In this document: piece after piece, positions 1-64,000 of the stretch | How positions within the stretch are numbered: position 1 is the first letter of the stretch | How the letters are laid out: each line of letters opens with the position of its first letter | IMG/VR virus record: IMGVR_UViG_3300037200_000067 | Location: 1 to 64,000 of that record | Reading direction: 5' to 3' (one strand) | DNA length: 64,000 nucleotides | Source of the DNA: a virus | Made by a program: the position numbers and the translations under genes | The notes under the pieces: generated by a model | What the model saw: only the letters and a program-made list of their open reading frames with translations | The model's database searches: none | Told to the model about the DNA's origin: nothing

Positions 1-1
1 C

Positions 2-400
2 GGCCATTCCGATCCTGCCGTCTGGCTCGAAGTGCGGATGAAAGACGGCAAGGAATATCAGTCTGAGCCGGACAGCGATGCATTTGAGATCAAGCGCGAT
101 ATCGAGGCGCTGCGCACGCATCTTGCGGTTCAGCCGGCGGCCAGTGGCCCGAAGGCACCACTCCTTCGGTTGAACCCGACCGTCTCAATCGACGTGACGC
201 AAATATCGTCGCTCCTGCTGCATGACGAGCCTTGGAACGGGGGGAAACCGCCTGGCTGGCGACAGCGGGAGGGCCGGATCGCGTGGCTCGAAGTCTTTAT
301 GAAAGACGGGACCAAATACGAGACGGACTTCGCCGACGATCCGTTCGCCATCCGATCAGAGATCGAAGCCCTCCGTCTCCACCTTTCCGTCCAGCCGTGA
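2..400 (+). CDS. Hypothetical protein with a duplicated ~38-residue unit, 5' truncated by the window edge
   Basis: The reading frame is open from base 2, so the true start is outside the window; a GTG at 32 is in frame but falls inside the first repeat. The visible protein holds two copies of one unit. Copy one runs from VWLEVRMKDG to THLAVQP and copy two from AWLEVFMKDG to LHLSVQP, each followed by an acidic stretch and an IEALR helix. It lies ten bases before the portal gene, where a terminase or a small head gene is usually found. I do not recognise the family. The repeat looks like a tandem domain duplication. Confidence 0.7.
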   Translation, partial: GHSDPAVWLEVRMKDGKEYQSEPDSDAFEIKRDIEALRTHLAVQPAASGPKAPLLRLNPTVSIDVTQISSLLLHDEPWNGGKPPGWRQREGRIAWLEVFMKDGTKYETDFADDPFAIRSEIEALRLHLSVQP

Positions 401-410
401 GGCCGCGCCC

Positions 411-3400
411 GTGAGCAACATCTATCGCCTTAACGACAGCGGCGAACCGGGCGGACTCCGTGCCCGCGTAAAAATGGTCACGGACAACCTGATCAATTTC
501 ATCAGCGGCCTCGGCACCGGCAAAGACCCAACGACAGCGTCCCGCTTTCATTTCCACGAAATCAACCGCAACGCCCTCGAAGCCGCCTATCGGTCAGACT
601 GGATAGCACGCAGGATCATCGACGCTCCCGCCGAAGATCAGACCCGCGAATGGCGCTCGTGGCAGGCGACAAACCCCCAGATCGAGGCCATCGAAGACCT
701 CGAAAAGCATCTCGATATCCAGCAGAAAACCAAGCTGGCGATCATCCGCGCGCGTCTGTATGGCGGCGCGGCGCTGGTGCTCGGCGTCGATCAAGGCGAA
801 ACGTGGGAGCCGATCGACTATGACAAGGTCGGCAAGGGCGACCTGAAATTCGTGGTGGTGATGAACCGCTACGAACTTGCTGCGGGGCCGCGCATCTATA
901 ACGTGATGAGTCCCTGGTACACGCGTCCGGAATTCTACACGGTCCAGACCCCGCTTTTTGGATTCGGCGGCGAGAACGGCACGCAATATCCCGGCATCAA
1001 CCGAACAGCTGAGGCGTTGATCGTCCCGCCTCGCGTGCAGGGCCAAGCGCCCTATCCGAGCGACAAATTCTTTCAGGTCAGCCCAAACCAGGGAATGGTG
1101 CTGATCCATCCGTCGCGGGTGATCGAACTGGCGGGAAACGAATTGCCCGACTGGCGCCTAGCGCCGATGGGCGGCGGCTGGGGCGATTCGGTCCTCCAGA
1201 CCGTTGACGAGGTGCTGAAAGACTTCGGCCTCACGGTCGGCGGCATCGCCAACATGATCAACGACGCCAAGATGGACGTCGTGAAGGTGCCGGACTTCTC
1301 AAAAAATATATCGACACAGGAATACGCGACGAAACTCGCGACCCGGTTTCAGACCGCGAACCTCCAGAAATCGGTGCTGAACGCCCTCGTTCTCGACAAG
1401 GAGGAAGAGTGGTCGCGCATCCAGACGTCGTTTGCGGCGCTGCCCGATATCATGCGGGAATACATGACGCTCGCGGCGGGCGCCGGCGGGATTCCCGTAA
1501 GCCGGCTGATGGGCCAAAGCCCCGGCCGTGGACTGAATACGACCTCTGGCGGCGACACGGATATCAAGAATTACTACGACTCGATGGCCTCGGCTCAGAA
1601 AACCACGCTCACGCCAGCGATGGAGCCGCTCGACCAGTGCCTGATCCGATCGGCAACCGGGAAATACGATAAAAATATCTGGTACGAATGGAATCCGCTT
1701 TACACGCAAGACCCGAAAGACGTGGCGGCGATCCAACTGACGAAAGCCCAAACCACCTCGCAATACGTCACGATGGGCCTGATCAACGAGGACGCGCTGC
1801 GGCAGGGCGTCGTCAATCAGTTGCTTGAGGATGGCCCTTACGCCGGTCTTGAGGACGCGATCGAGGAATATGGCTCCAAGCCCGACGTCCCCGAGTCGCG
1901 CGTCTGGTCGCCCGGCTATGATCCTGTCACCGGCAAGCCATTGCAGGGCGGCGCGGGCGGCGGCGGTGGGCCGGGCGAGCCAGGATCGCCAGCGGGCGGC
2001 TCTGGCGGCGGTGGAGGATCGAAGGGCGGCGGTGGCGCGGGAGGGCCGACGACGGCCACAGCGCCGGGCGGCAATCGCGGCGCGGGGGGAACGGGCGGCG
2101 AGACGTCGCAGGGAAACCAGGGCGGCAACGTCTTTCACATTCACCTCGCCGGCAAAGACGCGGCTGACTTTGTGCGCGACTTTGATCCAGACCAGCCGCG
2201 TGATCCTGCCGGCAAGTGGACGAGTGGCGGCGGCGCATCTGGGCTCCAGACCAAGAGCGCTAAAAGCGCAGCCTTCTTCGCCGCACTCGAGGAAAAATTC
2301 CGGGCCAGTGCGCAGGCGCGCCTTAACCCGCAGCCGCAGCGCGTCTCGACGTCGCAGGGTGAGGGCGCGCTGGCGATGTTTCACGGGACCGTCGATCAGG
2401 TCCGCGACAAAATTCTGAAGGAGGGTCTCATTCCGCATGCGAGCGGGGGCGGGGACGCTTACGCTGCAAAGCACGGAATGGGCGTCGCGAAGCATGCATT
2501 CGAGGGTGATCGGGCGAATTCCGTCTATATGTCGCCAGACCCCGATTACGCGCGTTCATTCGCGCAGATTGTCGCCAAGGATCATCCGGGCGCCAAGCCG
2601 ATTTTGTTCGAGGCTGACATTCCCGACAGCGCGACCAAAAATCTGAAACGCGACGAGCATGCGGACGGTGCGCCAGCCTATCGTTACATCGGCAAAATAC
2701 CCCCTGCGTGGCTGAAGGTGGTCCCGCTTGACACGCCAGGCTTCGGCAACATCACGACAGACGAGGATAGCGGCGTGAAGCTCTATATCCTCGTGTTCGC
2801 TGACGGGACGACGAGCGCGCTCGACTTCAACCCCAACCACGATCCGAAGACCGGGCAGTTCACGAGCGGTCAGACGGGCGCGGGCGGCGGGCAGAAATCG
2901 GCCAGAACGGCCCGATCTGGTGGCAAGACTTCCCGGAAATCCGGCGCAAAGTCGGCGGGCGCGGGCGCGGCGACAGAGGCCGCGCCAGAACCGACCGAAG
3001 GCGAGGAAGATTTCAATCGCCTGAAGGGCCATCTTCTCGCCGCAGCCGGCGCGATCAAAGACCCGGCCTCGACGATCAAAAACGCCGCGAACTGGACATC
3101 ATGGCATCAGCGCGCTGGATCACAGGCGGCATGGACGCGATCGGGGCTTAAAGCCGCTGCGGCGAGTGGCGCGAAAACGGTCGCCGGCGGCATCCACCAG
3201 GCCGCTGCCGACAAGCTATCCGACACGCTAAAGGGTCTCTTCGACACAATTTGCGAAGGCGTTGGCGGCATCGTCGGAACTGAGGTCGGCGGCATAACGG
3301 GCGGCATTGTCGGCGCGGTCTTCGGCGGAATCATCGGCTATGGCGTCGACAAGCTGATGGACCACCTTGGCGTCACGCCGGAAATGGGCGCGCACGTCCT

Positions 3401-3656
3401 GTCGGTCGCCGGCCACTCGGCGATCGCGTATGCGCACCTTCACGCGCCAAAGATCGCGCAGCGCCTCGCTACGAGCGCGCCAGAGGGCAATTGGAGCGCG
3501 GTGATGCATCCGGGCGCCTATGGCGACGCGGGCGACGGTGGCGACTTCCTCGCGCGCCTTGAGGCGTTCGTCCGCGAACTTGATGCAATGACGCCAGAGC
3601 AGATCACAGAAGCCGCCGCGCAGGCGCGGCAGGCACGCATGGGAGCGCAGATATGA
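411..3656 (+). CDS. Portal protein (DUF1073-like) with C-terminal ADP-ribosyltransferase-like and glycine-zipper regions
   Basis: Residues 1 to about 500 resemble DUF1073-type phage portal proteins (ALEAAYRSDWIARRIIDAPA and RLYGGAALVLG segments), which form the dodecameric ring through which DNA enters the head. At 1081 residues it is about twice the usual length. Residues 510-570 are a glycine-rich linker. Residues about 650-775 look like an ADP-ribosyltransferase fold: FHGT (H658), VYMS (Y706) and ILFEAD (E734) could form an H-Y-E triad. Two DP-x-x-G-[WF]-T-S-G motifs lie at about 597 and 811. Residues 950-983 are a hydrophobic glycine zipper. GTG start at 411. The portal call is fairly firm; the transferase activity is inferred from motifs only. 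Confidence 0.82.
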   Translation: MSNIYRLNDSGEPGGLRARVKMVTDNLINFISGLGTGKDPTTASRFHFHEINRNALEAAYRSDWIARRIIDAPAEDQTREWRSWQATNPQIEAIEDLEKHLDIQQKTKLAIIRARLYGGAALVLGVDQGETWEPIDYDKVGKGDLKFVVVMNRYELAAGPRIYNVMSPWYTRPEFYTVQTPLFGFGGENGTQYPGINRTAEALIVPPRVQGQAPYPSDKFFQVSPNQGMVLIHPSRVIELAGNELPDWRLAPMGGGWGDSVLQTVDEVLKDFGLTVGGIANMINDAKMDVVKVPDFSKNISTQEYATKLATRFQTANLQKSVLNALVLDKEEEWSRIQTSFAALPDIMREYMTLAAGAGGIPVSRLMGQSPGRGLNTTSGGDTDIKNYYDSMASAQKTTLTPAMEPLDQCLIRSATGKYDKNIWYEWNPLYTQDPKDVAAIQLTKAQTTSQYVTMGLINEDALRQGVVNQLLEDGPYAGLEDAIEEYGSKPDVPESRVWSPGYDPVTGKPLQGGAGGGGGPGEPGSPAGGSGGGGGSKGGGGAGGPTTATAPGGNRGAGGTGGETSQGNQGGNVFHIHLAGKDAADFVRDFDPDQPRDPAGKWTSGGGASGLQTKSAKSAAFFAALEEKFRASAQARLNPQPQRVSTSQGEGALAMFHGTVDQVRDKILKEGLIPHASGGGDAYAAKHGMGVAKHAFEGDRANSVYMSPDPDYARSFAQIVAKDHPGAKPILFEADIPDSATKNLKRDEHADGAPAYRYIGKIPPAWLKVVPLDTPGFGNITTDEDSGVKLYILVFADGTTSALDFNPNHDPKTGQFTSGQTGAGGGQKSARTARSGGKTSRKSGAKSAGAGAATEAAPEPTEGEEDFNRLKGHLLAAAGAIKDPASTIKNAANWTSWHQRAGSQAAWTRSGLKAAAASGAKTVAGGIHQAAADKLSDTLKGLFDTICEGVGGIVGTEVGGITGGIVGAVFGGIIGYGVDKLMDHLGVTPEMGAHVLSVAGHSAIAYAHLHAPKIAQRLATSAPEGNWSAVMHPGAYGDAGDGGDFLARLEAFVRELDAMTPEQITEAAAQARQARMGAQI

Positions 3657-3871
3657 CCCTTCACGTCGTCAAGCAAAAGCCGACTGGCGGAGGCGTCCGA
3701 TCGATCGGCAATCTTTGGTTCGCGGATAAGAAGCCGGCAGACGGTCCATACGAGAGGGCGGGGCGCGTGCTCAAAGGATTGGATGTAGCCCACGCGCTCC
3801 GATTTGGCTCTGACGGCGGGCGCAGCCTCATTGTGACGGTGCGCATGCTGGAATTCGAGGGTCGCCAATGA
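3653..3871 (+). CDS. Small hypothetical protein in the portal operon
   Basis: 72 residues, starting at an ATG that overlaps the portal stop codon (ATGA), so translation is probably coupled. It contains a GNLWFADKKPADGP segment and no membrane segment or metal motif. First of four short coupled genes between the portal and the minor head protein. Family not recognised. Confidence 0.6.
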   Translation: MTLHVVKQKPTGGGVRSIGNLWFADKKPADGPYERAGRVLKGLDVAHALRFGSDGGRSLIVTVRMLEFEGRQ

Positions 3872-4050
3872 AACTCACTGTCGATCCCGTCCGAAAGGTC
3901 GTCGTTATCGAAATCCGCATGGCGGAGTTACCCGACGGGGATGACGACAAGCCGCCCCAGTTTGAAGCGAGGGTCGAGGGCGTTGACCCGGATACCGGCG
4001 CGCGCCTTTTTGCCGCACTGACAATCGGCATCGTGGCGCCCACTGACTGA
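3868..4050 (+). CDS. Small acidic hypothetical protein
   Basis: 60 residues, ATGA-coupled to the gene before it. It begins with a strand-rich stretch (KLTVDPVRKVVVIEIRMAEL) followed by an acidic DGDDD run. The compact size and beta character would fit a small structural or accessory protein, but nothing assigns a function. Confidence 0.55.
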   Translation: MKLTVDPVRKVVVIEIRMAELPDGDDDKPPQFEARVEGVDPDTGARLFAALTIGIVAPTD

Positions 4051-4298
4051 TGCGCAACGAGGACAAAATACTGATCTTTGAACTCGCGCGCTGCCCCCTC
4101 GAATGCGCAAATGAGAAGCGTTTTTCAAAATTGATGGTCCGCGCAGCCTATGACGGCGACAGTATTTCTGGAGACGAGCGCAAGGCTCTCTATTTCTTGA
4201 TCCACAGATACGAAGAGACCGTACACACCGATATGTTGGAACTCGCGCTCGACGAAGCCGAGGCATCAGGACTCTACGATCCAATGGTGAAAATATGA
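4050..4298 (+). CDS. Small hypothetical protein, mostly helical
   Basis: 82 residues. The ATG shares its A with the preceding stop codon (TGATG). The sequence is helical and acidic (LALDEAEASGLYDP near the C-terminus) with two cysteines near the N-terminus that do not form a metal motif. No family recognised; it is supported by its exact coupling to both neighbours. Confidence 0.55.
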   Translation: MRNEDKILIFELARCPLECANEKRFSKLMVRAAYDGDSISGDERKALYFLIHRYEETVHTDMLELALDEAEASGLYDPMVKI

Positions 4299-4552
4299 CC
4301 GAGGACGGAAGCATGAGAAATTACTTCAAGCCAAGCGCCGTCCTGGCGGTCAAGGTTGAGGCCACGCCTTTAGCAGGCGGCGCGACGATGACAAAGGAAC
4401 GCCCGCAAATGCTCTTGTCCGTCTCAATCGGCGACGTCCTACGCAGACTGGCGGATGACGTCGATAGCCGCGCCAACTGTTCGGTGCGTTGGAATACAGA
4501 CCCCGATGACGGCACGATCACGATGATGGTGGACTTCAAACCGTGGGTCTGA
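4295..4552 (+). CDS. Small hypothetical protein
   Basis: 85 residues, ATGA-coupled upstream and TGATG-coupled to the minor head protein downstream. An internal ATG at residue 7 (MRNYFKPSAV) is a possible alternative start. The C-terminal half alternates hydrophobic and polar residues as in a beta sheet (DGTITMMVDFKPW). Function unknown. Confidence 0.55.
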   Translation: MTEDGSMRNYFKPSAVLAVKVEATPLAGGATMTKERPQMLLSVSIGDVLRRLADDVDSRANCSVRWNTDPDDGTITMMVDFKPWV

Positions 4553-6141
4553 TGCTCGACCGCGCGCAAGGAGATCGCCGCAGGCGCATGTTGCGCGACG
4601 CGGCGAAGGGGGAAGGCCGTAGCGGGTTAGCGATAGGTCACGGCCACCTGCATGTCGCTGATCAAACGCCGGGGCGTGGAGGCAACGGGGCCTGCCTCCA
4701 CGACTCTGCCCCGGCCGCGAATGATCCAACAGGCACGACGCCGCTCCGACGGGCATTCCTGGAGGAAGCCCGTAAGCGATGGGCGGCGCTCGATGCGCTC
4801 ACAACTGACGCGATCATCAAGCACAACATGCTCGGAACCGTGAGTGTCGCCAGCATCGGGCAGGCGGCGGCGAGCGCGGTCGGCGGAAACCAGATCGACA
4901 ATTTCGCGCTCTGGTTTGGCGAGGCGGTGCGCCAGGTCGTCATGAACGGCGATGGGCAATGGGTTGCGCCATATATCCGGCAGGCCGCTGGCATGGCCGA
5001 GGAGCGCGCGCGCGGGCTGCTGAGGCTGGACGAAAACGTCGTCGAAGGCATGCCGACGCCTGACGGAAAACCATCCTCGCTCTACATCAGCCGTCCCGTC
5101 GTCAACGCCGCCGATATTGTCGCGTGGGCGAAAGACGCCGGCTTTCCGACCACGCTGCCCGCTGACGATATGCACGTCACGGTCGTCTTCTCGCGCGCGC
5201 AGGTCGATTGGGCGAATGTGCCAGATCACGGCTCTGACCATGTTACGATCGAAGGGTCTGTTGGTCGGTCCCTTGATCAGTTCGGCGACGCCGTCGTCCT
5301 TCGCTTCCCGTGCGAATATCTCGCGCGCCGCCACCATGAAATATCCGCCCTTGGCGCATCATGGGACCATCCGCAATACCAGCCGCACGTCACGATCACG
5401 TGGAACGTCGGCGACTTCGACTGGCGCAACGTGCCCCCATATGCCGGCCCGATTGTGCTCGGCCCGGAAATCTTCAAGCCAGTCAAGGAAGACTGGAAGG
5501 CGTCGATCGTCGAGGACTCCTCGCCCGCGATCAACACTCTGATCGCCGTCACGATCGCCGAACTGCGCGGGATATGCGACGCGACCATCCAGCAGGTGAC
5601 GCGCGCGATCGGCAACGCCGTCCTGGCGCATCAGCGCGCGCCGCAACTCGCCACGGCAGCGGCTGGCGTCATGCGCACAGTCGGTCTCGCCCGCACCAAC
5701 GCCATGATCAATTACATGGTCGTCAAAGCGTTCGCCGTGATCACGCTGGAGGTTTTCCGAACTGGCGGCGTCGAGCAAGTCGGAACGGTCGCCGAAAGCA
5801 TCCCGGCACCGCGCGCGCTCGACGCGCTGTTCGACGCCGCGCGCGTCACGCCGCAGGTGCGCCACGCGCGCACGGGCCAGTTCGTCAAGTTCAAAAAGCC
5901 GCCGTCGCGCAAGAGGCGCGCGGAGATTGAGAAGATCGAGGCTGGGCTCGCGGGGCTTGGCGAGGTCGACGTCGTTACGGCGGACGACGACCTGGTTTGT
6001 CAGCGCTGCCAGGACATCAGCGACAACGGGCCATACGATATAAATGAGGCGCTAGGACTTGTGCCCGTCCATATTTCCTGCCGATGCGTATTTTCACCGA
6101 CTCGCGATGAAGGAGGGCGATTTACCAAAAGGATAAAATGA
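4552..6141 (+). CDS. Minor head (Mu F-like) protein with an internal Acb1-like 2H phosphodiesterase domain
   Basis: The N-terminal ~140 residues and the C-terminal ~170 residues look like a phage head morphogenesis protein; the end has the usual cysteine pattern (CQRC at about 483, ISCRC near 510). Between them, residues about 165-320 carry two H-x-T motifs, H208-V-T210 and H279-V-T281, each in a hydrophobic strand and each followed by a DW motif. This is the signature of 2H phosphoesterases and matches the layout of phage anti-CBASS Acb1, which degrades cyclic oligonucleotide alarms. I chose ATG 4552 because it overlaps the previous stop (TGATG); GTG 4543 is in frame too. The domain call is strong, its biological role is inferred. 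Confidence 0.8.
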   Translation: MLDRAQGDRRRRMLRDAAKGEGRSGLAIGHGHLHVADQTPGRGGNGACLHDSAPAANDPTGTTPLRRAFLEEARKRWAALDALTTDAIIKHNMLGTVSVASIGQAAASAVGGNQIDNFALWFGEAVRQVVMNGDGQWVAPYIRQAAGMAEERARGLLRLDENVVEGMPTPDGKPSSLYISRPVVNAADIVAWAKDAGFPTTLPADDMHVTVVFSRAQVDWANVPDHGSDHVTIEGSVGRSLDQFGDAVVLRFPCEYLARRHHEISALGASWDHPQYQPHVTITWNVGDFDWRNVPPYAGPIVLGPEIFKPVKEDWKASIVEDSSPAINTLIAVTIAELRGICDATIQQVTRAIGNAVLAHQRAPQLATAAAGVMRTVGLARTNAMINYMVVKAFAVITLEVFRTGGVEQVGTVAESIPAPRALDALFDAARVTPQVRHARTGQFVKFKKPPSRKRRAEIEKIEAGLAGLGEVDVVTADDDLVCQRCQDISDNGPYDINEALGLVPVHISCRCVFSPTRDEGGRFTKRIK

Positions 6142-6142
6142 G

Positions 6143-6577
6143 TTGGGGCTGGTGGCAACCGAATATACACGAAACGTTAATCAGTCGTCCCTATCGCTCG
6201 AAGCAAGGCTCCGGGCTGAGAACGCATCTTTGCGCGATCAGCTTGAGGAGTTGAGAGAGCGGTTTGAGATTTATAAACGGGAAACGCTGACCTCGTCATG
6301 GTCGCCCCCGATCGCATTAAGGCTTAGCAAAAGCGAGCGCGTCGTGCTCGAAGCCTTATATCGGCGGGATTTCGTGGCGAAAGAAGCAATGGTGATGGTG
6401 CTTTACGACGATAAAATAGACGACTCGCCCTACTCAAATACAGTGGCCGCGTTCGTCTCCAAAATTCGTCGTAAACTGAGGCCGTACCAAATCCCAATCC
6501 TGAACCGCTGGGGCGTCGGATATTTCATCACCAGCGCTGACAAGCGCCGCCTCGATGAGATCGCCGAATCCCTCTGA
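6143..6577 (+). CDS. Coiled coil plus OmpR-type winged-helix DNA-binding protein
   Basis: Residues about 15-50 form a coiled coil (ENASLRDQLEELRERFEIYK). Residues about 60-140 match the C-terminal effector domain of OmpR/PhoB regulators: LSKSERVVLEAL, then VAAFVSKIRRKLRPY as recognition helix, then a wing ending in WGVGYFI. There is no receiver domain, so it would be constitutive or controlled by dimerisation. The likely start is TTG 6143, with AAAAGGA about nine bases upstream; GTG 6152 is an alternative. Its place between head genes is odd: a late-gene regulator or a virion-packaged DNA binder are both possible. Confidence 0.7.
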   Translation: MGLVATEYTRNVNQSSLSLEARLRAENASLRDQLEELRERFEIYKRETLTSSWSPPIALRLSKSERVVLEALYRRDFVAKEAMVMVLYDDKIDDSPYSNTVAAFVSKIRRKLRPYQIPILNRWGVGYFITSADKRRLDEIAESL

Positions 6578-6592
6578 GGCGGCGGGGACAGG

Positions 6593-8413
6593 ATGGGATT
6601 GCGATACCCGAAAGCGCCCCGCCAGATTGCGGACGGGATCACCCGCGTCAACCTCCTTGATCCCTTCATACTCGACGGCCTCGTTAAGACCAGCGACGGC
6701 ACAATGCGCCGCACGGCGGACGGCTATCTCACCGCCTTCGCCAATGTCGCGCGAACGGGCATCCAGCAGTACAAGGGCAAAGAGCTTGGCCGGCCCGATC
6801 TGGACGTCGTGAACGTCTATCGGCCCGCTGACGAGGTATTCTCGCGCGACGCCATGCATTCGATGGCGCACAAGCCCGTCACGCTCTACCACCCGACCGA
6901 AGCCGTCACCTCGAAGAACTGGAAAGACCACGCGGGCGGATCGACCGGCGATGAGGTTGTCCGCGACGGCGATCATGTCCGCGTCCCGCTGGTCATGATG
7001 GACCAAGGCCTGATCGACGCCGTCGAAAAGGGCGGCATCAAAGAACTGTCGATGGGCTACTCGACGGACCTGAAATGGGGCCGTGGGACGACGCCAGAGG
7101 GCCTGTCCTACGACGCCACGCAGACCAATATCCGCGCCAATCACCTGGCGGTGGTGCCCGTCGCGCGCGGCGGCAACACGCTGCGGCTGGACGCGACGAT
7201 GGCCCAGCCGAATGTCTGCCCGAACTGCGGCGCGGACATTCCGCCGAACGCAGACGAATGCCCGGCCTGCGAATTCGATCTCACCAACGACATGGCGCTT
7301 GACCGCGTGCCCATGAAATATTGCACCGACTGCGGCACGTCGATGATGGCCGATGCAAAGTTCTGTCCCGGCTGCTCGAAGGCGACCAAAGACGGCATGC
7401 CGCCCAAGACCTGCGCTCAATGTGGAGCACAGATGAAATTCTATGCGCTGGCGTGCCCGGTCTGCCAGACGCCCGCGCCGATGCGCGACGCAGCGAACCT
7501 GACCGCGCGCATGGTCGACGCGAATTTTTACTGGATCGTCGACAAGGTGTTCACCGAACAGAAGCGCGCGCAGATGGCGAAGTCCGGCGCCGCGATGCCC
7601 GGAGGGCGCTATCCGATCGCGACCGCTGCGGACGTCGAGAATGCGGTCAGAGACTACAACCGCACCGGCCAGCCGGCCGACGTCAAAGCCCACATCATCG
7701 CCCGCGCGAAAGCGATCGGGGCCACCAGTTCGCTGCCCGATGGATGGGCGTCGAAAACCAACGACAGCAAAGGAAATCCCATGAGCGCGACCATCACGAT
7801 TGACGGCGCCACGATCGCGGTGGCCGACGAACTCTCCGCTGCGGTCATCACCAAGAAGGTGACCGATCTCTCGCGCCAGCTTCGCGACGCCGAGAAGACG
7901 GCAGCCTCGGCCAAGGCCGACAAGGAAGAGGCCGAGGAAGAGAAGATGAAGCAGGAAGACGGCTTCAAGAAGCAGATCGCGGCCAAGGACGGCGAAATCG
8001 TCGCGCTGAAGTCGCAGTTGAAAGACGCCGTGATGAGCCCCGAGAAGCTCGACGCGCTGGTCAAGGACCGCGCCGAGGTTGTCGGCAAGTCCAAGTCGTT
8101 CCTCGGCGACGGCTTCACCTTCGACGGCAAGACTCTCGACGACATCAAGCGCGCGGTGGTCGCCAGCAAGATCGGCGATGCGGAAGCGAAGACGATGGAC
8201 GCTATTGGCGTCGCTGCGGCGTTCAAGGTGCTGACGGCCGGCACGGACACCCGCGACGGCTTTGGCCGCAGCGGCGGCGCCCGCGATATTGGCTTTGCGC
8301 TGCATCACCAGCAGTCGAACGGCCAGCGTCCCGGCGTCCGCGTTCAGGACGCTGCGCTCAGCGATTACGAAAAGAACCTCAACTCGGCATGGCAGACGAA
8401 GCGCGCCTCGTAA
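6593..8413 (+). CDS. Prohead protease (DUF2213-like) fused to zinc ribbons and scaffold
   Basis: Residues about 15-200 match DUF2213-type capsid maturation proteases (DVVNVYRPADEVF, KPVTLYHP, KELSMGYSTD, ANHLAVVPVARGG). Residues about 207-293 hold three CxxC...CxxC zinc ribbons in tandem, which are not part of the usual protease. Next comes a DVKAHIIARAKA-type helical module (about 335-385). After residue 397 the protein is a charged coiled coil typical of scaffolding. The expected job is to assemble the procapsid around the scaffold and then digest it. A second product from an internal start is annotated separately. Confidence 0.82.
   Translation: MGLRYPKAPRQIADGITRVNLLDPFILDGLVKTSDGTMRRTADGYLTAFANVARTGIQQYKGKELGRPDLDVVNVYRPADEVFSRDAMHSMAHKPVTLYHPTEAVTSKNWKDHAGGSTGDEVVRDGDHVRVPLVMMDQGLIDAVEKGGIKELSMGYSTDLKWGRGTTPEGLSYDATQTNIRANHLAVVPVARGGNTLRLDATMAQPNVCPNCGADIPPNADECPACEFDLTNDMALDRVPMKYCTDCGTSMMADAKFCPGCSKATKDGMPPKTCAQCGAQMKFYALACPVCQTPAPMRDAANLTARMVDANFYWIVDKVFTEQKRAQMAKSGAAMPGGRYPIATAADVENAVRDYNRTGQPADVKAHIIARAKAIGATSSLPDGWASKTNDSKGNPMSATITIDGATIAVADELSAAVITKKVTDLSRQLRDAEKTAASAKADKEEAEEEKMKQEDGFKKQIAAKDGEIVALKSQLKDAVMSPEKLDALVKDRAEVVGKSKSFLGDGFTFDGKTLDDIKRAVVASKIGDAEAKTMDAIGVAAAFKVLTAGTDTRDGFGRSGGARDIGFALHHQQSNGQRPGVRVQDAALSDYEKNLNSAWQTKRAS
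7768..7783 (+). promoter_or_regulatory. Internal ribosome binding site inside the protease gene
   Basis: CAAAGGA (7768-7774) stands six bases before an ATG at 7781 that is in frame with the protease (codon 397). This spacing is ideal, and the ATG falls exactly where the protease module ends and the coiled-coil scaffold begins. Confidence 0.65.
7781..8413 (+). CDS. Predicted nested scaffolding protein (same frame as protease C-terminus)
   Basis: Translation from the internal ATG would give a 210-residue protein starting MSATITIDG. It contains a long charged coiled coil (many K, E and A residues, about 25-100) and a DALVKDRAEVVGKSK helix. The arrangement is like lambda C/Nu3, where the scaffold is made both as the protease tail and as a free protein in excess. 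The inference rests on the ribosome binding site and the domain boundary; no other evidence is available here. Confidence 0.6.
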   Translation: MSATITIDGATIAVADELSAAVITKKVTDLSRQLRDAEKTAASAKADKEEAEEEKMKQEDGFKKQIAAKDGEIVALKSQLKDAVMSPEKLDALVKDRAEVVGKSKSFLGDGFTFDGKTLDDIKRAVVASKIGDAEAKTMDAIGVAAAFKVLTAGTDTRDGFGRSGGARDIGFALHHQQSNGQRPGVRVQDAALSDYEKNLNSAWQTKRAS

Positions 8414-8420
8414 GGCGCGC
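8401..8420 (+). other. Perfect 7-bp hairpin spanning the protease stop codon
   Basis: GCGCGCC (8401-8407) pairs with GGCGCGC (8414-8420) around a loop that contains the TAA stop. No T-run follows, so it is more likely an mRNA-processing or stability hairpin between scaffold and cement-protein messages than an intrinsic terminator. Confidence 0.4.
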
Positions 8421-8461
8421 GACATCCTGCGTCGAAACCTTCGCTTTATGGAGCATGACCA

Positions 8462-8983
8462 ATGATTACTCCCGGCCCCGTCCAGACCAGCTATAACCAG
8501 TATGTCACGCCGGGCCAGGTCGGCACGCGTGCGTCTACCTATGGCTGGGACGTCGACAGCCGCATTTGCAGCGACCTTTCGGGGGACGGCATTGGCCTCG
8601 GTCTGGTCGTCTCGCAGAGCGCGGTGAGCGACGCGGCCGTTGTCATCGGCCATCTTTCAGGCGGCGTGGTGATCGGCATTTCGGTCGCCGATCCGACCTT
8701 GCCGAACGTCGGCGTGGTCCCGGTCGACACCTATGCGAACGGCGACAACATGGGCGTCGCTACGCGCGGCGACTGGTGGGTTGAGGTCGTGGGCGACGTC
8801 GCGGCGGGGGGCGAGGTTTATTACGACACCGTGACCGGCCAGCTTGGGCCGTCCGGCATCAGCAACGCGGCGCAGCTTCACGGCGCGACCTTCATGACCA
8901 GCGTCCCGTACACCGACGTTCCTTCGGTCACGATGGGCCAGCTTGCGGTCGTTCGCCTGAGCGGCATTTCCGAGCGCCAGTAA
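8462..8983 (+). CDS. Head decoration / structural cement protein
   Basis: 173 residues, beta-rich, with the N-terminal TSYNQYVTPGQVGTRAS pattern seen in phage structural cement (Gp24-like) and DUF2190-like decoration proteins, which sit on the capsid surface and stabilise it. The gene lies directly before the major capsid gene, the usual place for this class. The C-terminus (GQLAVVRLSG) continues the strand pattern. No cysteines or catalytic motifs are evident. Confidence 0.72.
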   Translation: MITPGPVQTSYNQYVTPGQVGTRASTYGWDVDSRICSDLSGDGIGLGLVVSQSAVSDAAVVIGHLSGGVVIGISVADPTLPNVGVVPVDTYANGDNMGVATRGDWWVEVVGDVAAGGEVYYDTVTGQLGPSGISNAAQLHGATFMTSVPYTDVPSVTMGQLAVVRLSGISERQ

Positions 8984-9036
8984 CCCGCTGACTGAACAGA
9001 ATTCCTAGACGCCTCGCGCGAGAAAAGGACACTACA

Positions 9037-9981
9037 ATGCGTCACTTCATGTTGGACTCGCAGCAGGCCCTGGGCTTTCTGATCGAGCAGACGACTTCGA
9101 TCGAAAGCGAAGTCTATCGCATCCAGTACCCGGATATCCTCTACCCGCAGCTTGTGCCGGTCGATACGAGCGCATCGGAGTGGGCGAAGTCAGTCACGTA
9201 CTTCTCGCTCGATAAGGTTGGCGAGGCGCAGTGGTTCGACGGCATGGCGACCAACATGCCGCTAGCCGACATCAACCGCGCCAAGTACGAGCAGGGCATC
9301 GAAATGGCCGGCATCGGCTATCGCTACACGCTCGAGGAACTCGGGCAGGCGATGATGATCCCCGGCCTGAACCTGTCGAGCGAAAGGGCGGAAGCCGCGC
9401 GTCGGTCCTACGAGGAATTCATGGACCGGCTGGCGCGTATCGGCGATGCGCGCAAGCAGGTGACGGGCCTGCTCAACAACGCGACGGTCACGCAGGTCGA
9501 TGCGATTGCGGACGGCACCGGCTCCAGTGCGTTGTGGTCGAATAAAACTGCGGATCAGATGATCCGCGACGTCCAGAACGCTCTCACGGCGGTTTACGAG
9601 GGTTCAAACACGGTCGAAATGGCCGACACGGTTCTGCTGCCGATCAGCAATATGGAACTGCTCGCCAACACCCGCGTCCCGAACACCTTCGGCAACGCGC
9701 TCGACTATCTGATGAAGTACAACCTGTATACGCATACGACCGGCGCGCCGCTGACGATTCGCGGCATTCTGAACCTGAACAATCTTGGCGTGGGCGGAAC
9801 GGGTCGCATGGTCGCCTATCGCCGCGACCCGCGTGTCGTGAAGCTGCATGTCCCGATGGTCCACCGCTTCCTGCCCGTCTGGCAGACCGGCCCGATCACC
9901 TATGACATTCCCGGAATTTTCCGCGTCGGTTCGGTCGAAATCCGGCGCCCCGGCGCATTCACTTACGTAGATGGGATTTGA
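9037..9981 (+). CDS. Major capsid protein (DUF2184-like, HK97 fold expected)
   Basis: 314 residues. The sequence fits the DUF2184 family of major capsid proteins: IESEVYRIQYPDILYPQLVPVDTSA near the start, EAQWFDGMATNMPLADI, GYRYTLEELGQAM, and a C-terminus with PMVHRFLPVWQTGP and EIRRPGAFTYVDG. Mature heads of this type consist of hundreds of copies. A ribosome binding site (AAAAGGACA) precedes the ATG. The position after protease, scaffold and cement genes fits completely. Confidence 0.88.
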   Translation: MRHFMLDSQQALGFLIEQTTSIESEVYRIQYPDILYPQLVPVDTSASEWAKSVTYFSLDKVGEAQWFDGMATNMPLADINRAKYEQGIEMAGIGYRYTLEELGQAMMIPGLNLSSERAEAARRSYEEFMDRLARIGDARKQVTGLLNNATVTQVDAIADGTGSSALWSNKTADQMIRDVQNALTAVYEGSNTVEMADTVLLPISNMELLANTRVPNTFGNALDYLMKYNLYTHTTGAPLTIRGILNLNNLGVGGTGRMVAYRRDPRVVKLHVPMVHRFLPVWQTGPITYDIPGIFRVGSVEIRRPGAFTYVDGI

Positions 9982-10024
9982 GATCGGCAAATAAGCCGAC
10001 GCAACGCCAACTGGAGAACGATCT

Positions 10025-10339
10025 ATGGCAAAAGCAACCGACCCGGCCCCGATTGATCAGCCGGCAGAAATCGCGGCGGCGCCGCTGGCCCCCAAGGACT
10101 CAGGAGCGCTTTATGACGTGTACAATCCGACGCCCCGGCGCCGGGTGATCTTTGACGGGATCGAGAACAAGGCCCCGATCGCGATCGTGTCGAAAGAGAC
10201 CAAAAAGGACGTGCTGCTGAGCGCGATGACGGTGAGGCGCCTGCGCGAGCGCGCCGCGCTGATCGGCGATGCCAACGAACTTGAGGTGCTTGATCCGGAG
10301 AGTGCCAAGCCGGCGCCGAAGGCCAAAGTCGCTGCGTGA
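10025..10339 (+). CDS. Hypothetical protein downstream of capsid gene
   Basis: 104 residues. The ends are low-complexity (Ala/Pro-rich at 1-25, Pro/Lys/Ala-rich at 93-104) and the centre is structured (ALYDVYNPTPRRRVIFDGI). The centre resembles short beta domains found beside DUF2184 capsids, but I cannot name a family. TGATG overlap links it to the next gene, so both are probably head-completion or accessory proteins. Confidence 0.6.
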   Translation: MAKATDPAPIDQPAEIAAAPLAPKDSGALYDVYNPTPRRRVIFDGIENKAPIAIVSKETKKDVLLSAMTVRRLRERAALIGDANELEVLDPESAKPAPKAKVAA

Positions 10340-10680
10340 TGGGCGAAGCATCCGCTCCCGAACTTGAGAAGATCGCAGAGCGCGATCAGATCAAGCTCAA
10401 CGTGAGCCTGACGGGAAAGCTGCCAAAGCTTCCGCCGTGGGTTCGGGAACGGAAATTCAGATCGATGGGCGACGTGCTGCGGATCAGCGATTTAGTTGAC
10501 CTGACAAAGGCGCATCCGTTCGTCGACCACGAGTACGTCAAGACGCGGATGGCCCAAGGCGCGAAGCTGATCTGGTTTGAGATTCAGTGCTCGTGGGAAG
10601 ATGCGGAAGCGCAGTTCGGGCGCGACCCGACAGAGTTTCTTCGCCACACGACGATGCGTGAGATCAAGCAGCTATGGTGA
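10339..10680 (+). CDS. Hypothetical head-region protein
   Basis: 113 residues from the ATG at 10339, which overlaps the previous stop; an in-frame GTG lies one codon earlier. Segments such as KLPPWVRERKFRSMGDVLRI and EFLRHTTMREIKQLW suggest a mixed fold. Highly charged. Function not recognised; genomic position suggests head assembly. Confidence 0.58.
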   Translation: MGEASAPELEKIAERDQIKLNVSLTGKLPKLPPWVRERKFRSMGDVLRISDLVDLTKAHPFVDHEYVKTRMAQGAKLIWFEIQCSWEDAEAQFGRDPTEFLRHTTMREIKQLW

Positions 10681-10690
10681 GGGGTTCCGG

Positions 10691-11053
10691 GTGCCGACGC
10701 AGCAGAACTTCTCAGTCCCCTCTGGCGATGATCGGCAGGTCGAATTCACGATAGCTGCGGCTGACATGCCATCTGGAGATATCGTCGACGTCTACTGGCA
10801 AGCGTTTGATCAGGCCTACGGCGTTCCGACGTCCACCGTTCCCGTTGTCCAGAAGACGAGTGAAGGAAGCCCCGGCGACATCGACTATCCTGCGAGTCCT
10901 GGCGACGTCTTCACCGTCGATTTCATCCCGGCAGACACGAGCACGCTTCTCGGAAACTACTATCACGAAGCGCGTGTGGTCGACGGGAGCGGGAATATCT
11001 CGACGGTGATCTATGGCGTCATGACCGTGACGCAAACGGAGGTGGTCACATGA
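10691..11053 (+). CDS. Beta-rich hypothetical protein
   Basis: About 120 residues from GTG 10691, chosen because GAGGGG lies six bases upstream and because an earlier in-frame start would overlap the previous gene deeply. The sequence (VEFTIAAADMPSGDIVDVYWQAF and YHEARVVDGSGNISTVIYGVM) has the strand spacing of an immunoglobulin-like domain, often used for virion surface decoration. No specific family recognised. Confidence 0.55.
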   Translation: MPTQQNFSVPSGDDRQVEFTIAAADMPSGDIVDVYWQAFDQAYGVPTSTVPVVQKTSEGSPGDIDYPASPGDVFTVDFIPADTSTLLGNYYHEARVVDGSGNISTVIYGVMTVTQTEVVT

Positions 11054-11301
11054 GCACGCACAATCACATTTTCACGCCGTTCTCGATCTTGGACCCGGCC
11101 CTGATGCGCAAGCAGATCGAAACCGCTCTGGACGAGCACAGTCTGTTCACGCCGGTCATGGCCCTGAGCGACACGCTGATGCAGACCGCCATTCAGACCG
11201 CGACGGGCCGCGATACGATCTTCGCAATTCGAGGCCTGACCGACCCGCAATGGACGCCTGACGCTCTCGCTGCGGCGATGGGCCTCGATACGAGCCCGTA
11301 A
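11050..11301 (+). CDS. Small helical hypothetical protein
   Basis: 83 residues, ATGA-coupled to the beta-rich gene upstream. It has predicted helices around PALMRKQIETALDEH and ALSDTLMQTAIQTATG. It precedes the fibre gene by eleven bases and could be a fibre attachment or assembly factor, but nothing in the sequence proves that. Confidence 0.5.
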   Translation: MSTHNHIFTPFSILDPALMRKQIETALDEHSLFTPVMALSDTLMQTAIQTATGRDTIFAIRGLTDPQWTPDALAAAMGLDTSP

Positions 11302-11312
11302 GGAGATAGCCG

Positions 11313-13049
11313 ATGACGACCGTCGTTCTCACGCCGCAAGACTTTCTCGACCCTGTCGCGCTCGCGAATAAACTCGCGGCTGCGATCAATGAAGGCGACG
11401 GCGCAGGGCTGGAAGGCTTCACCGCAACCTATGTCGCGGAGCCGTATGATGGCGCGACGAATCCAGCCGGCGTCCTTCAAGCGTATGACGGCACGGACGC
11501 GACAGACCCGGTTGACGTCGTGCTCATGCCGGGCGGTCAGCGCGAAGGTGAGCCTGACGGCAACATCACCTACGGCGCGATCCAGGCGACGCTTTCCGAT
11601 GGCACGCCAATTGGCGGCAATCAGCGTGGGACTGGCGCGGTCGATTTTCAGATGTTCCGCACTGATCCGTCGCAAGTCGCGTCGGGCATTTCGGCTTTCG
11701 CAGCGGGATCGGCGAACGTCGCGTCGGGCTGGATTTCGACGGCTTTTGGCGACGCCAATGAGATCACGGGGTTTATCTCTTACGGCGAGGGTTCGGGCAA
11801 CGTCGAGGCAGGGTCGATCAATCACGTCGAAGGGGCCGACAATACCGCTGACGGAACCTACGTCCACGTCGAAGGTGAGGGCAACAACGTCGGTGGCGTG
11901 TCTATGCACGTCGAGGGCTCAGGCAACACGGCAGAAGGCGAGCTTCAGTACGTCCACGTCGAAGGCTACCAGAACACCGTCAACAACAGCTATTCCCATG
12001 CTGAGGGCAGTGGCAACACGATCAACGCTGGGGGCGCGTATTCGCACGTCGAGGGGAATGGCAACTCGACGTCGGGGAACGCAGCGCACGCTGAAGGCTC
12101 TGGAACGCAAGCCAACGGCGCGCAATCGCACGCCGAAGGTTCTGGTACGCTGGCGGAGAGTATTGGCGATCACGCGGAGGGGGTGAACACCGCCGCAAAT
12201 AGCGCGGGAGGCGGCGGTGCGCACGCGGAGGGACTCAGCACGGCGGCAAGTGGACCACAATCCCATGCCGAAGGGAATACGACGCAAGCGCTGAGTAATG
12301 GTGATCACGCCGAGGGTTACAACACGACCGCCAATAGCGGAGGCGACGGAAATTATGGTGCGCATGCCGAAGGCGATTCGACACAAGCGCTAAACGACGG
12401 GGCGCATTCTGAGGGCGGCTACACGGTTGCGTCTGGCTACAATTCCCACGCCGAAGGACAAAGTACGGTTGCCGCAGGAGACTCATCGCGCGCCGAAGGC
12501 ATAAATACGGCGGCATATGGCTACGCGTCAAGGGTTGAGGGCAACTTCGCGACAGATTATGGGGTTTCAGGCGTAAGCGTTCGGGGCGCTTATGGCAGCA
12601 GCATCTTAGGTCACGCGCAGTCTACTATCGCCCTGTTCGTCACCGAGACCGAAGACGCCACTCCGACCGTGATGACGATCGACAACCAAGACCCTTCGAC
12701 GATCAATCAGGTCATTCTCGGCCAAGACAACGCGCTGTACTTCGCTGACGTGTACCTGACGGGCAAAGTCACAGGCGCAAGCGATTGGGTATCAATTTGG
12801 GCGCAGGTCACGGCGCAACGCGGAACAGGGGCCGCGTCCGTCACAATTCCCACCTCAGTCGGAGGCACAAATCCGGCGCTCGCGTTGACCAGCTACGGAA
12901 GCGTCACTGGCTTGACGTGGGGTTCCGGAAGCCCTCTCGCGCTCGTTGCTGACACCGACAACGGCGCGCTTCAGATTCAAATCACAGGCGCAGCCGATAC
13001 AAACATCCAGTGGTATGCCGAAGTCCGCACCCGCGAACAAGTATTCTGA
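11313..13049 (+). CDS. Head-fibre-like protein with YadA-type HAEG repeats
   Basis: 578 residues. Residues about 171-409 contain 17 copies of a [HR]-[AVS]-E-G motif, each followed by a short turn with N, T or S. Such repeats form a left-handed beta roll in trimeric adhesin heads and in some phage appendage proteins. The N-terminal ~110 residues are probably the virion anchor and the C-terminal ~160 residues a beta-rich tip (ASDWVSIWAQVTAQRGTG). Since the gene lies between the capsid and connector genes, far from the tail fibres, it is more likely a capsid appendage than a tail fibre. Strong ribosome binding site (AAGGAGATAG). Confidence 0.68.
   Translation: MTTVVLTPQDFLDPVALANKLAAAINEGDGAGLEGFTATYVAEPYDGATNPAGVLQAYDGTDATDPVDVVLMPGGQREGEPDGNITYGAIQATLSDGTPIGGNQRGTGAVDFQMFRTDPSQVASGISAFAAGSANVASGWISTAFGDANEITGFISYGEGSGNVEAGSINHVEGADNTADGTYVHVEGEGNNVGGVSMHVEGSGNTAEGELQYVHVEGYQNTVNNSYSHAEGSGNTINAGGAYSHVEGNGNSTSGNAAHAEGSGTQANGAQSHAEGSGTLAESIGDHAEGVNTAANSAGGGGAHAEGLSTAASGPQSHAEGNTTQALSNGDHAEGYNTTANSGGDGNYGAHAEGDSTQALNDGAHSEGGYTVASGYNSHAEGQSTVAAGDSSRAEGINTAAYGYASRVEGNFATDYGVSGVSVRGAYGSSILGHAQSTIALFVTETEDATPTVMTIDNQDPSTINQVILGQDNALYFADVYLTGKVTGASDWVSIWAQVTAQRGTGAASVTIPTSVGGTNPALALTSYGSVTGLTWGSGSPLALVADTDNGALQIQITGAADTNIQWYAEVRTREQVF
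11823..12542 (+). repeat. Protein-level HAEG repeat array, 17 units
   Basis: The units are 11-17 residues long, with the fixed H-A/V-E-G core and variable linkers such as SGN, NGN, NTT, YNT and QST. The variable length suggests expansion and loss of units by recombination. Confidence 0.8.
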
Positions 13050-13064
13050 GACAGGAGAAACCCG

Positions 13065-13598
13065 ATGGCTTGGTCCGTCCTCATCAATAATAAGGCCGTC
13101 GAAATGGCCCCGCCCGACGCCGCCGCGATTACCGCCGCGCAGGCGAAGATTACAGCACAGAACACGGTCGCGCCCGTCGCGCCGACAATCCCGCAGACCG
13201 TCTCCTATCGTACGTTCATGTCGCGGATCACGCCTGCGGAGAGCGCCGCGATTACGACCGAAGCGGCCAAGCAACTCGCGGCCTCCGCGCAGGCGACGCA
13301 ACTCACGCGCTGGTGGTCGCGCGTCCAGAAACAGCGCGGGATTATGATGCTCAACCGACCGGACGTGCAGGCGGTCGAGCAGAACCTCGTGGACAACGGC
13401 GTGCTGACGATCGCGCGCGCGGCAGTCTTGTTCGCGGTCGGGACGGGCATGGGCGCTGGCGTCGGCCCGAAGGCCAAGCACTACGGGGCCACGGGAGCCA
13501 CAGGGGCGACCGGAACGCACGCAGGCCACACCGGCGCGCGCGGCGGCGCGACGGGCGCCACAGGCGCCACAGGCGCGACTGGCGCGGCTGGCGCGTAA
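13065..13598 (+). CDS. Helical protein with collagen-like C-terminal tail
   Basis: 177 residues. Residues 1-140 are helical, with an RWWSRVQKQRGIMMLNRPD segment in the middle. Residues 141-177 are GXY triplets (GAT, GHT, GAR), a collagen-like triple-helix sequence as seen in phage fibres and spikes. Placed right behind the HAEG-repeat gene, it may form the shaft or anchor of the same head appendage. The SD sequence AGGAG is present. Confidence 0.62.
   Translation: MAWSVLINNKAVEMAPPDAAAITAAQAKITAQNTVAPVAPTIPQTVSYRTFMSRITPAESAAITTEAAKQLAASAQATQLTRWWSRVQKQRGIMMLNRPDVQAVEQNLVDNGVLTIARAAVLFAVGTGMGAGVGPKAKHYGATGATGATGTHAGHTGARGGATGATGATGATGAAGA
13485..13595 (+). repeat. Collagen-like GXY triplets
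   Basis: About twelve glycine triplets, mostly G-A-T, coded by near-identical ACGGGCGCCACAGGC-type DNA units. Both the DNA and the protein repeat, so unit number could vary by slippage. Confidence 0.75.
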
Positions 13599-13613
13599 CA
13601 AGAGGCCGCTCCC

Positions 13614-13985
13614 ATGCCGTCAACGACCGTCACGGCCCAAAACGTTCGCCTGCGCTTTCCGGAATTCGGAACGCAAACCGACGCCGCGATCGAATTCGCC
13701 ATCGAGGATGCTTTGCGCGTCGGCGACGCAGCGACGCTCGGCCTCGATTACACGCGCTTCATCATGTACATGGCCGGGCATATCCTGATGGTCGGGATTT
13801 CCCGCGCGGAAAGCGCCAGCGGGCTTCAGATCGCCTCCGAAAGCATGGATGGCATCGGCGACATTACCTACCAGACCAACAGGCAGCCGACGATGGCTGA
13901 TCTCAACGACTGGACCACCACACCCTACGGGACAATGTGTCTCGACATCGTCAAACGTCAAATCCCGGCCGTGATGGTGATCTGA
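13614..13985 (+). CDS. Head-tail connector (DUF4054-like)
   Basis: 123 residues. The start (NVRLRFPEFGTQTDAAIEFAIEDA) and the helical layout match DUF4054, a family of head-tail connector or adaptor proteins that bind beneath the portal. The gene order, after head genes and before connector and tube genes, agrees. Start ATG with the SD sequence AAGAGG upstream. Confidence 0.7.
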   Translation: MPSTTVTAQNVRLRFPEFGTQTDAAIEFAIEDALRVGDAATLGLDYTRFIMYMAGHILMVGISRAESASGLQIASESMDGIGDITYQTNRQPTMADLNDWTTTPYGTMCLDIVKRQIPAVMVI

Positions 13986-13986
13986 C

Positions 13987-14358
13987 GTGAGCAGCATCGT
14001 TCCCCCGCGCAACTGGCAGCAGACGGCCACCGTCTTCTCAAACCTGATTCAGCGCTGGGGCATGCAGGCTCAACTCGTTCGCGCGGCCGGCGCGCGCTGG
14101 GTGACGATCGCCCAAGCAAGGTTCACCTCGACCGAAAAGTCCGGCAAGCTCTATCAGCCCACTGATCGCAAATTCGCGATGGCCTCTGCTGGGCAGACGA
14201 TCGCGCCCGACATGCAGGAAGACCACCTGCTGACGTTCACGCAGACCGGCGACCCGAATGCTCTCATTCCCGACGAAAACCTGAAGCTGGTCATCCCGCC
14301 AGAGCGTATCGCGCCGGGCGGGATTCTGATCGGCTGGACTCTCTGGGTGAGAAAATGA
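13987..14358 (+). CDS. Probable head-closure or head-tail joining protein
   Basis: 123 residues from a GTG one base after the previous stop. The protein is beta-rich (RWVTIAQARFTSTEKSGKLY, HLLTFTQTGDPN). Size, fold character and position between the DUF4054 connector and the tail terminator candidate fit a head-closure protein; the family itself is not recognised. Confidence 0.55.
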   Translation: MSSIVPPRNWQQTATVFSNLIQRWGMQAQLVRAAGARWVTIAQARFTSTEKSGKLYQPTDRKFAMASAGQTIAPDMQEDHLLTFTQTGDPNALIPDENLKLVIPPERIAPGGILIGWTLWVRK

Positions 14359-14846
14359 TCGACGCGCGCGAGCAGATCATCCTTCGCCTGGTTGAACTGC
14401 TGGGCAGCGTCAGCGGCATCACCGCCGTTTATCGCGATCGTGGTCAGACGACGGAAGACAGCCTGCCCGCCGCTTACGTGCTCGACGGTGAGGAAACGAT
14501 TCCGCAAGAAGCGCGCGACGGGATATTTCGCAGCAAGAGCGTCAAAATGCGCCCGACGCCGATGACGCTGAGGCCGCAGATTTTCATCCTGCTGAAGCCG
14601 CGCGACACGGTTCTCAACCTGACCTTGGACAACGTATCGGCCCCAATCGGCCCGGAACTGAGCGCCTATCGTTTTCAAGTCCTGTCAGCAATTGTTAACG
14701 ATCCTACGCTCTTAGGTTTGCTGACGACCAACGGGCAGATGATTTATCTCGGGTGCGACACGGATATGCAGACCATGAGCGCGATGAACGGCTCTCTTCA
14801 GATGCACTTCGAGTTCACATACTTTCTTGACATGCCGCGAGGCTAA
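14355..14846 (+). CDS. Probable tail terminator / tail completion protein
   Basis: 163 residues, ATGA-coupled to the gene before. It opens with an amphipathic helix (AREQIILRLVELLGSVSG), then ITAVYRDR, and later a strand-rich core (PQIFILLKPRD). This helix-then-sheet plan and the place just before the tail tube gene match gpU-like tail terminators. The assignment is by position and pattern. Confidence 0.55.
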   Translation: MIDAREQIILRLVELLGSVSGITAVYRDRGQTTEDSLPAAYVLDGEETIPQEARDGIFRSKSVKMRPTPMTLRPQIFILLKPRDTVLNLTLDNVSAPIGPELSAYRFQVLSAIVNDPTLLGLLTTNGQMIYLGCDTDMQTMSAMNGSLQMHFEFTYFLDMPRG

Positions 14847-14857
14847 AGGAGAACACC

Positions 14858-15394
14858 ATGGCTGTTGTACCCACCTATGCCTCGCCGAATATCGGCAACT
14901 ATTATATCGGGCGTGGCATCGTTTCGATCAAAGTGCAGGGCGAAAGCGAGTTTTCGGACGCCGGCAACTGCACGCAATGCGAGGTCACCGTCAAGCCGAC
15001 GATCCTGCCGCATTTCTCCTCGCGCGTCGGGACGCGCTTCAAGGACTTCACCGCCGTCACCGAAATCGAAGCGACGATGATGTGCTCGCTCGAAGAGTTC
15101 ACGGCGCGCAACCTCGCCTTCGCCCTCCTCGGCATTCCGCAGGAATCGGGTGTCGTCTCGATCGATATGTTCGCGCAGCCGCAGTATTACGCGGCGATGC
15201 AGTTCGTCGGCACGAATACGGTCGGCCCGCAGTGGTCGCTCGAAATGCCGCTGGTCCAGTTATCGCCGCAGAAGGCGATCTCGCTCATCGCGCAGGGTTC
15301 GGGAACCTGGGGCACGATCGACCTCCAGTGCGACGTGCTGAAAGACCCGGTCACCGGCCAGTTCTGCATCGCCACCGCGAGCGACTTCACCTGA
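14858..15394 (+). CDS. Major tail (tube) protein
   Basis: 178 residues with a strong SD (AAAGGAG). Beta-rich, with GNYYIGRGIVSIKVQGE at the start and a late LISLIAQGSGTWGTIDLQCDV-like segment, in keeping with tail tube proteins that stack as hexamers. It is followed by the tail chaperone pair and the tape measure gene, the standard siphovirus order. Contains four cysteines, unusual for a tube protein but not arranged as a metal site. Confidence 0.68.
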   Translation: MAVVPTYASPNIGNYYIGRGIVSIKVQGESEFSDAGNCTQCEVTVKPTILPHFSSRVGTRFKDFTAVTEIEATMMCSLEEFTARNLAFALLGIPQESGVVSIDMFAQPQYYAAMQFVGTNTVGPQWSLEMPLVQLSPQKAISLIAQGSGTWGTIDLQCDVLKDPVTGQFCIATASDFT

Positions 15395-15441
15395 TCTGAC
15401 GACCCGTAGGCCAAAAAACAAAAAATACTCTGGAGAACGCA

Positions 15442-15906
15442 ATGCCGGGACCGATCGGTATTATGGACCTCGTAAGGCAGACCAAACAAGTCGACATCGG
15501 CGGGGGCAACCTCCTCGAAGTCGGCGGCATCAACGCCGAAGACGTGGTGGGGCTGATGAAGCGCTTTCCCGATCTTCAAGCGCTCATTCGCGGGATGGAG
15601 ACTTCATTCGAGGCGATCCGCGACGCGGTTCCGGGCGCCATCAACGCGATCATTGCGGCCGGGTGCGGTCTTCTCGGCAATCCGGAAGCGGAAGCGAAAG
15701 CGGGCCTCATTCCGATCGAGGCGCAACTCTCGGTCTTGGGCGCCATTGAAAAACTGACATTCAGCGAGGGCTTTGGCCCTTTCGTCCTGAAGCTGCGGGC
15801 TCGGGCAGCCGCTTCCGCCCAAGCCACAAGGCCGCCGGCTATGAGATCGCCGAAAGCGTCGTCAAACTCATCCGCGATATCGGAGCAGCCGACGCTTACG
15901 CATTAG
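15442..15906 (+). CDS. Tail assembly chaperone, short form (gpG-like)
   Basis: 154 residues in the zero frame. The first ~114 residues look like a folded helical protein (INAEDVVGLMKRFPDLQALI, EAQLSVLGAIEKL). Beyond residue 114 the zero-frame sequence becomes low-complexity Ala/Pro/Ser, whereas the -1 frame stays protein-like. This, with a slippery site at 15777, is the hallmark of the G/GT chaperone pair that coats the tape measure during tail assembly. Confidence 0.68.
   Translation: MPGPIGIMDLVRQTKQVDIGGGNLLEVGGINAEDVVGLMKRFPDLQALIRGMETSFEAIRDAVPGAINAIIAAGCGLLGNPEAEAKAGLIPIEAQLSVLGAIEKLTFSEGFGPFVLKLRARAAASAQATRPPAMRSPKASSNSSAISEQPTLTH
15777..15783 (+). promoter_or_regulatory. Predicted -1 ribosomal frameshift site CCCTTTC
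   Basis: In the zero frame the codons read GGC CCT TTC, so bases 15777-15783 form C CCT TTC, a canonical X XXY YYZ slippery heptamer. Slipping by one base changes to a frame that remains open to 16067. Confidence 0.65.
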
Positions 15907-16067
15907 TCTGGTCGATGACGCCGCGACGCATTGCGGCGTGGCTGTACTTTCTGGGCCGGATTGAACTGAGGGAACAGCGCCGGCATGTGGTCGGCGTCGC
16001 TCTCGCGTCCCGGAGCGACAGCAAGGACATCAAAAACCAGATCGAGGCTTGGGACCGCGAGCTTTAA
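15783..16067 (+). CDS. Tail assembly chaperone frameshift extension (T part of GT-like fusion)
   Basis: After a -1 slip the frame encodes 94 more residues: a linker, then a helical domain with GYEIAESVVKLIRDIG, WSMTPRRIAAWLYFLGRI and a charged end. The fused product (15442-15783 joined to 15783-16067) would have about 208 residues. No good ribosome binding site exists for an independent start; ATG 15915 is the only plausible one and would remove the first half. An indel in the sequence is the alternative explanation. Confidence 0.62.
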   Translation, partial: RPEAAGSGSRFRPSHKAAGYEIAESVVKLIRDIGAADAYALVWSMTPRRIAAWLYFLGRIELREQRRHVVGVALASRSDSKDIKNQIEAWDREL

Positions 16068-16131
16068 GACTTCAACGTGGAAACCGCCCGGTTCCGCGTT
16101 GGAGACCCGAAAGGGCGTTCTCCAGAACTTG

Positions 16132-16160
16132 CCGGGGGCTGTAAGGCTCCCGGCCTTTTG
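16132..16160 (+). terminator. Intrinsic terminator or attenuator between chaperone and tail genes
   Basis: CCGGGGGC (16132-16139) pairs with GCTCCCGG (16146-16153), eight pairs with one G-U, loop TGTAAG, then CCTTTTG. It lies just before the SD and ATG of the next gene, so partial read-through could set the ratio of tube and chaperone to later tail proteins. Confidence 0.55.
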
Positions 16161-16170
16161 AGGACAAGCG

Positions 16171-16740
16171 ATGCCGACCGTCAGAATGTATCTCGGTGGT
16201 GATCGCATCGGGCCAAAGTTTCAGCGCTCAGTGTTTCGTCAAGGCGAACTGGTCCGCGACGCCGCGCGCGCCGCCGCCGTGGATGCGGCGTTTGAAATCC
16301 AGCAACGCGGCGCGGCCGACATCGCAGGGTCTGGCAAGTTCGGATCACGCTGGACCGAGGGGCTGCACGAGACGGTCACGGAAGGCGGCGGCAATATCCG
16401 CATCGCCGTCACGCACGATATTGCTTTCTGGCCGGTCTTTGAGTTCGGCGCCACGATCAAGGGCAAGCCTCTTCTCTGGATTCCTATGTCGTTTGCCGAT
16501 GATGCGCAAGGCGTCAGCGCGAAAGACTATCCCGGCGTCCTGTTCCGCGTCGATCGGAAGTCGGACGGTCTACCGTTGCTCTTGGCCGCAAGCGGCGTGA
16601 AGGGCGAGCCAGCGCAGGTCAAGTATTTCGCGAAATCGCAGGTGGTGATTCCACGCAAATGGCATCTGCGTGATATCGTTCGCGACGTAGCGCGGCACAT
16701 GGGGCAACTCTACAGGGCGAGGTTTACGAACCGTGGCTGA
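16171..16740 (+). CDS. Minor tail / neck protein (gp10-like)
   Basis: 189 residues. The N-terminal helices (RDAARAAAVDAAFEIQQRGAADI) and the FEFGATIKGKPLLWIPM segment resemble alphaproteobacterial phage tail-completion proteins of the HK97 gp10/DUF6441 kind. The stop overlaps the tape measure start by eight bases. The order, after the chaperone, is unusual for a neck protein, so a minor tail role is equally possible. Confidence 0.58.
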   Translation: MPTVRMYLGGDRIGPKFQRSVFRQGELVRDAARAAAVDAAFEIQQRGAADIAGSGKFGSRWTEGLHETVTEGGGNIRIAVTHDIAFWPVFEFGATIKGKPLLWIPMSFADDAQGVSAKDYPGVLFRVDRKSDGLPLLLAASGVKGEPAQVKYFAKSQVVIPRKWHLRDIVRDVARHMGQLYRARFTNRG

Positions 16741-19700
16741 CGCAGACAATATCGTCGTCGCGCTCGTCCTCGATGGCGTCGACAAGATCAAGTCTGACCT
16801 TCAGGCGGTCGCATCCGCTGTCAGCACGACTTTCAGCAACGTCCATGAGAGCCTAGCCGGCGTTTCCGAGCAACTTACGGCTGTCTCGACGAATATTCAG
16901 TCGACGGCCCAGACGACTGACGAGGTTTCCAAGCACGTCGAAAGTTCTGGCGATAAAGCCGAGGGCTTCGGCGCGAAGCTGAGCGAGGCCGGCCACAAGG
17001 GCGAGGAGGCGTTCAAAGGCGTCAATGCTGCTGTTCAATCGACGGTCGGCGCACTGAATACCTTGTCTGCGGAAGGGACGCTCAGCGCTCTTGAAGGGCT
17101 CGGCGAAGGCGTCGAAGCGGTCACGAGTCAATTCGGTACGTTCGGGCGCATCCTTGGTCTGACGGCGATCGGAGCCACAACCGTTGGCGTTGCGTTCGGC
17201 GCCGCGACTTACGGGCTTCTGGAATTCGGACGCGCTGGCGGCGAAGCGGCGCAAGAAATCGTCCAACTCGCGCATATGACGGGTTCAAGCGTCGAGCAAA
17301 TCCTCGCGCTTCAGGACACCATGACGAAGGCGGGTATTTCCGCCGGCAACATGGCGCAGATGTTTCGGATCATGTCGATCCGCATTCAGGCGGTGTGGCC
17401 CGACATCGTTCGCGATGCGAGGGACGCGGCTGACAATCTGGCGAAGAACGATCTCGCGATTGCCGCAGCGAGCCAGGGCGTCGTCACGGCGAAGATCAAG
17501 GAAGCCGAATCCGTCGTCAGCGCGGCCGAAGCGTCGCGCAGCGTCCTATCGGCGCAGGACGCTGTCACGGAGGCGACGATCAAGGCGCGTGAAGCGGCGA
17601 TCGATTACGCCGGTTCACAAGACAAATTGGCGCAGGCCGCGATCACGGTGCGGCAGGCGCAATTCGGCGTCATCGACGCCTATCGCGACGTCGAGCACCA
17701 GCAGCAGGACGCCCATTCGGCCGCTACAAGCGTGGCAGAGGCTGAGTACAATCTCTCGCTCGCGCAGGGCGGACGCAAGGACGCGCAACTCGAGAAGACG
17801 TTCAAAATCCAGCATGCCGAGGAGGCGCTCGCGCAGGCGCGCCAGCGCCAGGCTGAGGTGCAAGAGAACGCGCAAAAAAAACAGGCCGCATTCGAGGAAG
17901 CGCAAATCCATCTGCGCGACGCTGAGCGCGCGCGGGACAAGGCGACGCTCGACCAGAAAACCTCACAGCTTCAATATCAGGCCGCCCAACGCGCGCCCGC
18001 GACGGCAGAGGCCAATTATGCGAAGGCGATCCTCGCTGAGGCGACCGCCAATCTCGAGAAGACGGCTGCGATCGATGGCGTCCGCAAGGCGACGATCGAT
18101 CTCACCGACGCGCAGAACAAAGAGCACGACGACTTTGAGCACAGTTCGACGGCCGTCGCCGACCAACTGAACGGCTTCCGCAAAAACATCAACCTCACAC
18201 AGGTCAATTCCGAGACGCTGTTCAAGGCCATGCTCAAAGGCTGGCATGACCAAGCGGGGGCTGCGGCGGATGCGGTGCCGACCGCCATTCAGGGCATCGA
18301 TGCTCTGGCGAAATACTACAAAAAGCTCAGCGCTGAGCAGCGACAGTCTGTCGAGCGCCTAGCGTTTGGGCGCAATGCGACGCCGGAGGAAGACGAGTTT
18401 ATCGCTGAACTGAATAGGCGTGGAGAGTCGCTTGATCAGGCGCTGAAAGACGCGTCACCAGATTTTGCGAAGCAGGCGAGGGACGTCAAGAAAGCCGCTG
18501 ACGCCTACAAAGAACTGAACGCAGCGAGTGGGACGTTCCAATCCGACTTGAATGCCATGCTCCGGCCGATCCAGACCGATTTCATGAAGGGCTTCACGGG
18601 GAGCTTCAAGGAATTCGGCGAGACGCTCAAACTCAATGGTCCAGACATTGAGAAGTTCGGCCACGAGATCGCGGTCAATATTGTTCCCGTTATTCAGAGC
18701 GTGCTCGCACTCCTGACGGGCAACACGCCGAGGATGCCGTTCTTCAAGCACCTGGCGGACGACGTTCAACTCGTCACGGGCCATATCAAGGAGCTTGCCG
18801 AGGTTCTAGCCGCGCTGTTCGCGATCGACCTTGGCGCTGGCCTACTCAAGAAGATCGGGACCATAGGCACTGCGGTATCGGACGCGGCCAAATTGGCCAG
18901 AGAGGCGAATGTCGCTAGGCCCGGAAGTATCCCCGGCCTTCCCGAGGGTCGCATTCCGCCGGTGGTTCCCGTTCCTCCCGTGCCCGCTACAGGCATCGGG
19001 GCGCTTTTGGCGGAGCTTACCGCAGGATTCGTTCGGCTATTGCCGGCCATTTCCCGGTTCGGAATCGCGCTCACGCTTTTGGACCTTGGGATTCGCGGTG
19101 CAGTAACCGCTGACAAAAACACCGGCGCGCTCGCTGAGGAAAACCGCGCGCGCCAGCGCATTGACACTGAGGCGGCAAGCGCGGGCCAAGAACTTGCGGC
19201 CGCGAAGTCTGGATATGACCCGAAAGAGATTGCCAAACGTGAGGCATTGATCGCCGCTCATCCGGAACGGGCTCACGATCAGACCGACCGCGAGAATTTC
19301 CCAGACGTCGTGCGCGCGGAGGAACGCCTCGCGGAAGTCGCGCGCGCGCGGGCTGCGTCGGAAGCGCGCGTCAAAGCGATCAACGATCGCATCACAGGCC
19401 CCGCCCGCGTTGCTGAAGCCGTCGCCAAGCGAGCCGACGAAGAGAAAACGGGCGCTGCGTTGCTCAAAGGCGCGATGACGCCGCGTGAGGAAACGCCTGC
19501 CGAGGCTCCTGGGCCAGACAAAACCTATGGTGCGCTGACGGAAGGACTCGCATCGACACATGGCAGCGCGCCCGGCGCGCCACCGCCTACGGTCGTTCAG
19601 CCAAAGCCGGAAGACGTCACGGCGGGCCATCGCCAGTTCCAGATCATGCGCGGCGGCCAGATCACAACCTATGACGCCGTCACAGGCAAAGAAGTTAGCC

Positions 19701-22246
19701 ACGCAGGGACCGCGTCGACGGCGCCAGAAAGCCCACAGGCCCTTCTCGACGAAGCAAAGCACGCGCCAACGGCGACAGAGATCAGCCGCCAGCACGAAGC
19801 CGCGCCGGCGCCGCCCGGCACGCATCAGGTCCAGATCGTCCGTAACGGCCAACTGGAGACGATCAACGTCGAGGGACCGACGCCTCCCGCGCCAGCCGCG
19901 CGCGCGCCACAGGCCAGCGTCGGCGATCAGGGCGACGTTGGACCCGCTGGTCCGCCCGGCGCGGTGACGCCAGCCAGCGCCCCGCCGCCGCCGTCCCATC
20001 GCGTCATTGAGGTCAACCGTGGCGGCAAGATTGTCGCGGTAGACGCCGATACGGGCGCGCCAGTCAGCGCCGCCCCCGCACAATCCATCATCCCGGCAGC
20101 AATCACCGCGCCAGCATCCGTCTCCCCACCAGGACGACCCGAACAACTGGAAAAATCGGCGACGGCTCAACGCCAGGCGACGGCCTCATCCGAAGCCTCT
20201 GTGTCGTCGTCGTCAGCGGTCGAGCGCAGCACCGATCGCATCGCGACGAACACCGATCGCGTCGTCACGGCGGTTGAGCGCGCCACGGTCGAGAAGATCG
20301 CGCCGGCGCCCGGAACCGCGCCCCTCGGCAGCAGGCTGGAAACCGGCCAAGGCGCTGCGCCTGCCGGGCTGATCGAAGGGCGCATATCCGCCGCCGAGGC
20401 TTCGCTCCCCGCGCCGAAGGCAGCGGACGCGCTCGCGCAGATCGCGACCATCGCCGCCGAGCGGCAACCCGCCGCGCCGATCGTCCAGCCGAGCGCGGCC
20501 GTTGCGTCGCCCGCCGCAGCATCGGCCCGCATCGAACATATCGTCGTCGCGGCTGATCGGCTTGGCATCGCGTCGACTTCACTGACGACGGCATCCACGG
20601 CGATCACGAGCGCGGAGACGAAGGAAAGCGACGCGGCGACGGGCCTCAAGTCCACGGTCGGTAATTTCGCCGCCTCCATCAGTGCATTCAGCACCGCGGT
20701 CGTCGCGCTGCGAACTGCGGCCGACAAGCTCGCTGGCGGAAAGAAGGGCGACGAAGGCGCTCCCAAGGACGACGGGACGGCGGCGGCGTCCGGCGGCGGC
20801 GGGAGCGGAGGATCAGGTGGCGCGGGCGGCGGTGGCGCCGCTCCTAGCGGCGGTGGCGAAGGCGTCGACACGGGCGTTCCAGTTTCCAATGTCGTCCCTG
20901 CCGTCGCGAGGCCGACGACCGCGCCTCCGTCAGTTGCGACGCCCACGGCGGCGCCGGCTACTGCCGCCGCGCAGGACGGCGGGGCGCTCCAGCCGCGCGT
21001 GACGCTTGAGGGCCGCGCGGCGCCCACGAGCGCATCAGGCGCGCCAGCGGCGAGCGGCGGGACGCCCGCTACTGTGAGCCAGCCGGGAGCATCTGCGGCT
21101 CAAACGGGAGCCTTTGCGCCTTCACTTGGAGCTTCTGGCGGCGAAAGTGGGGCTGGCGGCGAGGCGAGCGCGATCGCGGTCGGCGGAGCAGGGCTCGGCG
21201 GCGTCTCCACAATGGCGACGCCGGGGTCCGGGGTTCTGCCACCGGCTGGTGCGCCTATTCCAGATTTCCTGAAGCAACTCTCACCAGAGGACTATGAGCG
21301 CGATCCGACAGGCCGCACCGTGCCAAGCTATCCGTTCCGAGAGGGTCAAACGCCCTATCAGATCAACACCGTGCTTGGGGGCGCGCCAATGTCGTATCTT
21401 GGCGAAAATATGGACGCGGCGATCGACAAGGGCGAAGCGATCGCGGAAAAGAAATTGCAGCAGGAATACAAGCGCGACCCGTTCAAGTTTCAACAGGACT
21501 CCGAAAAGCCGCCAAAGCCTAATCCCATCTTCCCGTCGCCTTTCGCGGATCAGACCTACGCCCAACGCGTCAAGGGGACGATGCACGACGAAGACGGAAA
21601 CCAGATTGCGGTCGACAGGGAGCTTCCGCCCGACTATTCGATCAACACGCAACCCGGCGCGCAGCCGGTCGGCTTCACGCCAAGCGAAGGTTACGGCTAC
21701 GCCGGCAACAGCGGCGACACTGTCGACCCTGGCTTTGCGACTGGCGGCCACATTCAGGGTCCGGGTTCGACGACGTCCGACAGCATCCCGATCATGGCGT
21801 CGCACAATGAATTCGTCATGCAGTCGAAGGCGACCGAACATTGGGGCGTCGACTTCATGCACGCGATCAACGAAGGCCGCATTCCGGCGATGTTCAATGG
21901 CGGCATTCTCGGTGATCGCGATGCTGGCGCGGCGGCGCTTCCGTTCAGCAGCATGTTCGCACCACCGCGCGAGGAAGGCGCGTCCTTCAAGGGGTTCGCT
22001 ATGGGCGGCGTGATCGACGGCTTCGCGGCGGCGTTCTCGCATCCTCTCATTCCCGATGCGCCAAAATTCGCGGGCGGCGGATCGGTCCCGAGCGGTTCGT
22101 CCATGCGGCCCTTGACGCTGGTCATTGGCGATCAGAAATTCGGTGGCCTGATGGCGCCCGAAAAAACGGCTGGAGACATGACCAAATTCGCGATCAACCA
22201 GCAATTGACCTCGACCAGCCGCAACTCGCCAAGTTGGAGGCGCTGA
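16733..22246 (+). CDS. Tape measure protein
   Basis: 1837 residues, the longest gene here, directly after the chaperone genes. Residues 1-110 are a helical/coiled segment, about 138-165 a hydrophobic stretch, about 215-480 long coiled coils, with more hydrophobic helices near 690-705 and 760-790. Residues about 900-1600 are Pro/Ala-rich. The end has the typical FATGGHIQGPGSTTSDSIP segment followed by NEFVM and further FAGGG-type motifs. It sets tail length and probably enters the envelope during injection. GTG start overlapping the previous stop. Confidence 0.88.
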   Translation: MADADNIVVALVLDGVDKIKSDLQAVASAVSTTFSNVHESLAGVSEQLTAVSTNIQSTAQTTDEVSKHVESSGDKAEGFGAKLSEAGHKGEEAFKGVNAAVQSTVGALNTLSAEGTLSALEGLGEGVEAVTSQFGTFGRILGLTAIGATTVGVAFGAATYGLLEFGRAGGEAAQEIVQLAHMTGSSVEQILALQDTMTKAGISAGNMAQMFRIMSIRIQAVWPDIVRDARDAADNLAKNDLAIAAASQGVVTAKIKEAESVVSAAEASRSVLSAQDAVTEATIKAREAAIDYAGSQDKLAQAAITVRQAQFGVIDAYRDVEHQQQDAHSAATSVAEAEYNLSLAQGGRKDAQLEKTFKIQHAEEALAQARQRQAEVQENAQKKQAAFEEAQIHLRDAERARDKATLDQKTSQLQYQAAQRAPATAEANYAKAILAEATANLEKTAAIDGVRKATIDLTDAQNKEHDDFEHSSTAVADQLNGFRKNINLTQVNSETLFKAMLKGWHDQAGAAADAVPTAIQGIDALAKYYKKLSAEQRQSVERLAFGRNATPEEDEFIAELNRRGESLDQALKDASPDFAKQARDVKKAADAYKELNAASGTFQSDLNAMLRPIQTDFMKGFTGSFKEFGETLKLNGPDIEKFGHEIAVNIVPVIQSVLALLTGNTPRMPFFKHLADDVQLVTGHIKELAEVLAALFAIDLGAGLLKKIGTIGTAVSDAAKLAREANVARPGSIPGLPEGRIPPVVPVPPVPATGIGALLAELTAGFVRLLPAISRFGIALTLLDLGIRGAVTADKNTGALAEENRARQRIDTEAASAGQELAAAKSGYDPKEIAKREALIAAHPERAHDQTDRENFPDVVRAEERLAEVARARAASEARVKAINDRITGPARVAEAVAKRADEEKTGAALLKGAMTPREETPAEAPGPDKTYGALTEGLASTHGSAPGAPPPTVVQPKPEDVTAGHRQFQIMRGGQITTYDAVTGKEVSHAGTASTAPESPQALLDEAKHAPTATEISRQHEAAPAPPGTHQVQIVRNGQLETINVEGPTPPAPAARAPQASVGDQGDVGPAGPPGAVTPASAPPPPSHRVIEVNRGGKIVAVDADTGAPVSAAPAQSIIPAAITAPASVSPPGRPEQLEKSATAQRQATASSEASVSSSSAVERSTDRIATNTDRVVTAVERATVEKIAPAPGTAPLGSRLETGQGAAPAGLIEGRISAAEASLPAPKAADALAQIATIAAERQPAAPIVQPSAAVASPAAASARIEHIVVAADRLGIASTSLTTASTAITSAETKESDAATGLKSTVGNFAASISAFSTAVVALRTAADKLAGGKKGDEGAPKDDGTAAASGGGGSGGSGGAGGGGAAPSGGGEGVDTGVPVSNVVPAVARPTTAPPSVATPTAAPATAAAQDGGALQPRVTLEGRAAPTSASGAPAASGGTPATVSQPGASAAQTGAFAPSLGASGGESGAGGEASAIAVGGAGLGGVSTMATPGSGVLPPAGAPIPDFLKQLSPEDYERDPTGRTVPSYPFREGQTPYQINTVLGGAPMSYLGENMDAAIDKGEAIAEKKLQQEYKRDPFKFQQDSEKPPKPNPIFPSPFADQTYAQRVKGTMHDEDGNQIAVDRELPPDYSINTQPGAQPVGFTPSEGYGYAGNSGDTVDPGFATGGHIQGPGSTTSDSIPIMASHNEFVMQSKATEHWGVDFMHAINEGRIPAMFNGGILGDRDAGAAALPFSSMFAPPREEGASFKGFAMGGVIDGFAAAFSHPLIPDAPKFAGGGSVPSGSSMRPLTLVIGDQKFGGLMAPEKTAGDMTKFAINQQLTSTSRNSPSWRR
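19626..20070 (+). repeat. Three ~22-residue repeats inside the tape measure
   Basis: Residues near 965, 1030 and 1088 share the pattern H-[RQ]-[FV]-x-[IV]-x-[RN]-x-G-[QK]-[IL]-x-[TA]-[YIV]-[DN], two of them ending in DADTG or DAVTG. They are spaced about 60 residues apart by Pro/Ala-rich linkers. Confidence 0.6.
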
Positions 22247-22250
22247 TCTA

Positions 22251-22724
22251 ATGGCAGGCCCGACGCTTCTCACGATCACGCCGCTATCCGGATCGTCGGC
22301 ATTCACGCTGACGCCCTATTCGGCGCGCGGGCTGACACAAACTCTGGAGCCGATCAGCAGCACGGGCGCATCGGGCGGCAATGCCATGGGGACGTGGCTG
22401 AAGCGCGACATCAACGGCAACCTCGTCAATCTTGCCTATCCGCAGTTCCAGAAATACGCCTCGACGATCACTTGCCGGGACACGGAGACGCCATCTTTTG
22501 ATGACGCATGGATTGGAGCGACGGTCCAGGTCGATTGCGCGTGCGAACTCAACTATCTGACGGGCGGTTCGCCAGCGCGGCCGCCCGTATCGGGTTCGGA
22601 GAGGACGGAGGGCGATTATACTTTCTATCGTCCATCATTGACTATGATGGTCGCCGAGATCAAAAATTCGTTCGCGGAATGGGAAGCCGAGTATGCTTGG
22701 CAGCTTTCACTTTTTGAAGTCTGA
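22251..22724 (+). CDS. Tail protein of unknown subtype (distal tail candidate)
   Basis: 157 residues, beta-rich, starting MAGPTLLTITPLSGSSAFTL. Its place between tape measure and the large baseplate protein is where siphovirus distal tail or hub-adaptor proteins are encoded. The sequence itself does not match a family I can name. Confidence 0.55.
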   Translation: MAGPTLLTITPLSGSSAFTLTPYSARGLTQTLEPISSTGASGGNAMGTWLKRDINGNLVNLAYPQFQKYASTITCRDTETPSFDDAWIGATVQVDCACELNYLTGGSPARPPVSGSERTEGDYTFYRPSLTMMVAEIKNSFAEWEAEYAWQLSLFEV

Positions 22725-22730
22725 GGCGAC

Positions 22731-25538
22731 GTGAGCAACCCGGTCAATCAGTGGTATTGGGCATGGGTAGACCCGACTGACACGACGTTCAGCAGCGCGT
22801 TCTATCGCTACGATGAGCAAGTCCTATCTTTCACGCGAGATCACCAAGAGGGCGCAAAGCCCGAACTATCGGTGGTCATCAAAAATCCTGGGATTGGCCT
22901 TCTATCTCCGACGCGCAAGCAATGGGCGTGGCTTTCGTGGAACAATAACGGCACGGTGACGCCGCTGTTTTTCGGCCAATTGGTGGGAATTCCGGACAAC
23001 CTTTTCCAGAAGATGCTCACGCTGAAATTGATCGCTAGATCCCTGACGTACATCGCTGACAAACAGCTTGCGGCCGAGCCGCTGAAGGTCTCGCCCTATT
23101 ATGACGAGGTGTTCATCGACCTGACCAAAAGGGACGATCCCGATACTGTCCTCGAAGGCTATTCCGCACTGTACCACGTCGATCCCGTCACGCTTCAAAC
23201 GACGGTTTCCGATGTCTTGATCGGTGAGGACGGCACGGCCGTCTTTCAGCAGTCAGACGCCTTTTTCGACAGCGTCCAAATGAAAATCGGCTCCCAGCCG
23301 CTTACCGCGGTCGCCGTCGATGCGACTGTGACGTGGACGCAGGAGTCTATCGGATACGTCGATTTTGGGCAGAACGTATTTTACAGCTATTCCGGTGATG
23401 GCTTCATTTCTGACTGGCCCAAGCCAGGCGCTGGCCTTGGCGCGGGATGGTCATGCTTCACGAGCCTTGCCACCGATACGTGGGGCGTCAGCAAGGTCAT
23501 GACGGCGTCCTATTCCTACAGCTTTCAGAACCAGAACAAGCATCCGCAGGACGGCGACACGATGAGCGTGTCGACCAGCGTCACGCAGCCGATCTTCAAC
23601 AATCCAGGCGTGTCTGACTTTTCGGTTGCGACCGGCTATCCGAACCTCGCGCCCTATCAATCTGGCGTGATCCGAAGCCTGATCACCATCGGCCTGCAAG
23701 ACCCGTTCGCGATCGACCCTGACACCCAGCAGCCGGCGCCCGTCAATATTCCGGCCTCCGCATTCGTCACGACGAACTATGTGCCGATGTGGCAGATCAA
23801 CGCATCGCTGGTCATGCGCTATGACGCCAAGCGGCCTCGATCTGAGCGTCTGACGTTCCTTTTGCAGGCCGAGACGCAGCCAGTTCTCGTCAACCCGACC
23901 GTCGCGCAGGACAGCGAACTGATCAAAAAGACTGGCGACGTCGGCGCGCCGATCTACAACCTGCTGAACTGGACGTCGCTCGCCAACTCGGCGGTGTCGG
24001 TCGGGCAGCTTTGCTTTCCGAATAATCCGAACTTTCCCGGCCAGCAGTCGACGCAGATTTGCATCACGGCCGGTATCGCCGGTTCGACAGAGCCGGCGTT
24101 TTCAGCGGTCGCCGGCATTGAGACGGTCGACAACACCGTCGTCTGGGAAAGCCTCGGCGATACGCCGCCGCCGACCACCGCGCCCGATTGGGCCAAGGAA
24201 ACCAATACGCCGCCCGGCGATCTACTGATTCCACGGCCGCCGCTCTATACCGAGTACGCCGACCTGCTGATCCCCGGCCAGTCGCAGCTCGTGCCGGTCG
24301 CGACTTCGATTTCTTACGGCCAGGTCATTCAGACGCCGGACGGCGGCTTTCAGATTTGCAACCTGTCTGGCCTCACGGCGGTCTGGCCGATCGGCTCCTA
24401 TCCCGCTTTCAGCGACGTGTGGGGAACCGCAACTGAAGACGGGACCGTTCAGTGGATCAGCCTCGGCGATACGCTACCGAGCGGCGCCATCAGCTACATC
24501 GCAATCTCAGGCGGGGAGACGGGCCTCTACCTGCCATCGTTCGACCCGACGACTGGCGCTCAAACCTCGGACGGTTCCGTCGTCTGGCAGAGCTTGGGGC
24601 CGGTCGACATCCCGGCTGGCGGCTATCCTGGCAACATCACGGCACGGAGCTATTTTCCGACCGAGCGCGGCCTCCAAAGCGTCGAATATTTGCTTGCGCT
24701 GGCAAGAGCGCGGCTGCGCTATCGATCGCGTGCGATCACCGTCTCCTGGGACTGCCGCTTTGAACTGGCGATGTCGCTCACCTGCCGATGGAACGCGCTG
24801 CTCTACGATTTCCGCCTTCCGGGCGGGCAGGCGGCAGGCAAAATAACGCGGGTCACTATCAAATGCGATGGCGACGGCGAATTGCTCGGATCAGTCACCA
24901 TCGGAGCCAGCGTCGGCTATGGCGACGTGATCACCACGAGTCCCGGCGAGCCTACTTATGTGGACGAAGACTACGTCGGCGCCGACTATCAGATATTCAC
25001 AGGCGTCACCGTCAGCATCGACGCGCACGAAAATGACGTCGGCTACACGCCTCCGAATGCCGATCCTGATCTTTGGGATGATGGTCTCCAGTTCCCGCTC
25101 AGTGTTCAGCAAGTCTGCACCTTCGCCGCCGTGCATGGCTCGGGCCTCGTCGTGCCGCTCGGCTATAGCGCGGCATTCCCCTCACAGAACACGATATCGG
25201 ATGGACAGTGGAGCGATCTCTTGGCCGACCAGGTCGGGACGGCTTCGACGGGCGGCATCCGAAGATCATTCGCCGCCGCCGCCGCGATCTACAGCACGCC
25301 GCTGACAGGCCAGTACAACTATAACCTCGCGCCAGCCGATGTCGCGCAGTCCTTGCAGCTTCAAGAGCGCCAGCTTAACGCCCAGGCGTATTCAGCCTCG
25401 ATCGAGTTGCAGGCGAACCCGGTGTGGTATGATCTCCAGATCAAGCCTGTCACGAATGGTCCTTTCGCGGCGGAGTACGGCCTGACGGTGACTGAGCTTA
25501 CGGTTCCGAAGACGATTGACCTGGAGGCGCATGCATGA
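22731..25538 (+). CDS. Large baseplate / tail hub protein
   Basis: 935 residues, GTG start. The first ~250 residues (YWAWVDPTDTTF, LSFTRDHQEGAKPELSV, WAWLSWNNNGTVTPLFFGQLVGIP) resemble hub proteins that form the ring at the tail end. Further on the protein has repeated VVWESLG / VQWISLG / VVWQSLG segments, about 60-75 residues apart, each preceded by an aspartate- or glycine-rich turn, suggesting repeated beta modules that may bind sugars. The C-terminal ~300 residues look hub-like again (SVEYLLALARARLRYRSRAI). Function is inferred from position and size. Confidence 0.65.
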   Translation: MSNPVNQWYWAWVDPTDTTFSSAFYRYDEQVLSFTRDHQEGAKPELSVVIKNPGIGLLSPTRKQWAWLSWNNNGTVTPLFFGQLVGIPDNLFQKMLTLKLIARSLTYIADKQLAAEPLKVSPYYDEVFIDLTKRDDPDTVLEGYSALYHVDPVTLQTTVSDVLIGEDGTAVFQQSDAFFDSVQMKIGSQPLTAVAVDATVTWTQESIGYVDFGQNVFYSYSGDGFISDWPKPGAGLGAGWSCFTSLATDTWGVSKVMTASYSYSFQNQNKHPQDGDTMSVSTSVTQPIFNNPGVSDFSVATGYPNLAPYQSGVIRSLITIGLQDPFAIDPDTQQPAPVNIPASAFVTTNYVPMWQINASLVMRYDAKRPRSERLTFLLQAETQPVLVNPTVAQDSELIKKTGDVGAPIYNLLNWTSLANSAVSVGQLCFPNNPNFPGQQSTQICITAGIAGSTEPAFSAVAGIETVDNTVVWESLGDTPPPTTAPDWAKETNTPPGDLLIPRPPLYTEYADLLIPGQSQLVPVATSISYGQVIQTPDGGFQICNLSGLTAVWPIGSYPAFSDVWGTATEDGTVQWISLGDTLPSGAISYIAISGGETGLYLPSFDPTTGAQTSDGSVVWQSLGPVDIPAGGYPGNITARSYFPTERGLQSVEYLLALARARLRYRSRAITVSWDCRFELAMSLTCRWNALLYDFRLPGGQAAGKITRVTIKCDGDGELLGSVTIGASVGYGDVITTSPGEPTYVDEDYVGADYQIFTGVTVSIDAHENDVGYTPPNADPDLWDDGLQFPLSVQQVCTFAAVHGSGLVVPLGYSAAFPSQNTISDGQWSDLLADQVGTASTGGIRRSFAAAAAIYSTPLTGQYNYNLAPADVAQSLQLQERQLNAQAYSASIELQANPVWYDLQIKPVTNGPFAAEYGLTVTELTVPKTIDLEAHA

Positions 25539-25813
25539 GCGCGGTTGAGAGCATTGTCCGTCCGTTCCAGACGACGACGGACCCGACGAGCGTCGTGGCG
25601 GCGAATCAGGTCGGCGTGCCCATCCTGCTACTCACCTTCGGCCGCTCTGGCAGCGGCGTCTCATTCACAGGGACGTTCAATCAGACGGTGACGTACTATC
25701 AGGACAAGGTCACGGTCGAGCAGTCGAACCTCGACTTCAGCCCGGAAATGCAAATGTGGGCTGAGATCGCGGCGAGCCTGAATAATCTCAGCGGCAACCC
25801 GAACCCGGACTAG
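25535..25813 (+). CDS. Small tail-region protein
   Basis: 92 residues, ATGA-coupled to the hub gene. Beta-rich centre (VGVPILLLTFGRSGSGVSF) and an acidic DFSPEMQMWAEIAASLNNL helix. Probably a minor baseplate component; family unknown. Confidence 0.55.
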   Translation: MSAVESIVRPFQTTTDPTSVVAANQVGVPILLLTFGRSGSGVSFTGTFNQTVTYYQDKVTVEQSNLDFSPEMQMWAEIAASLNNLSGNPNPD

Positions 25814-25816
25814 CGC

Positions 25817-26461
25817 ATGCCATCCATCGATCCGAACTCGATCCGGTCGCACGTCAAGCGGATCATCAACGGCGCGAACAATGATCCTGTCACGGGACTT
25901 CCGCTCTGCTACGTCGACGTCGAGCGGATTGATTATTTCGTCGTCATCGACAATGGGCAGCGCACAGGCGTCGTCCTCCAATGGGGCGACGACGGCAACA
26001 CGACGGGAGCGTCGAGCAACCAGAGCCGGAAAATGGTCAACCTGCGCACGAACTCCAATCTGGACAATGGCGGTGATGCAGATCAGGTGGTCTTTGTCGA
26101 CATTCCAGTGATTGCGTCGTGGACGTATGCTCCTGAGGGGGGGCCGCAAAGGATCACCGAGGTGTTCCAGAACGGCCCGCACAACGACAATAGGGTCGAC
26201 AATCTCGTCATCATGAACCCCTGGGTTATGCGGCCAGATGTCGAGGCGGCGCTGAATGCCGGGAAAAATGTGGATGGTCGTGTCTACGGGCCGTTCACAC
26301 CTGAAAATTTCGATACTGGTCCACGCGAAATATTTTCTAATGGCGTCCCCTCGTGGCTTTGGCCCGTGTTTTATGTTACGCACGACGACAACCAGATGCT
26401 GGGGCACCTGATTCCGCAGACGTACCTACAGAGCATCCGGCCGCTCGGAACCGGCGATTAA
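25817..26461 (+). CDS. Tail-region hypothetical protein
   Basis: 214 residues. It starts SIDPNSIRSHVKRIINGAN, then CYVDVERIDYFVVIDNGQRTG; the second half is aromatic-rich (SWLWPVFYVTHDDNQM). Placed between baseplate and fibre genes. No recognised family; a baseplate or fibre-attachment protein is likely. Confidence 0.58.
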   Translation: MPSIDPNSIRSHVKRIINGANNDPVTGLPLCYVDVERIDYFVVIDNGQRTGVVLQWGDDGNTTGASSNQSRKMVNLRTNSNLDNGGDADQVVFVDIPVIASWTYAPEGGPQRITEVFQNGPHNDNRVDNLVIMNPWVMRPDVEAALNAGKNVDGRVYGPFTPENFDTGPREIFSNGVPSWLWPVFYVTHDDNQMLGHLIPQTYLQSIRPLGTGD

Positions 26462-26472
26462 CAGGAGAAGAA

Positions 26473-26733
26473 ATGGCGACTAGACCGACGCCGGTGCCCC
26501 ATGCCAAGCCCGCGCCGAAGGCGACCAAGTCCACGACGCCTGAAACCGATTCGATCATGGCCTCTCAGAAGGCCGCGCTGACCGCCATCCTCGCCAAGAC
26601 CGCGCCGCAGACCGACCCGCTGCGCGCGCAGATCACGGCTTTGCAGGCCCAGATCGACACGATCGAGGGGCCGGACGTGAAGTCCGCGCGCAAACATCTC
26701 GCGATCCTGAATAACCTCTCCGCGTCGAACTGA
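26473..26733 (+). CDS. Small helical protein, coiled coil
   Basis: 86 residues. ATG 26473 has the SD sequence AGGAGAAG a few bases upstream; longer in-frame reading overlaps the previous gene and is unlikely. N-terminal Pro/Lys/Thr-rich tail, then a coiled coil (RAQITALQAQIDTIEG). May be a fibre chaperone or connector. Confidence 0.58.
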   Translation: MATRPTPVPHAKPAPKATKSTTPETDSIMASQKAALTAILAKTAPQTDPLRAQITALQAQIDTIEGPDVKSARKHLAILNNLSASN

Positions 26734-26745
26734 GGCCCTGATCGC

Positions 26746-27942
26746 ATGGTCGACATCACATACGTTACGGCTGGCGAGTGGGGGCCGGGCCAAGGCACAA
26801 AATTGAGCGCGCCTCAGGCAGACGACAATATGTGGGCGCTCGCCTCGGCGGTTGTCGCGCTTCAGGACCATGCCGGCGTCGGCGTCGGCATTGCCAGTAT
26901 CGAGCAGATCAACGCCACGCAGTTCATGATCTATCTGACCAACGGGAACGGCGAAGGGCCGTTCACGTTGCCGACCAACCCCTGGAATTTCACGGGGCCA
27001 TGGCTGCCGGACACGCCGTATCTGCCCAACGACGTCGTCACGGCAAACGGCGCGGTCTATCTGATCACCTTGTCGTTTACCAGCGCGTCGGCGTTCAGCC
27101 CGAGCGCGACGGACGGCGACGGGCATCTTCTTTATAATCTCCTGCTGAGCAACCCTGACACAGTATTGCCCGCCGGGGGCCTGACCGGCTACACGCTGGT
27201 CAAGCGCAGCAACGCCAACTATGACGTCGCATGGGGCACGAACGCGATCGAAACCCTGACCGACGTCTCGATCAGCGAGTCTCCCCCGCCAAGCCTCTAT
27301 GACATCCTCGTTTACGACGCCGGCATCTGGACCAATGTCAGCATCGACACGATCGCCAGTTTGCTGCTCAATGTGGAGAACCTCGCGAATGTCGAATCAT
27401 ATGCCGAGAGTTCTGCTGGGTACTATGTGCTTTATGGCTATAGTGACGGTGTTGGCGACGTTTACTGGACTTCCACGCCCGTCGACACGTTCAACAACGA
27501 CCTGCTCCTCGGATACCTCGCTGACGCGGAATATCTGAATTATTCGATTACGCCAGCGACAGGCCAGTTTCTGCGCTATGGCAGCAGCTTCTGGGAACCC
27601 GAGAATATTCAAACGACGGATATCAACGATACGTTGACGGACCTCGGCTCTATCAGCGGAACGGCGACGGTTGATCCTTCTGTCGGATCATTATTCATGG
27701 CCGAGCCGTCTGGCGATTGCACCATCGGATTGGCTTCGCTCACAGGAACCACGGGCCGAGAAATCAAAATCCAGATCGAGACGTCGGGCAGCGTCCCTTA
27801 CAACATCACGTTCGATGACGTGAGCGGATTTATTTCGCAAGGCGTCCTGTCGACCGGGGTTCTCGACAGCAAGCGTTTCGTGGTATCCTTCGTCAGCGAC
27901 GGAACCTACATGAGCGAAACCAGCCGCACGTCGGCGATGTGA
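26746..27942 (+). CDS. Tail fibre protein with a carbohydrate-binding-like module
   Basis: 398 residues. Residues about 85-110 (GPWLPDTPYLPNDVVTANGAVYLI) match the aromatic W-x-Y-x-x-x-D-V-V-x-x-G-x-x-Y motif of chitin/carbohydrate-binding modules used in phage fibres. The rest is Thr/Ser/Gly-rich beta structure, with an N-terminal region that would attach to the baseplate. It is likely to contact the host surface. Confidence 0.65.
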   Translation: MVDITYVTAGEWGPGQGTKLSAPQADDNMWALASAVVALQDHAGVGVGIASIEQINATQFMIYLTNGNGEGPFTLPTNPWNFTGPWLPDTPYLPNDVVTANGAVYLITLSFTSASAFSPSATDGDGHLLYNLLLSNPDTVLPAGGLTGYTLVKRSNANYDVAWGTNAIETLTDVSISESPPPSLYDILVYDAGIWTNVSIDTIASLLLNVENLANVESYAESSAGYYVLYGYSDGVGDVYWTSTPVDTFNNDLLLGYLADAEYLNYSITPATGQFLRYGSSFWEPENIQTTDINDTLTDLGSISGTATVDPSVGSLFMAEPSGDCTIGLASLTGTTGREIKIQIETSGSVPYNITFDDVSGFISQGVLSTGVLDSKRFVVSFVSDGTYMSETSRTSAM

Positions 27943-27945
27943 TCG

Positions 27946-28719
27946 ATGCCTGGGACTCCGAACGTCGACAAGCCGGGCGGACCCTATCGGCTCGATCCGT
28001 TCCAGCGGGTGGTAAATTACCAATATGGATGGCCGCAGTACATAGCTCCCGGCTGGTTTCTGTACTTCCTGTCGGTAACGTACGACTCGGCGACAGAGGG
28101 CGCGGCGGCGAGTGCGGAGGCCTACGTCAAAGCGAACCTCACGCTGATGCCAAGTTCGATCGCCGCATGGGCGACGCTGATCCTGGCGTGGCCCGGTCCT
28201 CCCACGCCGTTCCCTGTCCCTCCACTACCTGGGCCTGGGCCGGCAGTCCCGACGGCCGATCTGACGTTTGCGGACATCTATGGTGAGCCAAACACGGACC
28301 TCTTCCCGTACCTGACGCCGCAAGTGAACATACCAACGAACACGTTCACAAGCCTCGTGTCGTCAACCACGGAACAGACGGGATTTTCCACGTCCGGAGC
28401 GATGCTCAACACCGGCATTCACGGCGTCGGATTTATCGCGAGAACGTTCATCGGCTGCGCGACCTATCTGAGCAGCCCAGATCAAGTCATCACGGGAGCC
28501 GGCGCAGGGGGACTTGGGCTGTTTGACCCGGCTGATTTTGGCGCTGGAGGCGAGAGCTTTTCCGTCGATCAGTGGAATAATCAGTACACGAACGGCTTCG
28601 CCCATCGGTGGGGCTGGGCGGGAGGAGAACCGACGTTCACAGGCGAGTTAGCGACGGTGATTGCCACGCCTCCTGGCGTTGAAATGAATGCGACATGGTA
28701 TATTAGGGAGGGGTATTAG
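27946..28719 (+). CDS. Fibre-region hypothetical protein
   Basis: 257 residues. Contains a proline-rich hinge (about 82-104) between an N-terminal aromatic part (VNYQYGWPQYIAPGWFLYFL) and a beta-rich C-terminal part (VDQWNNQYTNGFAHRWGW). The hinge and aromatic surface suit a receptor-binding or fibre-tip protein. The end overlaps the start of the glycosyltransferase gene. Confidence 0.55.
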   Translation: MPGTPNVDKPGGPYRLDPFQRVVNYQYGWPQYIAPGWFLYFLSVTYDSATEGAAASAEAYVKANLTLMPSSIAAWATLILAWPGPPTPFPVPPLPGPGPAVPTADLTFADIYGEPNTDLFPYLTPQVNIPTNTFTSLVSSTTEQTGFSTSGAMLNTGIHGVGFIARTFIGCATYLSSPDQVITGAGAGGLGLFDPADFGAGGESFSVDQWNNQYTNGFAHRWGWAGGEPTFTGELATVIATPPGVEMNATWYIREGY

Positions 28720-31700
28720 TGGTCTATTGCACGCTGCACAATCCGACGAAAACGCCGCGCGTCATCCATGACGGCATCCCAGGATCGCAGAAGAAAATTC
28801 CGATCGGGCCAAACGAAACGACAGAGCCTGTCGAAATCGCCTTGCATATCGTCGAGACGCTGAGGGCGCGCCGCAATACGCTGATCGTCAACCAGCTTCG
28901 TCGACCCGACGCGCCCGCGCCCGTCGAGATTGGCGAATTGATCGCGCCAGAACCCGCCCCGGCGCCCGGCCGAAAGCCGCCGATCGTCATCCAGGGCATG
29001 TGGGGCATCGGCGATAATCTCCATCAGCGCGCCTTCCTGCGCGAACTGATGAAGACCAAGGATGTGTGGCTGGAGACCTGCTTTTTCCACCTCTACCACG
29101 ACATGATTCCGCAAGGTCTTCATATCATCCCAAGGCGCACGCGGCTGCGGGCGCAGGCCAAGATCATTGCCCAAGAAGAATCGCTGCATGGTCCTCTTGT
29201 TCCGCTCCCCGCCAACGCGCCGGCGCCGATAAAAATCTGGTACTACAAGACCGAGATTGATCGACAGGGATCAATCCTCGCGGAAATGATGCACCGCGTC
29301 GGCGTGAAGGTTCCGAGACCCGATTTCAGCATGCCGGTCCCTGACGAATGGAGGGCCACGGCAAGAGCGCTGATCAGCGGATGGAAGACCAGCGGCAAGC
29401 CGATCCTGCTCTACCGGCCGATCGTTCTCAGAAAAGAATGGGACGGAGCGGCCAGAAATCCCGATCCTCTGGTCTATCAGGCTCTGTTCCGATCCATCCG
29501 AGACAGGTTTTTCGTCGTGTCGCTCGCTGATCTTGAACCGGGGGTGGAATGGATCGTCGGCCCTGATCAGGCGGCAGACGTGAAATTGCATCACGCCGAG
29601 CTGGATTTTCGGGGCATGGCTGGATTGTTTGCCGAGGTCGACATGGCGTTTTGCTGCGCGGGCATGGGGCCGGTGCTCGCTCAGGCCGTCGGAACTCCGG
29701 TGGTGATCGTCTATGGCGGCAGGGAGAGTTTCAAGACGACGGAATCAGCCGGCGCACACCTCGCGCCGACGCTGGGGCTTGATCCAAACCATCCTTGCGA
29801 CTGCCACAGCCATCGGCATGCCTGCGATAAACGGATGACCCTGGCGCCCGCCCTAGGGCGTCTGAGGGCCTTCGTTGACGAACACACGACCAGGCGCCGG
29901 ACGTTGATCTTCGCCACGACCTATGTCGACTGTCGAGAGCGGGCGATGCTGACGGACCAATGGATTACTTTGGTCAAGGAAAAGAACCCCTGGTGCGATA
30001 TTCTGATCGTCGACGCGAAAAGCCCATGGTCGCCGCTGATTGATGAAAAGTCTCACGGCAGATTCATCAAGTACACGCCCGGCCGGCAAAGCCGCCAGAT
30101 GCTGCATGTGTTTGACGAGAACGTCGGCCACCTTTCACGAGGAGGCAAAGACGGCTGGGGGCGCGCCTTCACCTTCGGGCTTCAGGCGGCGATCGACTGC
30201 GGCTATGACTTCGTGGCCCATATCGAGGGCGACAGTCTTTTCAGGCTTCCTGTCGGGCCGATCATTGATCAGATGGCGCATGAGAACGTGAAGGCCATGT
30301 CGATCCCGGTTGTCGGGATGACGGTGACGCTGAGGGATTGGGTTGAGACCGGCCTGATGTTTTTCGAGACCGCCTATCTGCGCGAAAGCAAATTCGTCGA
30401 GAAATACGACTGGAAGGCTCGCACGCCGGCGCCGACGCCCGAAAAGGTGGTGAGGGCTCTGCTGGGCGACAGTCTCGTCATGGCGTCGTGGAAGGGCATG
30501 AGAGGCGACAAGGGCCAGATCACGCACAAAAACGTCGACAAACTCGACCTCGACTGGATCACGCATTGCCACACCGACGTCTGGGCTTATGATCGCTTTC
30601 TCGCCCTCGCGTTGGGCCGAAAGGAGGTGGTGCCAAGTGTACGAGGAAATGCCGTGGAGCCCTTACCGGCCCCCGATGTCGCCTCTCAGAGGCCCATTGT
30701 AGCGACGCCAGCCGAGAAGCTGAATTTCGGGTGCGGGACGAACAAGCTTCCCGGCTGGCGCAACATGGACATCGAGGTCGACATCGAAAAGCCGCTGCCC
30801 TTCGCGGATCATTCAGCTTCAATCGTTTTCTCAGAGCATTGCGTCGAGCACGTCGACTATTATGCGGCTATCCGGTTTTTTCAGGAAGCGTGGCGCGTGC
30901 TAAAGCCTGGCGGCGTGATCCGGATCGCGGTTCCATCCATCGAAAAGATCATGGAGAGCGATGACGCCGAATATTGGAAATTCTCGACCAAATTTCAGAC
31001 CAAGGGTCCGACCAAACGCGGCGCGATGCACGGCATCCTGTTCTCCCACGGCCACAAGACCGGCTGGACATCGAACCTTCTCAGAGCCACGCTCTATTAC
31101 GCGGGCTTTGAAGACCTGACGATCCATATGCCGGGCGAGTCCTTTAGAGACGAAACCAAAAACCTCGAAGGGCATGACAAGGTCATAGGAAAACGGTTCA
31201 ATGATCTCGAAACGATCGCCGTCGAAGGCGTGAAGCCCGATCCAGAAGCGATGGCGAGGATGGCTGCGACGGTTCAACCGATTGCTCTTCCATCCCCTGA
31301 TCCGATCAAGCTCGCGATCGTGGTCGGCGGCGGCAATGATCCGATCGAGGAAGCGCAGCAAGCCGCCCTTTACGCTCACAAAGCGGGCCTTGAACCGACT
31401 TATTTCATCGTAAACGACATGATCGCCCACTTTCCGCATGAGGCCGTTGCGGTCACATTGCATCGTGAGAAGCTTGAGGGCTGGATGCAGACGCGCGTGC
31501 GCGAGGGACTGCCGCTGATCAGTCAAGTCTGGGGCCACCGCAAATATGACCGCATCACCAATGTCACCGAGGACTGGTCAGGCTCATCCGGCCTGTTTGC
31601 GGTCAAGATCGCCCGGATGCTCGGGTTCACGCGGATCATCTTGGCTGGCGTCCCGATGACGGCGGACGGCAATCATTTTGTGCGCAAAGTGAGGTGGAAC

Positions 31701-31832
31701 GCCGTGCAGGGCTTCCGCCGAGGCTGGGAGCGCCATAAGGACGAGATCGCGCCTTACGTGCGCTCAGTGTCGGGCTGGACCGCCGAGCAGTTCGGCAAGC
31801 CGACAGAGGACTTTCTGAGGGGCAAGCCGTGA
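28719..31832 (+). CDS. Four-domain glycosyltransferase / methyltransferase protein
   Basis: 1037 residues. Residues 1-90 are a short beta-type domain (NPTKTPRVIHDG). Residues about 95-390 look like a GT9-type glycosyltransferase, with the VDMAFCCAGMGPVLAQAVGT segment near 305. Residues about 393-640 look like a GT-A fold (LIFATTYVDCRER; HIEGDS near 500 as possible metal site). Residues about 667-850 are a class I SAM methyltransferase (LNFGCGTNKLPGW, then CVEHV). Residues about 864-1030 hold a Rossmann-like domain (VVGGGNDP, GSSGLFAVKIARMLGF). It probably builds or modifies a glycan on the virion or host surface; substrate unknown. GTG start overlapping the previous TAG. Confidence 0.7.
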   Translation: MVYCTLHNPTKTPRVIHDGIPGSQKKIPIGPNETTEPVEIALHIVETLRARRNTLIVNQLRRPDAPAPVEIGELIAPEPAPAPGRKPPIVIQGMWGIGDNLHQRAFLRELMKTKDVWLETCFFHLYHDMIPQGLHIIPRRTRLRAQAKIIAQEESLHGPLVPLPANAPAPIKIWYYKTEIDRQGSILAEMMHRVGVKVPRPDFSMPVPDEWRATARALISGWKTSGKPILLYRPIVLRKEWDGAARNPDPLVYQALFRSIRDRFFVVSLADLEPGVEWIVGPDQAADVKLHHAELDFRGMAGLFAEVDMAFCCAGMGPVLAQAVGTPVVIVYGGRESFKTTESAGAHLAPTLGLDPNHPCDCHSHRHACDKRMTLAPALGRLRAFVDEHTTRRRTLIFATTYVDCRERAMLTDQWITLVKEKNPWCDILIVDAKSPWSPLIDEKSHGRFIKYTPGRQSRQMLHVFDENVGHLSRGGKDGWGRAFTFGLQAAIDCGYDFVAHIEGDSLFRLPVGPIIDQMAHENVKAMSIPVVGMTVTLRDWVETGLMFFETAYLRESKFVEKYDWKARTPAPTPEKVVRALLGDSLVMASWKGMRGDKGQITHKNVDKLDLDWITHCHTDVWAYDRFLALALGRKEVVPSVRGNAVEPLPAPDVASQRPIVATPAEKLNFGCGTNKLPGWRNMDIEVDIEKPLPFADHSASIVFSEHCVEHVDYYAAIRFFQEAWRVLKPGGVIRIAVPSIEKIMESDDAEYWKFSTKFQTKGPTKRGAMHGILFSHGHKTGWTSNLLRATLYYAGFEDLTIHMPGESFRDETKNLEGHDKVIGKRFNDLETIAVEGVKPDPEAMARMAATVQPIALPSPDPIKLAIVVGGGNDPIEEAQQAALYAHKAGLEPTYFIVNDMIAHFPHEAVAVTLHREKLEGWMQTRVREGLPLISQVWGHRKYDRITNVTEDWSGSSGLFAVKIARMLGFTRIILAGVPMTADGNHFVRKVRWNAVQGFRRGWERHKDEIAPYVRSVSGWTAEQFGKPTEDFLRGKP

Positions 31833-32407
31833 GCAACATCGCAGCCGATTACGACGACAAGTTTTTCCAGATGCATGTCGGCTGGCGCGCCGAATACAAC
31901 GCCATGGCCGAGATTCTGATCAAGCACTTGCTTGGTGGAAAATCGACCGTCATCGATATCGGCTGCGGCAACGGCTATATCGCACAGAAGCTGATCTCGC
32001 GCGGGTTCCGCGTGGTCGGCGTCGATGGATCGCCCGTCGCCCGCAAGTATTTCCCGCAAGTGCTGATCCGCGACCTGCGCACGCCTTACGCGCATCCCCA
32101 AAGGCACGACCTCGTAATCTGCACGGAAGTCGCCGAACATCTTGAGGAGAAGTTCGCCGATACGCTGGTCCAGTCGATCATCGCCTGCGCCAAGGACACG
32201 ATCTGGTTTTCAGCGGCGGTCGCCGGCAACGGCGGCCACCTCCACCTCAACGAGCAGCCGCACGAATACTGGCACGAGAAATTCGCCGCTAAAGGCTGGA
32301 TCGTCGATGAGGAGAAAACCGAGGCGATCCGCGCCGATCTCCACGAGCGGGTGATCAATATCTGGTGGTTCGAGGCCAACAGCTACGTGCTGCGAAGGGC
32401 GCAATAG
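31829..32407 (+). CDS. Class I SAM-dependent methyltransferase
   Basis: 192 residues, GTG start overlapping the stop of the glycosyltransferase gene (GTGA). Motif I is VIDIGCGNGYIAQKL near residue 40, followed by VVGVDGS (acidic end of strand 2) and VICTEVAEHLEE near residue 95. This pattern fits UbiG/UbiE-like small-molecule or sugar methyltransferases rather than DNA methyltransferases, since no DPPY-type motif is present. With its neighbour it probably finishes a modified glycan. Confidence 0.8.
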   Translation: MSNIAADYDDKFFQMHVGWRAEYNAMAEILIKHLLGGKSTVIDIGCGNGYIAQKLISRGFRVVGVDGSPVARKYFPQVLIRDLRTPYAHPQRHDLVICTEVAEHLEEKFADTLVQSIIACAKDTIWFSAAVAGNGGHLHLNEQPHEYWHEKFAAKGWIVDEEKTEAIRADLHERVINIWWFEANSYVLRRAQ

Positions 32408-32430
32408 GCGCCCTCCCCGAAAGAATGGAA

Positions 32431-33408
32431 TCAAGTCCTAAAAACCTCGCGCCGGTGGCAGCGCGTTACAAAGTCGTCGATCCAGTCATAATCCGGCTCG
32501 GCTTGAAGTGTGGAGACGGCAGACGCGGCTTCGACGTCGGCGAGCCCTTGCTCAATCTCGGCGGCGACATCCTGATAGGCGCACCGCCCGAGTTTGATCG
32601 CGAGGATGTGCGCGGCGTCAGGAATTGGAAAAGTCACGCGCCCCGTCGTCAGCATTTCGATCGCTTGCCGCGCCACGCGAACAGCATGGGATAGCGCCTT
32701 CCAGTCAACGCCGTTCTGACTTTCCGCCTGAAGCGCGCGGGCGCCGTAGTCTTTGACGAGGGCGTGCATTATATCGCGCGCGTTTTTGATTGATGCAGAG
32801 TAGGACAACTTTCGCCCGCAGACTTCCCAGTGGTCCATCATCACGCCAGATGCGTGCTCAATCGGCACGATGGCCATATGTTCGTCGCTGGCGACGGCAT
32901 GATCAATGAAAGGCGCGATCTCTCGCAACTTCGCGGTCGTTCCAAGCCCCTCTACGGCGTCGTCGAGAATCGCTAGCGCCTTGCGCGCTGCGGCGACGCG
33001 CGAACCCTTGATGCCATACTTGTTGGCCTGCTGACGGCAATAACCGACGAAGGCGGCGGACTTGCTTGTGATCAGGCGATGGCGATTGGCGACCACCTCG
33101 CGCCACTCTGGCGACGGCGGTTCGGTCATACTCCATTCGGGTGCGAACAGCACGTCGGTGGCGACTGTCTGCCCCTCAGACATCAGGGACAGATAGCGTT
33201 GCAGGCTGAAGGACTCCTCATCGACTTCTCCAGCGAAGTTCTTTTCGCCTTCGCTCTTTGCGCGCTTAGTCGAGATTGATCCGCGAACGCGCTGCAACAG
33301 GATTGAGCGCGCGTCGGGCATGTAGACGCTTTTGAAATCGAGGTCAGACTGCGGCGTTGATGTCCCGTAAAGGTGCGAACCGAATTTGATGCGGACCAGC
33401 GTTCTCAT
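32431..33408 (-). CDS. Nucleotidyltransferase-fold protein (RlaP/COG3541-like)
   Basis: 325 residues. The N-terminus KFGSHLYGTSTPQSDLDF holds the GS...S-D-x-D signature of the DNA polymerase beta superfamily, in the form typical of predicted phage and bacterial nucleotidyltransferases. Residues after 90 are helical. The target, protein, tRNA end or nucleotide, cannot be read from the sequence. It is on the opposite strand to the tail and lysis genes, in a two-gene island, which looks like a later insertion (moron). ATGA-coupled to the upstream small gene. Confidence 0.75.
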   Translation of the reverse strand: MRTLVRIKFGSHLYGTSTPQSDLDFKSVYMPDARSILLQRVRGSISTKRAKSEGEKNFAGEVDEESFSLQRYLSLMSEGQTVATDVLFAPEWSMTEPPSPEWREVVANRHRLITSKSAAFVGYCRQQANKYGIKGSRVAAARKALAILDDAVEGLGTTAKLREIAPFIDHAVASDEHMAIVPIEHASGVMMDHWEVCGRKLSYSASIKNARDIMHALVKDYGARALQAESQNGVDWKALSHAVRVARQAIEMLTTGRVTFPIPDAAHILAIKLGRCAYQDVAAEIEQGLADVEAASAVSTLQAEPDYDWIDDFVTRCHRREVFRT

Positions 33409-33707
33409 TTGTCCACCAAGAGGAATTTTTCGTCGAGGTCGTGAAAGGTGAACCGCGCTGTGGGCTGCGTCCAGTCGCCGTTCGCGAAGATCACGATGTC
33501 ATCCGGCCCAATATCACGGCGCGCGCGAGTGTCCCACCCCCGATGGATGAATCTTGGACCACCCCATATCCGGTAGGCGCTCCAGTAGCGATCGTCCCGG
33601 AATCCCACGTAATGAACCGCGCGCATCAGCCAAGCCCATTTTCTCTCCCGCCTCCACTCTAAATCGCGGTTGGGGGCCGCAATAGGCGCTAGCGCTCCAA
33701 ATCGCAC
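33405..33707 (-). CDS. Small protein paired with the nucleotidyltransferase
   Basis: Up to 100 residues. The conserved-looking part is VHYVGFRDDRYWSAYRIWGG followed by FIHRGWDTRARRDIGPDD. The start is unclear: GTG 33707 gives the full length, while ATG 33626 would start just before the structured part; neither has a clear SD. Tight coupling with the nucleotidyltransferase suggests joint function. Confidence 0.6.
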   Translation of the reverse strand: MRFGALAPIAAPNRDLEWRRERKWAWLMRAVHYVGFRDDRYWSAYRIWGGPRFIHRGWDTRARRDIGPDDIVIFANGDWTQPTARFTFHDLDEKFLLVDK

Positions 33708-33767
33708 ACAAAATCAACGCGGGGTCTTCACGGAGCCTTCATAATTGAAGGCGAAACCATGGCGATA

Positions 33768-33783
33768 GGTTTCACGTGAAACG
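33768..33783. promoter_or_regulatory. parS-like: parS-like ParB-binding site
   Basis: The 14 bases 33769-33782 read GTTTCACGTGAAAC, a perfect palindrome equal to the core of the bacterial parS consensus (TGTTTCACGTGAAACA); only the two outermost bases differ. It lies in the short intergenic gap between the divergent nucleotidyltransferase island and the endolysin. A 14-base match by chance in 64 kb is very unlikely. Confidence 0.75.
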
Positions 33784-33797
33784 AGGGGCGATTGGGC

Positions 33798-34589
33798 ATG
33801 GTCGACGTCAATTTCGCCGGCTGCTACGCCGACACGCTCGTATTCGAGGGTGGCTACTCGGACAACCCGAATGATCCAGGCGGTTCAACAGATCGTGGAA
33901 TCACCCAGACAACCTACGACGCTTATCGGCGGACCATAGGCGCGTTCACGCGCGATGTCCGCGACATGACGGATACGGAGTGCCGGGCGATCTACCGCAC
34001 GTATTGGGATGCGGTGCGTGGTGACGAGCTATGGGATGGACTCGACCTTCTCCAATATGACGAGTGTGTCAACAGCGGGTCTGCCGAGGCGGTCCGCCTC
34101 ATGCAGCAGACACTGGGCATTGAAGCCGACGGCTTCTTTGGCCTAGAGACGCTCGCCGCCGTCAATGCGGTCGTCGACAAGCCAGCCTTCATCAAAGACC
34201 TCTGTGCCCGGCGCCTCTCATTTTGGAGGTCGCTTTCGACGTGGCAGTTCTTCAAGGGGGGCTGGACGACACGCGACTACGGTATGGAAGCCAAGGCGCT
34301 CGCGCTTTGCGCCACATCGAAAGGCGCTGGGTCGCTTTCTGCTGCACCCGTTCCAGCGCCGGCCCAGCCGCCGAATCCCAGCTATGCTGATGGCTCCACA
34401 GAGTGGCTACAGGCGTCGCTGAATGCCCTCGGGGCTGCGCCGCCGCTGTCCGTCGACGGCGACTATGGCGCGGCCACCACGCGGGCCGTTGTGGCATTCC
34501 AACAGGCGACGAAGGGGCTATGGATTGACGGCGCCGCCGGGCCTAAAACGAAGGCTGCGATCAAAGCAGCACTGGCGGCAAAGTCATGA
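33798..34589 (+). CDS. Endolysin: GH108-type muramidase with peptidoglycan-binding domain
   Basis: 263 residues from ATG 33798 (GAGGGG nine bases upstream; TTG 33792 is possible but less likely). Residues about 10-40 carry the FEGGYSDNPNDPGGSTDRGI signature of glycosyl hydrolase family 108, whose catalytic glutamate is the E of EGGY. A PG_binding_3-like segment with NSGSAEAVRLMQ follows. The C-terminal domain (WLQASLNALG, FQQATKGLWIDG) is a classic peptidoglycan-binding type 1 repeat. It degrades the cell wall at lysis and heads the lysis cassette. Confidence 0.88.
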   Translation: MVDVNFAGCYADTLVFEGGYSDNPNDPGGSTDRGITQTTYDAYRRTIGAFTRDVRDMTDTECRAIYRTYWDAVRGDELWDGLDLLQYDECVNSGSAEAVRLMQQTLGIEADGFFGLETLAAVNAVVDKPAFIKDLCARRLSFWRSLSTWQFFKGGWTTRDYGMEAKALALCATSKGAGSLSAAPVPAPAQPPNPSYADGSTEWLQASLNALGAAPPLSVDGDYGAATTRAVVAFQQATKGLWIDGAAGPKTKAAIKAALAAKS

Positions 34590-35308
34590 ACGATTTCTAC
34601 GTTTACATCGGCGTCCACCCAGACACCGAGGAATCCTGTTATATCGGGAAGGGGCGCGGTCAAAGAATTGGCGATCACTCGCCGCTGCTGAAGAAGGGGA
34701 CGCACCCAAACGTCAGGTTGCAGAGCATCTTCGATAGGCACGGCCCTATCCTATGGGCAAAGCTCCACGAAGGCCTCTCGGAGCGCGAGGCATTCGAGAT
34801 AGAAAAGGCACTTGTCGCGCTTTTGGGCAGGGGGCGCGGCAAGCCGCTTTGCAACAAGACGGATGGTGGTGACGGAACGAGTGGCCATAAGCACACCGAA
34901 GAAGCGCGCGCCAGAATGAGCCGTGCCCAGAAAGGGCACTATGTATCGCCAGAAGCGAGAGCAAAAATAGGCGCGGCGCACCGTGGCAAGAAACTGTCGC
35001 CAGAGCACCGTGCTAAGTTTATTGCCCATAACCACGAGCCAAAGTCGCCAGAACACCTAGCAAAAATTCAGGCGGCAAAGATCGGCAGGCCACGGTCTGC
35101 AGAGACGAAGCAAAAACTTAGTGAGGCGCTGAAGGGACGGAAGCAGCCGGCACGGTCGCCTGAGTACCGCAAAAACATCAGTGAGCACAAAAAGCGATGG
35201 TGGGCCGAGCAAAGGGTAGCCATGGTCGCGCTCGGAATGGAACCTACTTTCGCGGGAATAATCAGAAATGCGCAGGCAAAGCGCGCCGCTTTAAAGGGGG
35301 CGGCATGA
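34586..35308 (+). CDS. GIY-YIG homing endonuclease with NUMOD3 repeats
   Basis: 240 residues. The N-terminus FYVYIGVHPDTEESCYIGKG is a GIY-YIG nuclease start (YVYI and YIGKG as the two motifs). Residues about 95-190 contain repeated NUMOD3-type DNA-contacting segments (EEARARMSRAQKG, PEARAKIGAAHRGKK, AETKQKLSEALKGRK). Such free-standing genes spread by cutting relatives that lack them. It sits between endolysin and the next lysis gene with ATGA overlaps on both sides and looks less GC-rich than its neighbours, which suggests insertion. Confidence 0.85.
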   Translation: MNDFYVYIGVHPDTEESCYIGKGRGQRIGDHSPLLKKGTHPNVRLQSIFDRHGPILWAKLHEGLSEREAFEIEKALVALLGRGRGKPLCNKTDGGDGTSGHKHTEEARARMSRAQKGHYVSPEARAKIGAAHRGKKLSPEHRAKFIAHNHEPKSPEHLAKIQAAKIGRPRSAETKQKLSEALKGRKQPARSPEYRKNISEHKKRWWAEQRVAMVALGMEPTFAGIIRNAQAKRAALKGAA

Positions 35309-35643
35309 AGCTCGCGAGCGCAGCGGCCATCGCGGCAGGCGCCATCGGGTTCGCGCGGCCAGTGTTTGCCCATGATACCTGGGCGAGCGGCGAGCCGGTC
35401 CCCGCGTGGGTAAAACGCGCCTGCTGCGGGCCAGACGACGTTCACCACCTGCGCAAAGAACAGGTGCGCCTTGAAGTGGACGGGTGGCACGTCGACGGCT
35501 ATCCAGATGTCATCCCGGCCGGAACCGAGCAGCCATCGCCAGACGGCGAATACTGGATTTTCTATCGGACGAATACGCGGGCAGACGGGTCGACATATCA
35601 AACACGTGTCTATTGCTTTTTCGTCCCGCCCACGAGTTTCTGA
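35305..35643 (+). CDS. Exported small protein of the lysis cassette
   Basis: 112 residues from ATG 35305, ATGA-coupled to the homing endonuclease. Residues 1-22 are a signal peptide (hydrophobic AAAIAAGAIGFA, cleavage after VFA). The mature part has a CCGPDDVHHL motif and a YWIFYRTN segment, matching a periplasmic protein family common in alphaproteobacteria and their phages, function unknown. Possibly involved in envelope disruption or superinfection control. Confidence 0.7.
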   Translation: MKLASAAAIAAGAIGFARPVFAHDTWASGEPVPAWVKRACCGPDDVHHLRKEQVRLEVDGWHVDGYPDVIPAGTEQPSPDGEYWIFYRTNTRADGSTYQTRVYCFFVPPTSF

Positions 35644-35655
35644 CAGGAGCCTCCC

Positions 35656-35979
35656 ATGTCCATTGATCCACGCGTCGCGCTCATCATCAAGATCGTCCTC
35701 GCGCTCGCCACGGCGATTGCTGGCGGGGGCCTGCCGCTGGCCGGCATCGTCTCCCCGCAGACGGCTGCGCTGATCGTCGCCATCGCGTCCTCGCTGACGG
35801 TGGTCCTCGGCATCATTCTGACGGCGTATAGCTCCTCGACTCCGGGCCCGCTTGCCCCGCAGGACGCGCCCGTCGTCGCCGCGGCAACCGCTCTGTCGGA
35901 ACTGCCGCCAAGCGCCGCCGCTTCTGTCGTTGCGTCAGCAAAGAGCGCGGTGGTCGCGGCTGCCGCAGCGCACGTCTGA
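35656..35979 (+). CDS. Holin candidate (two membrane segments)
   Basis: 107 residues with two hydrophobic segments (about 9-30 and 35-57) separated by a short turn, and an Ala-rich tail. Size, topology and position soon after the endolysin suggest a class II holin. No sequence motif proves it; the neighbouring 81-residue membrane protein is the other candidate. Confidence 0.55.
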   Translation: MSIDPRVALIIKIVLALATAIAGGGLPLAGIVSPQTAALIVAIASSLTVVLGIILTAYSSSTPGPLAPQDAPVVAAATALSELPPSAAASVVASAKSAVVAAAAAHV

Positions 35980-35992
35980 AAAGGAACGTCCC

Positions 35993-36238
35993 ATGTGCTT
36001 CTCCCTGAGCTTTATTGAGAGCCTGCTCATCGACCTTGTGGTGATCGCCGTCGTCGTCGCCATTCTGCGGCTCCTCGTGCCGTGGATTCTCGGACAGATT
36101 GGCTTCAACGCCCCGCCGATCATGCGGGTGATCGACATCATCGTGTGGGCGATCGTGATCATCTTCGTGATCGTGGTTGTCTTTGATTTGCTTCGCTGCG
36201 TGGTCGGCGGCGGCGGCTTTCCGCTCCTGCCTCACTGA
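35993..36238 (+). CDS. Small two-helix membrane protein
   Basis: 81 residues from ATG 35993, chosen because AAAGGAACG lies in SD distance. Two strongly hydrophobic helices (LIDLVVIAVVVAILRLLV and VIDIIVWAIVIIFVIVVVF). May be the holin, an antiholin or a lysis accessory protein. Confidence 0.6.
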   Translation: MCFSLSFIESLLIDLVVIAVVVAILRLLVPWILGQIGFNAPPIMRVIDIIVWAIVIIFVIVVVFDLLRCVVGGGGFPLLPH

Positions 36239-36249
36239 AAGGAAACACC

Positions 36250-36627
36250 ATGAAAATCTTTGCATTCATAGTCGCCGCAGTCGCGATGACATTCGCCGGC
36301 TGCGCGCAGCTTCAGACCCTCTCCACCATCGCGGGCGCAGCAAGTGCAGCCAATTCTGATTTGCTCGCAGCCAACACCGCCATTGCGAAGGCGTCGCCCA
36401 CGGTGGGCGCGTTCATCACCAAGCACCTCGCGCAAGCGGACGGGTATTTCCAGGACGTTGCGGCGACCGGCGTCCTCTCCGCCGCTGCGATCGCGCAGGA
36501 ACAAGCCGCAGTGGCGAAGGTCCAGAGCTACGCGACGAACATGCCAACGAGCGTTGCGGGCGTCGCGGCTGATCTGGCGCAGGCGTTTACGACCGTCCAA
36601 ACGATGACTCACGTTCCCGGCACCTGA
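36250..36627 (+). CDS. Lipoprotein (possible outer-membrane spanin component)
   Basis: 125 residues with a lipoprotein signal: basic start, hydrophobic core and lipobox FAGC, giving a mature N-terminal cysteine at residue 18. The mature part is Ala-rich and helical. In a lysis cassette this fits an outer-membrane spanin, though it is longer than most. Ends one base into the next gene. Confidence 0.65.
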   Translation: MKIFAFIVAAVAMTFAGCAQLQTLSTIAGAASAANSDLLAANTAIAKASPTVGAFITKHLAQADGYFQDVAATGVLSAAAIAQEQAAVAKVQSYATNMPTSVAGVAADLAQAFTTVQTMTHVPGT

Positions 36628-37439
36628 TGGCGAACGGCGGCGGTCCATCCTCGCGGTCATCCAGCACGCCCAACTATGGCGTGCTGGAGCAGCGCGTCTA
36701 CGGGACCGAACGCAAGGTCGACGAACTCAGCGTCAAATTCGGCGAACTATCGTCGCAGGTCAGTCAGCAGTTCGGAGCCATGCGCTCCGAAGTCTCGCGC
36801 GATATTGAGATCATCGGCGGCAAGATCGACCGCCAACTCACGGCCGGCCGCGCGAACTGGACGGCGATCATAGCATCAGCGGTCGGGATTGGCGGGCTGC
36901 TCGTCAGCGTATTCGTCGTCGTCGGATCAATGTCGCTAAGCCCGATCCGGGAAAACCAGAGCGACTTCAAACAAGCCGTGCAGCGGCTCTATGACGAAAC
37001 CCTGAACAAGGCCGACTTCCGGGATTACGTCGCGGGAACGGATCGATGGCTCGGGAGCCTTCGGGACCGGCTCCAGACGCTTCCGCAAGAGTACGTGTCA
37101 CAACGCCAGTTGACCGAACTGAAAGAGCGCTTTGACGAACGCTATCAGATCACCACCAAATTTCATGACCAGCGCCTTGACCACGAGGACGCCAGAATCG
37201 GCGACTTGAGCGCCAATACGCCACGTCGCGCCGAAATGACGACCGCCGTGGATACGCTGAGCGCGCGCGAGACATCAATCATCGCCAGCCTGAATGAACT
37301 GCGGCACGACCTCGGGTCCGACTTCACGCTTGGCGACGCGGTGAAGGAATTGCAGAGGCGGATTTCCGAACTGCAAGCGCAGGGCAACGGGACGGCGATA
37401 TCCGCCGCAAGGTCTAGGGTAACGCCCGGCGGCGAATGA
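36627..37439 (+). CDS. Membrane-anchored coiled-coil protein
   Basis: 270 residues. A helical N-terminal part (YGTERKVDELSVKFGELSSQV), one membrane segment at about 79-101 (ASAVGIGGLLVSVFVVVG) and long C-terminal coiled coils (QLTELKERFDERYQ, EMTTAVDTLSARETS). Last gene of the rightward late block. It could be an inner-membrane spanin partner of the lipoprotein or a receptor-blocking protein; not decidable here. Confidence 0.62.
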   Translation: MANGGGPSSRSSSTPNYGVLEQRVYGTERKVDELSVKFGELSSQVSQQFGAMRSEVSRDIEIIGGKIDRQLTAGRANWTAIIASAVGIGGLLVSVFVVVGSMSLSPIRENQSDFKQAVQRLYDETLNKADFRDYVAGTDRWLGSLRDRLQTLPQEYVSQRQLTELKERFDERYQITTKFHDQRLDHEDARIGDLSANTPRRAEMTTAVDTLSARETSIIASLNELRHDLGSDFTLGDAVKELQRRISELQAQGNGTAISAARSRVTPGGE

Positions 37440-37477
37440 TCTTCCGATCGGGGGCGGTGCCCTCTCGCTGCCTGACG

Positions 37478-37576
37478 TCACCTGTCGAAATTATCGAGAT
37501 ACCAGAAAAATGCGATCCAGACAGCCGCGACGCAGATAGCGACGATCGAATCGGCGAATGCTGTGGGCCAGTCCAT
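37478..37576 (-). CDS. 32-residue single-pass membrane microprotein
   Basis: The frame reads M-D-W-P-T-A-F-A-D-S followed by a hydrophobic core (IVAICVAAVWIAFFWYL) and ends in NFDR. The ATG shares a base with the stop of the upstream gene (TAATG), so it is translated by coupling. It is the last gene of the long leftward operon. Short membrane proteins of this type are common in phage early regions; function unknown. Confidence 0.6.
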   Translation of the reverse strand: MDWPTAFADSIVAICVAAVWIAFFWYLDNFDR

Positions 37577-38004
37577 TATGTCGGCTCCTGCTCTGCGAGG
37601 GCGATTTTGGCGCGGAGAATACATGCGAGCATCGCGAGCGATGCGGTGTTAGCGGACGCCAGTTCCTTGATCTCGCGCTCTTCCGGCATGACTGCCGTGA
37701 ACATGCGCGCCATGAAAAACCCTCTACGCGGATGCGCGCCGCCGAAGCGTTCGATTGACCACCACCAGCCCGGCAGCACGCGATCGGCAAGCGCTATGCA
37801 CGCGTCGACCGACGCTGTGTACCGCCAGAGAATGAACTCAGGGGCACGTACTTCGCGACCAGTTAGATAGAGATTGATCGTTATGGGTGGGTCGACCAAG
37901 TCCGGAACCAAAGCCCGCGCAACATCAAGGTCTATCTTCCGATCCGGCCCGGTCGCCGCCTCTACGCGGGAGAGGAGAGATTGGAGGGTGGCAATATTGC
38001 TCAT
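37576..38004 (-). CDS. Phage hypothetical protein
   Basis: 142 residues with segments seen in many temperate phages: ATGPDRKIDLDVARAL near the start, RYTASVDACIALADRVLPGW in the middle and NTASLAMLACILRAKI at the end. ATGA-coupled upstream and TAATG-coupled downstream. No function is known to me. Confidence 0.7.
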   Translation of the reverse strand: MSNIATLQSLLSRVEAATGPDRKIDLDVARALVPDLVDPPITINLYLTGREVRAPEFILWRYTASVDACIALADRVLPGWWWSIERFGGAHPRRGFFMARMFTAVMPEEREIKELASANTASLAMLACILRAKIALAEQEPT

Positions 38005-38534
38005 GCGACAATCCTATCGAACAGAGGCGCGCCCATCATCGTTCTGGGGCGAGCTGCCATCGGCGCCGGCATATCGGAAGGATCAAGTCTCAGCGCCAGC
38101 AATCCGCCCTTGGTTTCGCCGGCCTCGGCAAAGCCGGCCTTTCGGTAGGTCCATCCCCAAGTCGGGACGCCGCGCACGAGTGTCGGGCGAACCTTCGACC
38201 GATCAACAAATGTGATCATGCCGAGCGCGGGCGACGGCCCGTAGTGCGCCAGTGTCGCCGCCACGGCCGCGCGGATCAACTCGGAGGCTTTGGCGTTGCC
38301 CTCAGAGCGGAATGCGGAGCAAACCCACGCGCCCGCCCATGCGTGCTTCACGAATTGAGCGAATGGCGCCGACGTGATCCAGAACGCGTCTGCTTCGGCC
38401 GTCAGAAGTACGAGGCACGAGCCCGGCGGCGCGAATTGCGGCGAATCCGGCGTCTGGCGATTGTAGTGGCGATCGGCCACCCGCTTGGCGGCCGGATCAG
38501 CGCGGTGCGACAAGCACCAAGGTTGCGGGGTCAT
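38001..38534 (-). CDS. GNAT-like phage protein
   Basis: About 177 residues from ATG 38534 (overlaps the stop of the previous small gene); ATG 38543 or 38591 are alternatives. Segments HYNRQTPDSPQFAPPGSCLV, GAWVCSAFRSEG, LGMITFVDRSKVR and YRKAGFAEAGE follow the strand order of N-acyltransferase-like proteins found in phage early operons. The acetyl-CoA loop is not clear, so the enzymatic role remains unproven. Confidence 0.62.
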   Translation of the reverse strand: MTPQPWCLSHRADPAAKRVADRHYNRQTPDSPQFAPPGSCLVLLTAEADAFWITSAPFAQFVKHAWAGAWVCSAFRSEGNAKASELIRAAVAATLAHYGPSPALGMITFVDRSKVRPTLVRGVPTWGWTYRKAGFAEAGETKGGLLALRLDPSDMPAPMAARPRTMMGAPLFDRIVA

Positions 38535-38665
38535 TTCAGCCATAGCAGGCCATCCAGAAGTTTTCTCGCGCTCATAAGCCGAAGCGCGCAAAGGTAGGTC
38601 ATCACCAAGTCAATTTCAGATTGTGTGAGATGATGCTTTTCCACTAGCTTTCCGAACGTCATCAT
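38531..38665 (-). CDS. 44-residue small protein
   Basis: Starts with a double ATG preceded by GAAGGG at about seven bases and ends in an ATGA overlap with the GNAT-like gene. The protein begins MMTFGKLVEKHHLTQSEIDL and is entirely helical. Its first 50 bases overlap the 3' end of the HTH gene in another frame. Supported by its SD and coupling. Confidence 0.5.
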   Translation of the reverse strand: MMTFGKLVEKHHLTQSEIDLVMTYLCALRLMSARKLLDGLLWLK

Positions 38666-38846
38666 TTTGTCCCTTCGGCGCGGTAAAAAGCCAAATCATG
38701 ATCTTGGCAAGCGTTGTGGAATCGCAGGCGTTTTCATTCTCAACCCGGTTCAATGTTGCCGCCGAAATGCCGATGATTTTCGCCAACGCGCGGACACCGT
38801 AGCGATGCTGTTCGCGATAGGCGGCGATGACGGGACCAAGCATCAT
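38616..38846 (-). CDS. XRE/Cro-family HTH regulator (copy 1)
   Basis: About 75 residues. A helix-turn-helix lies in residues 17-45 (VRALAKIIGISAATLNRVEN), followed by ACDSTTLAKIMIWLF. It is clearly paralogous to the protein at 41433-41630, with the same spacing. Small single-domain repressors of this kind usually act as dimers on operators. Start ATG 38846 or 38843, SD GAGAAG upstream. Confidence 0.75.
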   Translation of the reverse strand: MMLGPVIAAYREQHRYGVRALAKIIGISAATLNRVENENACDSTTLAKIMIWLFTAPKGQNDDVRKASGKASSHTI

Positions 38847-38896
38847 GGCTTCTTCTCATTCCACGTGATCATCGCGGCGCGGCAAGTTTCAGTCAT
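38843..38896 (-). CDS. 17-residue micro-ORF (paralogue of 39086-39160)
   Basis: Peptide beginning MTET and ending RAAMITWNEKKP. Its ATG overlaps the end of the 66-residue gene and its TGA overlaps the ATG of the HTH gene (CCATGATG). The C-terminal pattern R-A-A-M-I-x-[WY]-N-E-x-K-P is shared with the other micro-ORF. It may be a leader or coupling peptide. Confidence 0.45.
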   Translation of the reverse strand: MTETCRAAMITWNEKKP

Positions 38897-39089
38897 TGTA
38901 ATAGTCCTCGATCGAGTCATAGACCTTAACCCCGTCGATCCATTTGTACTTCGCCTGCGGCCATCCCATTTCGCCGCGAACCCACGACTGCCTTTGCGCT
39001 TCGCGATGTTCTGCTTGCTGTTCCGGCGTCATTGCGTCAAATCGCGCTTGGGCTTCGGCGACGAGTTTCTTGAGTTCGTCTTCGGTCAT
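38889..39089 (-). CDS. Small charged protein
   Basis: 66 residues. Helical and charged N-terminal half (MTPEQQAEHREAQRQSW in the middle) and a conserved-looking VRGEMGWP segment, both usual for short phage early proteins. ATGA-coupled to the micro-ORF upstream. Function unknown. Confidence 0.65.
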   Translation of the reverse strand: MTEDELKKLVAEAQARFDAMTPEQQAEHREAQRQSWVRGEMGWPQAKYKWIDGVKVYDSIEDYYND

Positions 39090-39160
39090 GGCTTCGGCTC
39101 GTTGTACGCGATCATCGCGGCGCGGGCGGCTTTGGCCTCGTTACGATATTCATTTATCAC
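39086..39160 (-). CDS. 24-residue micro-ORF (paralogue of 38843-38896)
   Basis: GTG start 39160 lies inside the 3' end of the 48-residue gene; the peptide ends RAAMIAYNEPKP and its TGA overlaps the next ATG. Both DNA and peptide resemble the micro-ORF at 38843, with the same neighbours' geometry. Confidence 0.45.
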   Translation of the reverse strand: MINEYRNEAKAARAAMIAYNEPKP

Positions 39161-39296
39161 GTCGGTCCGCGGCATAGTCGTCGGGGTCTAAACCGCGCCG
39201 CGCGCATTCTTCGCGGGCCTCAATCTCGCGTTCTTGTTCCGGCGTAATGTCGTAGTAGCCTGAGTCGATTAGATAGTCCCCGAACGTGATGGCCAT
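39150..39296 (-). CDS. 48-residue small protein
   Basis: Starts MAITFGDYLIDSGYYDIT and continues as a charged helix (EQEREIEAREECARRGLD). AAAGGAGAG precedes the ATG at ideal distance, the best ribosome binding site in this stretch. Function unknown. Confidence 0.6.
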   Translation of the reverse strand: MAITFGDYLIDSGYYDITPEQEREIEAREECARRGLDPDDYAADRRDK

Positions 39297-39299
39297 GGT

Positions 39300-39647
39300 T
39301 CAACTCTCCTTTGCGCTGTGGCCCGCGAGATAGGCTTCAATGTCGTCGGCGATCATGTCGGGGGTGACGCTGGACATTGAGACGAGGTGCCTGACACGCT
39401 GGGCCCCGGCAAAAATGCGCCTGCGATCCACCCCCGGCGCGGAGAGTATCATTGTCAGTGCAGCCTTACCCCAAATTTTCTCCGCTAACGCAATGGCGCA
39501 TGTGGAGCAACTGCCGTATCCCCATTTGAACCCTTCGGGCCAAAGCTTCGGCCTGCGAAGCCGCCATGCCAGCCCCCGCAACGACGGCTTGTCGAGATCG
39601 ACAAACAGATCGGTGGTTTCGTCAATGGTGATCGGGGTGTGCTTCAT
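39300..39647 (-). CDS. Phage hypothetical protein
   Basis: 115 residues from ATG 39647 (MKHTPITIDETTDLF), which overlaps the stop of the gene upstream. The motif GLAWRLRRPKLWPEGFKWGYG followed by CSTCAIALAEKIWG recurs in phages of alphaproteobacteria. The C-x-x-C pair might bind metal. No known function. Confidence 0.65.
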   Translation of the reverse strand: MKHTPITIDETTDLFVDLDKPSLRGLAWRLRRPKLWPEGFKWGYGSCSTCAIALAEKIWGKAALTMILSAPGVDRRRIFAGAQRVRHLVSMSSVTPDMIADDIEAYLAGHSAKES

Positions 39648-39823
39648 GGTTGAGGTTCCTTCCATCCAAGGCTTTTCAGAAATAGAAACAACGCGGCGAT
39701 AACTTCGGGTTCCAGACAAACGGCTTCAGACGCGTCGATAGAGTTTACACGCAACCAGATGTTCCATCCGTCAAAAGTCGCGTACACGCCGTCGCCAAGG
39801 TATATTTTTTTCTCGTCGCTCAC
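39644..39823 (-). CDS. Small phage protein (LGDGVYATFDGW type)
   Basis: 59 residues from GTG 39823, overlapping the previous stop (GTGA). The core KKIYLGDGVYATFDGWNIWL and the C-terminal LEPEVIAALFLFLKSL helix are typical of a very widespread short phage protein with a beta hairpin and one helix. Function not established to my knowledge. Confidence 0.72.
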   Translation of the reverse strand: MSDEKKIYLGDGVYATFDGWNIWLRVNSIDASEAVCLEPEVIAALFLFLKSLGWKEPQP

Positions 39824-40215
39824 GTCGCCCCTCCCTGCGGCTTCGCCGCCTCGGCCTGATTGAGTTTCGCGAGGACGGCGCGGGCACGGCGAAAGTCGCC
39901 AAGTTTGGTTCCTAAGCCTACAGTCGTGCCATCCGGTTGCAATTCCGTGCCGGGGCGTTGATATGCAAGCCATCGTTTGTCGGCTTCACTAGCCGCCCCC
40001 GCGAACGGCTCCAACGCCCCTGCCGCCTCCGCCAGCAGCCGGTCCTTCTCCGCGAGCGCGGCGCGGAGGGCGTCGCGTTCGGCGGCGAGTGCGACTATCA
40101 TCGAAGCTGCATTTTGACTTCCGTTGCCGCTGCGCAGGCGCAGCCAACTTGCCAGTGTGAACGCTGCTTCAGATGAAGTATCGCCATTCTTGTCGAGTTC
40201 CATAACGATTGTCAT
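39820..40215 (-). CDS. Coiled-coil hypothetical protein
   Basis: 131 residues. The centre is a coiled coil (ALAAERDALRAALAEKDRLL), followed by LEPFAGAASEADKRW and a C-terminal DFRRARAVLAKLNQA helix. Such early proteins are frequent in phages; role unknown. Confidence 0.62.
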   Translation of the reverse strand: MTIVMELDKNGDTSSEAAFTLASWLRLRSGNGSQNAASMIVALAAERDALRAALAEKDRLLAEAAGALEPFAGAASEADKRWLAYQRPGTELQPDGTTVGLGTKLGDFRRARAVLAKLNQAEAAKPQGGAT

Positions 40216-40217
40216 GT

Positions 40218-40952
40218 TTAGCCTCCTGGTACATCTGGTGAGGGAAGGACGTCGGGAGAGGCGGGAGGCAGAGGAAGTGCTCGGATCGCAGCGGCGATTT
40301 CAGCGCAAAGCTTCTCGCGTTTGACGTTGTGATAGCCGGTCGATGATGATTGCGCTTCTGCGCATGTCGCCGCCGCTTCGCGCATCAGTTCGACGGCGAC
40401 ATTCGGCAAAAGCGGAAACGGCAACAACGGCTTCCCATCTTCGGTCTTGCCATAAGCAAGCATGTCCAGAAGGCGAATAAAATCTTCGTTGTTCTCCAGT
40501 CGGAAGGATTCTCCGATCATACCAACGGCTTGATAGCATTCGGCAATGACGGTCGCCATCGGGGCGGCTGCGGTTATCGCATCCCGCACCGCCGCAATCC
40601 CTGCGACGTTCGGCCATTTCATCGGATCGCCCGCGAACGGATCGCGCGGCCCGGCTTCGGTTTCCGCCACACTGAATATCCCGCACAGGACGTTGAGCGG
40701 GAGAGCTTCGCCCGCGCTCTCGGAAGCGCGGAGAGCGGAGAGGAATACGTCGCGGTGGCGGAAAGCGAATGCGCCAAGTTCATCAAAATCAGGCGCCGAG
40801 TCGATTGAGGGAACGCTTTCGACGTAGGCGGCAAATTGGTTGCTCAACTTGTGCATTTCGGCAAGCCCCTCGTAATACGTCTCAAGGTCGCGCTCTTGCT
40901 CGGGGCTTAAAGGCCCAAGCCGACCTAAAATCTGGTCTTCAAAGCTGCGCAT
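40218..40952 (-). CDS. Hypothetical protein
   Basis: 244 residues from ATG 40952, which overlaps the previous stop (TGATG) and has GGAGG at eight bases. Mostly helical (EQERDLETYYEGLAEMHKL, DFIRLLDMLAYGKTEDG). No metal or nucleotide-binding motif seen and no family recognised. Probably an accessory early gene. Confidence 0.6.
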   Translation of the reverse strand: MRSFEDQILGRLGPLSPEQERDLETYYEGLAEMHKLSNQFAAYVESVPSIDSAPDFDELGAFAFRHRDVFLSALRASESAGEALPLNVLCGIFSVAETEAGPRDPFAGDPMKWPNVAGIAAVRDAITAAAPMATVIAECYQAVGMIGESFRLENNEDFIRLLDMLAYGKTEDGKPLLPFPLLPNVAVELMREAAATCAEAQSSSTGYHNVKREKLCAEIAAAIRALPLPPASPDVLPSPDVPGG

Positions 40953-41215
40953 CACGTCTTCCTCCACATAGGATCGCGCGGAACGGCGCTATTCAGCGCG
41001 TCGCGCAGCGAGCGGTTCTCGCGCAAGGTGCTGGCGAAGCGCTGGACAAGCGCATCCCGATCCGTGCGCACGGTCGCAAGGTCATCTTGTAGGCGCTCAT
41101 GCGCGCCGACCAGATAGCCGCACGCGAGGCTCAGCGCCGCCCAATCGGCGTCGGCGCCATGCGAGTGCGCGGCATCAATCAGCGCGGCAACGGTGGCTTT
41201 TGAGACGTCAATCAT
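40952..41215 (-). CDS. Helical hypothetical protein
   Basis: 87 residues from ATG 41215 (ATGA overlap with the membrane protein gene). N-terminal helix MIDVSKATVAALIDAAHSHG, then a coiled coil (LQDDLATVRTDRDALVQRF) ending in PRDPMWRKT. Unknown function. Confidence 0.58.
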   Translation of the reverse strand: MIDVSKATVAALIDAAHSHGADADWAALSLACGYLVGAHERLQDDLATVRTDRDALVQRFASTLRENRSLRDALNSAVPRDPMWRKT

Positions 41216-41433
41216 GATGCTGCCCAAAGATAGAATGCATAAAGGCCGAACATGACGACGCCTGCTACGCCTGCAATAGCGGCGGAAACAGGAAGAGCAG
41301 CCACCCACGACAGCCACCAGAACAAGACCGGGTATTCGTCATCAAGCACCTCGACCATGATGCTGTAGACGACTTTCCTGACGCCGACGTACAGGAGCAG
41401 AGAAACCACAAACAGAACGATTGTCGATGCCAT
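41212..41433 (-). CDS. Two-segment membrane protein
   Basis: 73 residues from ATG 41433, ATGA-coupled to the HTH gene. Hydrophobic helices at about 3-24 and 38-71, linked by a charged VEVLDDEYP turn. Sits directly after a regulator copy. Role unknown. Confidence 0.58.
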   Translation of the reverse strand: MASTIVLFVVSLLLYVGVRKVVYSIMVEVLDDEYPVLFWWLSWVAALPVSAAIAGVAGVVMFGLYAFYLWAAS

Positions 41434-41630
41434 CAGGCGACCCTCTTTTTCGCGCTGCGGCGTCTGTCGTCCAGCATCCACAAGAGGATGCGGGCAAGCG
41501 TCCGGCTGTCGCACGCATGGCCATTTTCGACGCGGCTGAGCGTTGACACCGGAACGCCGATCTCTTTCGCCAGTTCGCGGACGTTGCAGCGGTCGTAGCG
41601 ATAGGCGCGGAGGACGTCGCCGAGTTTCAT
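41433..41630 (-). CDS. XRE/Cro-family HTH regulator (copy 2)
   Basis: 65 residues from ATG 41630 (ATGA overlap). The HTH (VRELAKEIGVPVSTLSRVEN) and the following ACDSRTLARILLWML match the protein at 38616-38846 almost position by position, so the two are paralogues. The C-terminus is basic (RRRSAKKR). Probably binds DNA as a dimer. Confidence 0.75.
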   Translation of the reverse strand: MKLGDVLRAYRYDRCNVRELAKEIGVPVSTLSRVENGHACDSRTLARILLWMLDDRRRSAKKRVA

Positions 41631-41803
41631 TTCTTGACGTCCTTTTCTTTTGTCGGAGCGACATTGGCGCGCGGCGATACGATGGCTGCGAGCAGAACGA
41701 TGGCGATCTTCGTAAGGGCGCTCAGCGCCGCTCCGACCATAAGGAGAATGAACACGGCAAACCAGAAGCCCCAATGGCGGTCGATGAATTCGAGAAACGT
41801 CAT
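41627..41803 (-). CDS. Single-pass or two-pass membrane protein
   Basis: 58 residues from ATG 41803 (ATGA overlap). N-terminal amphipathic TFLEFIDRHWGFW, hydrophobic core up to about residue 43 and a basic KEKDVKK tail that should stay in the cytoplasm. Confidence 0.6.
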   Translation of the reverse strand: MTFLEFIDRHWGFWFAVFILLMVGAALSALTKIAIVLLAAIVSPRANVAPTKEKDVKK

Positions 41804-42204
41804 GGCTGCTCCCGATCCAAGCCCCAAACTCTCACCGAAAGCTGATGGAACCGCCTGCTGTAGCCGGTGTCTTTCGCGAGAAACCGCAAGCGGAACTCTT
41901 CGTCGACTGTCTCGCCGTACATCTGACCATCGCAGCCGTTCCCTGCGCCGAGGACCGCTTTGGCGGCTTCTCGCATCCTCTCGGCGCCATGGATGCGCGT
42001 GCGCACCGGCGCCCAGAGCGCGGGCGACTCAATGACGCCGCATGTTCCGCGCCCGTCTTCATGCTCGTGCAGCGCCGGGCACGGCAGCGCGTGATCCTCG
42101 CCAAACAACTCGGCGCCGATCGGGCAAAGAGCCTCGCGGCAGCACATACCGCACGCGTTGCAGGCCGATCCGTAGGGCACTTTCTGTATGGCTGGCGCGG
42201 TCAT
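41800..42204 (-). CDS. Cysteine-cluster protein (CxxCxxCC type)
   Basis: 134 residues. CNACGMCC at about residue 16 is followed by cysteines at CPIGAEL, LPCPALHEH and GTCGV, giving eight or more cysteines in the first 60 residues, as in YkgJ-like proteins thought to bind an iron-sulphur cluster or zinc. The C-terminal half is helical. One of three such proteins in this window. Confidence 0.68.
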   Translation of the reverse strand: MTAPAIQKVPYGSACNACGMCCREALCPIGAELFGEDHALPCPALHEHEDGRGTCGVIESPALWAPVRTRIHGAERMREAAKAVLGAGNGCDGQMYGETVDEEFRLRFLAKDTGYSRRFHQLSVRVWGLDREQP

Positions 42205-42578
42205 GCGGACTCCTGCTCTGCGCCAAAGATCGCTTCATCCTCTTGCGCGGCGATAGCGCGGCCTGTGGACCCAGGGTCGATCGGGAACTGGCCCGGTTGC
42301 AACGGATCGGGCGAACGCTTCTGGACGCCTTCCTCAATGTGGCCATTGCGCACGCGCCGGAAACTCCCTTGCGACCGCCGCAGCGCCGCGATCCGGCTCC
42401 CGACGATTTCAAAGACGTCCGCCAGTTCGACGTCTTCACGCGTCATGGCCGCTTCGACTTGTTCACGCGTCAAACCGACCAGGCGCGCATGGGAGAGCTT
42501 GCGCTCGTGCGCGCGGCATTCGTCTTCCGATGCGAATTCGACGCCGTCGAACGCTTCGTATTTTGTGATTGTCTTCAT
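42201..42578 (-). CDS. Hypothetical early protein
   Basis: 125 residues from ATG 42578 (ATGA overlap). The start KTITKYEAFDGVEFASEDEC followed by RAHERK is a common pattern in short phage proteins that carry a small beta hairpin and helix. The rest is helical and then low-complexity. Function unknown. Confidence 0.62.
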   Translation of the reverse strand: MKTITKYEAFDGVEFASEDECRAHERKLSHARLVGLTREQVEAAMTREDVELADVFEIVGSRIAALRRSQGSFRRVRNGHIEEGVQKRSPDPLQPGQFPIDPGSTGRAIAAQEDEAIFGAEQESA

Positions 42579-42763
42579 GGTCCCCATCCGAGTGGCGCAA
42601 AAAATCCGCCGTAGTAAAGAACGACGCCTGTAATGAATTCGACAATGAAACGCGCGAGCGGGTTGAAGTTACCACCAAGGGGCTCGCCAGACTTGGCGAT
42701 ATGGACGCCAATGGCGATGCAGGTCACGCCAAGGTAGATGTACTGAGGCCAATGCGCGATCAT
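42575..42763 (-). CDS. Two-segment membrane protein
   Basis: 62 residues. Hydrophobic helices around YIYLGVTCIAIGVHIA and FITGVVLYYGGFF with a GEPLGGNFN loop. The order PQ-Y, loop with K/N-G, and YGGFF at the end is familiar from small phage membrane proteins. Coupled by ATGA on both sides. Confidence 0.65.
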   Translation of the reverse strand: MIAHWPQYIYLGVTCIAIGVHIAKSGEPLGGNFNPLARFIVEFITGVVLYYGGFFAPLGWGP

Positions 42764-42948
42764 GCTGGCGCTCCTGCCCTGGCGAGGATGGCGTTGCGCA
42801 TCGCCTGGATTTCAAGCATCCTGTCGTAAAGCCCTTGTGTCAGGCGAGGCATTTCGTTGCGCCAGTCGCCAGTCAAAACTAGGGCCGCTTCCCATTGTTC
42901 GTAGGCGCGAAGCACGGCGATCATTTCATCCCGCTCTTTATCGGCCAT
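42760..42948 (-). CDS. Small helical protein
   Basis: 62 residues (DKERDEMIAVLRAYEQWEAAL). All helical; overlaps the HNH gene by eleven bases. No function suggested. Confidence 0.55.
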   Translation of the reverse strand: MADKERDEMIAVLRAYEQWEAALVLTGDWRNEMPRLTQGLYDRMLEIQAMRNAILARAGAPA

Positions 42949-43342
42949 TTCCAGTCCCCTTCACTTTCCCGATATCCCTGAATAACTGGCGCGGCGGCAG
43001 GGACGGCTTTGTGACCGGCCGCTCTGGTTTCTCCCGCGATGGAATCGACGCCTTGTTCGGCTTCTCCGCGCCAAGGTGACGCGCTTCGGTGTTGACGGCT
43101 TTGGCGATGACCTTGCGGTCGATCTTGGTTTTGGCCTTGTGGCAGGGGATGCAGAGCAGCTTGCCGTCAGCGGCCTTCAGCGCGCGCTTCTGGACCACGA
43201 GGGCGTCGGCGACGGTGTGATCGATCTCGAATTTCGTGCATGGCCGCTCGCACGACGCTTCCTCGCAATAGATCACGTTATGACGCGTGGCTCTCTTGAT
43301 GATCTCGACCTGGACGCGCTGCGTGAAATTGAGCCGCTTCAT
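42938..43342 (-). CDS. HNH endonuclease
   Basis: 134 residues from ATG 43342 (ATGA overlap). The motif order C-x-x-x-x-C, FEIDHTVADALV, then LLCIPCHKAKTK forms a zinc-stabilised HNH nuclease of about 60 residues; the catalytic H is in IDH. The basic, Pro/Lys-rich tail may bind DNA. In this position it may be a recombination or DNA-packaging nuclease, or a homing enzyme. Confidence 0.82.
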   Translation of the reverse strand: MKRLNFTQRVQVEIIKRATRHNVIYCEEASCERPCTKFEIDHTVADALVVQKRALKAADGKLLCIPCHKAKTKIDRKVIAKAVNTEARHLGAEKPNKASIPSREKPERPVTKPSLPPRQLFRDIGKVKGTGNGR

Positions 43343-43713
43343 GGGCAACCTCGCTCAATCCATACCCGCTTGCCGGATGCGATCACGGCGCGCGCGTTCG
43401 GGTCAGGATTCCGCCGCCACATGGCGCGCATGGCCCGCGTCATTTCGCGATACTGCTCGCCACAATCATAGCCCGTGCAAAGAACTGGCGCGCTCCCATG
43501 AATCGTGCATCCGTTCGGCCCAAGATAGAAACAGTCGCCGTTTTCCTTGTGCGCGAGCATCTTCGCCGGCTGATGCGTGATCGGGTTGACGGTGTCGACG
43601 GTCTGGTAGCGCTCGACGACGTAGCCGTCCTCCGGACGCAGGATGATCATAATGCCGCCTTTGCAGCAGGCAGTGCAGCCGTTGCAGTTGACGGTCGCGG
43701 GGAGCTTGGTCAT
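43339..43713 (-). CDS. YkgJ-like cysteine-cluster protein
   Basis: 124 residues. CNGCTACCKGG near residue 10, GDCFYLGPNGCTIHGSAP near 60-77 and LCTGYDC near 80 reproduce the YkgJ family pattern, proteins thought to carry an iron-sulphur or zinc site. Well conserved in many phages and proteobacteria, but without a proven reaction. Confidence 0.78.
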   Translation of the reverse strand: MTKLPATVNCNGCTACCKGGIMIILRPEDGYVVERYQTVDTVNPITHQPAKMLAHKENGDCFYLGPNGCTIHGSAPVLCTGYDCGEQYREMTRAMRAMWRRNPDPNARAVIASGKRVWIERGCP

Positions 43714-44297
43714 GCGCGGATGATCTCTTTCAGCGCCTTGTCGCGCGCAGCGTTTAGTTCGGCCATCGCCGCCTGGGAACCGCCGCGATCAGGATGACGG
43801 TCCTTGGCGAGACGCCGGTAAGCGGCCTCGATCGCTTCTCGCGATGCGTCCTTTCGGCACTCGAGAATGTCCCACCACTCGCGCGGCGCCGGCAACTGGA
43901 CAAAGCCGCGAAACATTTCCGCGACTGTCGCGACGCCATGGCGCTCGATCGCGCGCGTCGCTTCAATGTGAGCCGCGATGGCGGCAAGGTTCTGAGCGAC
44001 CTTTTTATAGGTCTGGCACGGCAGACACGTTGATTTGCCGTCGAGTTGGAAATAGACGGCGACGGCAGGATCGCCCGGTTCTCCTTGACCCGATCGTGGC
44101 AGGCCGTCCGCACGCAAGGGAATGTTGGTGCTGACCACGACGTTCTTGGCTCCGAGGAGGAACAGTTGGCGATGGAGACGGTCAAGCGCGACGCTGACGG
44201 TCAGTGTCGATCCGCCTTTTGAGAACGAGCCGAATCGCTTGGGGAGTTCGCGCGCCCGGCCAGCGGGCCACTGGAGCGGATAGGCGGAAATGCTCAC
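43710..44297 (-). CDS. Protein with C-terminal DnaJ (J) domain
   Basis: 195 residues. Residues about 140-195 are a J domain: WWDILECRKDASREAIEAAY, then RRLAKDRHPDRGG with the diagnostic HPD. The N-terminal ~135 residues (YPLQWPAG, STLTVSVALDRLHRQL) form a separate phage-specific domain. J domains switch on host DnaK; a use in replication-complex remodelling, as with lambda P, is plausible but unproven. Confidence 0.78.
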   Translation of the reverse strand: MSISAYPLQWPAGRARELPKRFGSFSKGGSTLTVSVALDRLHRQLFLLGAKNVVVSTNIPLRADGLPRSGQGEPGDPAVAVYFQLDGKSTCLPCQTYKKVAQNLAAIAAHIEATRAIERHGVATVAEMFRGFVQLPAPREWWDILECRKDASREAIEAAYRRLAKDRHPDRGGSQAAMAELNAARDKALKEIIRA

Positions 44298-44581
44298 TCG
44301 GATTTCTCCGCGCGCGCGCCGCCCTCGACGGCGTCCGCTGGCGGCTTGATGCCGTCCAACGTCCGCCTCAGATGGCCCACGATGGCGAAGTGCTGCCCCG
44401 TCGCGACCATCATGGCTACAATGCCGTCGATCGCGCCCAGCGACCGCCCAGCCGCTTCCATTGGCCCTCCCGCGAGAAGCCCGTCGCTGAAAATCTCTGC
44501 GCCCAGCTTCCTGCCCGCGCGAATGTGCGCCGCAGCGACGCCGAGCGCCCCAAGCCCGTCAGCTTTCTGATTCTGGTCCAC
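44294..44581 (-). CDS. Helical hypothetical protein
   Basis: 95 residues, GTG start 44581 overlapping the previous gene by 23 bases. Helical and Ala/Gly-rich with MMVATGQHFAIVGHLRRTLD. Not recognised. Confidence 0.55.
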   Translation of the reverse strand: MDQNQKADGLGALGVAAAHIRAGRKLGAEIFSDGLLAGGPMEAAGRSLGAIDGIVAMMVATGQHFAIVGHLRRTLDGIKPPADAVEGGARAEKSE

Positions 44582-45071
44582 CGATCCTCCTCTCGACGCC
44601 GACCAGCGCCTCCAGATAATTCAGCACGTCCTCTTTGGAGCGCTGGAATTCGTCTTTCGTCATGCGGTGCTGCTTTTGCGAGCGCGGCGTCAGTTCAGTA
44701 ACGACGTCGCCGTGGATTGTGACGATGGAATATTGCTGGTCTTCGTCGTCGTCGTCGGGGCGCGAGCGCACGAAAGCGGCGAAGCGCCGCGCCTCACGCG
44801 GGTCCGACGCGATGAATTGCCGGGAATTTGCCCAGCCCGTGGCGACGAGGGCGTGCTTGCGGAGCGCGGTTTCGGACTTGTATTGCGCGGACAGGTGATC
44901 GGGCAGGGACATCCAAATGTCGCGGATGCGGGCAAAGTAATGCGCTCTAGATCGAGCGCTCGTTCCCTCCGAAATTTCCAGACGATAGAATTGACCGACG
45001 ACGAGTTTAGCGTCGCATTCTTTCATGAAGCGGCGCGCGGGCTCGAAAGCGGTCCCGCTCCATTGGGCCAT
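44559..45071 (-). CDS. Phage hypothetical protein
   Basis: 170 residues from ATG 45071, the first start after the upstream gene ends. Segments LPDHLSAQYKSETALRKHAL, REARRFAAFVRSRPDDDD and FQRSKEDVLNYLEALVGVE match a family often found in phages of alphaproteobacteria beside recombination genes. Function unknown. Confidence 0.65.
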   Translation of the reverse strand: MAQWSGTAFEPARRFMKECDAKLVVGQFYRLEISEGTSARSRAHYFARIRDIWMSLPDHLSAQYKSETALRKHALVATGWANSRQFIASDPREARRFAAFVRSRPDDDDEDQQYSIVTIHGDVVTELTPRSQKQHRMTKDEFQRSKEDVLNYLEALVGVERRIGGPESES

Positions 45072-45105
45072 TATCGGCGCAGGCGTGCTCACGTTCGGCA
45101 ATCCA

Positions 45106-45723
45106 TCAGTCAATGTAAAGCACGCCAAGGCGCGCCATGTTCTCGGGGGACTCGGCGGTCTGGCGCAGGAGCGCGGTGATCGCGCCGGGACAAACATAGA
45201 AGCCTTGGTTCCCGTACTTCATCATGCGGCGCACGGACGCGACCGGGTACGTGATCTTGTGAACGGCGAGGCGCTTGCGGCCCAAGTCCCAAAGGGAGTG
45301 GTCGCCCGTCACAAGGCTTTCGCCGTCAAACGCGAACTGGCAGATGGTGAAGTCGAAACTGTCGATGACGGCTTCGGCGCTGTTGTAATATTGGAATTTG
45401 ATGCACTGAATATCACGCTCAGCCGTCTCGTCAGGCAATTTTCCCTTGTAGTGGATATGGTGCTCGCTCTCGCGGAGCTTCGTCAGCCCCATCGCGTCAA
45501 TAGACGACGTGAATGAAGCGAGTTGCGACTCGTCCCGAAAGAAGAAATCAAAGTCGCTCTTAACGTCCTCGTTGAGCAGCGTTCGGCGCACGGCGCCGCC
45601 AGCAAGCCACGGCCCTTGCGGCGAGATAGGAAAGCCCTTGCGGAGTACCTTCGCCATGTCTGTTTCCTCGAGTCCTCTGTCGGAGGATCGCGCGACGAAT
45701 TGCGCCATATCGTGCTTGCTCAT
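45106..45723 (-). CDS. Second nucleotidyltransferase-fold protein
   Basis: 205 residues. WLAGGAVRRTLLNEDVKSDF followed by DFFFRDE has the GG...D-x-D layout of the poly(A)-polymerase/tRNA-nucleotidyltransferase head domain. The rest (RDIQCIKFQYYNSAEAVIDS, KRLAVHKITYPVASVRRMMK) agrees with phage proteins of this class. It is not similar to the one at 32431-33408. Substrate unknown. Confidence 0.7.
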   Translation of the reverse strand: MSKHDMAQFVARSSDRGLEETDMAKVLRKGFPISPQGPWLAGGAVRRTLLNEDVKSDFDFFFRDESQLASFTSSIDAMGLTKLRESEHHIHYKGKLPDETAERDIQCIKFQYYNSAEAVIDSFDFTICQFAFDGESLVTGDHSLWDLGRKRLAVHKITYPVASVRRMMKYGNQGFYVCPGAITALLRQTAESPENMARLGVLYID

Positions 45724-45727
45724 GATC

Positions 45728-46336
45728 TCACCCGTAAGCCTTGATCTTCGCCACCATGGCGTCGAGATCGCGATTGAAGTCGATCACGGCCGATCGCAAA
45801 TTCGCGATATAGGCCGGGTCGCGATATGCCCGCTTGATGAACAGCGGCATTTTGGGCCAATAACAAACAAGGTCGCACCACGCGCGCTCTGTGATCCACA
45901 TTTGGCCTTGAACCTGCGCCACATGCTGCGGAGGAAAGTCGCCTTTCTCTAAAATCTCGATCAGCACGGATGGCTTGCAATTCTTGACTTCGAGCAGGCC
46001 ATCTGCGCTCAACAGCGCGTCCGGCGACGCGCCGGCAAGCTCATTTCGAGCGAATGAAATCCGCTTCGGTTCGGCGCCGGCGACCAGCGCATAGGCGAGT
46101 CTGGCCTGCTCTTCCATCTGGCGCCCGCGTTCCATCGCGGCGTTGGTAAACGTCTCCTCGGGTTCGCCGGTGATCCGCTCGCCGGCCAGCCGCAAGAGCA
46201 GCGCGCGCCGCATCTTGCCTTCGCCTTTGGCGAGCATGGCGCCGAATTCTGAGGCGGTGACAATGCCGGCGCGAAGGGCTTTCCATTTGGGAGAGCCTTG
46301 GGGAAAATCTTCGTGGCTGAAATATTCAGTGGGCAT
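45728..46336 (-). CDS. YqaJ-type 5'-3' exonuclease (lambda Exo family)
   Basis: 202 residues from ATG 46336. Start pattern FPQGSPKWKALRAGIVTASE, then ALLLRLAGERITGE and NAAMERGRQMEEQAR, are characteristic of YqaJ. The catalytic core is GASPDALLSADGLLEVKNCK (D, E-x-K). It resects DNA ends for strand annealing, working with the Erf protein upstream in the same operon. Length fits the family. Confidence 0.85.
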   Translation of the reverse strand: MPTEYFSHEDFPQGSPKWKALRAGIVTASEFGAMLAKGEGKMRRALLLRLAGERITGEPEETFTNAAMERGRQMEEQARLAYALVAGAEPKRISFARNELAGASPDALLSADGLLEVKNCKPSVLIEILEKGDFPPQHVAQVQGQMWITERAWCDLVCYWPKMPLFIKRAYRDPAYIANLRSAVIDFNRDLDAMVAKIKAYG

Positions 46337-46598
46337 CGTCAGCGTCCTCGTCTTGGGGAACGCCCGGAACGCGAATCCATTTGATCTCCAGGAAACTGCC
46401 ACTGGCCTGAGGAGCCACCCAAAGGCTTCCATCATCGCAAAGGGCGAGAATTCGAGGATAGTATTGATCCGTTTCGGGGACGTCTGTGACCTGAATTATC
46501 TTCCGCTTCACGGGCCACTCCTTTTTCGACCGGCTCCAGGCGCCCCAAAAGGCGGACGCCATGAGAAAACCTATGACAAACTGCAACGGCTCGACCAC
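46326..46598 (-). CDS. Small membrane-anchored protein
   Basis: 90 residues, GTG start. N-terminal hydrophobic helix (QFVIGFLMASAFWGAW), then a beta-type domain (YYPRILALCDDGSLWVAP, then QASG and FLEIKWIRVP) resembling small phage proteins that display a beta sheet on the membrane. Overlaps the exonuclease start by eleven bases. Confidence 0.6.
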   Translation of the reverse strand: MVEPLQFVIGFLMASAFWGAWSRSKKEWPVKRKIIQVTDVPETDQYYPRILALCDDGSLWVAPQASGSFLEIKWIRVPGVPQDEDADDAH

Positions 46599-46601
46599 GG
46601 C

Positions 46602-47651
46602 TCAATACGCGATCGAAACGCTGGGAACATTCCCCGTCGCGATAGCCCGCACGATCGCCTTCGCGCCATCGGTCGCAGCCTCAGCGGAAATCTTGTCGCC
46701 GGCCAGCAGCAGCGCGATCGTGCTCGCGGCGCGTCCGTTGACCTTGCGGCGGTGCTCGTGATCGGCCTCGCGGGCTGCAATAGCGTCCGCGTCGCGCTTG
46801 CGCTGCGCCTCGGCGGCGTCAGCCTCGGATTTGAGCCGCGCGTTCTCCGCGCGCTCATGGGCTAAGGCCGCGTCAGAAACACGCCGCGCCTCGGCTTCCT
46901 GCGCGAGCCGATCGGCATGTTCCTTGCTCGCCGCTTCCAGTTCGCGGTTGCGGGCCTCATTCTCGCGGTTGCGCGCTTCCTGCAACGCGAGCGCGGCGCG
47001 GCGATCGGCTTCCTCGCGCTCGGCTTGCGCGGCCCGCAGGCTGGCAAGTTCGACTTGTTCGGCCTCATAGCGCACCCGCGCGGCAAAGGCCGTCTGCGCC
47101 TTGTCGCGGGCCTGCTGGACGGTCAATCGATATTCGTCGAAGAAATCCTCGTCCGCAGGCGGGATGAACGCCATCAGCGCCGCGATGTTCGCCTTGATCT
47201 GGTCGGCAGTCAGCGGGTTGCCCATGGAATCGACCGCGCTTCCGAGCAGCGCCAGTTCGTTGATGCGCTGGACGTGCTTGTCTTTGCGCGCAGTCTCAAC
47301 GGCTTCCCATGCAGCGACGGGCGCGCGCACCTGCTCGGCGAGCGCATCAAGCGCGTCACGCATCCGCTTGCGGTTTGCGTCGATGGTCTTCGGCAGTTCT
47401 TTCAGCTTCGCGACCAGCGTCTTGCCAGCGTCGTCGAGGATAGTCTTCGACCGGACGATCTTGTACGCGAACGCCTTCGCAGCCTTGCGGCCTTCCTCAG
47501 TCGTCGCATCGGCGCTGAAATCAGCGACCAGCGCGCGAACCTTCGCGACGTGAACGTCGAGGCCCTTTCCTTCTGGCGCCGTGAAGACGTCCATCGCGGA
47601 ATCAGGGTCGATCGGCGGGGAGACGAAATTGTCGGTCGGTTCGGCGGTCAT
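46602..47651 (-). CDS. Coiled-coil recombination-associated protein (DUF1351-like)
   Basis: 349 residues. N-terminal globular helices (VAKVRALVADFSADATTEEG, TLVAKLKELPKTIDANRKRM) and a coiled coil at about 215-300 rich in A, E and R. Proteins of this shape are regularly found between an annealing protein gene and a YqaJ gene in phages and may assist loading or regulate the exonuclease. The role is inferred from context. Confidence 0.62.
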   Translation of the reverse strand: MTAEPTDNFVSPPIDPDSAMDVFTAPEGKGLDVHVAKVRALVADFSADATTEEGRKAAKAFAYKIVRSKTILDDAGKTLVAKLKELPKTIDANRKRMRDALDALAEQVRAPVAAWEAVETARKDKHVQRINELALLGSAVDSMGNPLTADQIKANIAALMAFIPPADEDFFDEYRLTVQQARDKAQTAFAARVRYEAEQVELASLRAAQAEREEADRRAALALQEARNRENEARNRELEAASKEHADRLAQEAEARRVSDAALAHERAENARLKSEADAAEAQRKRDADAIAAREADHEHRRKVNGRAASTIALLLAGDKISAEAATDGAKAIVRAIATGNVPSVSIAY

Positions 47652-47710
47652 GAAGGGTGCTCCGTGCCGCCTCCCCGCAATGCGCGAGGAGGCGTCGTAT
47701 TTTCGACAGA

Positions 47711-48517
47711 TCAGGAAGCGCCAAGCATTTTGTCGAGGCCGAATCCGGGTTCATCCCAAAAATCGACGATGAACCGGCCGTTGCCCTTCGCGAGGCTTGG
47801 ATTGTTGATGCAGACCATCAGGAACGGGTCAGGGTATTCGATCGCGGGCGCGGGCGCGTAGTCACAAACGAAAAATGAGACAGGCGCTTTCTTGAACCCA
47901 CGTTCAATGGCAGCGACCTTCCTCAGCGCGTGCAGCGGAATGGTCTTGTCGTAGACTTTGACAGGCGACGGAACCGTGAAGGCCTGAGAAACGCCGCCGT
48001 TTCCAAGGGAAACGTAATCAGACGGCAGCCCCAAAGCAGATCGCGCCCTCAGATCATTCGCTTCGGACGGACTCATTTTTCGCGGCCCGACGTAATAGTC
48101 GGAAGCCGGGCTTGATTCTGTGACCCCAAGAGACGCGTGCCAGCGACGCGGGGGTGTTCCGAAAGATACGCCCTCCATGTGGTCCTTTTCGCGCAGCGGC
48201 CGCCATTCCCAGCCTGATTTATCGCGGCTCTCTTCATGCGCCTTTTTGTCCATGTACGCGATGACGTCGGCGAGAGAGAAAAGACCCCAATCCTGCGCGA
48301 TGATGAAATCCTTCAACGCGCCAATGGCGCTGTCGGGAACAGGCACGCCGACAGATTGAGCGAGGCTGGCGTACTCTGCCATGAACGCATCGCGCGATGG
48401 CGCAGCGGGTTCGCGTGACAAGGGCGCGGACGGGATCGGCGGCTTCGGAAGCGTGACGGCCTCCATGACGTCGCCGCCGCCTGAAATACGCCTATTCGGC
48501 CTGAAAAAAGGAACCAT
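47711..48517 (-). CDS. Hypothetical protein
   Basis: 268 residues with AGGAG eight to nine bases before ATG 48517. N-terminal Pro-rich stretch, central helices (SLADVIAYMDKKAHEE) and a conserved-looking C-terminus (DPFLMVCINNP, FIVDFWDEPGFG). Located in the recombination operon. Function not recognised. Confidence 0.62.
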   Translation of the reverse strand: MVPFFRPNRRISGGGDVMEAVTLPKPPIPSAPLSREPAAPSRDAFMAEYASLAQSVGVPVPDSAIGALKDFIIAQDWGLFSLADVIAYMDKKAHEESRDKSGWEWRPLREKDHMEGVSFGTPPRRWHASLGVTESSPASDYYVGPRKMSPSEANDLRARSALGLPSDYVSLGNGGVSQAFTVPSPVKVYDKTIPLHALRKVAAIERGFKKAPVSFFVCDYAPAPAIEYPDPFLMVCINNPSLAKGNGRFIVDFWDEPGFGLDKMLGAS

Positions 48518-48527
48518 GATTCCACTC

Positions 48528-48710
48528 CTATGGTTTGAAGACGCACCATTGAACCCACGTCATTTCGACGTTAATGCCCGCGCAGAATGCGTCAATAACT
48601 GCGAGGTAGGGACGATCGTAGTGAAGCGCGATGGCGCAAGCCAGAGCGCAAAAGACCGCGTTGGCTGGGCACGCGATGCGCATGAATTTGACTGTCGGTT
48701 TGGCAGTCAT
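48528..48710 (-). CDS. Small membrane protein
   Basis: 60 residues. One clear hydrophobic helix (ANAVFCALACAIAL) and a second weaker one around LAVIDAFCAGINV. ATGA-coupled to the gene upstream. Unknown role. Confidence 0.5.
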   Translation of the reverse strand: MTAKPTVKFMRIACPANAVFCALACAIALHYDRPYLAVIDAFCAGINVEMTWVQWCVFKP

Positions 48711-49306
48711 ACGGCATCCTTTGATGGACGGTGCTTTGACGGGCGGTGCTCGCCAAACTTGGAAGGCTTCCTCGGCCCTGGAGCGCCCTCGCTTTCTGCC
48801 ACTCGGCGCCCTAAGGTTCGACGGGCGAAACCAAATTCCTTGGCGACTTGGCCGGCCGGGATGAGTTTGATTTCTGACGTTCGCTCCTCGGGAGGCAATC
48901 CAAAAGCAGCACGCTTGAAGTTTTCGATTGCGTGGCGATCGAAGAATAGGCGCCCGTTTAGCCTCAGTGGTGCCGGAAACTCCGGTGTGGACGTTTTGGC
49001 TTGCTCCGTCGCGACGGGCGGCGCGGGCCGTTCCTTGATCTGCGACGGCTCAGGATTTGTTCCGCCCTTTCGCGGCCCTATCGGCGCCGTTCCGATCGGC
49101 ACCGACTCCAGTTGGTCGATGTAGACGCGGTTCGCTTCGATCAATGTACGCTGGGTGGCGATGAGAGTGTTCAGCGCCGCGACCTCAGTCGCACGCGCTT
49201 CGATGAGCCGCTTACAACTCGCCTGCAAGCGCAGACTGGAGTACCAGGATGCGACCAGCATCACGGATAGAACGACGTCGCATATAAACAGAATGCTAGC
49301 GTTCAC
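48707..49306 (-). CDS. Membrane-anchored protein with C-terminal helix-turn-helix-like region
   Basis: 199 residues, GTG start (GTGA overlap). A hydrophobic N-terminal helix (ILFICDVVLSVMLVASW), a coiled coil (LNTLIATQRTLIEANRVYI), a Pro-rich linker, then KLIPAGQVAKEFGFARRTLG, which resembles an HTH. Ends in a basic RPSKHRPSK tail. Membrane tethering of a DNA-binding domain is unusual; the HTH call is tentative. Confidence 0.58.
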   Translation of the reverse strand: MNASILFICDVVLSVMLVASWYSSLRLQASCKRLIEARATEVAALNTLIATQRTLIEANRVYIDQLESVPIGTAPIGPRKGGTNPEPSQIKERPAPPVATEQAKTSTPEFPAPLRLNGRLFFDRHAIENFKRAAFGLPPEERTSEIKLIPAGQVAKEFGFARRTLGRRVAESEGAPGPRKPSKFGEHRPSKHRPSKDAV

Positions 49307-49677
49307 GCTTGCATCCCTCCGCTCTGCGCGCGCCTAAGCGCCGCATCGCCAGCTTCCGTGATGACATACACCGTAAAGCCATCGCCGACTGCCGCGCGCA
49401 CGAGGCCGCGCTTGGCAAGCCACGCCAGTTGCGACGGCGCGCGCTCTTTGTCGACGCCTTCCGGCGAAGCAGATGCAGCAAGCCATCGCATCGCGCGGAC
49501 CATCTTCGGCGGTCGGACGCGGCGCTCGGGAACGTGGAATGACGTCATGTCAGCGCCACGATCCTTGGCGCACTGCGGCGAGCAGTAGCGCGGGATTCCG
49601 CCGCCCTCGTCATCAATGTACGTTCCGCAGCACTCGCAAAGCGTGCCGTCGAGAAGCATGTCAGCCACGTCGCCCAT
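49303..49677 (-). CDS. Zinc-finger plus winged-helix protein
   Basis: 124 residues from ATG 49677 (TGATG overlap). The N-terminus GDVADMLLDGTLCECCGTYI followed by YCSPQCAKD is a four-cysteine zinc site common in phage early proteins. The C-terminal half (APSQLAWLAKRGLVRAAVGD, VYVITEAGDAAL) is a winged helix. Likely a DNA-binding regulator. Confidence 0.7.
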   Translation of the reverse strand: MGDVADMLLDGTLCECCGTYIDDEGGGIPRYCSPQCAKDRGADMTSFHVPERRVRPPKMVRAMRWLAASASPEGVDKERAPSQLAWLAKRGLVRAAVGDGFTVYVITEAGDAALRRAQSGGMQA

Positions 49678-50555
49678 CACTTGCCTCCTTGCGCGCGCTT
49701 CATCTTCTGATTGAGAAGCGCAATCGCCCGATCGTACGACTCCTTCGGGAGCGCGGAAATCTGCGGGATTTCAAACGCCGCACAGAACGCCGCGCGATCG
49801 GATTTGGTCGCTTCCAGAAGATCGGCAAGCGTCTGCAACTGAGCCGCATCAATGAGATATTCCTCGATTGAGCCAGCCTCCGATCCAGCCGCCCTTCCGT
49901 CATCGTCGCCATCGGTCGGCGCGCGCGACGTAATGTTCAGCAAGAGCGACGCGGTGTACCGTTTGCCATAAGTGATCGACGAGCCCATGGCTTGGACCGG
50001 GTTCTTTGAGCCTGTACTATCGTGCATCAGAACCATTGTCGTCTGTTCCTCGTGGCCTTCACGATGCCCAAGGATGCCCGTGACGGTGATCCGGCCATCG
50101 GGCGCAATGCCAGTCTTGAACGACAGCGCGAACCCGAATTTGGCGAGCGGCCCTTTGATGGCCTCGTTGATATCGGCCAACGACGAATAGGGCGTCTCTT
50201 GAATCGGTTTGGCGTTCGGATTCGGCGGCTGCCTCTCCCGATCGGCCTTGGAATAGACGATAATCCTGCCCGTCTGCGCGACGCCCGGAAGCTCGGGCTG
50301 CATAGCGCTGAAATCAGCGAAGAACGCGGCCTTGGCGCGCCTGGCTTGAACCCTGTCGTGCAGGTCCATCAGCTTTTCGAGCCGCGCGAGATCAACGCTC
50401 GGATCGACTAGCACGCGCTCGATCATCGCGGTGAAGTGGTCCTGCGCGACGGGCGCGGCATGGCGTCCGTGCTGGGCGTGGACGACGCTTCCGCCGTCGT
50501 GAACGCCTTCGCCGACGACGATCGTCTCGACCGCCGCGTCCGTCGTTTCCGCCAT
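49677..50555 (-). CDS. erf: Erf-family single-strand annealing protein
   Basis: 292 residues. The central region (RIIVYSKADRERQPPNPNA, TPYSSLADINEAIKGPLAKF, VQAMGSSITYGKRYTASLLL) matches the ERF superfamily, ring-forming proteins that anneal complementary single strands. With the YqaJ exonuclease further down it forms a Red-like recombination pair. The C-terminus is acidic and then helical. Has its own predicted promoter just upstream. Confidence 0.87.
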   Translation of the reverse strand: MAETTDAAVETIVVGEGVHDGGSVVHAQHGRHAAPVAQDHFTAMIERVLVDPSVDLARLEKLMDLHDRVQARRAKAAFFADFSAMQPELPGVAQTGRIIVYSKADRERQPPNPNAKPIQETPYSSLADINEAIKGPLAKFGFALSFKTGIAPDGRITVTGILGHREGHEEQTTMVLMHDSTGSKNPVQAMGSSITYGKRYTASLLLNITSRAPTDGDDDGRAAGSEAGSIEEYLIDAAQLQTLADLLEATKSDRAAFCAAFEIPQISALPKESYDRAIALLNQKMKRAQGGK

Positions 50556-50580
50556 GCTGATTCTCCGTGCGTGAGAACCA

Positions 50581-50609
50581 GATATATTTTACGCGGCGGG
50601 AAATAACAA
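50581..50609 (-). promoter_or_regulatory. Predicted sigma70-type promoter for the erf operon
   Basis: On the minus strand TTGTTA (50609-50604) and TATATC (50586-50581) are separated by exactly 17 bases, and lie 26-54 bases ahead of the erf start. The -10 lies in a short AT-rich patch in otherwise GC-rich DNA. Confidence 0.55.
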
Positions 50610-50634
50610 CGGACGGAACGATCCTCTCACGTAT

Positions 50635-51018
50635 TTATTTTGTCGCACATTCGGGACAGAATACCGGAGGCGTCCAGTTCGCGTGAATGTGGCCGCGCAG
50701 CGGGACGATCACTTTGCGCTCTGTCCCGCATTCGGCACACAGATACGGCGTCTGGATCGGCGTGTTCAAGTCGATCGGAAGCGCTTTGCCGTGCTGCGCG
50801 GCGCAAACCAGCGCCTCGATCTCTTCCTCGAACGGGTCATCGGGTTTGATTAGCCGCTCTTTCCAGCCCTTGATCGGAGGCCACGAGACGCCCCAGCGCG
50901 CCAGTTGCGCGGCGGTGTAGCCGCCGTTGCGCGACCGTCCGGCCCGAAATTCAGCGATGGTGATCCGGCGCTTGATATTCTCGACGGGCAGACCGGGAGC
51001 AGCTTTGCGACGGGACAC
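50635..51018 (-). CDS. Zinc-ribbon hypothetical protein, first gene of the leftward operon
   Basis: 127 residues, GTG 51018 with GGGGAT at SD distance. N-terminal half is basic and helical (ITIAEFRAGRSRNGGYTAAQ, LARWGVSWPPIKGWKERLI). The C-terminus has LCAEC and FCPEC, a zinc ribbon. Divergently placed from the Cro-like regulator, as an early gene under its control would be. Confidence 0.65.
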   Translation of the reverse strand: MSRRKAAPGLPVENIKRRITIAEFRAGRSRNGGYTAAQLARWGVSWPPIKGWKERLIKPDDPFEEEIEALVCAAQHGKALPIDLNTPIQTPYLCAECGTERKVIVPLRGHIHANWTPPVFCPECATK

Positions 51019-51022
51019 GCGA

Positions 51023-51064
51023 TATCCCCAGCGACAACTTGACGTTTTTTACTCCCTGGGGATA
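51023..51064. promoter_or_regulatory. Divergent control region with 9-bp inverted repeat
   Basis: TATCCCCAG (51023-51031) and CTGGGGATA (51056-51064) are perfect inverted copies with centres 33 bases apart, about three helical turns. Between them TTGACG (51039-51044) is a good rightward -35 with a weak GATAGA -10; leftward, TTGCTA and TAAAAA at 17-base spacing are possible. This is the expected operator for the adjacent regulator. Confidence 0.6.
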
Positions 51065-51073
51065 GAGATAGCA

Positions 51074-51319
51074 ATGGACCTGATGGCCTACATGCAGCGA
51101 TTCGAGCTTGATAATGCGGCCATGGCGCTGAAAATCGGCTGCTCGCAGGGCGCCGTGAACAAGTGGAAATACGGCCACGTCATGCCGACGCCAGTGTCCT
51201 TGCGTAAAATATTGCAGGCGACAAGCGGCCTCGTGACGGCCGATGATATGCTTCAGGCTTTCGAGCGCCAAGTCGCGCGGCAGGCCGCACGCAAAGCGAG
51301 AAACGAGGATGGACAATGA
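51074..51319 (+). CDS. Cro/CI-type HTH regulator
   Basis: 81 residues from ATG 51074. The HTH is MALKIGCSQGAVNKWKYGHV, followed by PTPVSLRKILQATSGLVTADD, the pattern of Cro-like proteins of lambdoid and alphaproteobacterial phages. It opens the rightward replication operon and faces the leftward operon, so it probably controls both through the inverted repeat just upstream. Stop overlaps the next start (ATGA). Confidence 0.8.
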   Translation: MDLMAYMQRFELDNAAMALKIGCSQGAVNKWKYGHVMPTPVSLRKILQATSGLVTADDMLQAFERQVARQAARKARNEDGQ

Positions 51320-52578
51320 GCGCCGACCTCGAATTTCATCCTCTCGCTGAAATATTCCCAACCATCTACGGCGCGGAATTTGATGCACTTGCGTCTGACA
51401 TTGCCGCGCATGGTTTGCGCGAGCCGATCGTGCTTTTCGAGGGCGCTATCCTGGACGGGCGCAACCGATACCGCGCTTGCGCGGAGGCCGGCGTGCCCGC
51501 TCGATTTGAGACGTATACCGGCTCCGATCCGGTTAGCTACGTCGTCAGCCTGAATCTTCGCCGCCGGCATCTGGATGAGAGCCAGCGGGCCATGGTCGCG
51601 GCGCGGCTAGCGAACCTTCGCGACGGACAACGGAAGACAGCTTCGCCAATTGGCGAACGTGCCGTGTCTCAAGCCGACGCCGCCAAGATGCTGAACGTCG
51701 GCAAGCGTTCCGTCGAACGCGCCGTCGAAGTCCGCGACCAAGGCGCGCCAGATCTTATCGCCGCCGTTGATCGCGGCAAGGTCAGCGTGTCTGCTGCCGC
51801 CGATGTGGCGACGCTTCCGAAGGCGCGGCAGGCGGAGGTCGTCAAGTGGTCGCCTGACGATATCGTCAAGGAAGCGAATCGGATCAAGCGCCACCGCAAG
51901 GAGACGAAGCGCGAGGAACGGAAAGCCGAAATTGCCGATCTTGCCGCCGTTGCCGCGCCCGCAGGCGCTCGACACGATCTTCGGCGCGCGCCGTGTTCCT
52001 CAATTCTCGCGTTGGCGCCGAATAGCGCCGAATGGTTCATCACGGACCCTCCGTATCCGAAAGAATTCCTGCCGGTCTATGACGAATTGGGCGCAGCGGC
52101 CGCGCACGCTTTGAGGCCGGGCGGCTCGCTGCTCTGCATGGTCGGTCAGTCTTACCTTCCTGACGTCATTGCGATGCTCGGAAAGCACCTGACCTATCAC
52201 TGGACGCTGGCTTATCTCACGCCCGGCGGCCAAGCCGTCCAGGTGTTCCCACGCCGCGTCAACACCTTCTGGAAGCCGGTTCTTTGGTTCGTCAAGGCGG
52301 AGTTCGATGGTTCGTGGATTGGCGATTCCGTCGCGTCCAAAACAAACGACAATGACAAGCGCTTCCACGAATGGGGCCAGTCCGAGAGCGGCATGCTCGA
52401 TCTTATGGCGCGCTTTGTGCGGCCCGGCGAAACCGTTGTTGATCCATTCATGGGAGCGGGCACTACGGGCGTCGTGGCGCTAGCACTCGGCGCCAAATTC
52501 ATCGGCCTCGATATCAACGAGGACGCGTTCAACGAAGCAACCGTGAGGATGGACCGTGCCGCAAAACTGGTCGCCTGA
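51316..52578 (+). CDS. ParB-domain / DNA methyltransferase fusion (DPPY type)
   Basis: 420 residues. Residues 1-90 are a ParB/Srx-like N-terminal domain (LEFHPLAEIFP, GLREPIVLFEGAILDGRNRY). Residues about 105-190 contain an HTH (SQADAAKMLNVGKRSVERAV). Residues about 225-420 are a DNA methyltransferase with ITDPPYPKEF (243-246) before DPFMGAGTTGV (near 378), the beta-class order also seen in CcrM. It probably methylates N4 of cytosine or N6 of adenine. No partner restriction nuclease is beside it. ATGA overlap with the Cro-like gene. Confidence 0.82.
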   Translation: MSADLEFHPLAEIFPTIYGAEFDALASDIAAHGLREPIVLFEGAILDGRNRYRACAEAGVPARFETYTGSDPVSYVVSLNLRRRHLDESQRAMVAARLANLRDGQRKTASPIGERAVSQADAAKMLNVGKRSVERAVEVRDQGAPDLIAAVDRGKVSVSAAADVATLPKARQAEVVKWSPDDIVKEANRIKRHRKETKREERKAEIADLAAVAAPAGARHDLRRAPCSSILALAPNSAEWFITDPPYPKEFLPVYDELGAAAAHALRPGGSLLCMVGQSYLPDVIAMLGKHLTYHWTLAYLTPGGQAVQVFPRRVNTFWKPVLWFVKAEFDGSWIGDSVASKTNDNDKRFHEWGQSESGMLDLMARFVRPGETVVDPFMGAGTTGVVALALGAKFIGLDINEDAFNEATVRMDRAAKLVA

Positions 52579-53029
52579 CGGCACGCGCCAAGAGCGCACG
52601 GGCTGGCGAGATGCGGAAGTCAGTGCGCGCCATCGGCATTGGGGGATGAACTGCCCTGCCGTCGATCTCGATTTTCTGATGGTCGAATACAACCTCGGAA
52701 AGCCTGTCGCGCTTGTGGAGTATAAACATCACTACGCGCGAACGCCGAACCTCCTGCATCCAACGTACCGCGCCATTCGTATGCTAGCGGACGGCTATCG
52801 GGACGACCCGCTGCCCTTTATCGTCGCCTTCTATTGGTCGGACATATGGGCATTCCGAATCGTTCCTGTTAACGAAGTCGCTGAGCGACATTTCAAATTT
52901 AATGAGCACGTCAGCGAACGAGAATTTGTATCGCGCCTCTACCGGATGCGCCGACTCGTGTTGGCTGCGCACTTGAAGGATTCCCTTCATACCGAACTTC
53001 CTGCGGAAGCCGCAGAAAGCCACACCTAA
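52556..53029 (+). CDS. Putative nuclease-fold phage protein
   Basis: 157 residues, GTG start overlapping the methyltransferase by 23 bases. TGWRDAEVSARHRHWG, CPAVDLDFLMVEYN and ALVEYKHH recur in phage replication regions; the D...E-x-K arrangement would fit a PD-(D/E)xK nuclease core. Not tested; a non-catalytic relative is possible. Confidence 0.62.
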   Translation: MPQNWSPDGTRQERTGWRDAEVSARHRHWGMNCPAVDLDFLMVEYNLGKPVALVEYKHHYARTPNLLHPTYRAIRMLADGYRDDPLPFIVAFYWSDIWAFRIVPVNEVAERHFKFNEHVSEREFVSRLYRMRRLVLAAHLKDSLHTELPAEAAESHT

Positions 53030-53050
53030 CGAACTACTGGAGAAGCGATC

Positions 53051-53623
53051 ATGGGGCGCCCAAAGGGATCAAAGAATCGTCAGGCTGGAGCAGCGAAAGC
53101 CGCCAAATCAGCGCCGCGCAGCGACGGCGTGACCACCACGAAGCACAATATCGCGGCGGCGGCGGCTTCGCTCACCGATGACGAGCGCCAGGCTCTGACG
53201 CGCCATCACGTCGGGCAATACAAGCGCGATCTAGAGGCCAAAAAGGCGGCGGACGCGACGTTCAAAAACACCTGCAAAAAGGCCAAGTCGGACGGCGTCG
53301 CGCTGTCGGAAATCAAGACTTTCATCGAAATGGAAACGCCAGAGGGCGAAAAGCGCGTCGCCGAAAACCTCGAACAGTCGCTCCGGATCGCGCGCTGGCT
53401 CGGGTCGAACATCGGCGACCAGCTCGGCCTCTTTGCCAATGGCGAAGCGGACGGCGACCCTGCGGGCGCGGCCTATCGGGCCGGCAAGCGGGCGGCGATG
53501 GAGAACAAGAAGGGCATTCCGCCAAGCCATTACGATCGTGACGAATGGCTGCGGGGCTACCAGGACGCGCAAGCGGCCTTGATCGAAAGCATGGGCACGA
53601 AGGAAGGCGCGGCGGCGCACTGA
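53051..53623 (+). CDS. RMF-like protein with N-terminal AT-hook-like motif
   Basis: 190 residues. The start MGRPKGSKNRQ resembles an AT-hook. Residues about 135-180 (AYRAGKRAAMENKKGIPPSH, DEWLRGYQDAQAA) fit the ribosome modulation factor pattern A-x-x-x-G-x-x-A...W-x-x-G-[YW]. The middle is helical and charged. RMF inactivates ribosomes in resting bacteria; here a role in translation control or nucleoid binding is only inferred. Confidence 0.6.
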   Translation: MGRPKGSKNRQAGAAKAAKSAPRSDGVTTTKHNIAAAAASLTDDERQALTRHHVGQYKRDLEAKKAADATFKNTCKKAKSDGVALSEIKTFIEMETPEGEKRVAENLEQSLRIARWLGSNIGDQLGLFANGEADGDPAGAAYRAGKRAAMENKKGIPPSHYDRDEWLRGYQDAQAALIESMGTKEGAAAH

Positions 53624-53629
53624 GGATCG

Positions 53630-54151
53630 ATGCGCCTGCTGTTTCTCGATCTCGCCCGGCGCACCGGCTACGCCTACGGTCGCGCCGGGCAGATTCCGAC
53701 GTCCGGCTCGCTGACGCTGCGCGACGTCGACGACAGCAAAGGCCTCGCGATCGGCGCGCTCGGAAGGTGGCTTAGCGACCTGATCATCGCGGAAGGACCG
53801 CCCGATCTGATCGGCATCGAGCGCTGGCTCCCGCCGAAAATCAGCCGTAACGCCGTCTCGACTGAGGACGCGCTGCGCATGAACGGATGCATCCACGGAA
53901 TTGCGGGAATCTATGGGATTAATATCGTCGAGCCTTATCCGGCCACAATCAGATCAGCGGTCTGCGGGCGCTCGCACGCGGCAGGCGAAAACGATATCGG
54001 GACAAAACGGATGGTCATTGATACGATGATCTTGCGAAAATACATCCCGAAGGGCTGCGAGGACCATGACCGTGCCGACGCTTGCGCCGGATTCGCGTGG
54101 ATGGAAGCCTATTGCGTGCCGGTCGGGCAGTCGAAATTCAAGCTGATGTAG
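53630..54151 (+). CDS. RuvC-like Holliday-junction resolvase
   Basis: 173 residues. Acidic catalytic pattern of the RNase H/RuvC fold: D7 in LLFLDLARRTGYA, E64 in LIGIERWLPP, and D147/D150 in EDHDRADACAGFAW. Phage RuvC-like enzymes resolve branched replication intermediates before packaging. Length is typical. Confidence 0.8.
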   Translation: MRLLFLDLARRTGYAYGRAGQIPTSGSLTLRDVDDSKGLAIGALGRWLSDLIIAEGPPDLIGIERWLPPKISRNAVSTEDALRMNGCIHGIAGIYGINIVEPYPATIRSAVCGRSHAAGENDIGTKRMVIDTMILRKYIPKGCEDHDRADACAGFAWMEAYCVPVGQSKFKLM

Positions 54152-54159
54152 GGGCGTTC

Positions 54160-55419
54160 ATGGACCTCGAATTTCACCCGCTCGCCGCCATTTTCCCATT
54201 GATGCAGCCGGCTGAATTTGCGGAGCTTGTCGCCGACATCAAGGCCAACGGAATCCGCGACGAAATCGTGGTGCTCGACGGCAAGATTCTCGACGGACGA
54301 AACCGGCATCTGGCCTGCCAAGAGGCTGGCGTGAAGGGCGTCTATGCGACGTTCGACCCGGAGGTCGACGGTCCCGATCCACTTGCTTTCGTGATCAGCC
54401 ACAACATCAAGCGCCGGCATTTGAGCGAAACGCAGCGCGGCATGGTCGCCGCCAATCTCTGCACCATGCCACTCGGAGGCGCGTTTTATCGGACGGCACG
54501 GTTGCCGACCGATCGGCCGCTCATATCGCAGGCCCAAGCCGCGCAAATGGTAGGGGTGTCCGAGCGCACGGTTCGAGACTGCGTAAGGATCAAAAACGAG
54601 GGTTCTCCGGAACTGTCGGACGCGGCGCGCGGCGGTCAAATTCCCGCCAGCGTCGCCGCCAAGGCCACACAACTGCCCCCAGATCAGCAAGTCGCGATTG
54701 CCAAGGCTGCTGAGGCCGGGAACACGCGCGCCGCCTCCACGGTCGTTAAAAAGGCCGCGCGCGCCAAGCGCGAAACCGACCTTGCCGCCGCGCAACTGGC
54801 GCTGCCGGCGAAGCGCTACGGCGTGATCCTCGCCGACCCGCCGTGGTCGTTCGAGGTCTGGGCTGCGGAAACCGGCATGGACCGTGCGGCAGATAACCAC
54901 TATCCGACAAGCACGATCGAAGACATCAAAGCGACGGATATCGGCTCGATCGCCGCTGACGATTGCGTGCTGTTCCTGTGGGCGACGTCGCCGATGCTGC
55001 CGCACGCGCTGATGGTGATGGCGGCGTGGGGCTTTGAATATAAATCGAGCGCGGTGTGGATAAAAACCAAAGACGGCACCGGATATTGGTTTCGCAACCG
55101 GCACGAGCTTCTTCTGGTCGGCACGAAGGGCAATATTCCGGCGCCAGCCATGGGCACGCAAGACTCGTCCGTCATCGAAGCGCCAGCCCGCACGCATTCC
55201 GAAAAGCCGGACGAGGCCTACGAACTCATCGAAAAATATTTTCCCACAGTCCCCAGAATCGAACTGAATGCGCGCCGAAAACGAGCCGGATGGGACGCTC
55301 ACGGAACGCTGGAGCGCGAGATTCGCCTAGAGAATCCTATTGTCAATTCCCGCCCTGTAAACAAACGCAAAACGCCGCCTCCGGGGGGCGGAAGCGGCGC
55401 CTTGACGTCTTCACGATGA
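54160..55419 (+). CDS. ParB-domain / MT-A70-type adenine methyltransferase fusion
   Basis: 419 residues from ATG 54160 (AGGGG upstream). Residues 1-90 (LEFHPLAAIFP, IVVLDGKILDGRNRHLAC) and the HTH region (SQAQAAQMVGVSERTVRDCV) are close relatives of the protein at 51316. The C-terminal half differs: VILADPPWSFEVW (DPPW near 227), then LFLWATSPMLPHAL and ELLLVGTKG, the MT-A70 family of N6-adenine methyltransferases. The last ~15 residues are low-complexity and overlap a strong hairpin. Probably targets a different site from its paralogue. Confidence 0.83.
   Translation: MDLEFHPLAAIFPLMQPAEFAELVADIKANGIRDEIVVLDGKILDGRNRHLACQEAGVKGVYATFDPEVDGPDPLAFVISHNIKRRHLSETQRGMVAANLCTMPLGGAFYRTARLPTDRPLISQAQAAQMVGVSERTVRDCVRIKNEGSPELSDAARGGQIPASVAAKATQLPPDQQVAIAKAAEAGNTRAASTVVKKAARAKRETDLAAAQLALPAKRYGVILADPPWSFEVWAAETGMDRAADNHYPTSTIEDIKATDIGSIAADDCVLFLWATSPMLPHALMVMAAWGFEYKSSAVWIKTKDGTGYWFRNRHELLLVGTKGNIPAPAMGTQDSSVIEAPARTHSEKPDEAYELIEKYFPTVPRIELNARRKRAGWDAHGTLEREIRLENPIVNSRPVNKRKTPPPGGGSGALTSSR
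55373..55399 (+). terminator. GC-rich hairpin at the 3' end of the MT-A70 gene
   Basis: CGCCGCCTCCG pairs with CGGAAGCGGCG around a five-G loop, eleven pairs with one mismatch. No T-run follows, so termination efficiency is uncertain; it may instead slow the polymerase before the replication gene. Confidence 0.45.
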
Positions 55420-55558
55420 CGAGGCACAAAAGGTGCGTCTTGGGCCGGCCAGCCCGTTGACGCGGAGCCAACGATAAGAGGGTATCGGTGACTGAATATT
55501 TCTTTACAGCATTTATTATCACGTTGCAACCGTGCGGCGCTAGCGCTGGCGGTCAACG

Positions 55559-56323
55559 ATGATTCCGGCGCCAGTCCTAGTTCAACTCGGGACGATCGGC
55601 CTCTCGCCGGACCAACTTGCGGCCGTCGCTGAAATGCTTCGCACGGTTGAAGAAGCCACGATCACGGACCTCAGCGGCCGGATCGAAGTCGCCGAGGAGG
55701 AGGCGCTTCGCCTCGCGCGGGCGAAAAATGCCGATCGGCAGGCGCGCTTTCGAGAGCGCCAAGCGGCAAATAGTAACGTTACTTCTGACAATTTAACGTT
55801 ACGTAACGTTACGAAACGTTACGCGACTCGCGCGCCCACGCGTGCGCCCGGTCTTCTTTTCGAAGAAAGAGTAGAAGAGTCCCCCGTTGACGCTAAGAAG
55901 CGTCAACAGCCCCCAAGGGGGCGCGACGACGAAAACAGCCGGGCTCGTCGATTGCCAAAAGATTGGCTCCCATCGGAAGCCCATCGCTCCCAAGCCGCAG
56001 CGCTTGGCCTTACGCCGCTGGAGCACGAGGAGATCGCAACCGAATTTCAGAATTATTGGTGGTCGGAAGGCGGGCAGAAAGCCCGCAAAATCGATTGGGA
56101 ACGGACCTACACGAATCGCCTGAATGAACAGGCAAAACGGGTTTTGAAAGGAAAGCAAAATGGGCGACGAAGAACTGTTCACGACGCAGCCCGCGACCTC
56201 TGCGATTACGTCGATGCCGGCGGCAAGCTCAACATCCCTCCCATCCCTCCAGTCCCATCGTTGTTCGAACTCCGTAGCGTCCCAACGAGCCCGTCTTTTG
56301 CTCGGCTGCTACCGGAAAGGTGA
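55559..56323 (+). CDS. Phage replication protein (lambda O / helicase-loader-like)
   Basis: 254 residues. N-terminal coiled coil (EEATITDLSGRIEVAEEEAL, ADRQARFRERQAAN), then a linker encoded by the iteron DNA, then a domain RLPKDWLPSEAHRSQAAALG ... FQNYWW ... KIDWERTYTNRLNEQ that is typical of phage replication initiators or helicase loaders. C-terminus TVHDAARDLCDYVDAG. A 139-base AT-richer leader separates it from the gene upstream; I see no clear SD. The 3' end overlaps the next gene by 164 bases. Confidence 0.68.
   Translation: MIPAPVLVQLGTIGLSPDQLAAVAEMLRTVEEATITDLSGRIEVAEEEALRLARAKNADRQARFRERQAANSNVTSDNLTLRNVTKRYATRAPTRAPGLLFEERVEESPVDAKKRQQPPRGRDDENSRARRLPKDWLPSEAHRSQAAALGLTPLEHEEIATEFQNYWWSEGGQKARKIDWERTYTNRLNEQAKRVLKGKQNGRRRTVHDAARDLCDYVDAGGKLNIPPIPPVPSLFELRSVPTSPSFARLLPER
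55774..55823 (+). repeat. ori (candidate): 10-bp iteron array, candidate replication origin
   Basis: TAACGTTAC(G/T) or AAACGTTACG occurs at 55774, 55794, 55804 and 55814, all in exact 10-base phase, with one degenerate unit at 55784. Each core (AACGTT / GTAACGTTAC) is itself palindromic. The period is one helical turn and not a multiple of three, so the repetition is selected at DNA level, not protein level. A 20-base near-palindrome precedes it at 55741-55760. Confidence 0.65.
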
Positions 56324-56789
56324 GGCCGAGGACCCGGATACCTTCCTGACAGCCCTTGTTTCGATCTTGATGGGCTATCCCGAATCGGTCGTGATCCGCG
56401 TGACCGACCCGCGCACGGGCATTCCTGGATCATCGAAATTCCTGCCAACGATCGCCGACGTGCGCCACGAGTGCGAAGTCGCCATGGCGCCGATCTATCG
56501 GGAACGCGAGAGAGTCGCCAAGGCGGCGCAGGCCGAGGAGCGGGAGCGCAAAGAGGCGCAGGGCGACCCTCAGAAGCGGGCAGAAACGCTTGCGCGTCTC
56601 AAGGCGGCATATCCGGGCATGTTCAACGAGACGGGCCGTGGGGCAGGCTCCCTGAAGCCGATCGCGGACATAATCGAGGAGCGCAAGACGGATTGGTCCA
56701 AGCCGTGCGGGCCGCTCTCGCCAGCCGTCCTGAAAACGCTCGGCCTGCTACAGGAGGAACCCGAACCGGACCCACGCGATTACGAATGA
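56160..56789 (+). CDS. Replication-region hypothetical protein
   Basis: 209 residues. AAGGAAAG stands about six bases before ATG 56160, so the start is good despite the 164-base out-of-frame overlap with the replication gene. The first ~40 residues are low-complexity (Ser/Thr/Ala); the conserved-looking part is ARLLLGCYRKGEAEDPDTFL, VVIRVTDPRTGIPGSSKFLP and TIADVRHECE, a pattern found next to phage replication genes. Function unknown. Confidence 0.68.
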   Translation: MGDEELFTTQPATSAITSMPAASSTSLPSLQSHRCSNSVASQRARLLLGCYRKGEAEDPDTFLTALVSILMGYPESVVIRVTDPRTGIPGSSKFLPTIADVRHECEVAMAPIYRERERVAKAAQAEERERKEAQGDPQKRAETLARLKAAYPGMFNETGRGAGSLKPIADIIEERKTDWSKPCGPLSPAVLKTLGLLQEEPEPDPRDYE

Positions 56790-56805
56790 TCACTATCATT
56801 GAGGT

Positions 56806-56838
56806 TGATCGGCGGGGCTGCAACCCCCGCCTAGATCA
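56806..56838. terminator. Hairpin between converging operons
   Basis: TGATC-GGCGGGG pairs with CCCCGCC-(TA)-GATCA. It lies just after the rightward replication operon and before the 3' end of the leftward operon, so it could stop transcription from both sides. No long T-run. Confidence 0.5.
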
Positions 56839-56925
56839 GTCGTGACAACGCGCGCCGTCGCCTAAAGCTATTTAGACGAAACGGGAGCGCTTGTCATCAT
56901 GACAACTATAGATTCTGGCGAAAAC
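56839..56925. other. Short intergenic stretch with two small palindromes
   Basis: CTAAA-gcta-TTTAG at 56862-56875 and TTGTCAT-c-ATGACAA at 56891-56905. A copy of the half-site TGACAAC is also at 56843-56849. These could be protein-binding sites or remnants; no gene is visible here. Confidence 0.35.
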
Positions 56926-57159
56926 TCACGATCCGGTGAGCAAGCTCCACGGGTCGAGATGGAACACCAACCCGAGCGTACAGGAAAGCAAAACGCACAC
57001 GCCGCAAATCAAATATAGGCCACCGACGATTTGCCGACCGTCATAAATAAAGTATTGCCACCCTTTGACTTGAAGATAAATGGAAGGGAGGCTGAACAGA
57101 AGACAACTGACAAGGGAGAAGAGGGAAGTGAATTCTGGACTCCGGTTAAAGGGGGTCAT
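56926..57159 (-). CDS. Two-segment membrane protein
   Basis: 77 residues from ATG 57159 (ATGA overlap). Hydrophobic helices around LFSLVSCLLFSLPSIYL and GLYLICGVCVLLSCTLGLVF. Last gene of the second leftward operon, next to another membrane gene. Confidence 0.62.
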   Translation of the reverse strand: MTPFNRSPEFTSLFSLVSCLLFSLPSIYLQVKGWQYFIYDGRQIVGGLYLICGVCVLLSCTLGLVFHLDPWSLLTGS

Positions 57160-57308
57160 AGTATCCACCGCGCGAAGACGTAGCAGATGGCGACGGACCC
57201 TGCCAAATGGATAAGACCAAACACCATGTCGGGTTCCCGCATATGAGTAACCTCGCCGAGGATTGAGAGGATCAGCATGAAGGCGAACTTCTGCCGGAAC
57301 TCGCTCAT
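57156..57308 (-). CDS. Small membrane protein
   Basis: 50 residues from ATG 57308 (ATGA overlap). Two hydrophobic stretches (FAFMLILSILG, VFGLIHLAGSVAICYVFA). Probably works with the 77-residue membrane protein downstream. Confidence 0.58.
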   Translation of the reverse strand: MSEFRQKFAFMLILSILGEVTHMREPDMVFGLIHLAGSVAICYVFARWIL

Positions 57309-57598
57309 ACCGCCCTCGCAAAGCGCAGCTTGGCGTGCCTCGACAGCCACGCCTGAAAGCGCTCAGGAGACCCGTGGCAGGCCGCTGGCGCATGACGGCG
57401 CAGGAAGCCCATGATGGCCTTCAATGCCGCCGTGGACTGGTCGTCGCCGTGCCGGCAGGCTCCATCCAGGTCGTTGCGCAGGACCGCGCAGAGGAAGTGG
57501 CCCGGAACCACGCCGAACTTGATCCAGCGGCGCAAGCCGGCGCGCAGGTGCTCGGGCACGTATTCGAGGCCCTTTTCGAGATCGTCATCGTCAATCAT
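57305..57598 (-). CDS. Phage hypothetical protein
   Basis: 97 residues from ATG 57598 (TGATG overlap; GTG 57601 also in frame). Core pattern YVPEHLRAGLRRWIKFGVVP, GHFLCAVLRNDLDGAC and ALKAIMGFLRRHAPAACHGS occurs in many tailed phages of alphaproteobacteria. All helical; function unknown. Confidence 0.7.
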   Translation of the reverse strand: MIDDDDLEKGLEYVPEHLRAGLRRWIKFGVVPGHFLCAVLRNDLDGACRHGDDQSTAALKAIMGFLRRHAPAACHGSPERFQAWLSRHAKLRFARAV

Positions 57599-57882
57599 CA
57601 CGCGTTCCCTATGGTTGAGGGCATGACCTCGTCAAGGTCGACCCGGCTGTCAAAACGGACGATCCGAAAGCGGATTCCTTGCTGGACGGGACCGTCTGGC
57701 GCGTCCAGCATTTTCGTCGCCATCGCCGTAATGCGCGGGACGTTTGCGGGCTCCGAGCACATGAGCGGATACCACGCGCCGTTCATTTGATAGGAGACGA
57801 GTCCCTCGTGGCCTTCTGGCGTGAGGGACAGGACAAACCAGATAAATTCCATCCGGTTGTGGGCGTGCGGGGCTTCGGTCAT
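57598..57882 (-). CDS. Hypothetical protein
   Basis: 94 residues, beta-type start (EFIWFVLSLTPEGHEGLVSY) and a DLDEVMPSTIGN end. ATGA-coupled on the upstream side and TGATG downstream. Not recognised. Confidence 0.58.
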   Translation of the reverse strand: MTEAPHAHNRMEFIWFVLSLTPEGHEGLVSYQMNGAWYPLMCSEPANVPRITAMATKMLDAPDGPVQQGIRFRIVRFDSRVDLDEVMPSTIGNA

Positions 57883-58193
57883 TTGAACCCCGTGATTCTG
57901 ATGCCAGCGTTTGGCCCGCGATAGTCGCGAATGAAATCAGCGAAGGGTTTTCCTTCCGGACAGCGAGCCTTGATGAAGGACTCCTCGTTGTACTTTCGGA
58001 TCGTCGCGAGAAAGCGCGGCGCGCATGCCGGGCAGACGCCCTTCGACTCGAAAATGAAGCCGCCAGAGACGGCGCTATCCGTGCAATCAGCGTCGCAAAG
58101 ATCGCAGACCACCGTGCGCCCCACGGGGACAATCGTTCCTTGGTTTGCGGCGGCTTCGTCCCATTTGTTTTGCAGTTCTTTCGGTAATGTCAC
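57879..58193 (-). CDS. Zinc-ribbon hypothetical protein
   Basis: 104 residues. CDLCDADC and VCPACAPR form a four-cysteine zinc site at about residues 30-56; flanks are helical. Coupled to its neighbours by ATGA overlaps. May bind nucleic acid; no direct evidence. Confidence 0.62.
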   Translation of the reverse strand: MTLPKELQNKWDEAAANQGTIVPVGRTVVCDLCDADCTDSAVSGGFIFESKGVCPACAPRFLATIRKYNEESFIKARCPEGKPFADFIRDYRGPNAGIRITGFK

Positions 58194-58744
58194 GGTCTGT
58201 CCTCCTCCAGATGAATTACGACGCCGCCGATCGCTGCGGCGACCTCCTCGGCGCTATGCTCTTTGTCCCGCATGGCGGAATGAAGTTCCAGCCAGTCCGC
58301 GTTGTCGCCGAAGTGCGGCGCCACCAGCAGAAAAGCGTCCGTCGAACTATGCCTGATCAGCGCGGCGACGCCCTCCTTTGCGCGGCGCTGGACATAAGCC
58401 CGGAGTGCCGGATCACGATGCGCGTCGCGAAAACGCGGGTCGCACCAAACCTGGATCACAGGGATTGCAGTCTCGACGCCATCGTCGGTCTTGTGCCGGA
58501 CAAAATCAGGAACCACGTCGATCACGTAGCGCGAGCGGTCGGGCCGCGAAAGATCAGCCGTGTCATCGTTCGTCAGCCATCGGCATGTCCAGACCTTGCA
58601 CGACCACGGCATTTCGCGAGAGCCGTAGATCACGCAGCCTTTGCCGTACCTTTGATGCTGGCACTTGTGGTTGCCGGGCTTGGATATTTCCTTCACCGGC
58701 AACAAGGAACAGCACAAAGTACAGTCGCCGCATTCGCGTCTCAT
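58190..58744 (-). CDS. Cysteine-cluster protein (YkgJ-like)
   Basis: 184 residues. The N-terminus RECGDCTLCCSLLPVKE, then CQHQRYGKGCVIYGSREMPW and SCKVWTC, follows the YkgJ-like order of a CxxCxxCC cluster plus further cysteines, thought to hold an iron-sulphur cluster or zinc. The C-terminal ~110 residues form an extra domain (ALRAYVQRRAKEGVAALI). Third such protein in the window. Confidence 0.75.
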   Translation of the reverse strand: MRRECGDCTLCCSLLPVKEISKPGNHKCQHQRYGKGCVIYGSREMPWSCKVWTCRWLTNDDTADLSRPDRSRYVIDVVPDFVRHKTDDGVETAIPVIQVWCDPRFRDAHRDPALRAYVQRRAKEGVAALIRHSSTDAFLLVAPHFGDNADWLELHSAMRDKEHSAEEVAAAIGGVVIHLEEDRP

Positions 58745-58757
58745 GGCGTTTCGCTCC

Positions 58758-59522
58758 TCAAATATGGCAGTCGATCACGGTGATCCATTGGTCGGGCCGG
58801 ATGGCCGCAAGGATGGCGTCAGCCTCCTGCTGCCAGTCCGGATTGTCGTCGCTTGAAATGTCCCACCAGCCCATCGGACCGCGCTCTCGCCACTCGCCGT
58901 CGACGACGAATCCCCAACTGGAAAGCGCTGGCGCCGAGGCGATCCAGTCGTCCAGCGTTTGGCCCTCGGGAACGTTGAAGTCTCCCCATGTGTCGTCCCG
59001 CGCAAGACAAAGACCCCTCTCGCTCTGGCTAGCGAGCCACTCGTAGATGCCGTCGACAGTGCGCTGCCGATCGCGCACGCGCATCCGTTTCATGAATGCC
59101 ATGGCGACGTCGCCAAAGCGCGCACTGTCGACCTCGACGGCGTTCGCAAGAGCGATCTTGCCCTTGTAGCGACCGCCGATCTGCCACCAGTCCCATTTGC
59201 GGTTCGGGTTCGTGCGGTCGATCACCCTCAGCAGGTTGCCGCCAGCGTCAACTTCAATGCTGCCGTACTTGGCGTCGACGTGCGTGCCGGGGTGCTTGAT
59301 GGGCACGCCATAATACTCAGCGGCCCACTCGGCCGGCGACTGTTCTCGCTCGTCATCGCCACGCTTGGCATAGGCCGCGAGCGCCTCCGTCGTCTTGTCG
59401 ACGTCGACGACGTACTCCTCAAAACCCGTGCTTTCGTATTCATGCCACGGCAGCAAGATCGCATGGAGCGCCGCTTCGGTTGGTTTTTCGTCTGTCACGA
59501 CGATCATTGAAAAATGGCTCAT
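58758..59522 (-). CDS. Phage hypothetical protein (MSHF type)
   Basis: 254 residues from ATG 59522 (ATGA overlap). The start MSHFSMIVVTDEKPTEAAL and the PWHEYESTG, WDWWQIGGRYKG and WWDISSDD segments belong to a family common in phages and some plasmids. The many tryptophans suggest a stable globular fold. No known function. Confidence 0.68.
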   Translation of the reverse strand: MSHFSMIVVTDEKPTEAALHAILLPWHEYESTGFEEYVVDVDKTTEALAAYAKRGDDEREQSPAEWAAEYYGVPIKHPGTHVDAKYGSIEVDAGGNLLRVIDRTNPNRKWDWWQIGGRYKGKIALANAVEVDSARFGDVAMAFMKRMRVRDRQRTVDGIYEWLASQSERGLCLARDDTWGDFNVPEGQTLDDWIASAPALSSWGFVVDGEWRERGPMGWWDISSDDNPDWQQEADAILAAIRPDQWITVIDCHI

Positions 59523-59701
59523 GATTTTACCTCCTCTTTCGTCGCCAAAAAATCTCGCCACTGGCGCACGGTGTAATTGATCCAAGCGTCGAAGCTGTCG
59601 CGTCCGGTTCGTTGCGCCTCCAGACGCGCGATTGCGCGCGCAGCGAAAGCCCGTGAGGCCGGGTCGTGCGAAAGCAGCGGGGATGGTCGCGTGTCGGTCA
59701 T
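59519..59701 (-). CDS. Small hypothetical protein
   Basis: 60 residues from ATG 59701 (ATGA overlap both sides). Helical: PASRAFAARAIARLEAQR then INYTVRQWRDFLATKEE. Unknown. Confidence 0.58.
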   Translation of the reverse strand: MTDTRPSPLLSHDPASRAFAARAIARLEAQRTGRDSFDAWINYTVRQWRDFLATKEEVKS

Positions 59702-59886
59702 TTCGGCCTCTGTGGCGCGCTCAACGCTTTCCAGTCGACTATTCCTCGCGATTCCCATCCATCCGCCTTGCACCGATCGCAAAACATCTGGACGTGGCCG
59801 CTCTTGTGCTTGCCGGCCCATGACGCGGGTCTGCCGCATTCGTGGTTGAAAGTGCCGGGTTCGCAATTCGTACAGCGTTCAGCCAT
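59698..59886 (-). CDS. Small zinc-finger protein
   Basis: 62 residues from ATG 59886, SD GAGGGGGAA. CTNC and, further on, FCDRC with NHEC between give a probable four-cysteine zinc site; GRPASWAGKHKSGHVQMF in the middle is basic. Likely nucleic acid binding. Confidence 0.6.
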   Translation of the reverse strand: MAERCTNCEPGTFNHECGRPASWAGKHKSGHVQMFCDRCKADGWESRGIVDWKALSAPQRPK

Positions 59887-59959
59887 GAAATTCCCCCTCT
59901 CGTCGCCCTCGTTGGCGCATCGCATGGCCGGCGTCTCTGCCCGCCGGCCAGTCATCGCG

Positions 59960-60388
59960 TCAGTCAGATTGACTAGCCCTCCGCGCTTCTCTTTTCGCGT
60001 TTTTGCGCAACTGGCGCCGAGTTGGCGGGGGCGCGAGAGCAGCGAAGCCTTCACGCCTCCAGTATGTACGCGCCTCCTCCACAAACAAGAGAAAGACATT
60101 CGCCGGTAGACGAGCCTGCGCGACCCGTACAAAAATCGTCTCGAATGAGAACCTAGCGCCCTCCTCAAGGATCAATCGCATGTCCCCGATCTGGCGGATT
60201 AGGTTAGAGCGCTCCGCATTGTCCGTCTCCGCACGCAACCTCACCTTGAGCGCGTCGTATTGTTCCTTAAGGGACGTAAGGACTTCCATTGTATCGCTCG
60301 ACTCTCCGTATCCGCGCGCTGAAATTCGCGTCGAAAAGTCGCCCGTCTTTCCCATGAATTGCTCTGACGTCGAGGTCTTCTTAAACAT
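59960..60388 (-). CDS. Coiled-coil hypothetical protein
   Basis: 142 residues from ATG 60388, SD GGGAGGAG. N-terminal flexible part, coiled coil (EVLTSLKEQYDALKVRLRAE), ARFSFETIFVRVAQARLPAN, and a basic C-terminal tail (RRQLRKNAKREARRA). Possibly a nucleic acid binding accessory protein. Not recognised. Confidence 0.6.
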   Translation of the reverse strand: MFKKTSTSEQFMGKTGDFSTRISARGYGESSDTMEVLTSLKEQYDALKVRLRAETDNAERSNLIRQIGDMRLILEEGARFSFETIFVRVAQARLPANVFLLFVEEARTYWRREGFAALAPPPTRRQLRKNAKREARRASQSD

Positions 60389-60420
60389 TGTCGCTCCTCC
60401 CGTTGCCAGTGATCGTCGCG

Positions 60421-60669
60421 TCAGTGCAATTCGTCGTCGTCCACAAGCTCCACAAAGCCAAGCCGCTGCGCAATCTGGCCCATGGGAAACTCGTCTTTGT
60501 GCGCGTTCCAAAAGCCTCGGCAGCACGCGTCTTTCGAGTAGTGACAGACCCGATGGCCTTTGAAGCCCATGTGTTTGTCGCGCACCTGATCTTCGAGGTG
60601 CGCGAGGTTCAGCGGCGAGTCCTTCCGGTAGATGCATGTGGCGCAAGGCTCGCGCTGAACACGAAACAT
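60421..60669 (-). CDS. Cysteine-rich phage protein
   Basis: 82 residues from ATG 60669 (TGATG overlap). Pattern CATCIYRKDSPLNLAHLED ... GHRVCHYSKDACCRGFWNAH ... IAQRLGFVELV is widely conserved in tailed phages. Five cysteines and two histidines suggest a metal site. Function not established to my knowledge. Confidence 0.72.
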   Translation of the reverse strand: MFRVQREPCATCIYRKDSPLNLAHLEDQVRDKHMGFKGHRVCHYSKDACCRGFWNAHKDEFPMGQIAQRLGFVELVDDDELH

Positions 60670-60890
60670 CAGCACTCCACTCCCGTTTGCGCCAGCGCGC
60701 GATTGCGCCGGTTCATGCGCTGGACGCGGCGATGATCCGTCGCGAGACGTCGCGCCAGTTCTTCAACGGCCTCATCGTCAAGGAAATGCAAAAGTCCCTT
60801 GCGGCGCACCATGTCGTCGAATGCGCTAGCGACGCGCGATTCGCTGAAATCCTTGATCAGCCGCTCATGTCTTTGCCGTCGCGGTATCAT
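60669..60890 (-). CDS. Basic helical protein
   Basis: 73 residues from ATG 60890; GAGGAG lies about nine bases upstream. Helices RQRHERLIKDFSESRVASAF and DEAVEELARRLATDHRRV, with an Arg-rich C-terminus. Unknown. Confidence 0.58.
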   Translation of the reverse strand: MIPRRQRHERLIKDFSESRVASAFDDMVRRKGLLHFLDDEAVEELARRLATDHRRVQRMNRRNRALAQTGVEC

Positions 60891-60895
60891 GGCAT

Positions 60896-61159
60896 TCACT
60901 CCTCTCGGATCACGATGTTTTCGTTGCCCCACGGATATTTGCCGTCAGGCTCCCGATCAAAATCGCCGTGCAGGAGATAGTCCTCTACGGCGTTTGCGAC
61001 GACATCGAACTCTGTGCTGGTGGGCGCTTCCCAGATGGCTTCCGGCGAGCGCTTGCTGTCGCTGATCGCGTGGATTGCGACCGCAACCGCGTGATGCGTA
61101 TTGCGACTGGCGCTCCATTCACGATCGACATTCGGGGTCTGATACATGCGATTTTTCAT
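60896..61159 (-). CDS. Hypothetical protein
   Basis: 87 residues from ATG 61159, SD AGGAGGGAAGGG. Helical centre (TEFDVVANAVEDYLLHGDFD) and an acidic end with GKYPWGNENIVI. The strong ribosome binding site suggests good expression. Not recognised. Confidence 0.62.
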   Translation of the reverse strand: MKNRMYQTPNVDREWSASRNTHHAVAVAIHAISDSKRSPEAIWEAPTSTEFDVVANAVEDYLLHGDFDREPDGKYPWGNENIVIREE

Positions 61160-61377
61160 GGCCCTTCCCTCCTCTTGATAACCTTGTGCAGGGCGCTCAC
61201 GATGTCGGGGATCGACCAGCGCCCTAAGTCGACCAGGTAGTGCATGACCGCCGTCTGGTTGTTGGCGACGTCCGATGGCGTCGCCGCGACCATTTCGGCG
61301 ATGATCTGCTGATAGTCCCACGCGTCGAGGCTCGCCCCGCGCGCAACGTCCATGGGATCGCGGTTCACGGTCAGCAC
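61156..61377 (-). CDS. Small hypothetical protein
   Basis: 73 residues from GTG 61377, overlapping the previous gene by seven bases; TTG 61380 and ATG 61353 are alternatives. Helical (AWDYQQIIAEMVAATPSDVA, IPDIVSALHKVIKRRE). Unknown. Confidence 0.58.
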   Translation of the reverse strand: MLTVNRDPMDVARGASLDAWDYQQIIAEMVAATPSDVANNQTAVMHYLVDLGRWSIPDIVSALHKVIKRREGP

Positions 61378-61532
61378 CAAACGACTTCTGAATAGGCCAT
61401 GAACCTTTCATCGCCATATTCGTCGTCGCCCTCGAAATGGCCCCTGTCGTTGAACAGTGTGTGGCAGGCATACCAGTGTGTCAGGCCGCGCATCTTCACG
61501 CGGCCTGACAAAACTTGCGCCATGGTGCTCAT
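61371..61532 (-). CDS. Small phage protein
   Basis: 53 residues from ATG 61532 (ATGA overlap). Short beta-type sequence GRVKMRGLTHWYACHTLFND and an acidic FEGDDEYGDERF run. Unknown. Confidence 0.58.
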   Translation of the reverse strand: MSTMAQVLSGRVKMRGLTHWYACHTLFNDRGHFEGDDEYGDERFMAYSEVVWC

Positions 61533-61843
61533 GCGACCTCCCTCAGCATTTCCGCATGGCGATACTCGACGCGCACCTTGCGGTCGGTGCGCGTGCCCGT
61601 GCATTCCGAAAGCTGGCGAGCCGTCAAAAACGTCTTGCCTTTCTTCGCATCGAACGTGCCCACGGTGACATCGTCGATATGGATGGTGGCCGAAGCGCCA
61701 TCGATCTCAGGCAAGCCCCGCGCCAGCACTTCGGCCTTCAGCGGCTCCAGCGCCTTTTCTGCCGCCTTGGCTTGGGCGTGCGCCCTCGCATAGGCGTCGG
61801 CCAGAGCCCTGCGGCTCAAGCCCTTGATTTCAGCGTTCGTCAT
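61529..61843 (-). CDS. Hypothetical protein, first gene of second leftward operon
   Basis: 104 residues from ATG 61843 with GGAG at SD distance. N-terminal Ala-rich helix (DAYARAHAQAKAAEKALEPL), then a beta domain (ASATIHIDDVTVGTFDAKKG) and basic end. Driven by the divergent promoter immediately upstream. Not recognised. Confidence 0.62.
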   Translation of the reverse strand: MTNAEIKGLSRRALADAYARAHAQAKAAEKALEPLKAEVLARGLPEIDGASATIHIDDVTVGTFDAKKGKTFLTARQLSECTGTRTDRKVRVEYRHAEMLREVA

Positions 61844-61887
61844 CGCGTTCTCCAGTCGTCGCCGGAATATCTCCCGCGTTATGAAAA

Positions 61888-61916
61888 AATATATACGAGC
61901 GATCGACTGTTTACAA
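61888..61916 (-). promoter_or_regulatory. Leftward sigma70-type promoter of the divergent pair
   Basis: Minus strand TTGTAA (61916-61911) and TATATT (61893-61888) at exactly 17 bases. It sits 45 bases before the first leftward start. Its -35 shares five bases with the -35 of the rightward promoter. Confidence 0.65.
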
Positions 61917-61919
61917 CAG
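61907..61919. promoter_or_regulatory. Operator-like palindrome on both -35 elements
   Basis: CTGTT-TAC-AACAG, a 13-base dyad centred on the overlapping -35 boxes. A protein bound here would block both promoters, or favour one over the other. Confidence 0.45.
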
Positions 61920-61938
61920 AAACCGGACACGCTATAGA
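61910..61938 (+). promoter_or_regulatory. Rightward sigma70-type promoter of the divergent pair
   Basis: TTTACA (61910-61915) and TATAGA (61933-61938) at exactly 17 bases. Transcription would begin near 61945, which is after ATG 61943 and so argues for the GTG 61973 start of the first gene. Confidence 0.68.
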
Positions 61939-61972
61939 AAATATGTTGGACGCGAAAAGGGAGCCTGGAGCC

Positions 61973-62170
61973 GTGGCGGCACAACCCGTAAAAGCCGATG
62001 AAAAGCCGAAGCCGGAACGCCTGTTTCTGGGCGAGTTTGCGATTGAGCTTCGCGACGTGATCGAGGACGAGCGCGCGCACGAGCGACCAATCCCAGCCTT
62101 CAAGGCGATGGTCGAGACCCTGATCCGCGAAGCCGCTGCCGCGCGCCGCGCCAAACGCGAGAAGCCCTGA
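61973..62170 (+). CDS. Small helical protein preceding gcrA homologue
   Basis: 65 residues from GTG 61973, with AAAAGGGAG nine bases upstream; ATG 61943 would add ten residues but lies at or before the predicted transcription start. Sequence is helical (RLFLGEFAIELRDVIEDERA, FKAMVETLIREAAAARRAKR) and basic at the end. TGATG overlap couples it to the GcrA homologue. Confidence 0.6.
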   Translation: MAAQPVKADEKPKPERLFLGEFAIELRDVIEDERAHERPIPAFKAMVETLIREAAAARRAKREKP

Positions 62171-62637
62171 TGGCCTTCAAGTCACCATTCTGGACCGAGG
62201 AACGCGCGAAACAGCTTCTCGCGCTCGACGCCGAAGGAAAAACCTCAGTCGTCATCGCGCAGGAAATAGGCTCGACCAAAGGCGCGGTCATCAGCAAGCT
62301 CGCGAGCCTGCGCGGCCGGCGCCCGAAGGCCGCGCCGAAGCCCAGCGTCGAAAAACGCCAGAGGCCTGTCAGCGACGCTCCCAAGCCGTTTGGAAAGGCT
62401 CGACCCACGCCAGTTACGGATGCTGGCGCGCCGGCGCCGGCCAGCCGATTTGTCTGTTGGGATGCGCTCGACCTCGGGACCGACTGCAAATTTCCGATCG
62501 GCGATCCCAAAGAGGATTTTGAAGGACTTCGATATTGCGGCGCGCCGCAAGCGCCAGAATCGCGCTCGTGGTGCGCATGGCATTTCGATCTGTGCTTCCC
62601 GACGCGCGGGCAGCGTTACCAGAGGAGGGTTGCGTGA
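62170..62637 (+). CDS. gcrA-like: GcrA-family cell-cycle regulator homologue
   Basis: 155 residues. The N-terminal HTH (FWTEERAKQLLALDAEGKTS, then IAQEIGSTKGAVISKLASL) and the C-terminal domain (CWDALDLGTDCKFPIGDP, RYCGAPQAPE, WCAWHFDLCF) match GcrA, an alphaproteobacterial protein that binds sigma70 and favours promoters carrying methylated GANTC. The linker (about 50-92) is Pro/Ala/Lys-rich. In a phage it could recruit host RNA polymerase to phage genes or change the host cycle programme. Confidence 0.85.
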   Translation: MAFKSPFWTEERAKQLLALDAEGKTSVVIAQEIGSTKGAVISKLASLRGRRPKAAPKPSVEKRQRPVSDAPKPFGKARPTPVTDAGAPAPASRFVCWDALDLGTDCKFPIGDPKEDFEGLRYCGAPQAPESRSWCAWHFDLCFPTRGQRYQRRVA

Positions 62638-62975
62638 AGCGTTGCACCATATTGATATTCGCCTTGTGGCTGTCCGGGTGCGGCTATTCGTCCGTAGAAA
62701 ACGAGGCCGTGGGACAGGCCAAGAAGATTGCCAACGCCACCCCGTTGCTTTGCTATGATCATATCGACTTCGATATGAGTCTCGGCGTCATGCGAAACGG
62801 CACCGGCTCAATGTCAACAGAGGACATGTGGTTCACGCTTCAGAACCCTGCTGATGCCGAGGTGCTTAAAGCCGCAGTCGCGAAGGGCGCGGTCGTCCGC
62901 CTTCAATACAAGGTGGCGCGCGTCACGTTGTGCATCGAAAACTATATCATCACCAAGGTCATATCGGTGGAGTAG
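62634..62975 (+). CDS. Lipoprotein
   Basis: 113 residues from GTG 62634 (GTGA overlap with the GcrA-like gene). N-terminus KRCTILIFALWLSGCGYSS has a lipobox LSGC with the cysteine at residue 16. The mature domain is alpha/beta (AVVRLQYKVARVTLCIENYI). Small lipoproteins in phage early or lysogenic regions may exclude other phages; not shown here. Confidence 0.65.
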   Translation: MKRCTILIFALWLSGCGYSSVENEAVGQAKKIANATPLLCYDHIDFDMSLGVMRNGTGSMSTEDMWFTLQNPADAEVLKAAVAKGAVVRLQYKVARVTLCIENYIITKVISVE

Positions 62976-62980
62976 CTTTT

Positions 62981-63190
62981 GTGGATCAGCCGGACTTCAT
63001 CTACTTCGAGTGCCCAGAATGCGGCTTTAGCAGCGTTCAAAAATCGACGTTTGATGGTTCGGACGATTGTCCGCTTTGTGCGGGCGACAGCGGGCATGTG
63101 GTGAGGATGCGCGAGCGCGTTTGTCGCTCGACCGACAGGCCGGAGGGCCGCGATGCGCGGGTGGTCGCAGATTTGGGACCGATAACGTGA
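62981..63190 (+). CDS. Small zinc-ribbon protein
   Basis: 69 residues from GTG 62981, GGAG nine bases upstream. YFECPECGFSS and DDCPLCAGDSG form two CxxC knuckles. Ends in a low-complexity basic tail. GTGA overlap with the next gene. Confidence 0.6.
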   Translation: MDQPDFIYFECPECGFSSVQKSTFDGSDDCPLCAGDSGHVVRMRERVCRSTDRPEGRDARVVADLGPIT

Positions 63191-63441
63191 CCAATCGCCC
63201 GCATGGTTCGAGGGCCGCAGAGAAGCGGCCGCTCTCTCAAACCCCGTCAGCGATAGCGGCGCGCGAACGTCGCCTGACAGCCGCCATAAACAAATTCGAC
63301 GCCGAGTGGCATGCCGAAATCGGGGCGAAGATGAAAGCGGAGAACATGACTTACGATGAGGCGTTCGTTGCCTGCGGAGGAACGATCCTGCCGCTCTGTT
63401 TATGGCGGCTGTTTCCCTTGAAACCAGACGAGGAGTCGTGA
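63187..63441 (+). CDS. Hypothetical protein
   Basis: 84 residues from GTG 63187 (GTGA overlap). Basic N-terminus (TNRPHGSRAAEKRP), helical middle (AARERRLTAAINKFDAEWHA) and a hydrophobic GTILPLCLWRLFPL stretch. Not recognised. Confidence 0.55.
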   Translation: MTNRPHGSRAAEKRPLSQTPSAIAARERRLTAAINKFDAEWHAEIGAKMKAENMTYDEAFVACGGTILPLCLWRLFPLKPDEES

Positions 63442-63749
63442 CGATGACCGCCCAGTCCGAAGCCCACGAGAAGCTCGTGGCTGAGATCGCGCAGCTTTTG
63501 GCCGGCCGCGATTGCGCCGTCCATGCCGAGGAACGGCAGGACGCCCGCGCCGTCCTCTCTCTTATCGCAGAGCGCCTGTCCGACGTGACGCCGGAAATGG
63601 TGGAAGCGTGGGGTGCCGCTTATCCGTCTAGGACGCCAGACCCGACGTGGACGGACGAAAACTGCGCGCGCTGCGATTTTGTCGCTATGATCGCCGCCTC
63701 TCCTCTCATGCCCGGCACTGACGCCACGCTCGACACCGCGCGCCGCTAA
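63438..63749 (+). CDS. Hypothetical protein
   Basis: 103 residues from GTG 63438 (GTGA overlap); ATG 63444 is nearly as good. Helical start (SEAHEKLVAEIAQLLAGRD), then DVTPEMVEAWGAAYPSRTPD, and a late ENCARCDFVAMI with a C-x-x-C pair. The middle resembles small phage proteins that occur in early operons. Function unknown. Confidence 0.58.
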   Translation: MTMTAQSEAHEKLVAEIAQLLAGRDCAVHAEERQDARAVLSLIAERLSDVTPEMVEAWGAAYPSRTPDPTWTDENCARCDFVAMIAASPLMPGTDATLDTARR

Positions 63750-63803
63750 GCTACAGTCTACTTTCCGTGAGGGGACGCGGAATCAGGGGGAAAGGGGAAA
63801 TCT

Positions 63804-64000
63804 ATGGGGGAAGACCAGCCGCGACGTCTCAGCCGCAACGAGACGCACGACCTTGGGATGATCATCAAGGAGCGCGCGAAGGTACTGAAATCCTACGCGA
63901 GTGAGCAGGCGGCGAAATGCATGGCCGATTTTGAGGCCAAACTCGCGGCCGAATATCATTGGGACCAGGACGCGGCGTGGAAGGCCGCGACCAAAGAGGC
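63804..64000 (+). CDS. Hypothetical protein, 3' truncated by the window edge
   Basis: Open from ATG 63804 (SD AAAGGGGAAA) to the end of the window. Visible part: basic N-terminus, then GMIIKERAKVLKSYASEQAA and MADFEAKLAAEYHWDQDAAW. This resembles a common phage helical protein encoded near terminase or replication genes. Confidence 0.62.
   Translation, partial: MGEDQPRRLSRNETHDLGMIIKERAKVLKSYASEQAAKCMADFEAKLAAEYHWDQDAAWKAATKE

Follow-up and report, generated by a model that had tools for sequence, protein, structure and literature searches.

An Acb1-Type 2H Phosphodiesterase Inserted in a MuF-Like Minor Head Protein: Candidate Exchangeable Cargo of a Phage Head

A minor head protein encoded in the window (the whole stretch of viral DNA that was analysed, 64,000 nucleotides, positions 1–64,000 of a 74,259-base record) carries an Acb1 domain between its two backbone halves, and the intact active site of this domain predicts a catalytically competent enzyme of the Acb1 type. 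According to the preferred reading, to which a probability of about 0.55 can be given, the enzyme is an exchangeable cargo placed between two long helices of the minor head protein, is borne in the virion, is brought into the cell along with the DNA, and cuts the signals of CBASS. It is the only Acb1 domain in the whole record.

Gene and Its Surroundings

The reading frame of the head protein is open from GTG 4543 (532 amino acids) as well as from ATG 4552 (529 amino acids) to the stop at 6141; the start is probably 4552, because this ATG overlaps the stop of the upstream gene as TGATG. Residue numbers are counted here from GTG 4543, so that the histidines H208 and H279, numbered from ATG 4552 in an earlier sequence-only reading of this DNA, are H211 and H282. 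The two HxT motifs which that reading had placed about 70 residues apart were found again (HVT at 211–213 and 282–284, spacing 71 residues), and a third HVT of the protein, at residues 233–235, is not conserved across the Acb1 family. The features are collected in Table 1.

Table 1: Features of the head protein gene and its neighbours in the window.
Feature	Position	Strand	Basis
Portal protein (Phage_portal_3), without Acb1	411..3656	+	PF06381, E 1.6e-87
MuF-like minor head protein with inserted Acb1 domain	4552..6141	+	ORF, TGATG, Pfam and PHROG, orthologues
N-terminal backbone half, residues 56–162 (DPTGT...RRAF...RW), helical	4708..5028	+	Homologues, phrog_758, model
Acb1 (2H phosphodiesterase) insert, residues 179–320	5077..5502	+	PF23474, 7t26/8hds, structure model
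Y181, equivalent of T4 Acb1 Y12	5083..5085	+	Alignment with T4 57B; Y in 94/94
First HxT, H211-V-T213, equivalent of T4 H44/T46	5173..5181	+	H and T in 94/94
Second HxT, H282-V-T284, equivalent of T4 H113/T115	5386..5394	+	H 94/94; T 87, S 7
K312 at the place of T4 E141	5476..5478	+	Column: E 58, A 18, Q 6, K 2 of 94
C-terminal backbone half, long helices, residues 329–420	5527..5802	+	Homologues, model
CxxC...HxxCxC motif of head-morphogenesis proteins, residues 486–515	5998..6087	+	Relatives, alignment A8
DUF2213 head maturation protease with zinc ribbons	6593..8413	+	PF09979, E 7.6e-49; phrog_530
Major capsid protein	9037..9981	+	PF09950, E 3.5e-78

Elsewhere in the window, the product of 11313–13049 contains many degenerate HAEG/HVEG repeats and is likely a repetitive beta-structured virion protein, and a 1037-amino-acid ORF at 28719–31832 has an embedded methyltransferase domain (PF08241).

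Acb1 Domain and Its Active Site

Acb1 (PF23474) is the sole Pfam family in the protein, and its profile match is far above chance (E 2.7e-42; 144.3 bits against a cut-off of 27). Among the sequences of solved structures, the Pam3 portal comes closest with its C-terminal part (8hds, E 5e-18), followed by the Acb1 of phage FBB1 (7t26, E 4e-16). In the alignment with T4 Acb1 (57B) the HxT/HxT tetrad is in place, H211/T213 and H282/T284 corresponding to H44/T46 and H113/T115; in addition W318 corresponds to W147, and F107 of T4 aligns with H276. Both catalytic histidines and the first threonine are kept in all 94 Acb1 domains compared. In T4 Acb1 the residue Y12 provides base stacking and E141 an adenine-specific contact (PMC9117128). 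The glutamate of the adenine contact is absent here, K312 standing at its place in an alignment region near the lid that is less certain, and this replacement counts against the preferred reading. E141 is not family-defining, because only 58 of 94 members have glutamate, and to judge from the alignment K312 may change the base preference, perhaps loosening the adenine requirement.

The full-length structure model was poor in the Acb1 part, because its alignment held just two other Acb1 rows, and the Foldseek search with it gave no match; for these two reasons the domain was modelled separately. Modelled alone (AlphaFold, 45 relatives) it reached pLDDT 89.1 and pTM 0.83 and adopted a compact 2H fold, whose best PDB matches in Foldseek were the Acb1 crystal structures 7t26 (E 2.6e-10; TM 0.64/0.72) and 7t27 (E 5.6e-10), followed by a 2025 Burkholderia phage Acb1 and then by LigT. 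Profile, active-site residues, fold, and the orthologues with an empty site described below support the original proposal of a 2H phosphodiesterase of the Acb1 family in a minor head protein.

The LigT and Usb1 2H folds also match the model, the matching PHROG family bears the label “RNA ligase,” and an RNase role was what PMC5512222 first suggested for head-fused 2H domains; all this would suit an RNase or RNA-repair 2H enzyme directed to RNA ends or 2'-5' oligonucleotides instead of CBASS signals. Such a role is improbable, since Acb1 is by far the best match in both profile and fold searches and every Acb1 assayed cleaved cyclic oligonucleotides, nine further Acb1 proteins all cleaving 3'3'-cGAMP and cAAA (PMC9117128). 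A purely structural role, with a decayed 2H fold serving as a building block of the neck or head, could be imagined from the Pam3 portal, which bears the domain in the solved structure 8hds; this is very improbable, as the catalytic histidines are invariant in 94 domains on several backbones and the head proteins of relatives manage without the domain.

Head-Protein Backbone and the Insertion Site

The Pfam profile Phage_Mu_F (PF04233) does not match the protein at E up to 1, for which reason the backbone is named MuF-like and not a member of PF04233, and the PHROG head-morphogenesis matches of the protein itself are weak (phrog_758, 0.0022; phrog_2841, 0.015). Orthologues in related phages match phrog_758 clearly, down to 2e-14; the motif C486xxC489...H510xxCxC515 is conserved in alignment A8; and the gene is placed after the portal gene and before those of the DUF2213 protease and the capsid. 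The description “Mu F-like” given from the letters of the DNA was consequently right though not obvious, its identity being settled by the orthologues, the motif, and the gene position. Identity to the homologues is 32–41% in the N half and 32–48% in the C half, and residues 471–525 are 50–67% identical to relatives. Scanning of viral contigs with the whole protein gave no match and scanning of genome contigs with the C-terminal half gave no relatives, the relatives being retrieved only via the neighbouring capsid and protease genes; the mixed alignments A4, A6, and A7, in which parts of the backbone were misplaced, were left out.

In the backbone model the N-half helices 66–93 and 117–159 have mostly pLDDT about 90, the helices 328–407 of the C half are at pLDDT about 90 as well, and the insert sits between helix 136–159 and helix 328–361, a position which in the model is accessible for a plug-in domain.

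The term “inserted,” used from the beginning for this domain, is borne out directly, as the backbone halves are contiguous in relatives. Five independent empty backbones (L097, L099, L100, L107, and L109), counted after merging duplicates, have 8–46 residues between the halves versus about 170 in the window; L098 and L105 were merged with L099 (identical match coordinates), L108 with L097 (one contig), and L106 with L107 (identical alignment). Other inserts occupy the same point in three relatives: an ART-PolyVal domain (PF18760) and then further sequence in L101, 137 residues that match ADP-ribosyltransferases only marginally in L103, and 229 residues without a recognised kind in L110. As these sequences indicate, the content of the MuF slot differs between phages, while the backbone is uninterrupted in relatives. 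The protein combines an effector domain, Acb1, with a MuF-like protein, as is characteristic of the polyvalent packaged-effector class.

Two side observations concern the MuF-like proteins of these relatives. In the protein at L107:5260-7476, and likewise in L106, the conserved CxC is split by an insert that resembles an intein (PF14890, E 2e-4, short of the curated cut-off). A GcrA-like DNA-binding domain (PF07750) stands at the N-terminus of the protein at L097:5576-7249, a hint of a host among the Alphaproteobacteria.

Portal Tail and MuF Insert as Places of Cargo

In the sampled phages that have Acb1, the domain is usually located at the C-terminus of the portal. It is found on the portal in several relatives of the window (records of L097, L106, L107, and L101; G001, G005, G010, and G011), in one place per record, and in no record of this phage group does it occur on both the portal and the MuF-like protein. 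The window's own portal belongs to the same family as these portals but gave no match to PF23474, and L101 is the mirror of the window, its portal carrying Acb1 and its MuF slot ART-PolyVal. Judging by this distribution, Acb1 occupies one of two cargo slots, the portal tail or the MuF insert. Portal-Acb1 proteins with extra domains were also found, namely, an ADP-ribosyltransferase in L062 and a PBECR3 nuclease in L074.

The window's portal has a long tail (1941–3653) with a glycine-rich linker, an FHGT...YMSPDPDYARSFA segment, and, close to its end, a hydrophobic stretch rich in glycine. The segment FHGT...YMSPDPDYARSFA resembles ADP-ribosyltransferases by eye only; no Pfam, PHROG, or PDB sequence match was obtained for this likeness, and no relatives of the long tail were found.

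Outside the window, Acb1 is also inserted in the MuF proteins of other phages (L080 and L073). The backbone of L080 gives no significant alignment with that of the window and the backbone of L073 aligns poorly, because of which the insertions may be independent. At L058:3947-5110 Acb1 is joined to the N-terminus of a prohead protease (Peptidase_S78); a neighbouring gene there encodes a MuF-like protein with an ADP-ribosyltransferase domain. Supposed protease fusions of Ruegeria phage DSS3P8 and Edwardsiella phage ZHS were rejected, being stand-alone or short Acb1 proteins merely annotated as prohead protease. In the Acb1 tree the window groups with L073 (98/86) on long branches, and the alternative clade of the window's Acb1 with the portal Acb1 of L107 was not rejected (p-AU 0.317); the tree is compatible with more than one source for the insert, the portal included.

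A short motif occurs at the boundaries of cargo. In the window's portal it is DFDPDQPRDPAGKWTSGG at residues ~590–607, before the tail domain, and in L110 it precedes the insert, while a looser form stands before the inserts of L101 and L103. The pattern P[RH][DV]xxG[RKQE][WF] was found 13 times in 1,196 sense frames and never in 968 antisense frames, and its mean count in shuffles was 0.34; some of the 13 occurrences are near-copies (L034/L035 and L098/L099/L105), and the frames were fetched via Acb1 or this phage group, which makes the sample not random. A fuller linker, [FY][DN]PD[QE]PRDxxG[RK]W[TA], is present in the window's portal and in L034, L080, L099, L101, L103, and L110, that is, in both portal and MuF-like proteins, and the motif does not flank the Acb1 domain of the window itself. 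The linker could possibly be a processing site or a packaging tag. It is tentatively proposed, with somewhat less than an even chance, that one phage group has two interchangeable cargo bays, the portal tail and the MuF insert, in which domains for anti-defence and host takeover (Acb1, ADP-ribosyltransferases, GNAT, and PBECR nucleases) are swapped at fixed points often marked by PRDxxG[RK][WF], and that Acb1 has moved between the bays.

Proposed Action and Its Timing

The enzyme would linearise the 3'-5' cyclic di- and trinucleotides that CBASS produces. Few copies of it would reach the virion as part of the head protein, other minor head proteins being present in low copy number; with few copies a catalyst would be needed, which, unlike a sponge, could work at such a number. 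Entering the cell together with the DNA, the enzyme would reduce the alarm signal from the moment infection begins. Delivery with the DNA is favoured, and early action is a reasonable expectation, because the same MuF slot holds in at least one relative, L101, another host-directed enzyme, ART-PolyVal, of a class associated with early host takeover. Against delivery speaks that a portal-fused Acb1 as in Pam3 is anchored in the portal ring, for which injection is not obvious.

The real rival to injection is late action of the same enzyme: freshly synthesised minor head protein would work on proheads or in the cytoplasm, at the sites where CBASS is triggered by head-assembly proteins, and injection would be unneeded. 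Acb1 is attached to three kinds of late head-assembly proteins, namely, the portal, MuF-like proteins (window, L080, and L073), and the prohead protease (L058). According to a review, a protein of head assembly, the prohead protease of phage Bas13, can trigger a CBASS sensor, and the same source, citing Richmond-Buccola 2024, describes an interaction of prohead protease and sensor (PMC12409349). Against late timing speaks the ART-PolyVal of the L101 slot, a class usually regarded as injected host-takeover enzymes, and late action is considered possible, though less likely than delivery with the DNA; entry-phase and late-phase action are not mutually exclusive.

If entry with the DNA is true, some phages bring a ready-made signal-destroying enzyme in the particle instead of expressing one first. 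The comparison of slots, with inserts standing where relatives have none, is a practical route to more head-borne anti-defence domains. The published prediction that head-fused 2H domains counter nucleotide signalling can now be tested directly on a defined domain, with defined mutants of its active site and with naturally empty slots as controls.

Comparison with Known Systems

Alt of phage T4 and the Dar proteins of P1 are virion proteins directed against the host at entry. The protein described here is predicted to be similarly head-borne and host-directed, while the folds and targets are unrelated.

The idea of a packaged or injected 2H enzyme is already published in general form. Iyer 2017 described 2H domains fused to MuF or portal and suggested that they either act as RNases or degrade nucleotides of defence systems (PMC5512222); a 2022 paper took fusions of this kind as a sign that the domains are packaged, injected, and directed against SMODS signalling (PMC9503650). 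The architecture class and the hypothesis are shared with the present case; in the portions of these two papers devoted to the fusions the 2H domain is not tied to Acb1, and the insertion site or slot exchange is not described. What is new in the present case is the assignment to Acb1, the evidence for the insertion site, the exchange between slots, and the boundary motif. The literature search found no paper on Acb1 in a MuF-like protein or on slot exchange, bioRxiv and most subscription journals being outside its scope and the absence therefore weak evidence, and no paper on the linker motif, the motif string itself not being searchable.

MuF polymorphic toxins (PMC5576092) also have a head-morphogenesis backbone with exchangeable enzymatic domains; their variable domain is C-terminal and toxic, whereas here it is internal and expected to counter defence. 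Portals of the Phage_portal_3 family with C-terminal Acb1 (Pam3 8hds; Rhizobium, Pseudomonas, and Synechococcus phages) belong to the same gene cluster and have domain identity up to 54%, but there Acb1 is a portal tail, while in the window it is an internal MuF-like insert and the portal is without it. Finally, the Acb1 proteins of T4 (57B) and Erwinia phage FBB1 (7t26/7t27) share with this domain the Pfam family, the 2H fold, the HxT/HxT tetrad, and the equivalents of Y12 and W147; they are stand-alone proteins, whereas the domain of the window is part of a head protein, has K312 for E141, and is predicted to be active.

Follow-up and report, generated by a model that had tools for sequence, protein, structure and literature searches.

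Two phage DNA methyltransferase genes with one ParB-like head type and different catalytic halves in a single replication operon

Results

Two genes with related front halves lie in one operon

The locus is part of a 74,259-base IMG/VR virus record (IMGVR_UViG_3300037200_000067), the first 64,000 nucleotides of which are the window analyzed here. Two of its genes, hereafter P0001 and P0002 or the twins, encode a ParB-like N-terminal part and an HTH (together, the head) followed by a methyltransferase domain (Table 1). Both open reading frames were confirmed where the initial annotation had placed them, and its claims of a common front part and different catalytic ends held. In a BLASTP comparison only the front halves of the two proteins align, with 84 of 204 positions identical (41%, E 8e-47), and Pfam assigned the catalytic halves to the beta class and to MT-A70, respectively. 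The replication setting that it described was also borne out, by the replication-initiation/DnaT-like gene 3′ of the twins and by ERF and YqaJ/RecE-type recombination genes on the opposite strand (Pfam, PHROG).

Table 1. Genes and motifs of the locus, in window positions.
Feature	Position	Strand	Evidence
Small HTH regulator, 81 aa from ATG at 51074, first operon gene; stop overlaps P0001 start	51074..51319	+	Pfam, PHROG
P0001, ParB-HTH head + beta-class DPPY methyltransferase gene	51316..52578	+	ORF, Pfam, BLASTP, AlphaFold, Foldseek
P0001 catalytic motif DPPY, residues 244-247	52045..52056	+	Invariant in alignments made
Companion, 157 aa PD-(D/E)XK-like protein, GTG start within P0001 end	52556..53029	+	Conserved directly behind P0001 methylase subfamily
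Companion signature D37, D39, E44, E55-x-K57	52664..52726	+	71 distinct homologues
190 aa gene between twins, function not assigned	53051..53623	+	phrog_26995 E 8.9e-13
RuvC-like Holliday junction resolvase	53630..54151	+	phrog_159 E 5.6e-6
P0002, ParB-like head + HTH + MT-A70 methyltransferase gene	54160..55419	+	ORF, Pfam, BLASTP, phrog_21315
P0002 catalytic motif DPPW, residues 226-229	54835..54846	+	Alignments
Replication-initiation/DnaT-like gene 3′ of twins	55559..56323	+	phrog_1408 E 1.6e-13; DnaT E 4.9e-4, below cut-off

The regulator that opens the operon matched a PHROG transcriptional repressor (E 1.1e-7); its Pfam matches to HTH_3 (E 1.8e-4) and YdaS (E 7.5e-5) were both below cut-off. 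The 190-aa gene between the twins had no homologue in the related loci compared. A blastn search of positions 50900-55900 against 50,697 phage records produced no DNA match. Viral scans with single proteins returned 1 and 0 loci, and later family searches used alignments. The phage has a third ParB-methylase, at 70607-71962 of the record, upstream of the terminase genes; the terminase occupies 72360-73889 of the record, which puts ~17 kb or more between it and the twins. GATC was counted 567 times (493 expected) and GANTC 140 times. These counts were set aside as a hint of specificity, since methylation cannot be inferred from motif counts.

The heads resemble ParB and Noc

In the Pfam scan, the ParB head fell below the threshold of the ParB model; it was detected by PHROG ParB models, by phmmer against Noc structures, and by structure comparison. 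The ParB fold is taken from the AlphaFold model of P0001 (mean pLDDT 85, pTM 0.57) and is extended to the P0002 head on the basis of its identity to the P0001 head. When the P0001 model was compared to solved structures with Foldseek, it matched CcrM (6pbd, E 1.4e-13), Spo0J (1vz0, E 2.9e-7), and Noc (7nfu, E 3e-6). The residues of the GxRR-type and NLxRxxL boxes of ParB/Noc CTPase-fold proteins are present: DGRNRY and NLRRRHL align with GERRWR and NLQREEL of Noc, and G48, R51, R83, and R84 are invariant in alignments. Solo ParB-HTH heads occur in plasmids that carry separate parAB too.

P0001 is a predicted beta-class methylase

P0001 consists of a ParB-like head (residues ~4-100), an HTH (~117-165), a linker helix (180-211), and a methyltransferase (~216-420). 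Residues 251-408 match N6_N4_Mtase PF01555 (E 6.8e-15, 56 bits compared to a cut-off of 26.7), and alignments reveal an FxGxG motif after DPPY. By these three features P0001 is a beta-class N6_N4 DNA methylase, its activity being predicted. The catalytic fold is common to P0001, CcrM, M1.HpyAVI, and MboIIA; unlike these enzymes, P0001 has a catalytic half of ~200 aa preceded by a ParB-HTH head. CcrM has a C-terminal DNA-binding part of its own.

The catalytic half of P0001 shares 58-61% identity with enzymes that have much less similar ParB heads, with only 22-31% identity to the P0001 head. In the catalytic tree, the closest half is that of L173, which likewise has a ParB-HTH head. P0001 may therefore derive from a pre-existing fusion and not from a fresh swap.

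P0002 combines DPPW with the pocket residue of a DPEW clade

Residues 220-382 of P0002 match MT-A70 PF05063 (E 4.8e-27, 95 bits compared to a cut-off of 23.9). The protein also matches METTL3 chains (E 3e-16) and is spanned nearly end to end by phrog_21315 (E 3.5e-87), which is listed without function. The MT-A70 clade containing P0002 mostly has DPEW as its catalytic motif, co-varying with a pocket Asn. This pocket residue, located after the motif IEL, is Asn in P0002 and Phe in METTL3 (IELFGR). It is also Phe in 71 of the 76 DPPW relatives in the set, and those 71 have Met at a second linked position; Phe after IEL may be a defining trait of the MT-A70 family. P0002 keeps DPPW, yet has the Asn of the DPEW clade. 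The literature searched for the term DPEW with methyltransferase contained no publication, and our claim of novelty is limited to that term.

Heads and catalytic domains are exchanged across phages

Among 287 full ParB-HTH heads, 159 were joined to MT-A70, 48 to N6_N4, 11 to an NPPY class and 4 to an NPPF class (both labeled by motif alone), and 65 to none of these. The catalytic subfamily of P0001 carried ten non-matching head groups over 67 heads, 41 of them ParB; as open reading frames were taken from stop to stop, some head lengths include untranslated bases. Five of the ten groups were also found on MT-A70 domains, and the catalytic tree of the subfamily contains 18 head changes compared to a minimum of 9. 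On the MT-A70 side, a related phage has a different head in front of a catalytic half that is 57% identical to that of P0002 over 224 aa. Three heads were seen on the MT-A70 gene in relatives of the phage: a ParB head in G005, a second type in G006, and a third in G001. Overall, the exchange of heads and catalysts runs in both directions across the family.

A nuclease-like companion gene follows the P0001 subfamily

The initial annotation stated that the operon has no restriction nuclease; this is doubtful and probably wrong, since P0001 overlaps at its 3′ end with a gene for a PD-(D/E)XK-like protein. Its product, the companion, belongs to phrog_16357 (E 1.6e-22), listed without function. Searches for a Pfam family at E 0.1 and for NCBIfam and PADLOC matches yielded nothing, as did a profile search within the set of solved-structure families that it covered. 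The AlphaFold model (pLDDT 86) has a helix-strand-strand-helix-strand order and no Foldseek match at E 0.001; in VIA-align, unrelated pyrophosphatase C-domains (Z about 6) scored higher than Holliday resolvases (Hjc, Z 4 to 4.7). Conservation among the distinct homologues, counted over filled rows, was 67/70 for D37, 68/70 for D39, 67/70 for E44, 60/70 for E55, and 68/70 for K57. We regard the companion as a probable PD-(D/E)XK nuclease or resolvase.

The P0001 catalytic half is usually accompanied by this gene. A companion-only search recovered 57 viral loci, and in 44 of them the gene immediately followed such a methylase; near-identical contigs remain in this set (e.g., L338, L340-L342, L347-L349), which also shares some contigs with an earlier one. 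None of four tested methylase classes was adjacent in 10 of the 57 loci, nor in Streptomyces phage Xkcd426, and its neighborhood in YDN12 contains a methylase of a different class. Of 72 subfamily methylases, 52 had the companion, 18 lacked it, and 2 more were at contig ends; the 72 rows include companion-fetched loci, so that 52/72 is biased upward and 44/57 is the fair figure. In an earlier set of 27 companion rows, of which L001 and L002 are the window itself, a methylase was found within the set distance in 24.

The fixed order of overlapping or abutting genes in the 44 loci, the conserved D...ExK residues, the modeled fold of the companion, and the movement of methylase and companion between heads as one unit would fit a compact restriction-modification system. 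The companion would then cut DNA that P0001 has not methylated, the head would only target or regulate, and P0002 would be a separate orphan methylase. We consider this explanation unlikely: in the absence of its methylase, a true restriction enzyme would be expected to be harmful to its carrier, and companions do occur without the tested classes or with another class, as do methylases without a companion.

Trees place the twin heads apart, but a twin clade is not rejected

The initial annotation attributed the pair to domain shuffling that provides two specificities from one targeting module. For the family, shuffling is well supported by the exchange of heads; two specificities drawn from a single module would be conjecture for this pair, whose heads are 41% identical and not each other's nearest relatives. 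When head relatives were ranked by BLAST, the twin was 111th for P0001 and 9th for P0002, and the twins are apart in both trees. AU tests on the head tree gave p values of 0.17 for a twin clade, 0.07 for P0001 with L173 and L248, and 0.10 for all N6_N4-fused heads in the set. None of these three single origins is thus rejected. Of nine related phage contigs, all possibly fragments, none has the P0001 catalytic half with the companion, and three have an MT-A70 gene, ParB-headed in one.

In a scenario built on that proposal, one ancestral ParB-methylase would have been duplicated in the phage line, and the catalytic half of one copy would have been replaced. The common operon and head type, the 41% identity, and the unrejected twin clade are in line with such an event, which we keep as a rival. 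We do not favor it as the origin of the twins and regard it as rather improbable, given the BLAST ranks, the trees, and the related contigs.

Discussion

Fusions of ParB to N6_N4 and to MT-A70 methylases are both in print already. A survey (PMC12704722, PNAS 2025), in the parts available to us, describes the ParB fold with N6_N4 methylases as frequent in phages and prophages and with MT-A70 in archaea. The same fusions are found here; the occurrence of both in one operon, the companion, phage MT-A70 fusions, and non-ParB heads on the same catalysts go beyond those parts of the survey. In the Paracoccus prophage ParB-terminase locus, 36 m6A/m4C methylases with an N-terminal ParB were suggested to direct modification during packaging, according to PMC6536676. 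As described there, those methylases adjoin the terminase, whereas the twins are in a replication operon and have an HTH in their heads; the third ParB-methylase of the phage fits that description, and the twins do not.

We favor the view that this siphovirus-like phage carries, in the twins, two head-plus-catalyst methylases that were put together independently from a pool of exchangeable parts circulating among phages (a probability of roughly 0.6). The head would recognize DNA sites and, by analogy with ParB and Noc, may act as a nucleotide-gated clamp. During the early, replicating phase, it would thereby guide to phage DNA a catalytic half that by itself has little ability to recognize targets. 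Each twin would add an amino-methyl group to this DNA, with m6A as the most likely product and m4C also possible for P0001. The mark may serve to escape restriction by the host or by rivals, or to tag replicating DNA; the companion would work with P0001-marked or unmarked DNA.

Least probable is the idea that the heads are chiefly regulators or partition proteins, with catalytic ends that are weakly active or act on a target other than phage DNA, e.g., RNA for MT-A70: RNA methylases such as the matched METTL3, the altered motif in many P0002 relatives, and the solo plasmid heads speak for it, and the retention of DPPY in P0001 and DPPW in P0002, together with the absence of ParA from a Pfam scan of the ten proteins encoded at 45728-56786, speaks against it. 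A further point against it is the MT-A70 DNA methylase of Serratia phage BZS1, for which PMC7556043 reports GATC specificity and which, like METTL3, has its fold and DPPW in common with P0002.

A more far-reaching possibility is a combinatorial modification system of phages, in which a few DNA-binding heads, including ParB clamps, can be swapped among several methylase cores. A new nuclease dedicated to one of these cores would make it a head-programmed modification-restriction or marking unit. A parallel ParB-headed MT-A70 line with an altered active site (DPEW plus the pocket Asn) would perform a different reaction or act on a different base; with its Asn and DPPW, P0002 would be a natural intermediate in which to test that change. 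This extension is speculative, and we rate it slightly below the duplication scenario.

If the heads set the methylation sites, these proteins would be a natural swap set in which a ParB-type clamp replaces a target-recognition domain, and phages would change specificity by module exchange, not by mutation of residues. The companion result provides a first functional lead for an uncharacterized gene family. The DPEW/Asn clade offers a testable case in which catalytic-pocket residues change together, within the same fold that is responsible for m6A in human mRNA.

Two methylases with a common head and different catalytic halves

The initial annotation had proposed that two methylase genes share a ParB-like N-terminal half (the head) and differ in their catalytic halves. 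Both ORFs, P0001 (420 amino acids) and P0002 (419 amino acids), were found as described. BLASTP of P0001 against P0002 aligned the front halves only (84 of 204 positions identical, E = 8e-47), and the back halves belong to different Pfam families, PF01555 (N6_N4 class) in P0001 and PF05063 (MT-A70 class) in P0002, each well above the Pfam cut-off. As judged from these assignments, the twin likeness in front of different back halves is far beyond chance.

In the AlphaFold model of P0001 (pLDDT 85, pTM 0.57), an alpha/beta head leads into the HTH region, which is helical, and a long linker helix (180–211) then connects to the catalytic domain. When solved structures were searched with Foldseek, the front matched Spo0J (E = 2.9e-7) and Noc (E = 3e-6), with both ParB nucleotide boxes recognizable by comparison with Noc, and the back matched CcrM (E = 1.4e-13) and further methylases of the beta class, M1.HpyAVI among them. 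The back half of P0002 was matched by METTL3 chains (E = 3e-16).

ParB-N6_N4 fusions in phages and ParB-MT-A70 fusions in archaea are already described in PMC12704722; the pair is thus a variation on known fusions. A Bacillus cereus ParB-methylase with nicking activity is cited in PMC5512222. No published description was found for the companion linkage, the two-way head exchange, or the DPEW clade considered below, of which only DPEW was searched by term.

Features of the phage record (the window ends at position 64,000)
Feature	Position	Strand	Remarks
ORF resembling a homing endonuclease	34586–35305		
ERF recombinase gene	49677–50555	−	
Predicted tRNA-Gly(tcc)	50454–50541	+	Within the ERF recombinase gene
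Small HTH regulator	51074–51319		5′ of P0001; its stop overlaps the P0001 start
P0001	51316–52578		
Companion	52556–53029		Begins within the P0001 3′ end
Gene of unknown function	53051–53623		After the companion
RuvC-like gene	53630–54151		Before P0002
P0002	54160–55419		
P0002 catalytic motif	54835–54846		
Replication-initiation/DnaT-like gene	55559–56323		After P0002
GcrA-like protein	62170–62634		
Two neighboring methylase-like ORFs	about 65064–66376		L387 4065–4721 and 4721–5377
Third ParB-methylase	70607–71962		L387 9608–10963; outside the window
Terminase (large subunit)	72360–73889		Directly downstream of the third ParB-methylase

The window covers the first 64,000 bases of an IMG/VR virus record with a length of 74,259 bases; portal, major head, and tape measure protein genes in it identify a tailed phage. 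The window also holds an ORF resembling a homing endonuclease (phrog_314, E = 1.5e-24) and a predicted tRNA gene that is possibly a false call. Elsewhere in the record (L387), a third ParB-methylase combines a PF01555 catalytic part (E = 1.3e-20) with a ParB domain just below the cut-off (PF02195, E = 4.8e-5). The phage therefore carries three ParB-headed methylases of two head types. The placement of the third next to the terminase gene is that described for Paracoccus prophages in PMC6536676. Of two further methylase-like ORFs, one has a DPPY-like motif without a Pfam match and the other matches Methyltransf_11 weakly.

Exchange of heads and catalytic halves

Full ParB-HTH heads were present in 287 ORFs of the loci examined, joined to MT-A70 in 159, N6_N4 in 48, NPPY in 11, and NPPF in 4, with the other 65 carrying no domain of these classes. 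Mapped onto a 206-row tree of the heads, the methylase label required 17 changes among labeled rows; shuffled labels required 40 to 51, and the lowest possible number was 3. The methylase classes are clustered on the head tree, yet have switched many times. The 15 best relatives of the P0001 head (50 to 61% identical) precede MT-A70 in 11 cases and no tested methylase in 4.

Exchange was also seen from the catalytic side. The P0001 catalytic subfamily (signature WGQ) has 72 distinct members, whose 67 usable heads fell into ten groups without mutual match at E = 0.001; 41 heads were ParB. The catalytic tree required 18 changes of head, where 9 would be the minimum. Four of the ten groups match heads of MT-A70 proteins, and a fifth does likewise in a related phage. 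The catalytic halves of L252, L177, and L181 share 61, 61, and 58% identity with that of P0001, and their heads share 25, 31, and 22% with the P0001 head.

Nine related contigs were identified through their major head protein (64 to 84% identity). The P0001 catalytic half together with its companion was detected in none of these possibly fragmentary contigs, the companion search being without a positive control; an MT-A70 gene was present in three of the nine, which may likewise be fragments. Its head is ParB in G005, of a second type in G006 (catalytic half 57% identical to that of P0002), and of a third type in G001, indicating that the MT-A70 gene changes head between related phages.

An MT-A70 gene lay within 5 kb in 3 of 72 P0001-subfamily loci, of which only 24 extend >3 kb on both sides. 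These are the window, L173 (MT-A70 without a ParB head), and L380, where ParB/MT-A70 across two frames is followed by ParB-N6_N4 and the companion. The ParB and MT-A70 parts of L380 (243–2058) lie in overlapping frames, owing either to a genuine frameshift or to an error in sequencing.

For the twins themselves, P0002 ranked 111th among BLAST relatives of the P0001 head, and P0001 ranked 9th for the P0002 head. A careful 57-row head tree places them apart. AU tests rejected neither a twin clade (P = 0.17), nor P0001 with L173 and L248 (P = 0.07), nor all N6_N4 heads of the set together (P = 0.10), and L173, the tree partner of the P0001 catalytic half, also has a ParB-HTH head. Therefore, the domain shuffling put forward in the initial annotation holds for the family and is only suggested for this pair.

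An altered MT-A70 clade

Among 149 distinct MT-A70 domains, the catalytic motif was DPPW in 76, DPEW in 49, and other in 24. The pocket position is Asn in all 49 DPEW domains; in 71 of the 76 DPPW domains, Phe occupies it and another, linked position carries Met. By sequence alignment, the variable position corresponds to a METTL3 residue that we take to be the pocket Phe. P0002 is the sole DPPW and Asn combination. It belongs to a group of 61 rows (SH-aLRT 87) with DPEW (49), DFEW (6), DCEW (2), DYEW (1), DPAW (2), and DPPW (P0002 only). Outside the 149, a related phage's protein read by eye has DPPW with Tyr at the pocket position. When loci were retrieved through the head alone, DPEW made up 9 of 42, and it is thus no artefact of the search pattern. 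The exact co-variation of DPEW with Asn suggests an active site that is changed yet under selection.

A nuclease-like companion of P0001

The absence of a restriction nuclease, stated in the initial annotation, is called into question by the 157–amino acid gene behind P0001, which carries a putative PD-(D/E)XK-type signature. Residues D37, D39, E44, and E55-x-K57 are kept in 60 to 68 of 70 filled rows (71 distinct homologue rows), a pattern typical of PD-(D/E)XK nucleases. The companion model (pLDDT 86, pTM 0.78) has the order helix, two strands, helix, strand. In fold comparisons, Foldseek gave no match for it at E = 0.001, and VIA-align scored pyrophosphatase C-domains (Z about 6) higher than Holliday junction resolvases (Z 4 to 4.7). 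The companion matched no Pfam family at E = 0.1 and nothing in NCBIfam or PADLOC; among its homologues, ten searched with Pfam, seven with NCBIfam, and three with PADLOC gave no convincing match.

To obtain a linkage estimate free of bias, viral contigs were searched with the companion alone, yielding 57 loci. A methylase of P0001's class lies directly upstream in 44, with a ParB head by our model in 26 and without one in 18. Three loci begin too close to the contig end, and 10 have none of four tested methylase classes adjoining (eight of the ten read by eye). The companion is also present in fourteen Streptomyces phage records; in YDN12 it lies close to a methylase from a different class, and in Xkcd426 it has no methylase nearby. 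The companion thus accompanies a methylase often but not invariably, and this speaks against a simple restriction enzyme.

Possible reading of methylation

In Alphaproteobacteria, CcrM methylation is read by GcrA. The window encodes a GcrA-like protein (PF07750, E = 2.9e-12), and, given this protein, the phage may be able to sense as well as write methylation.
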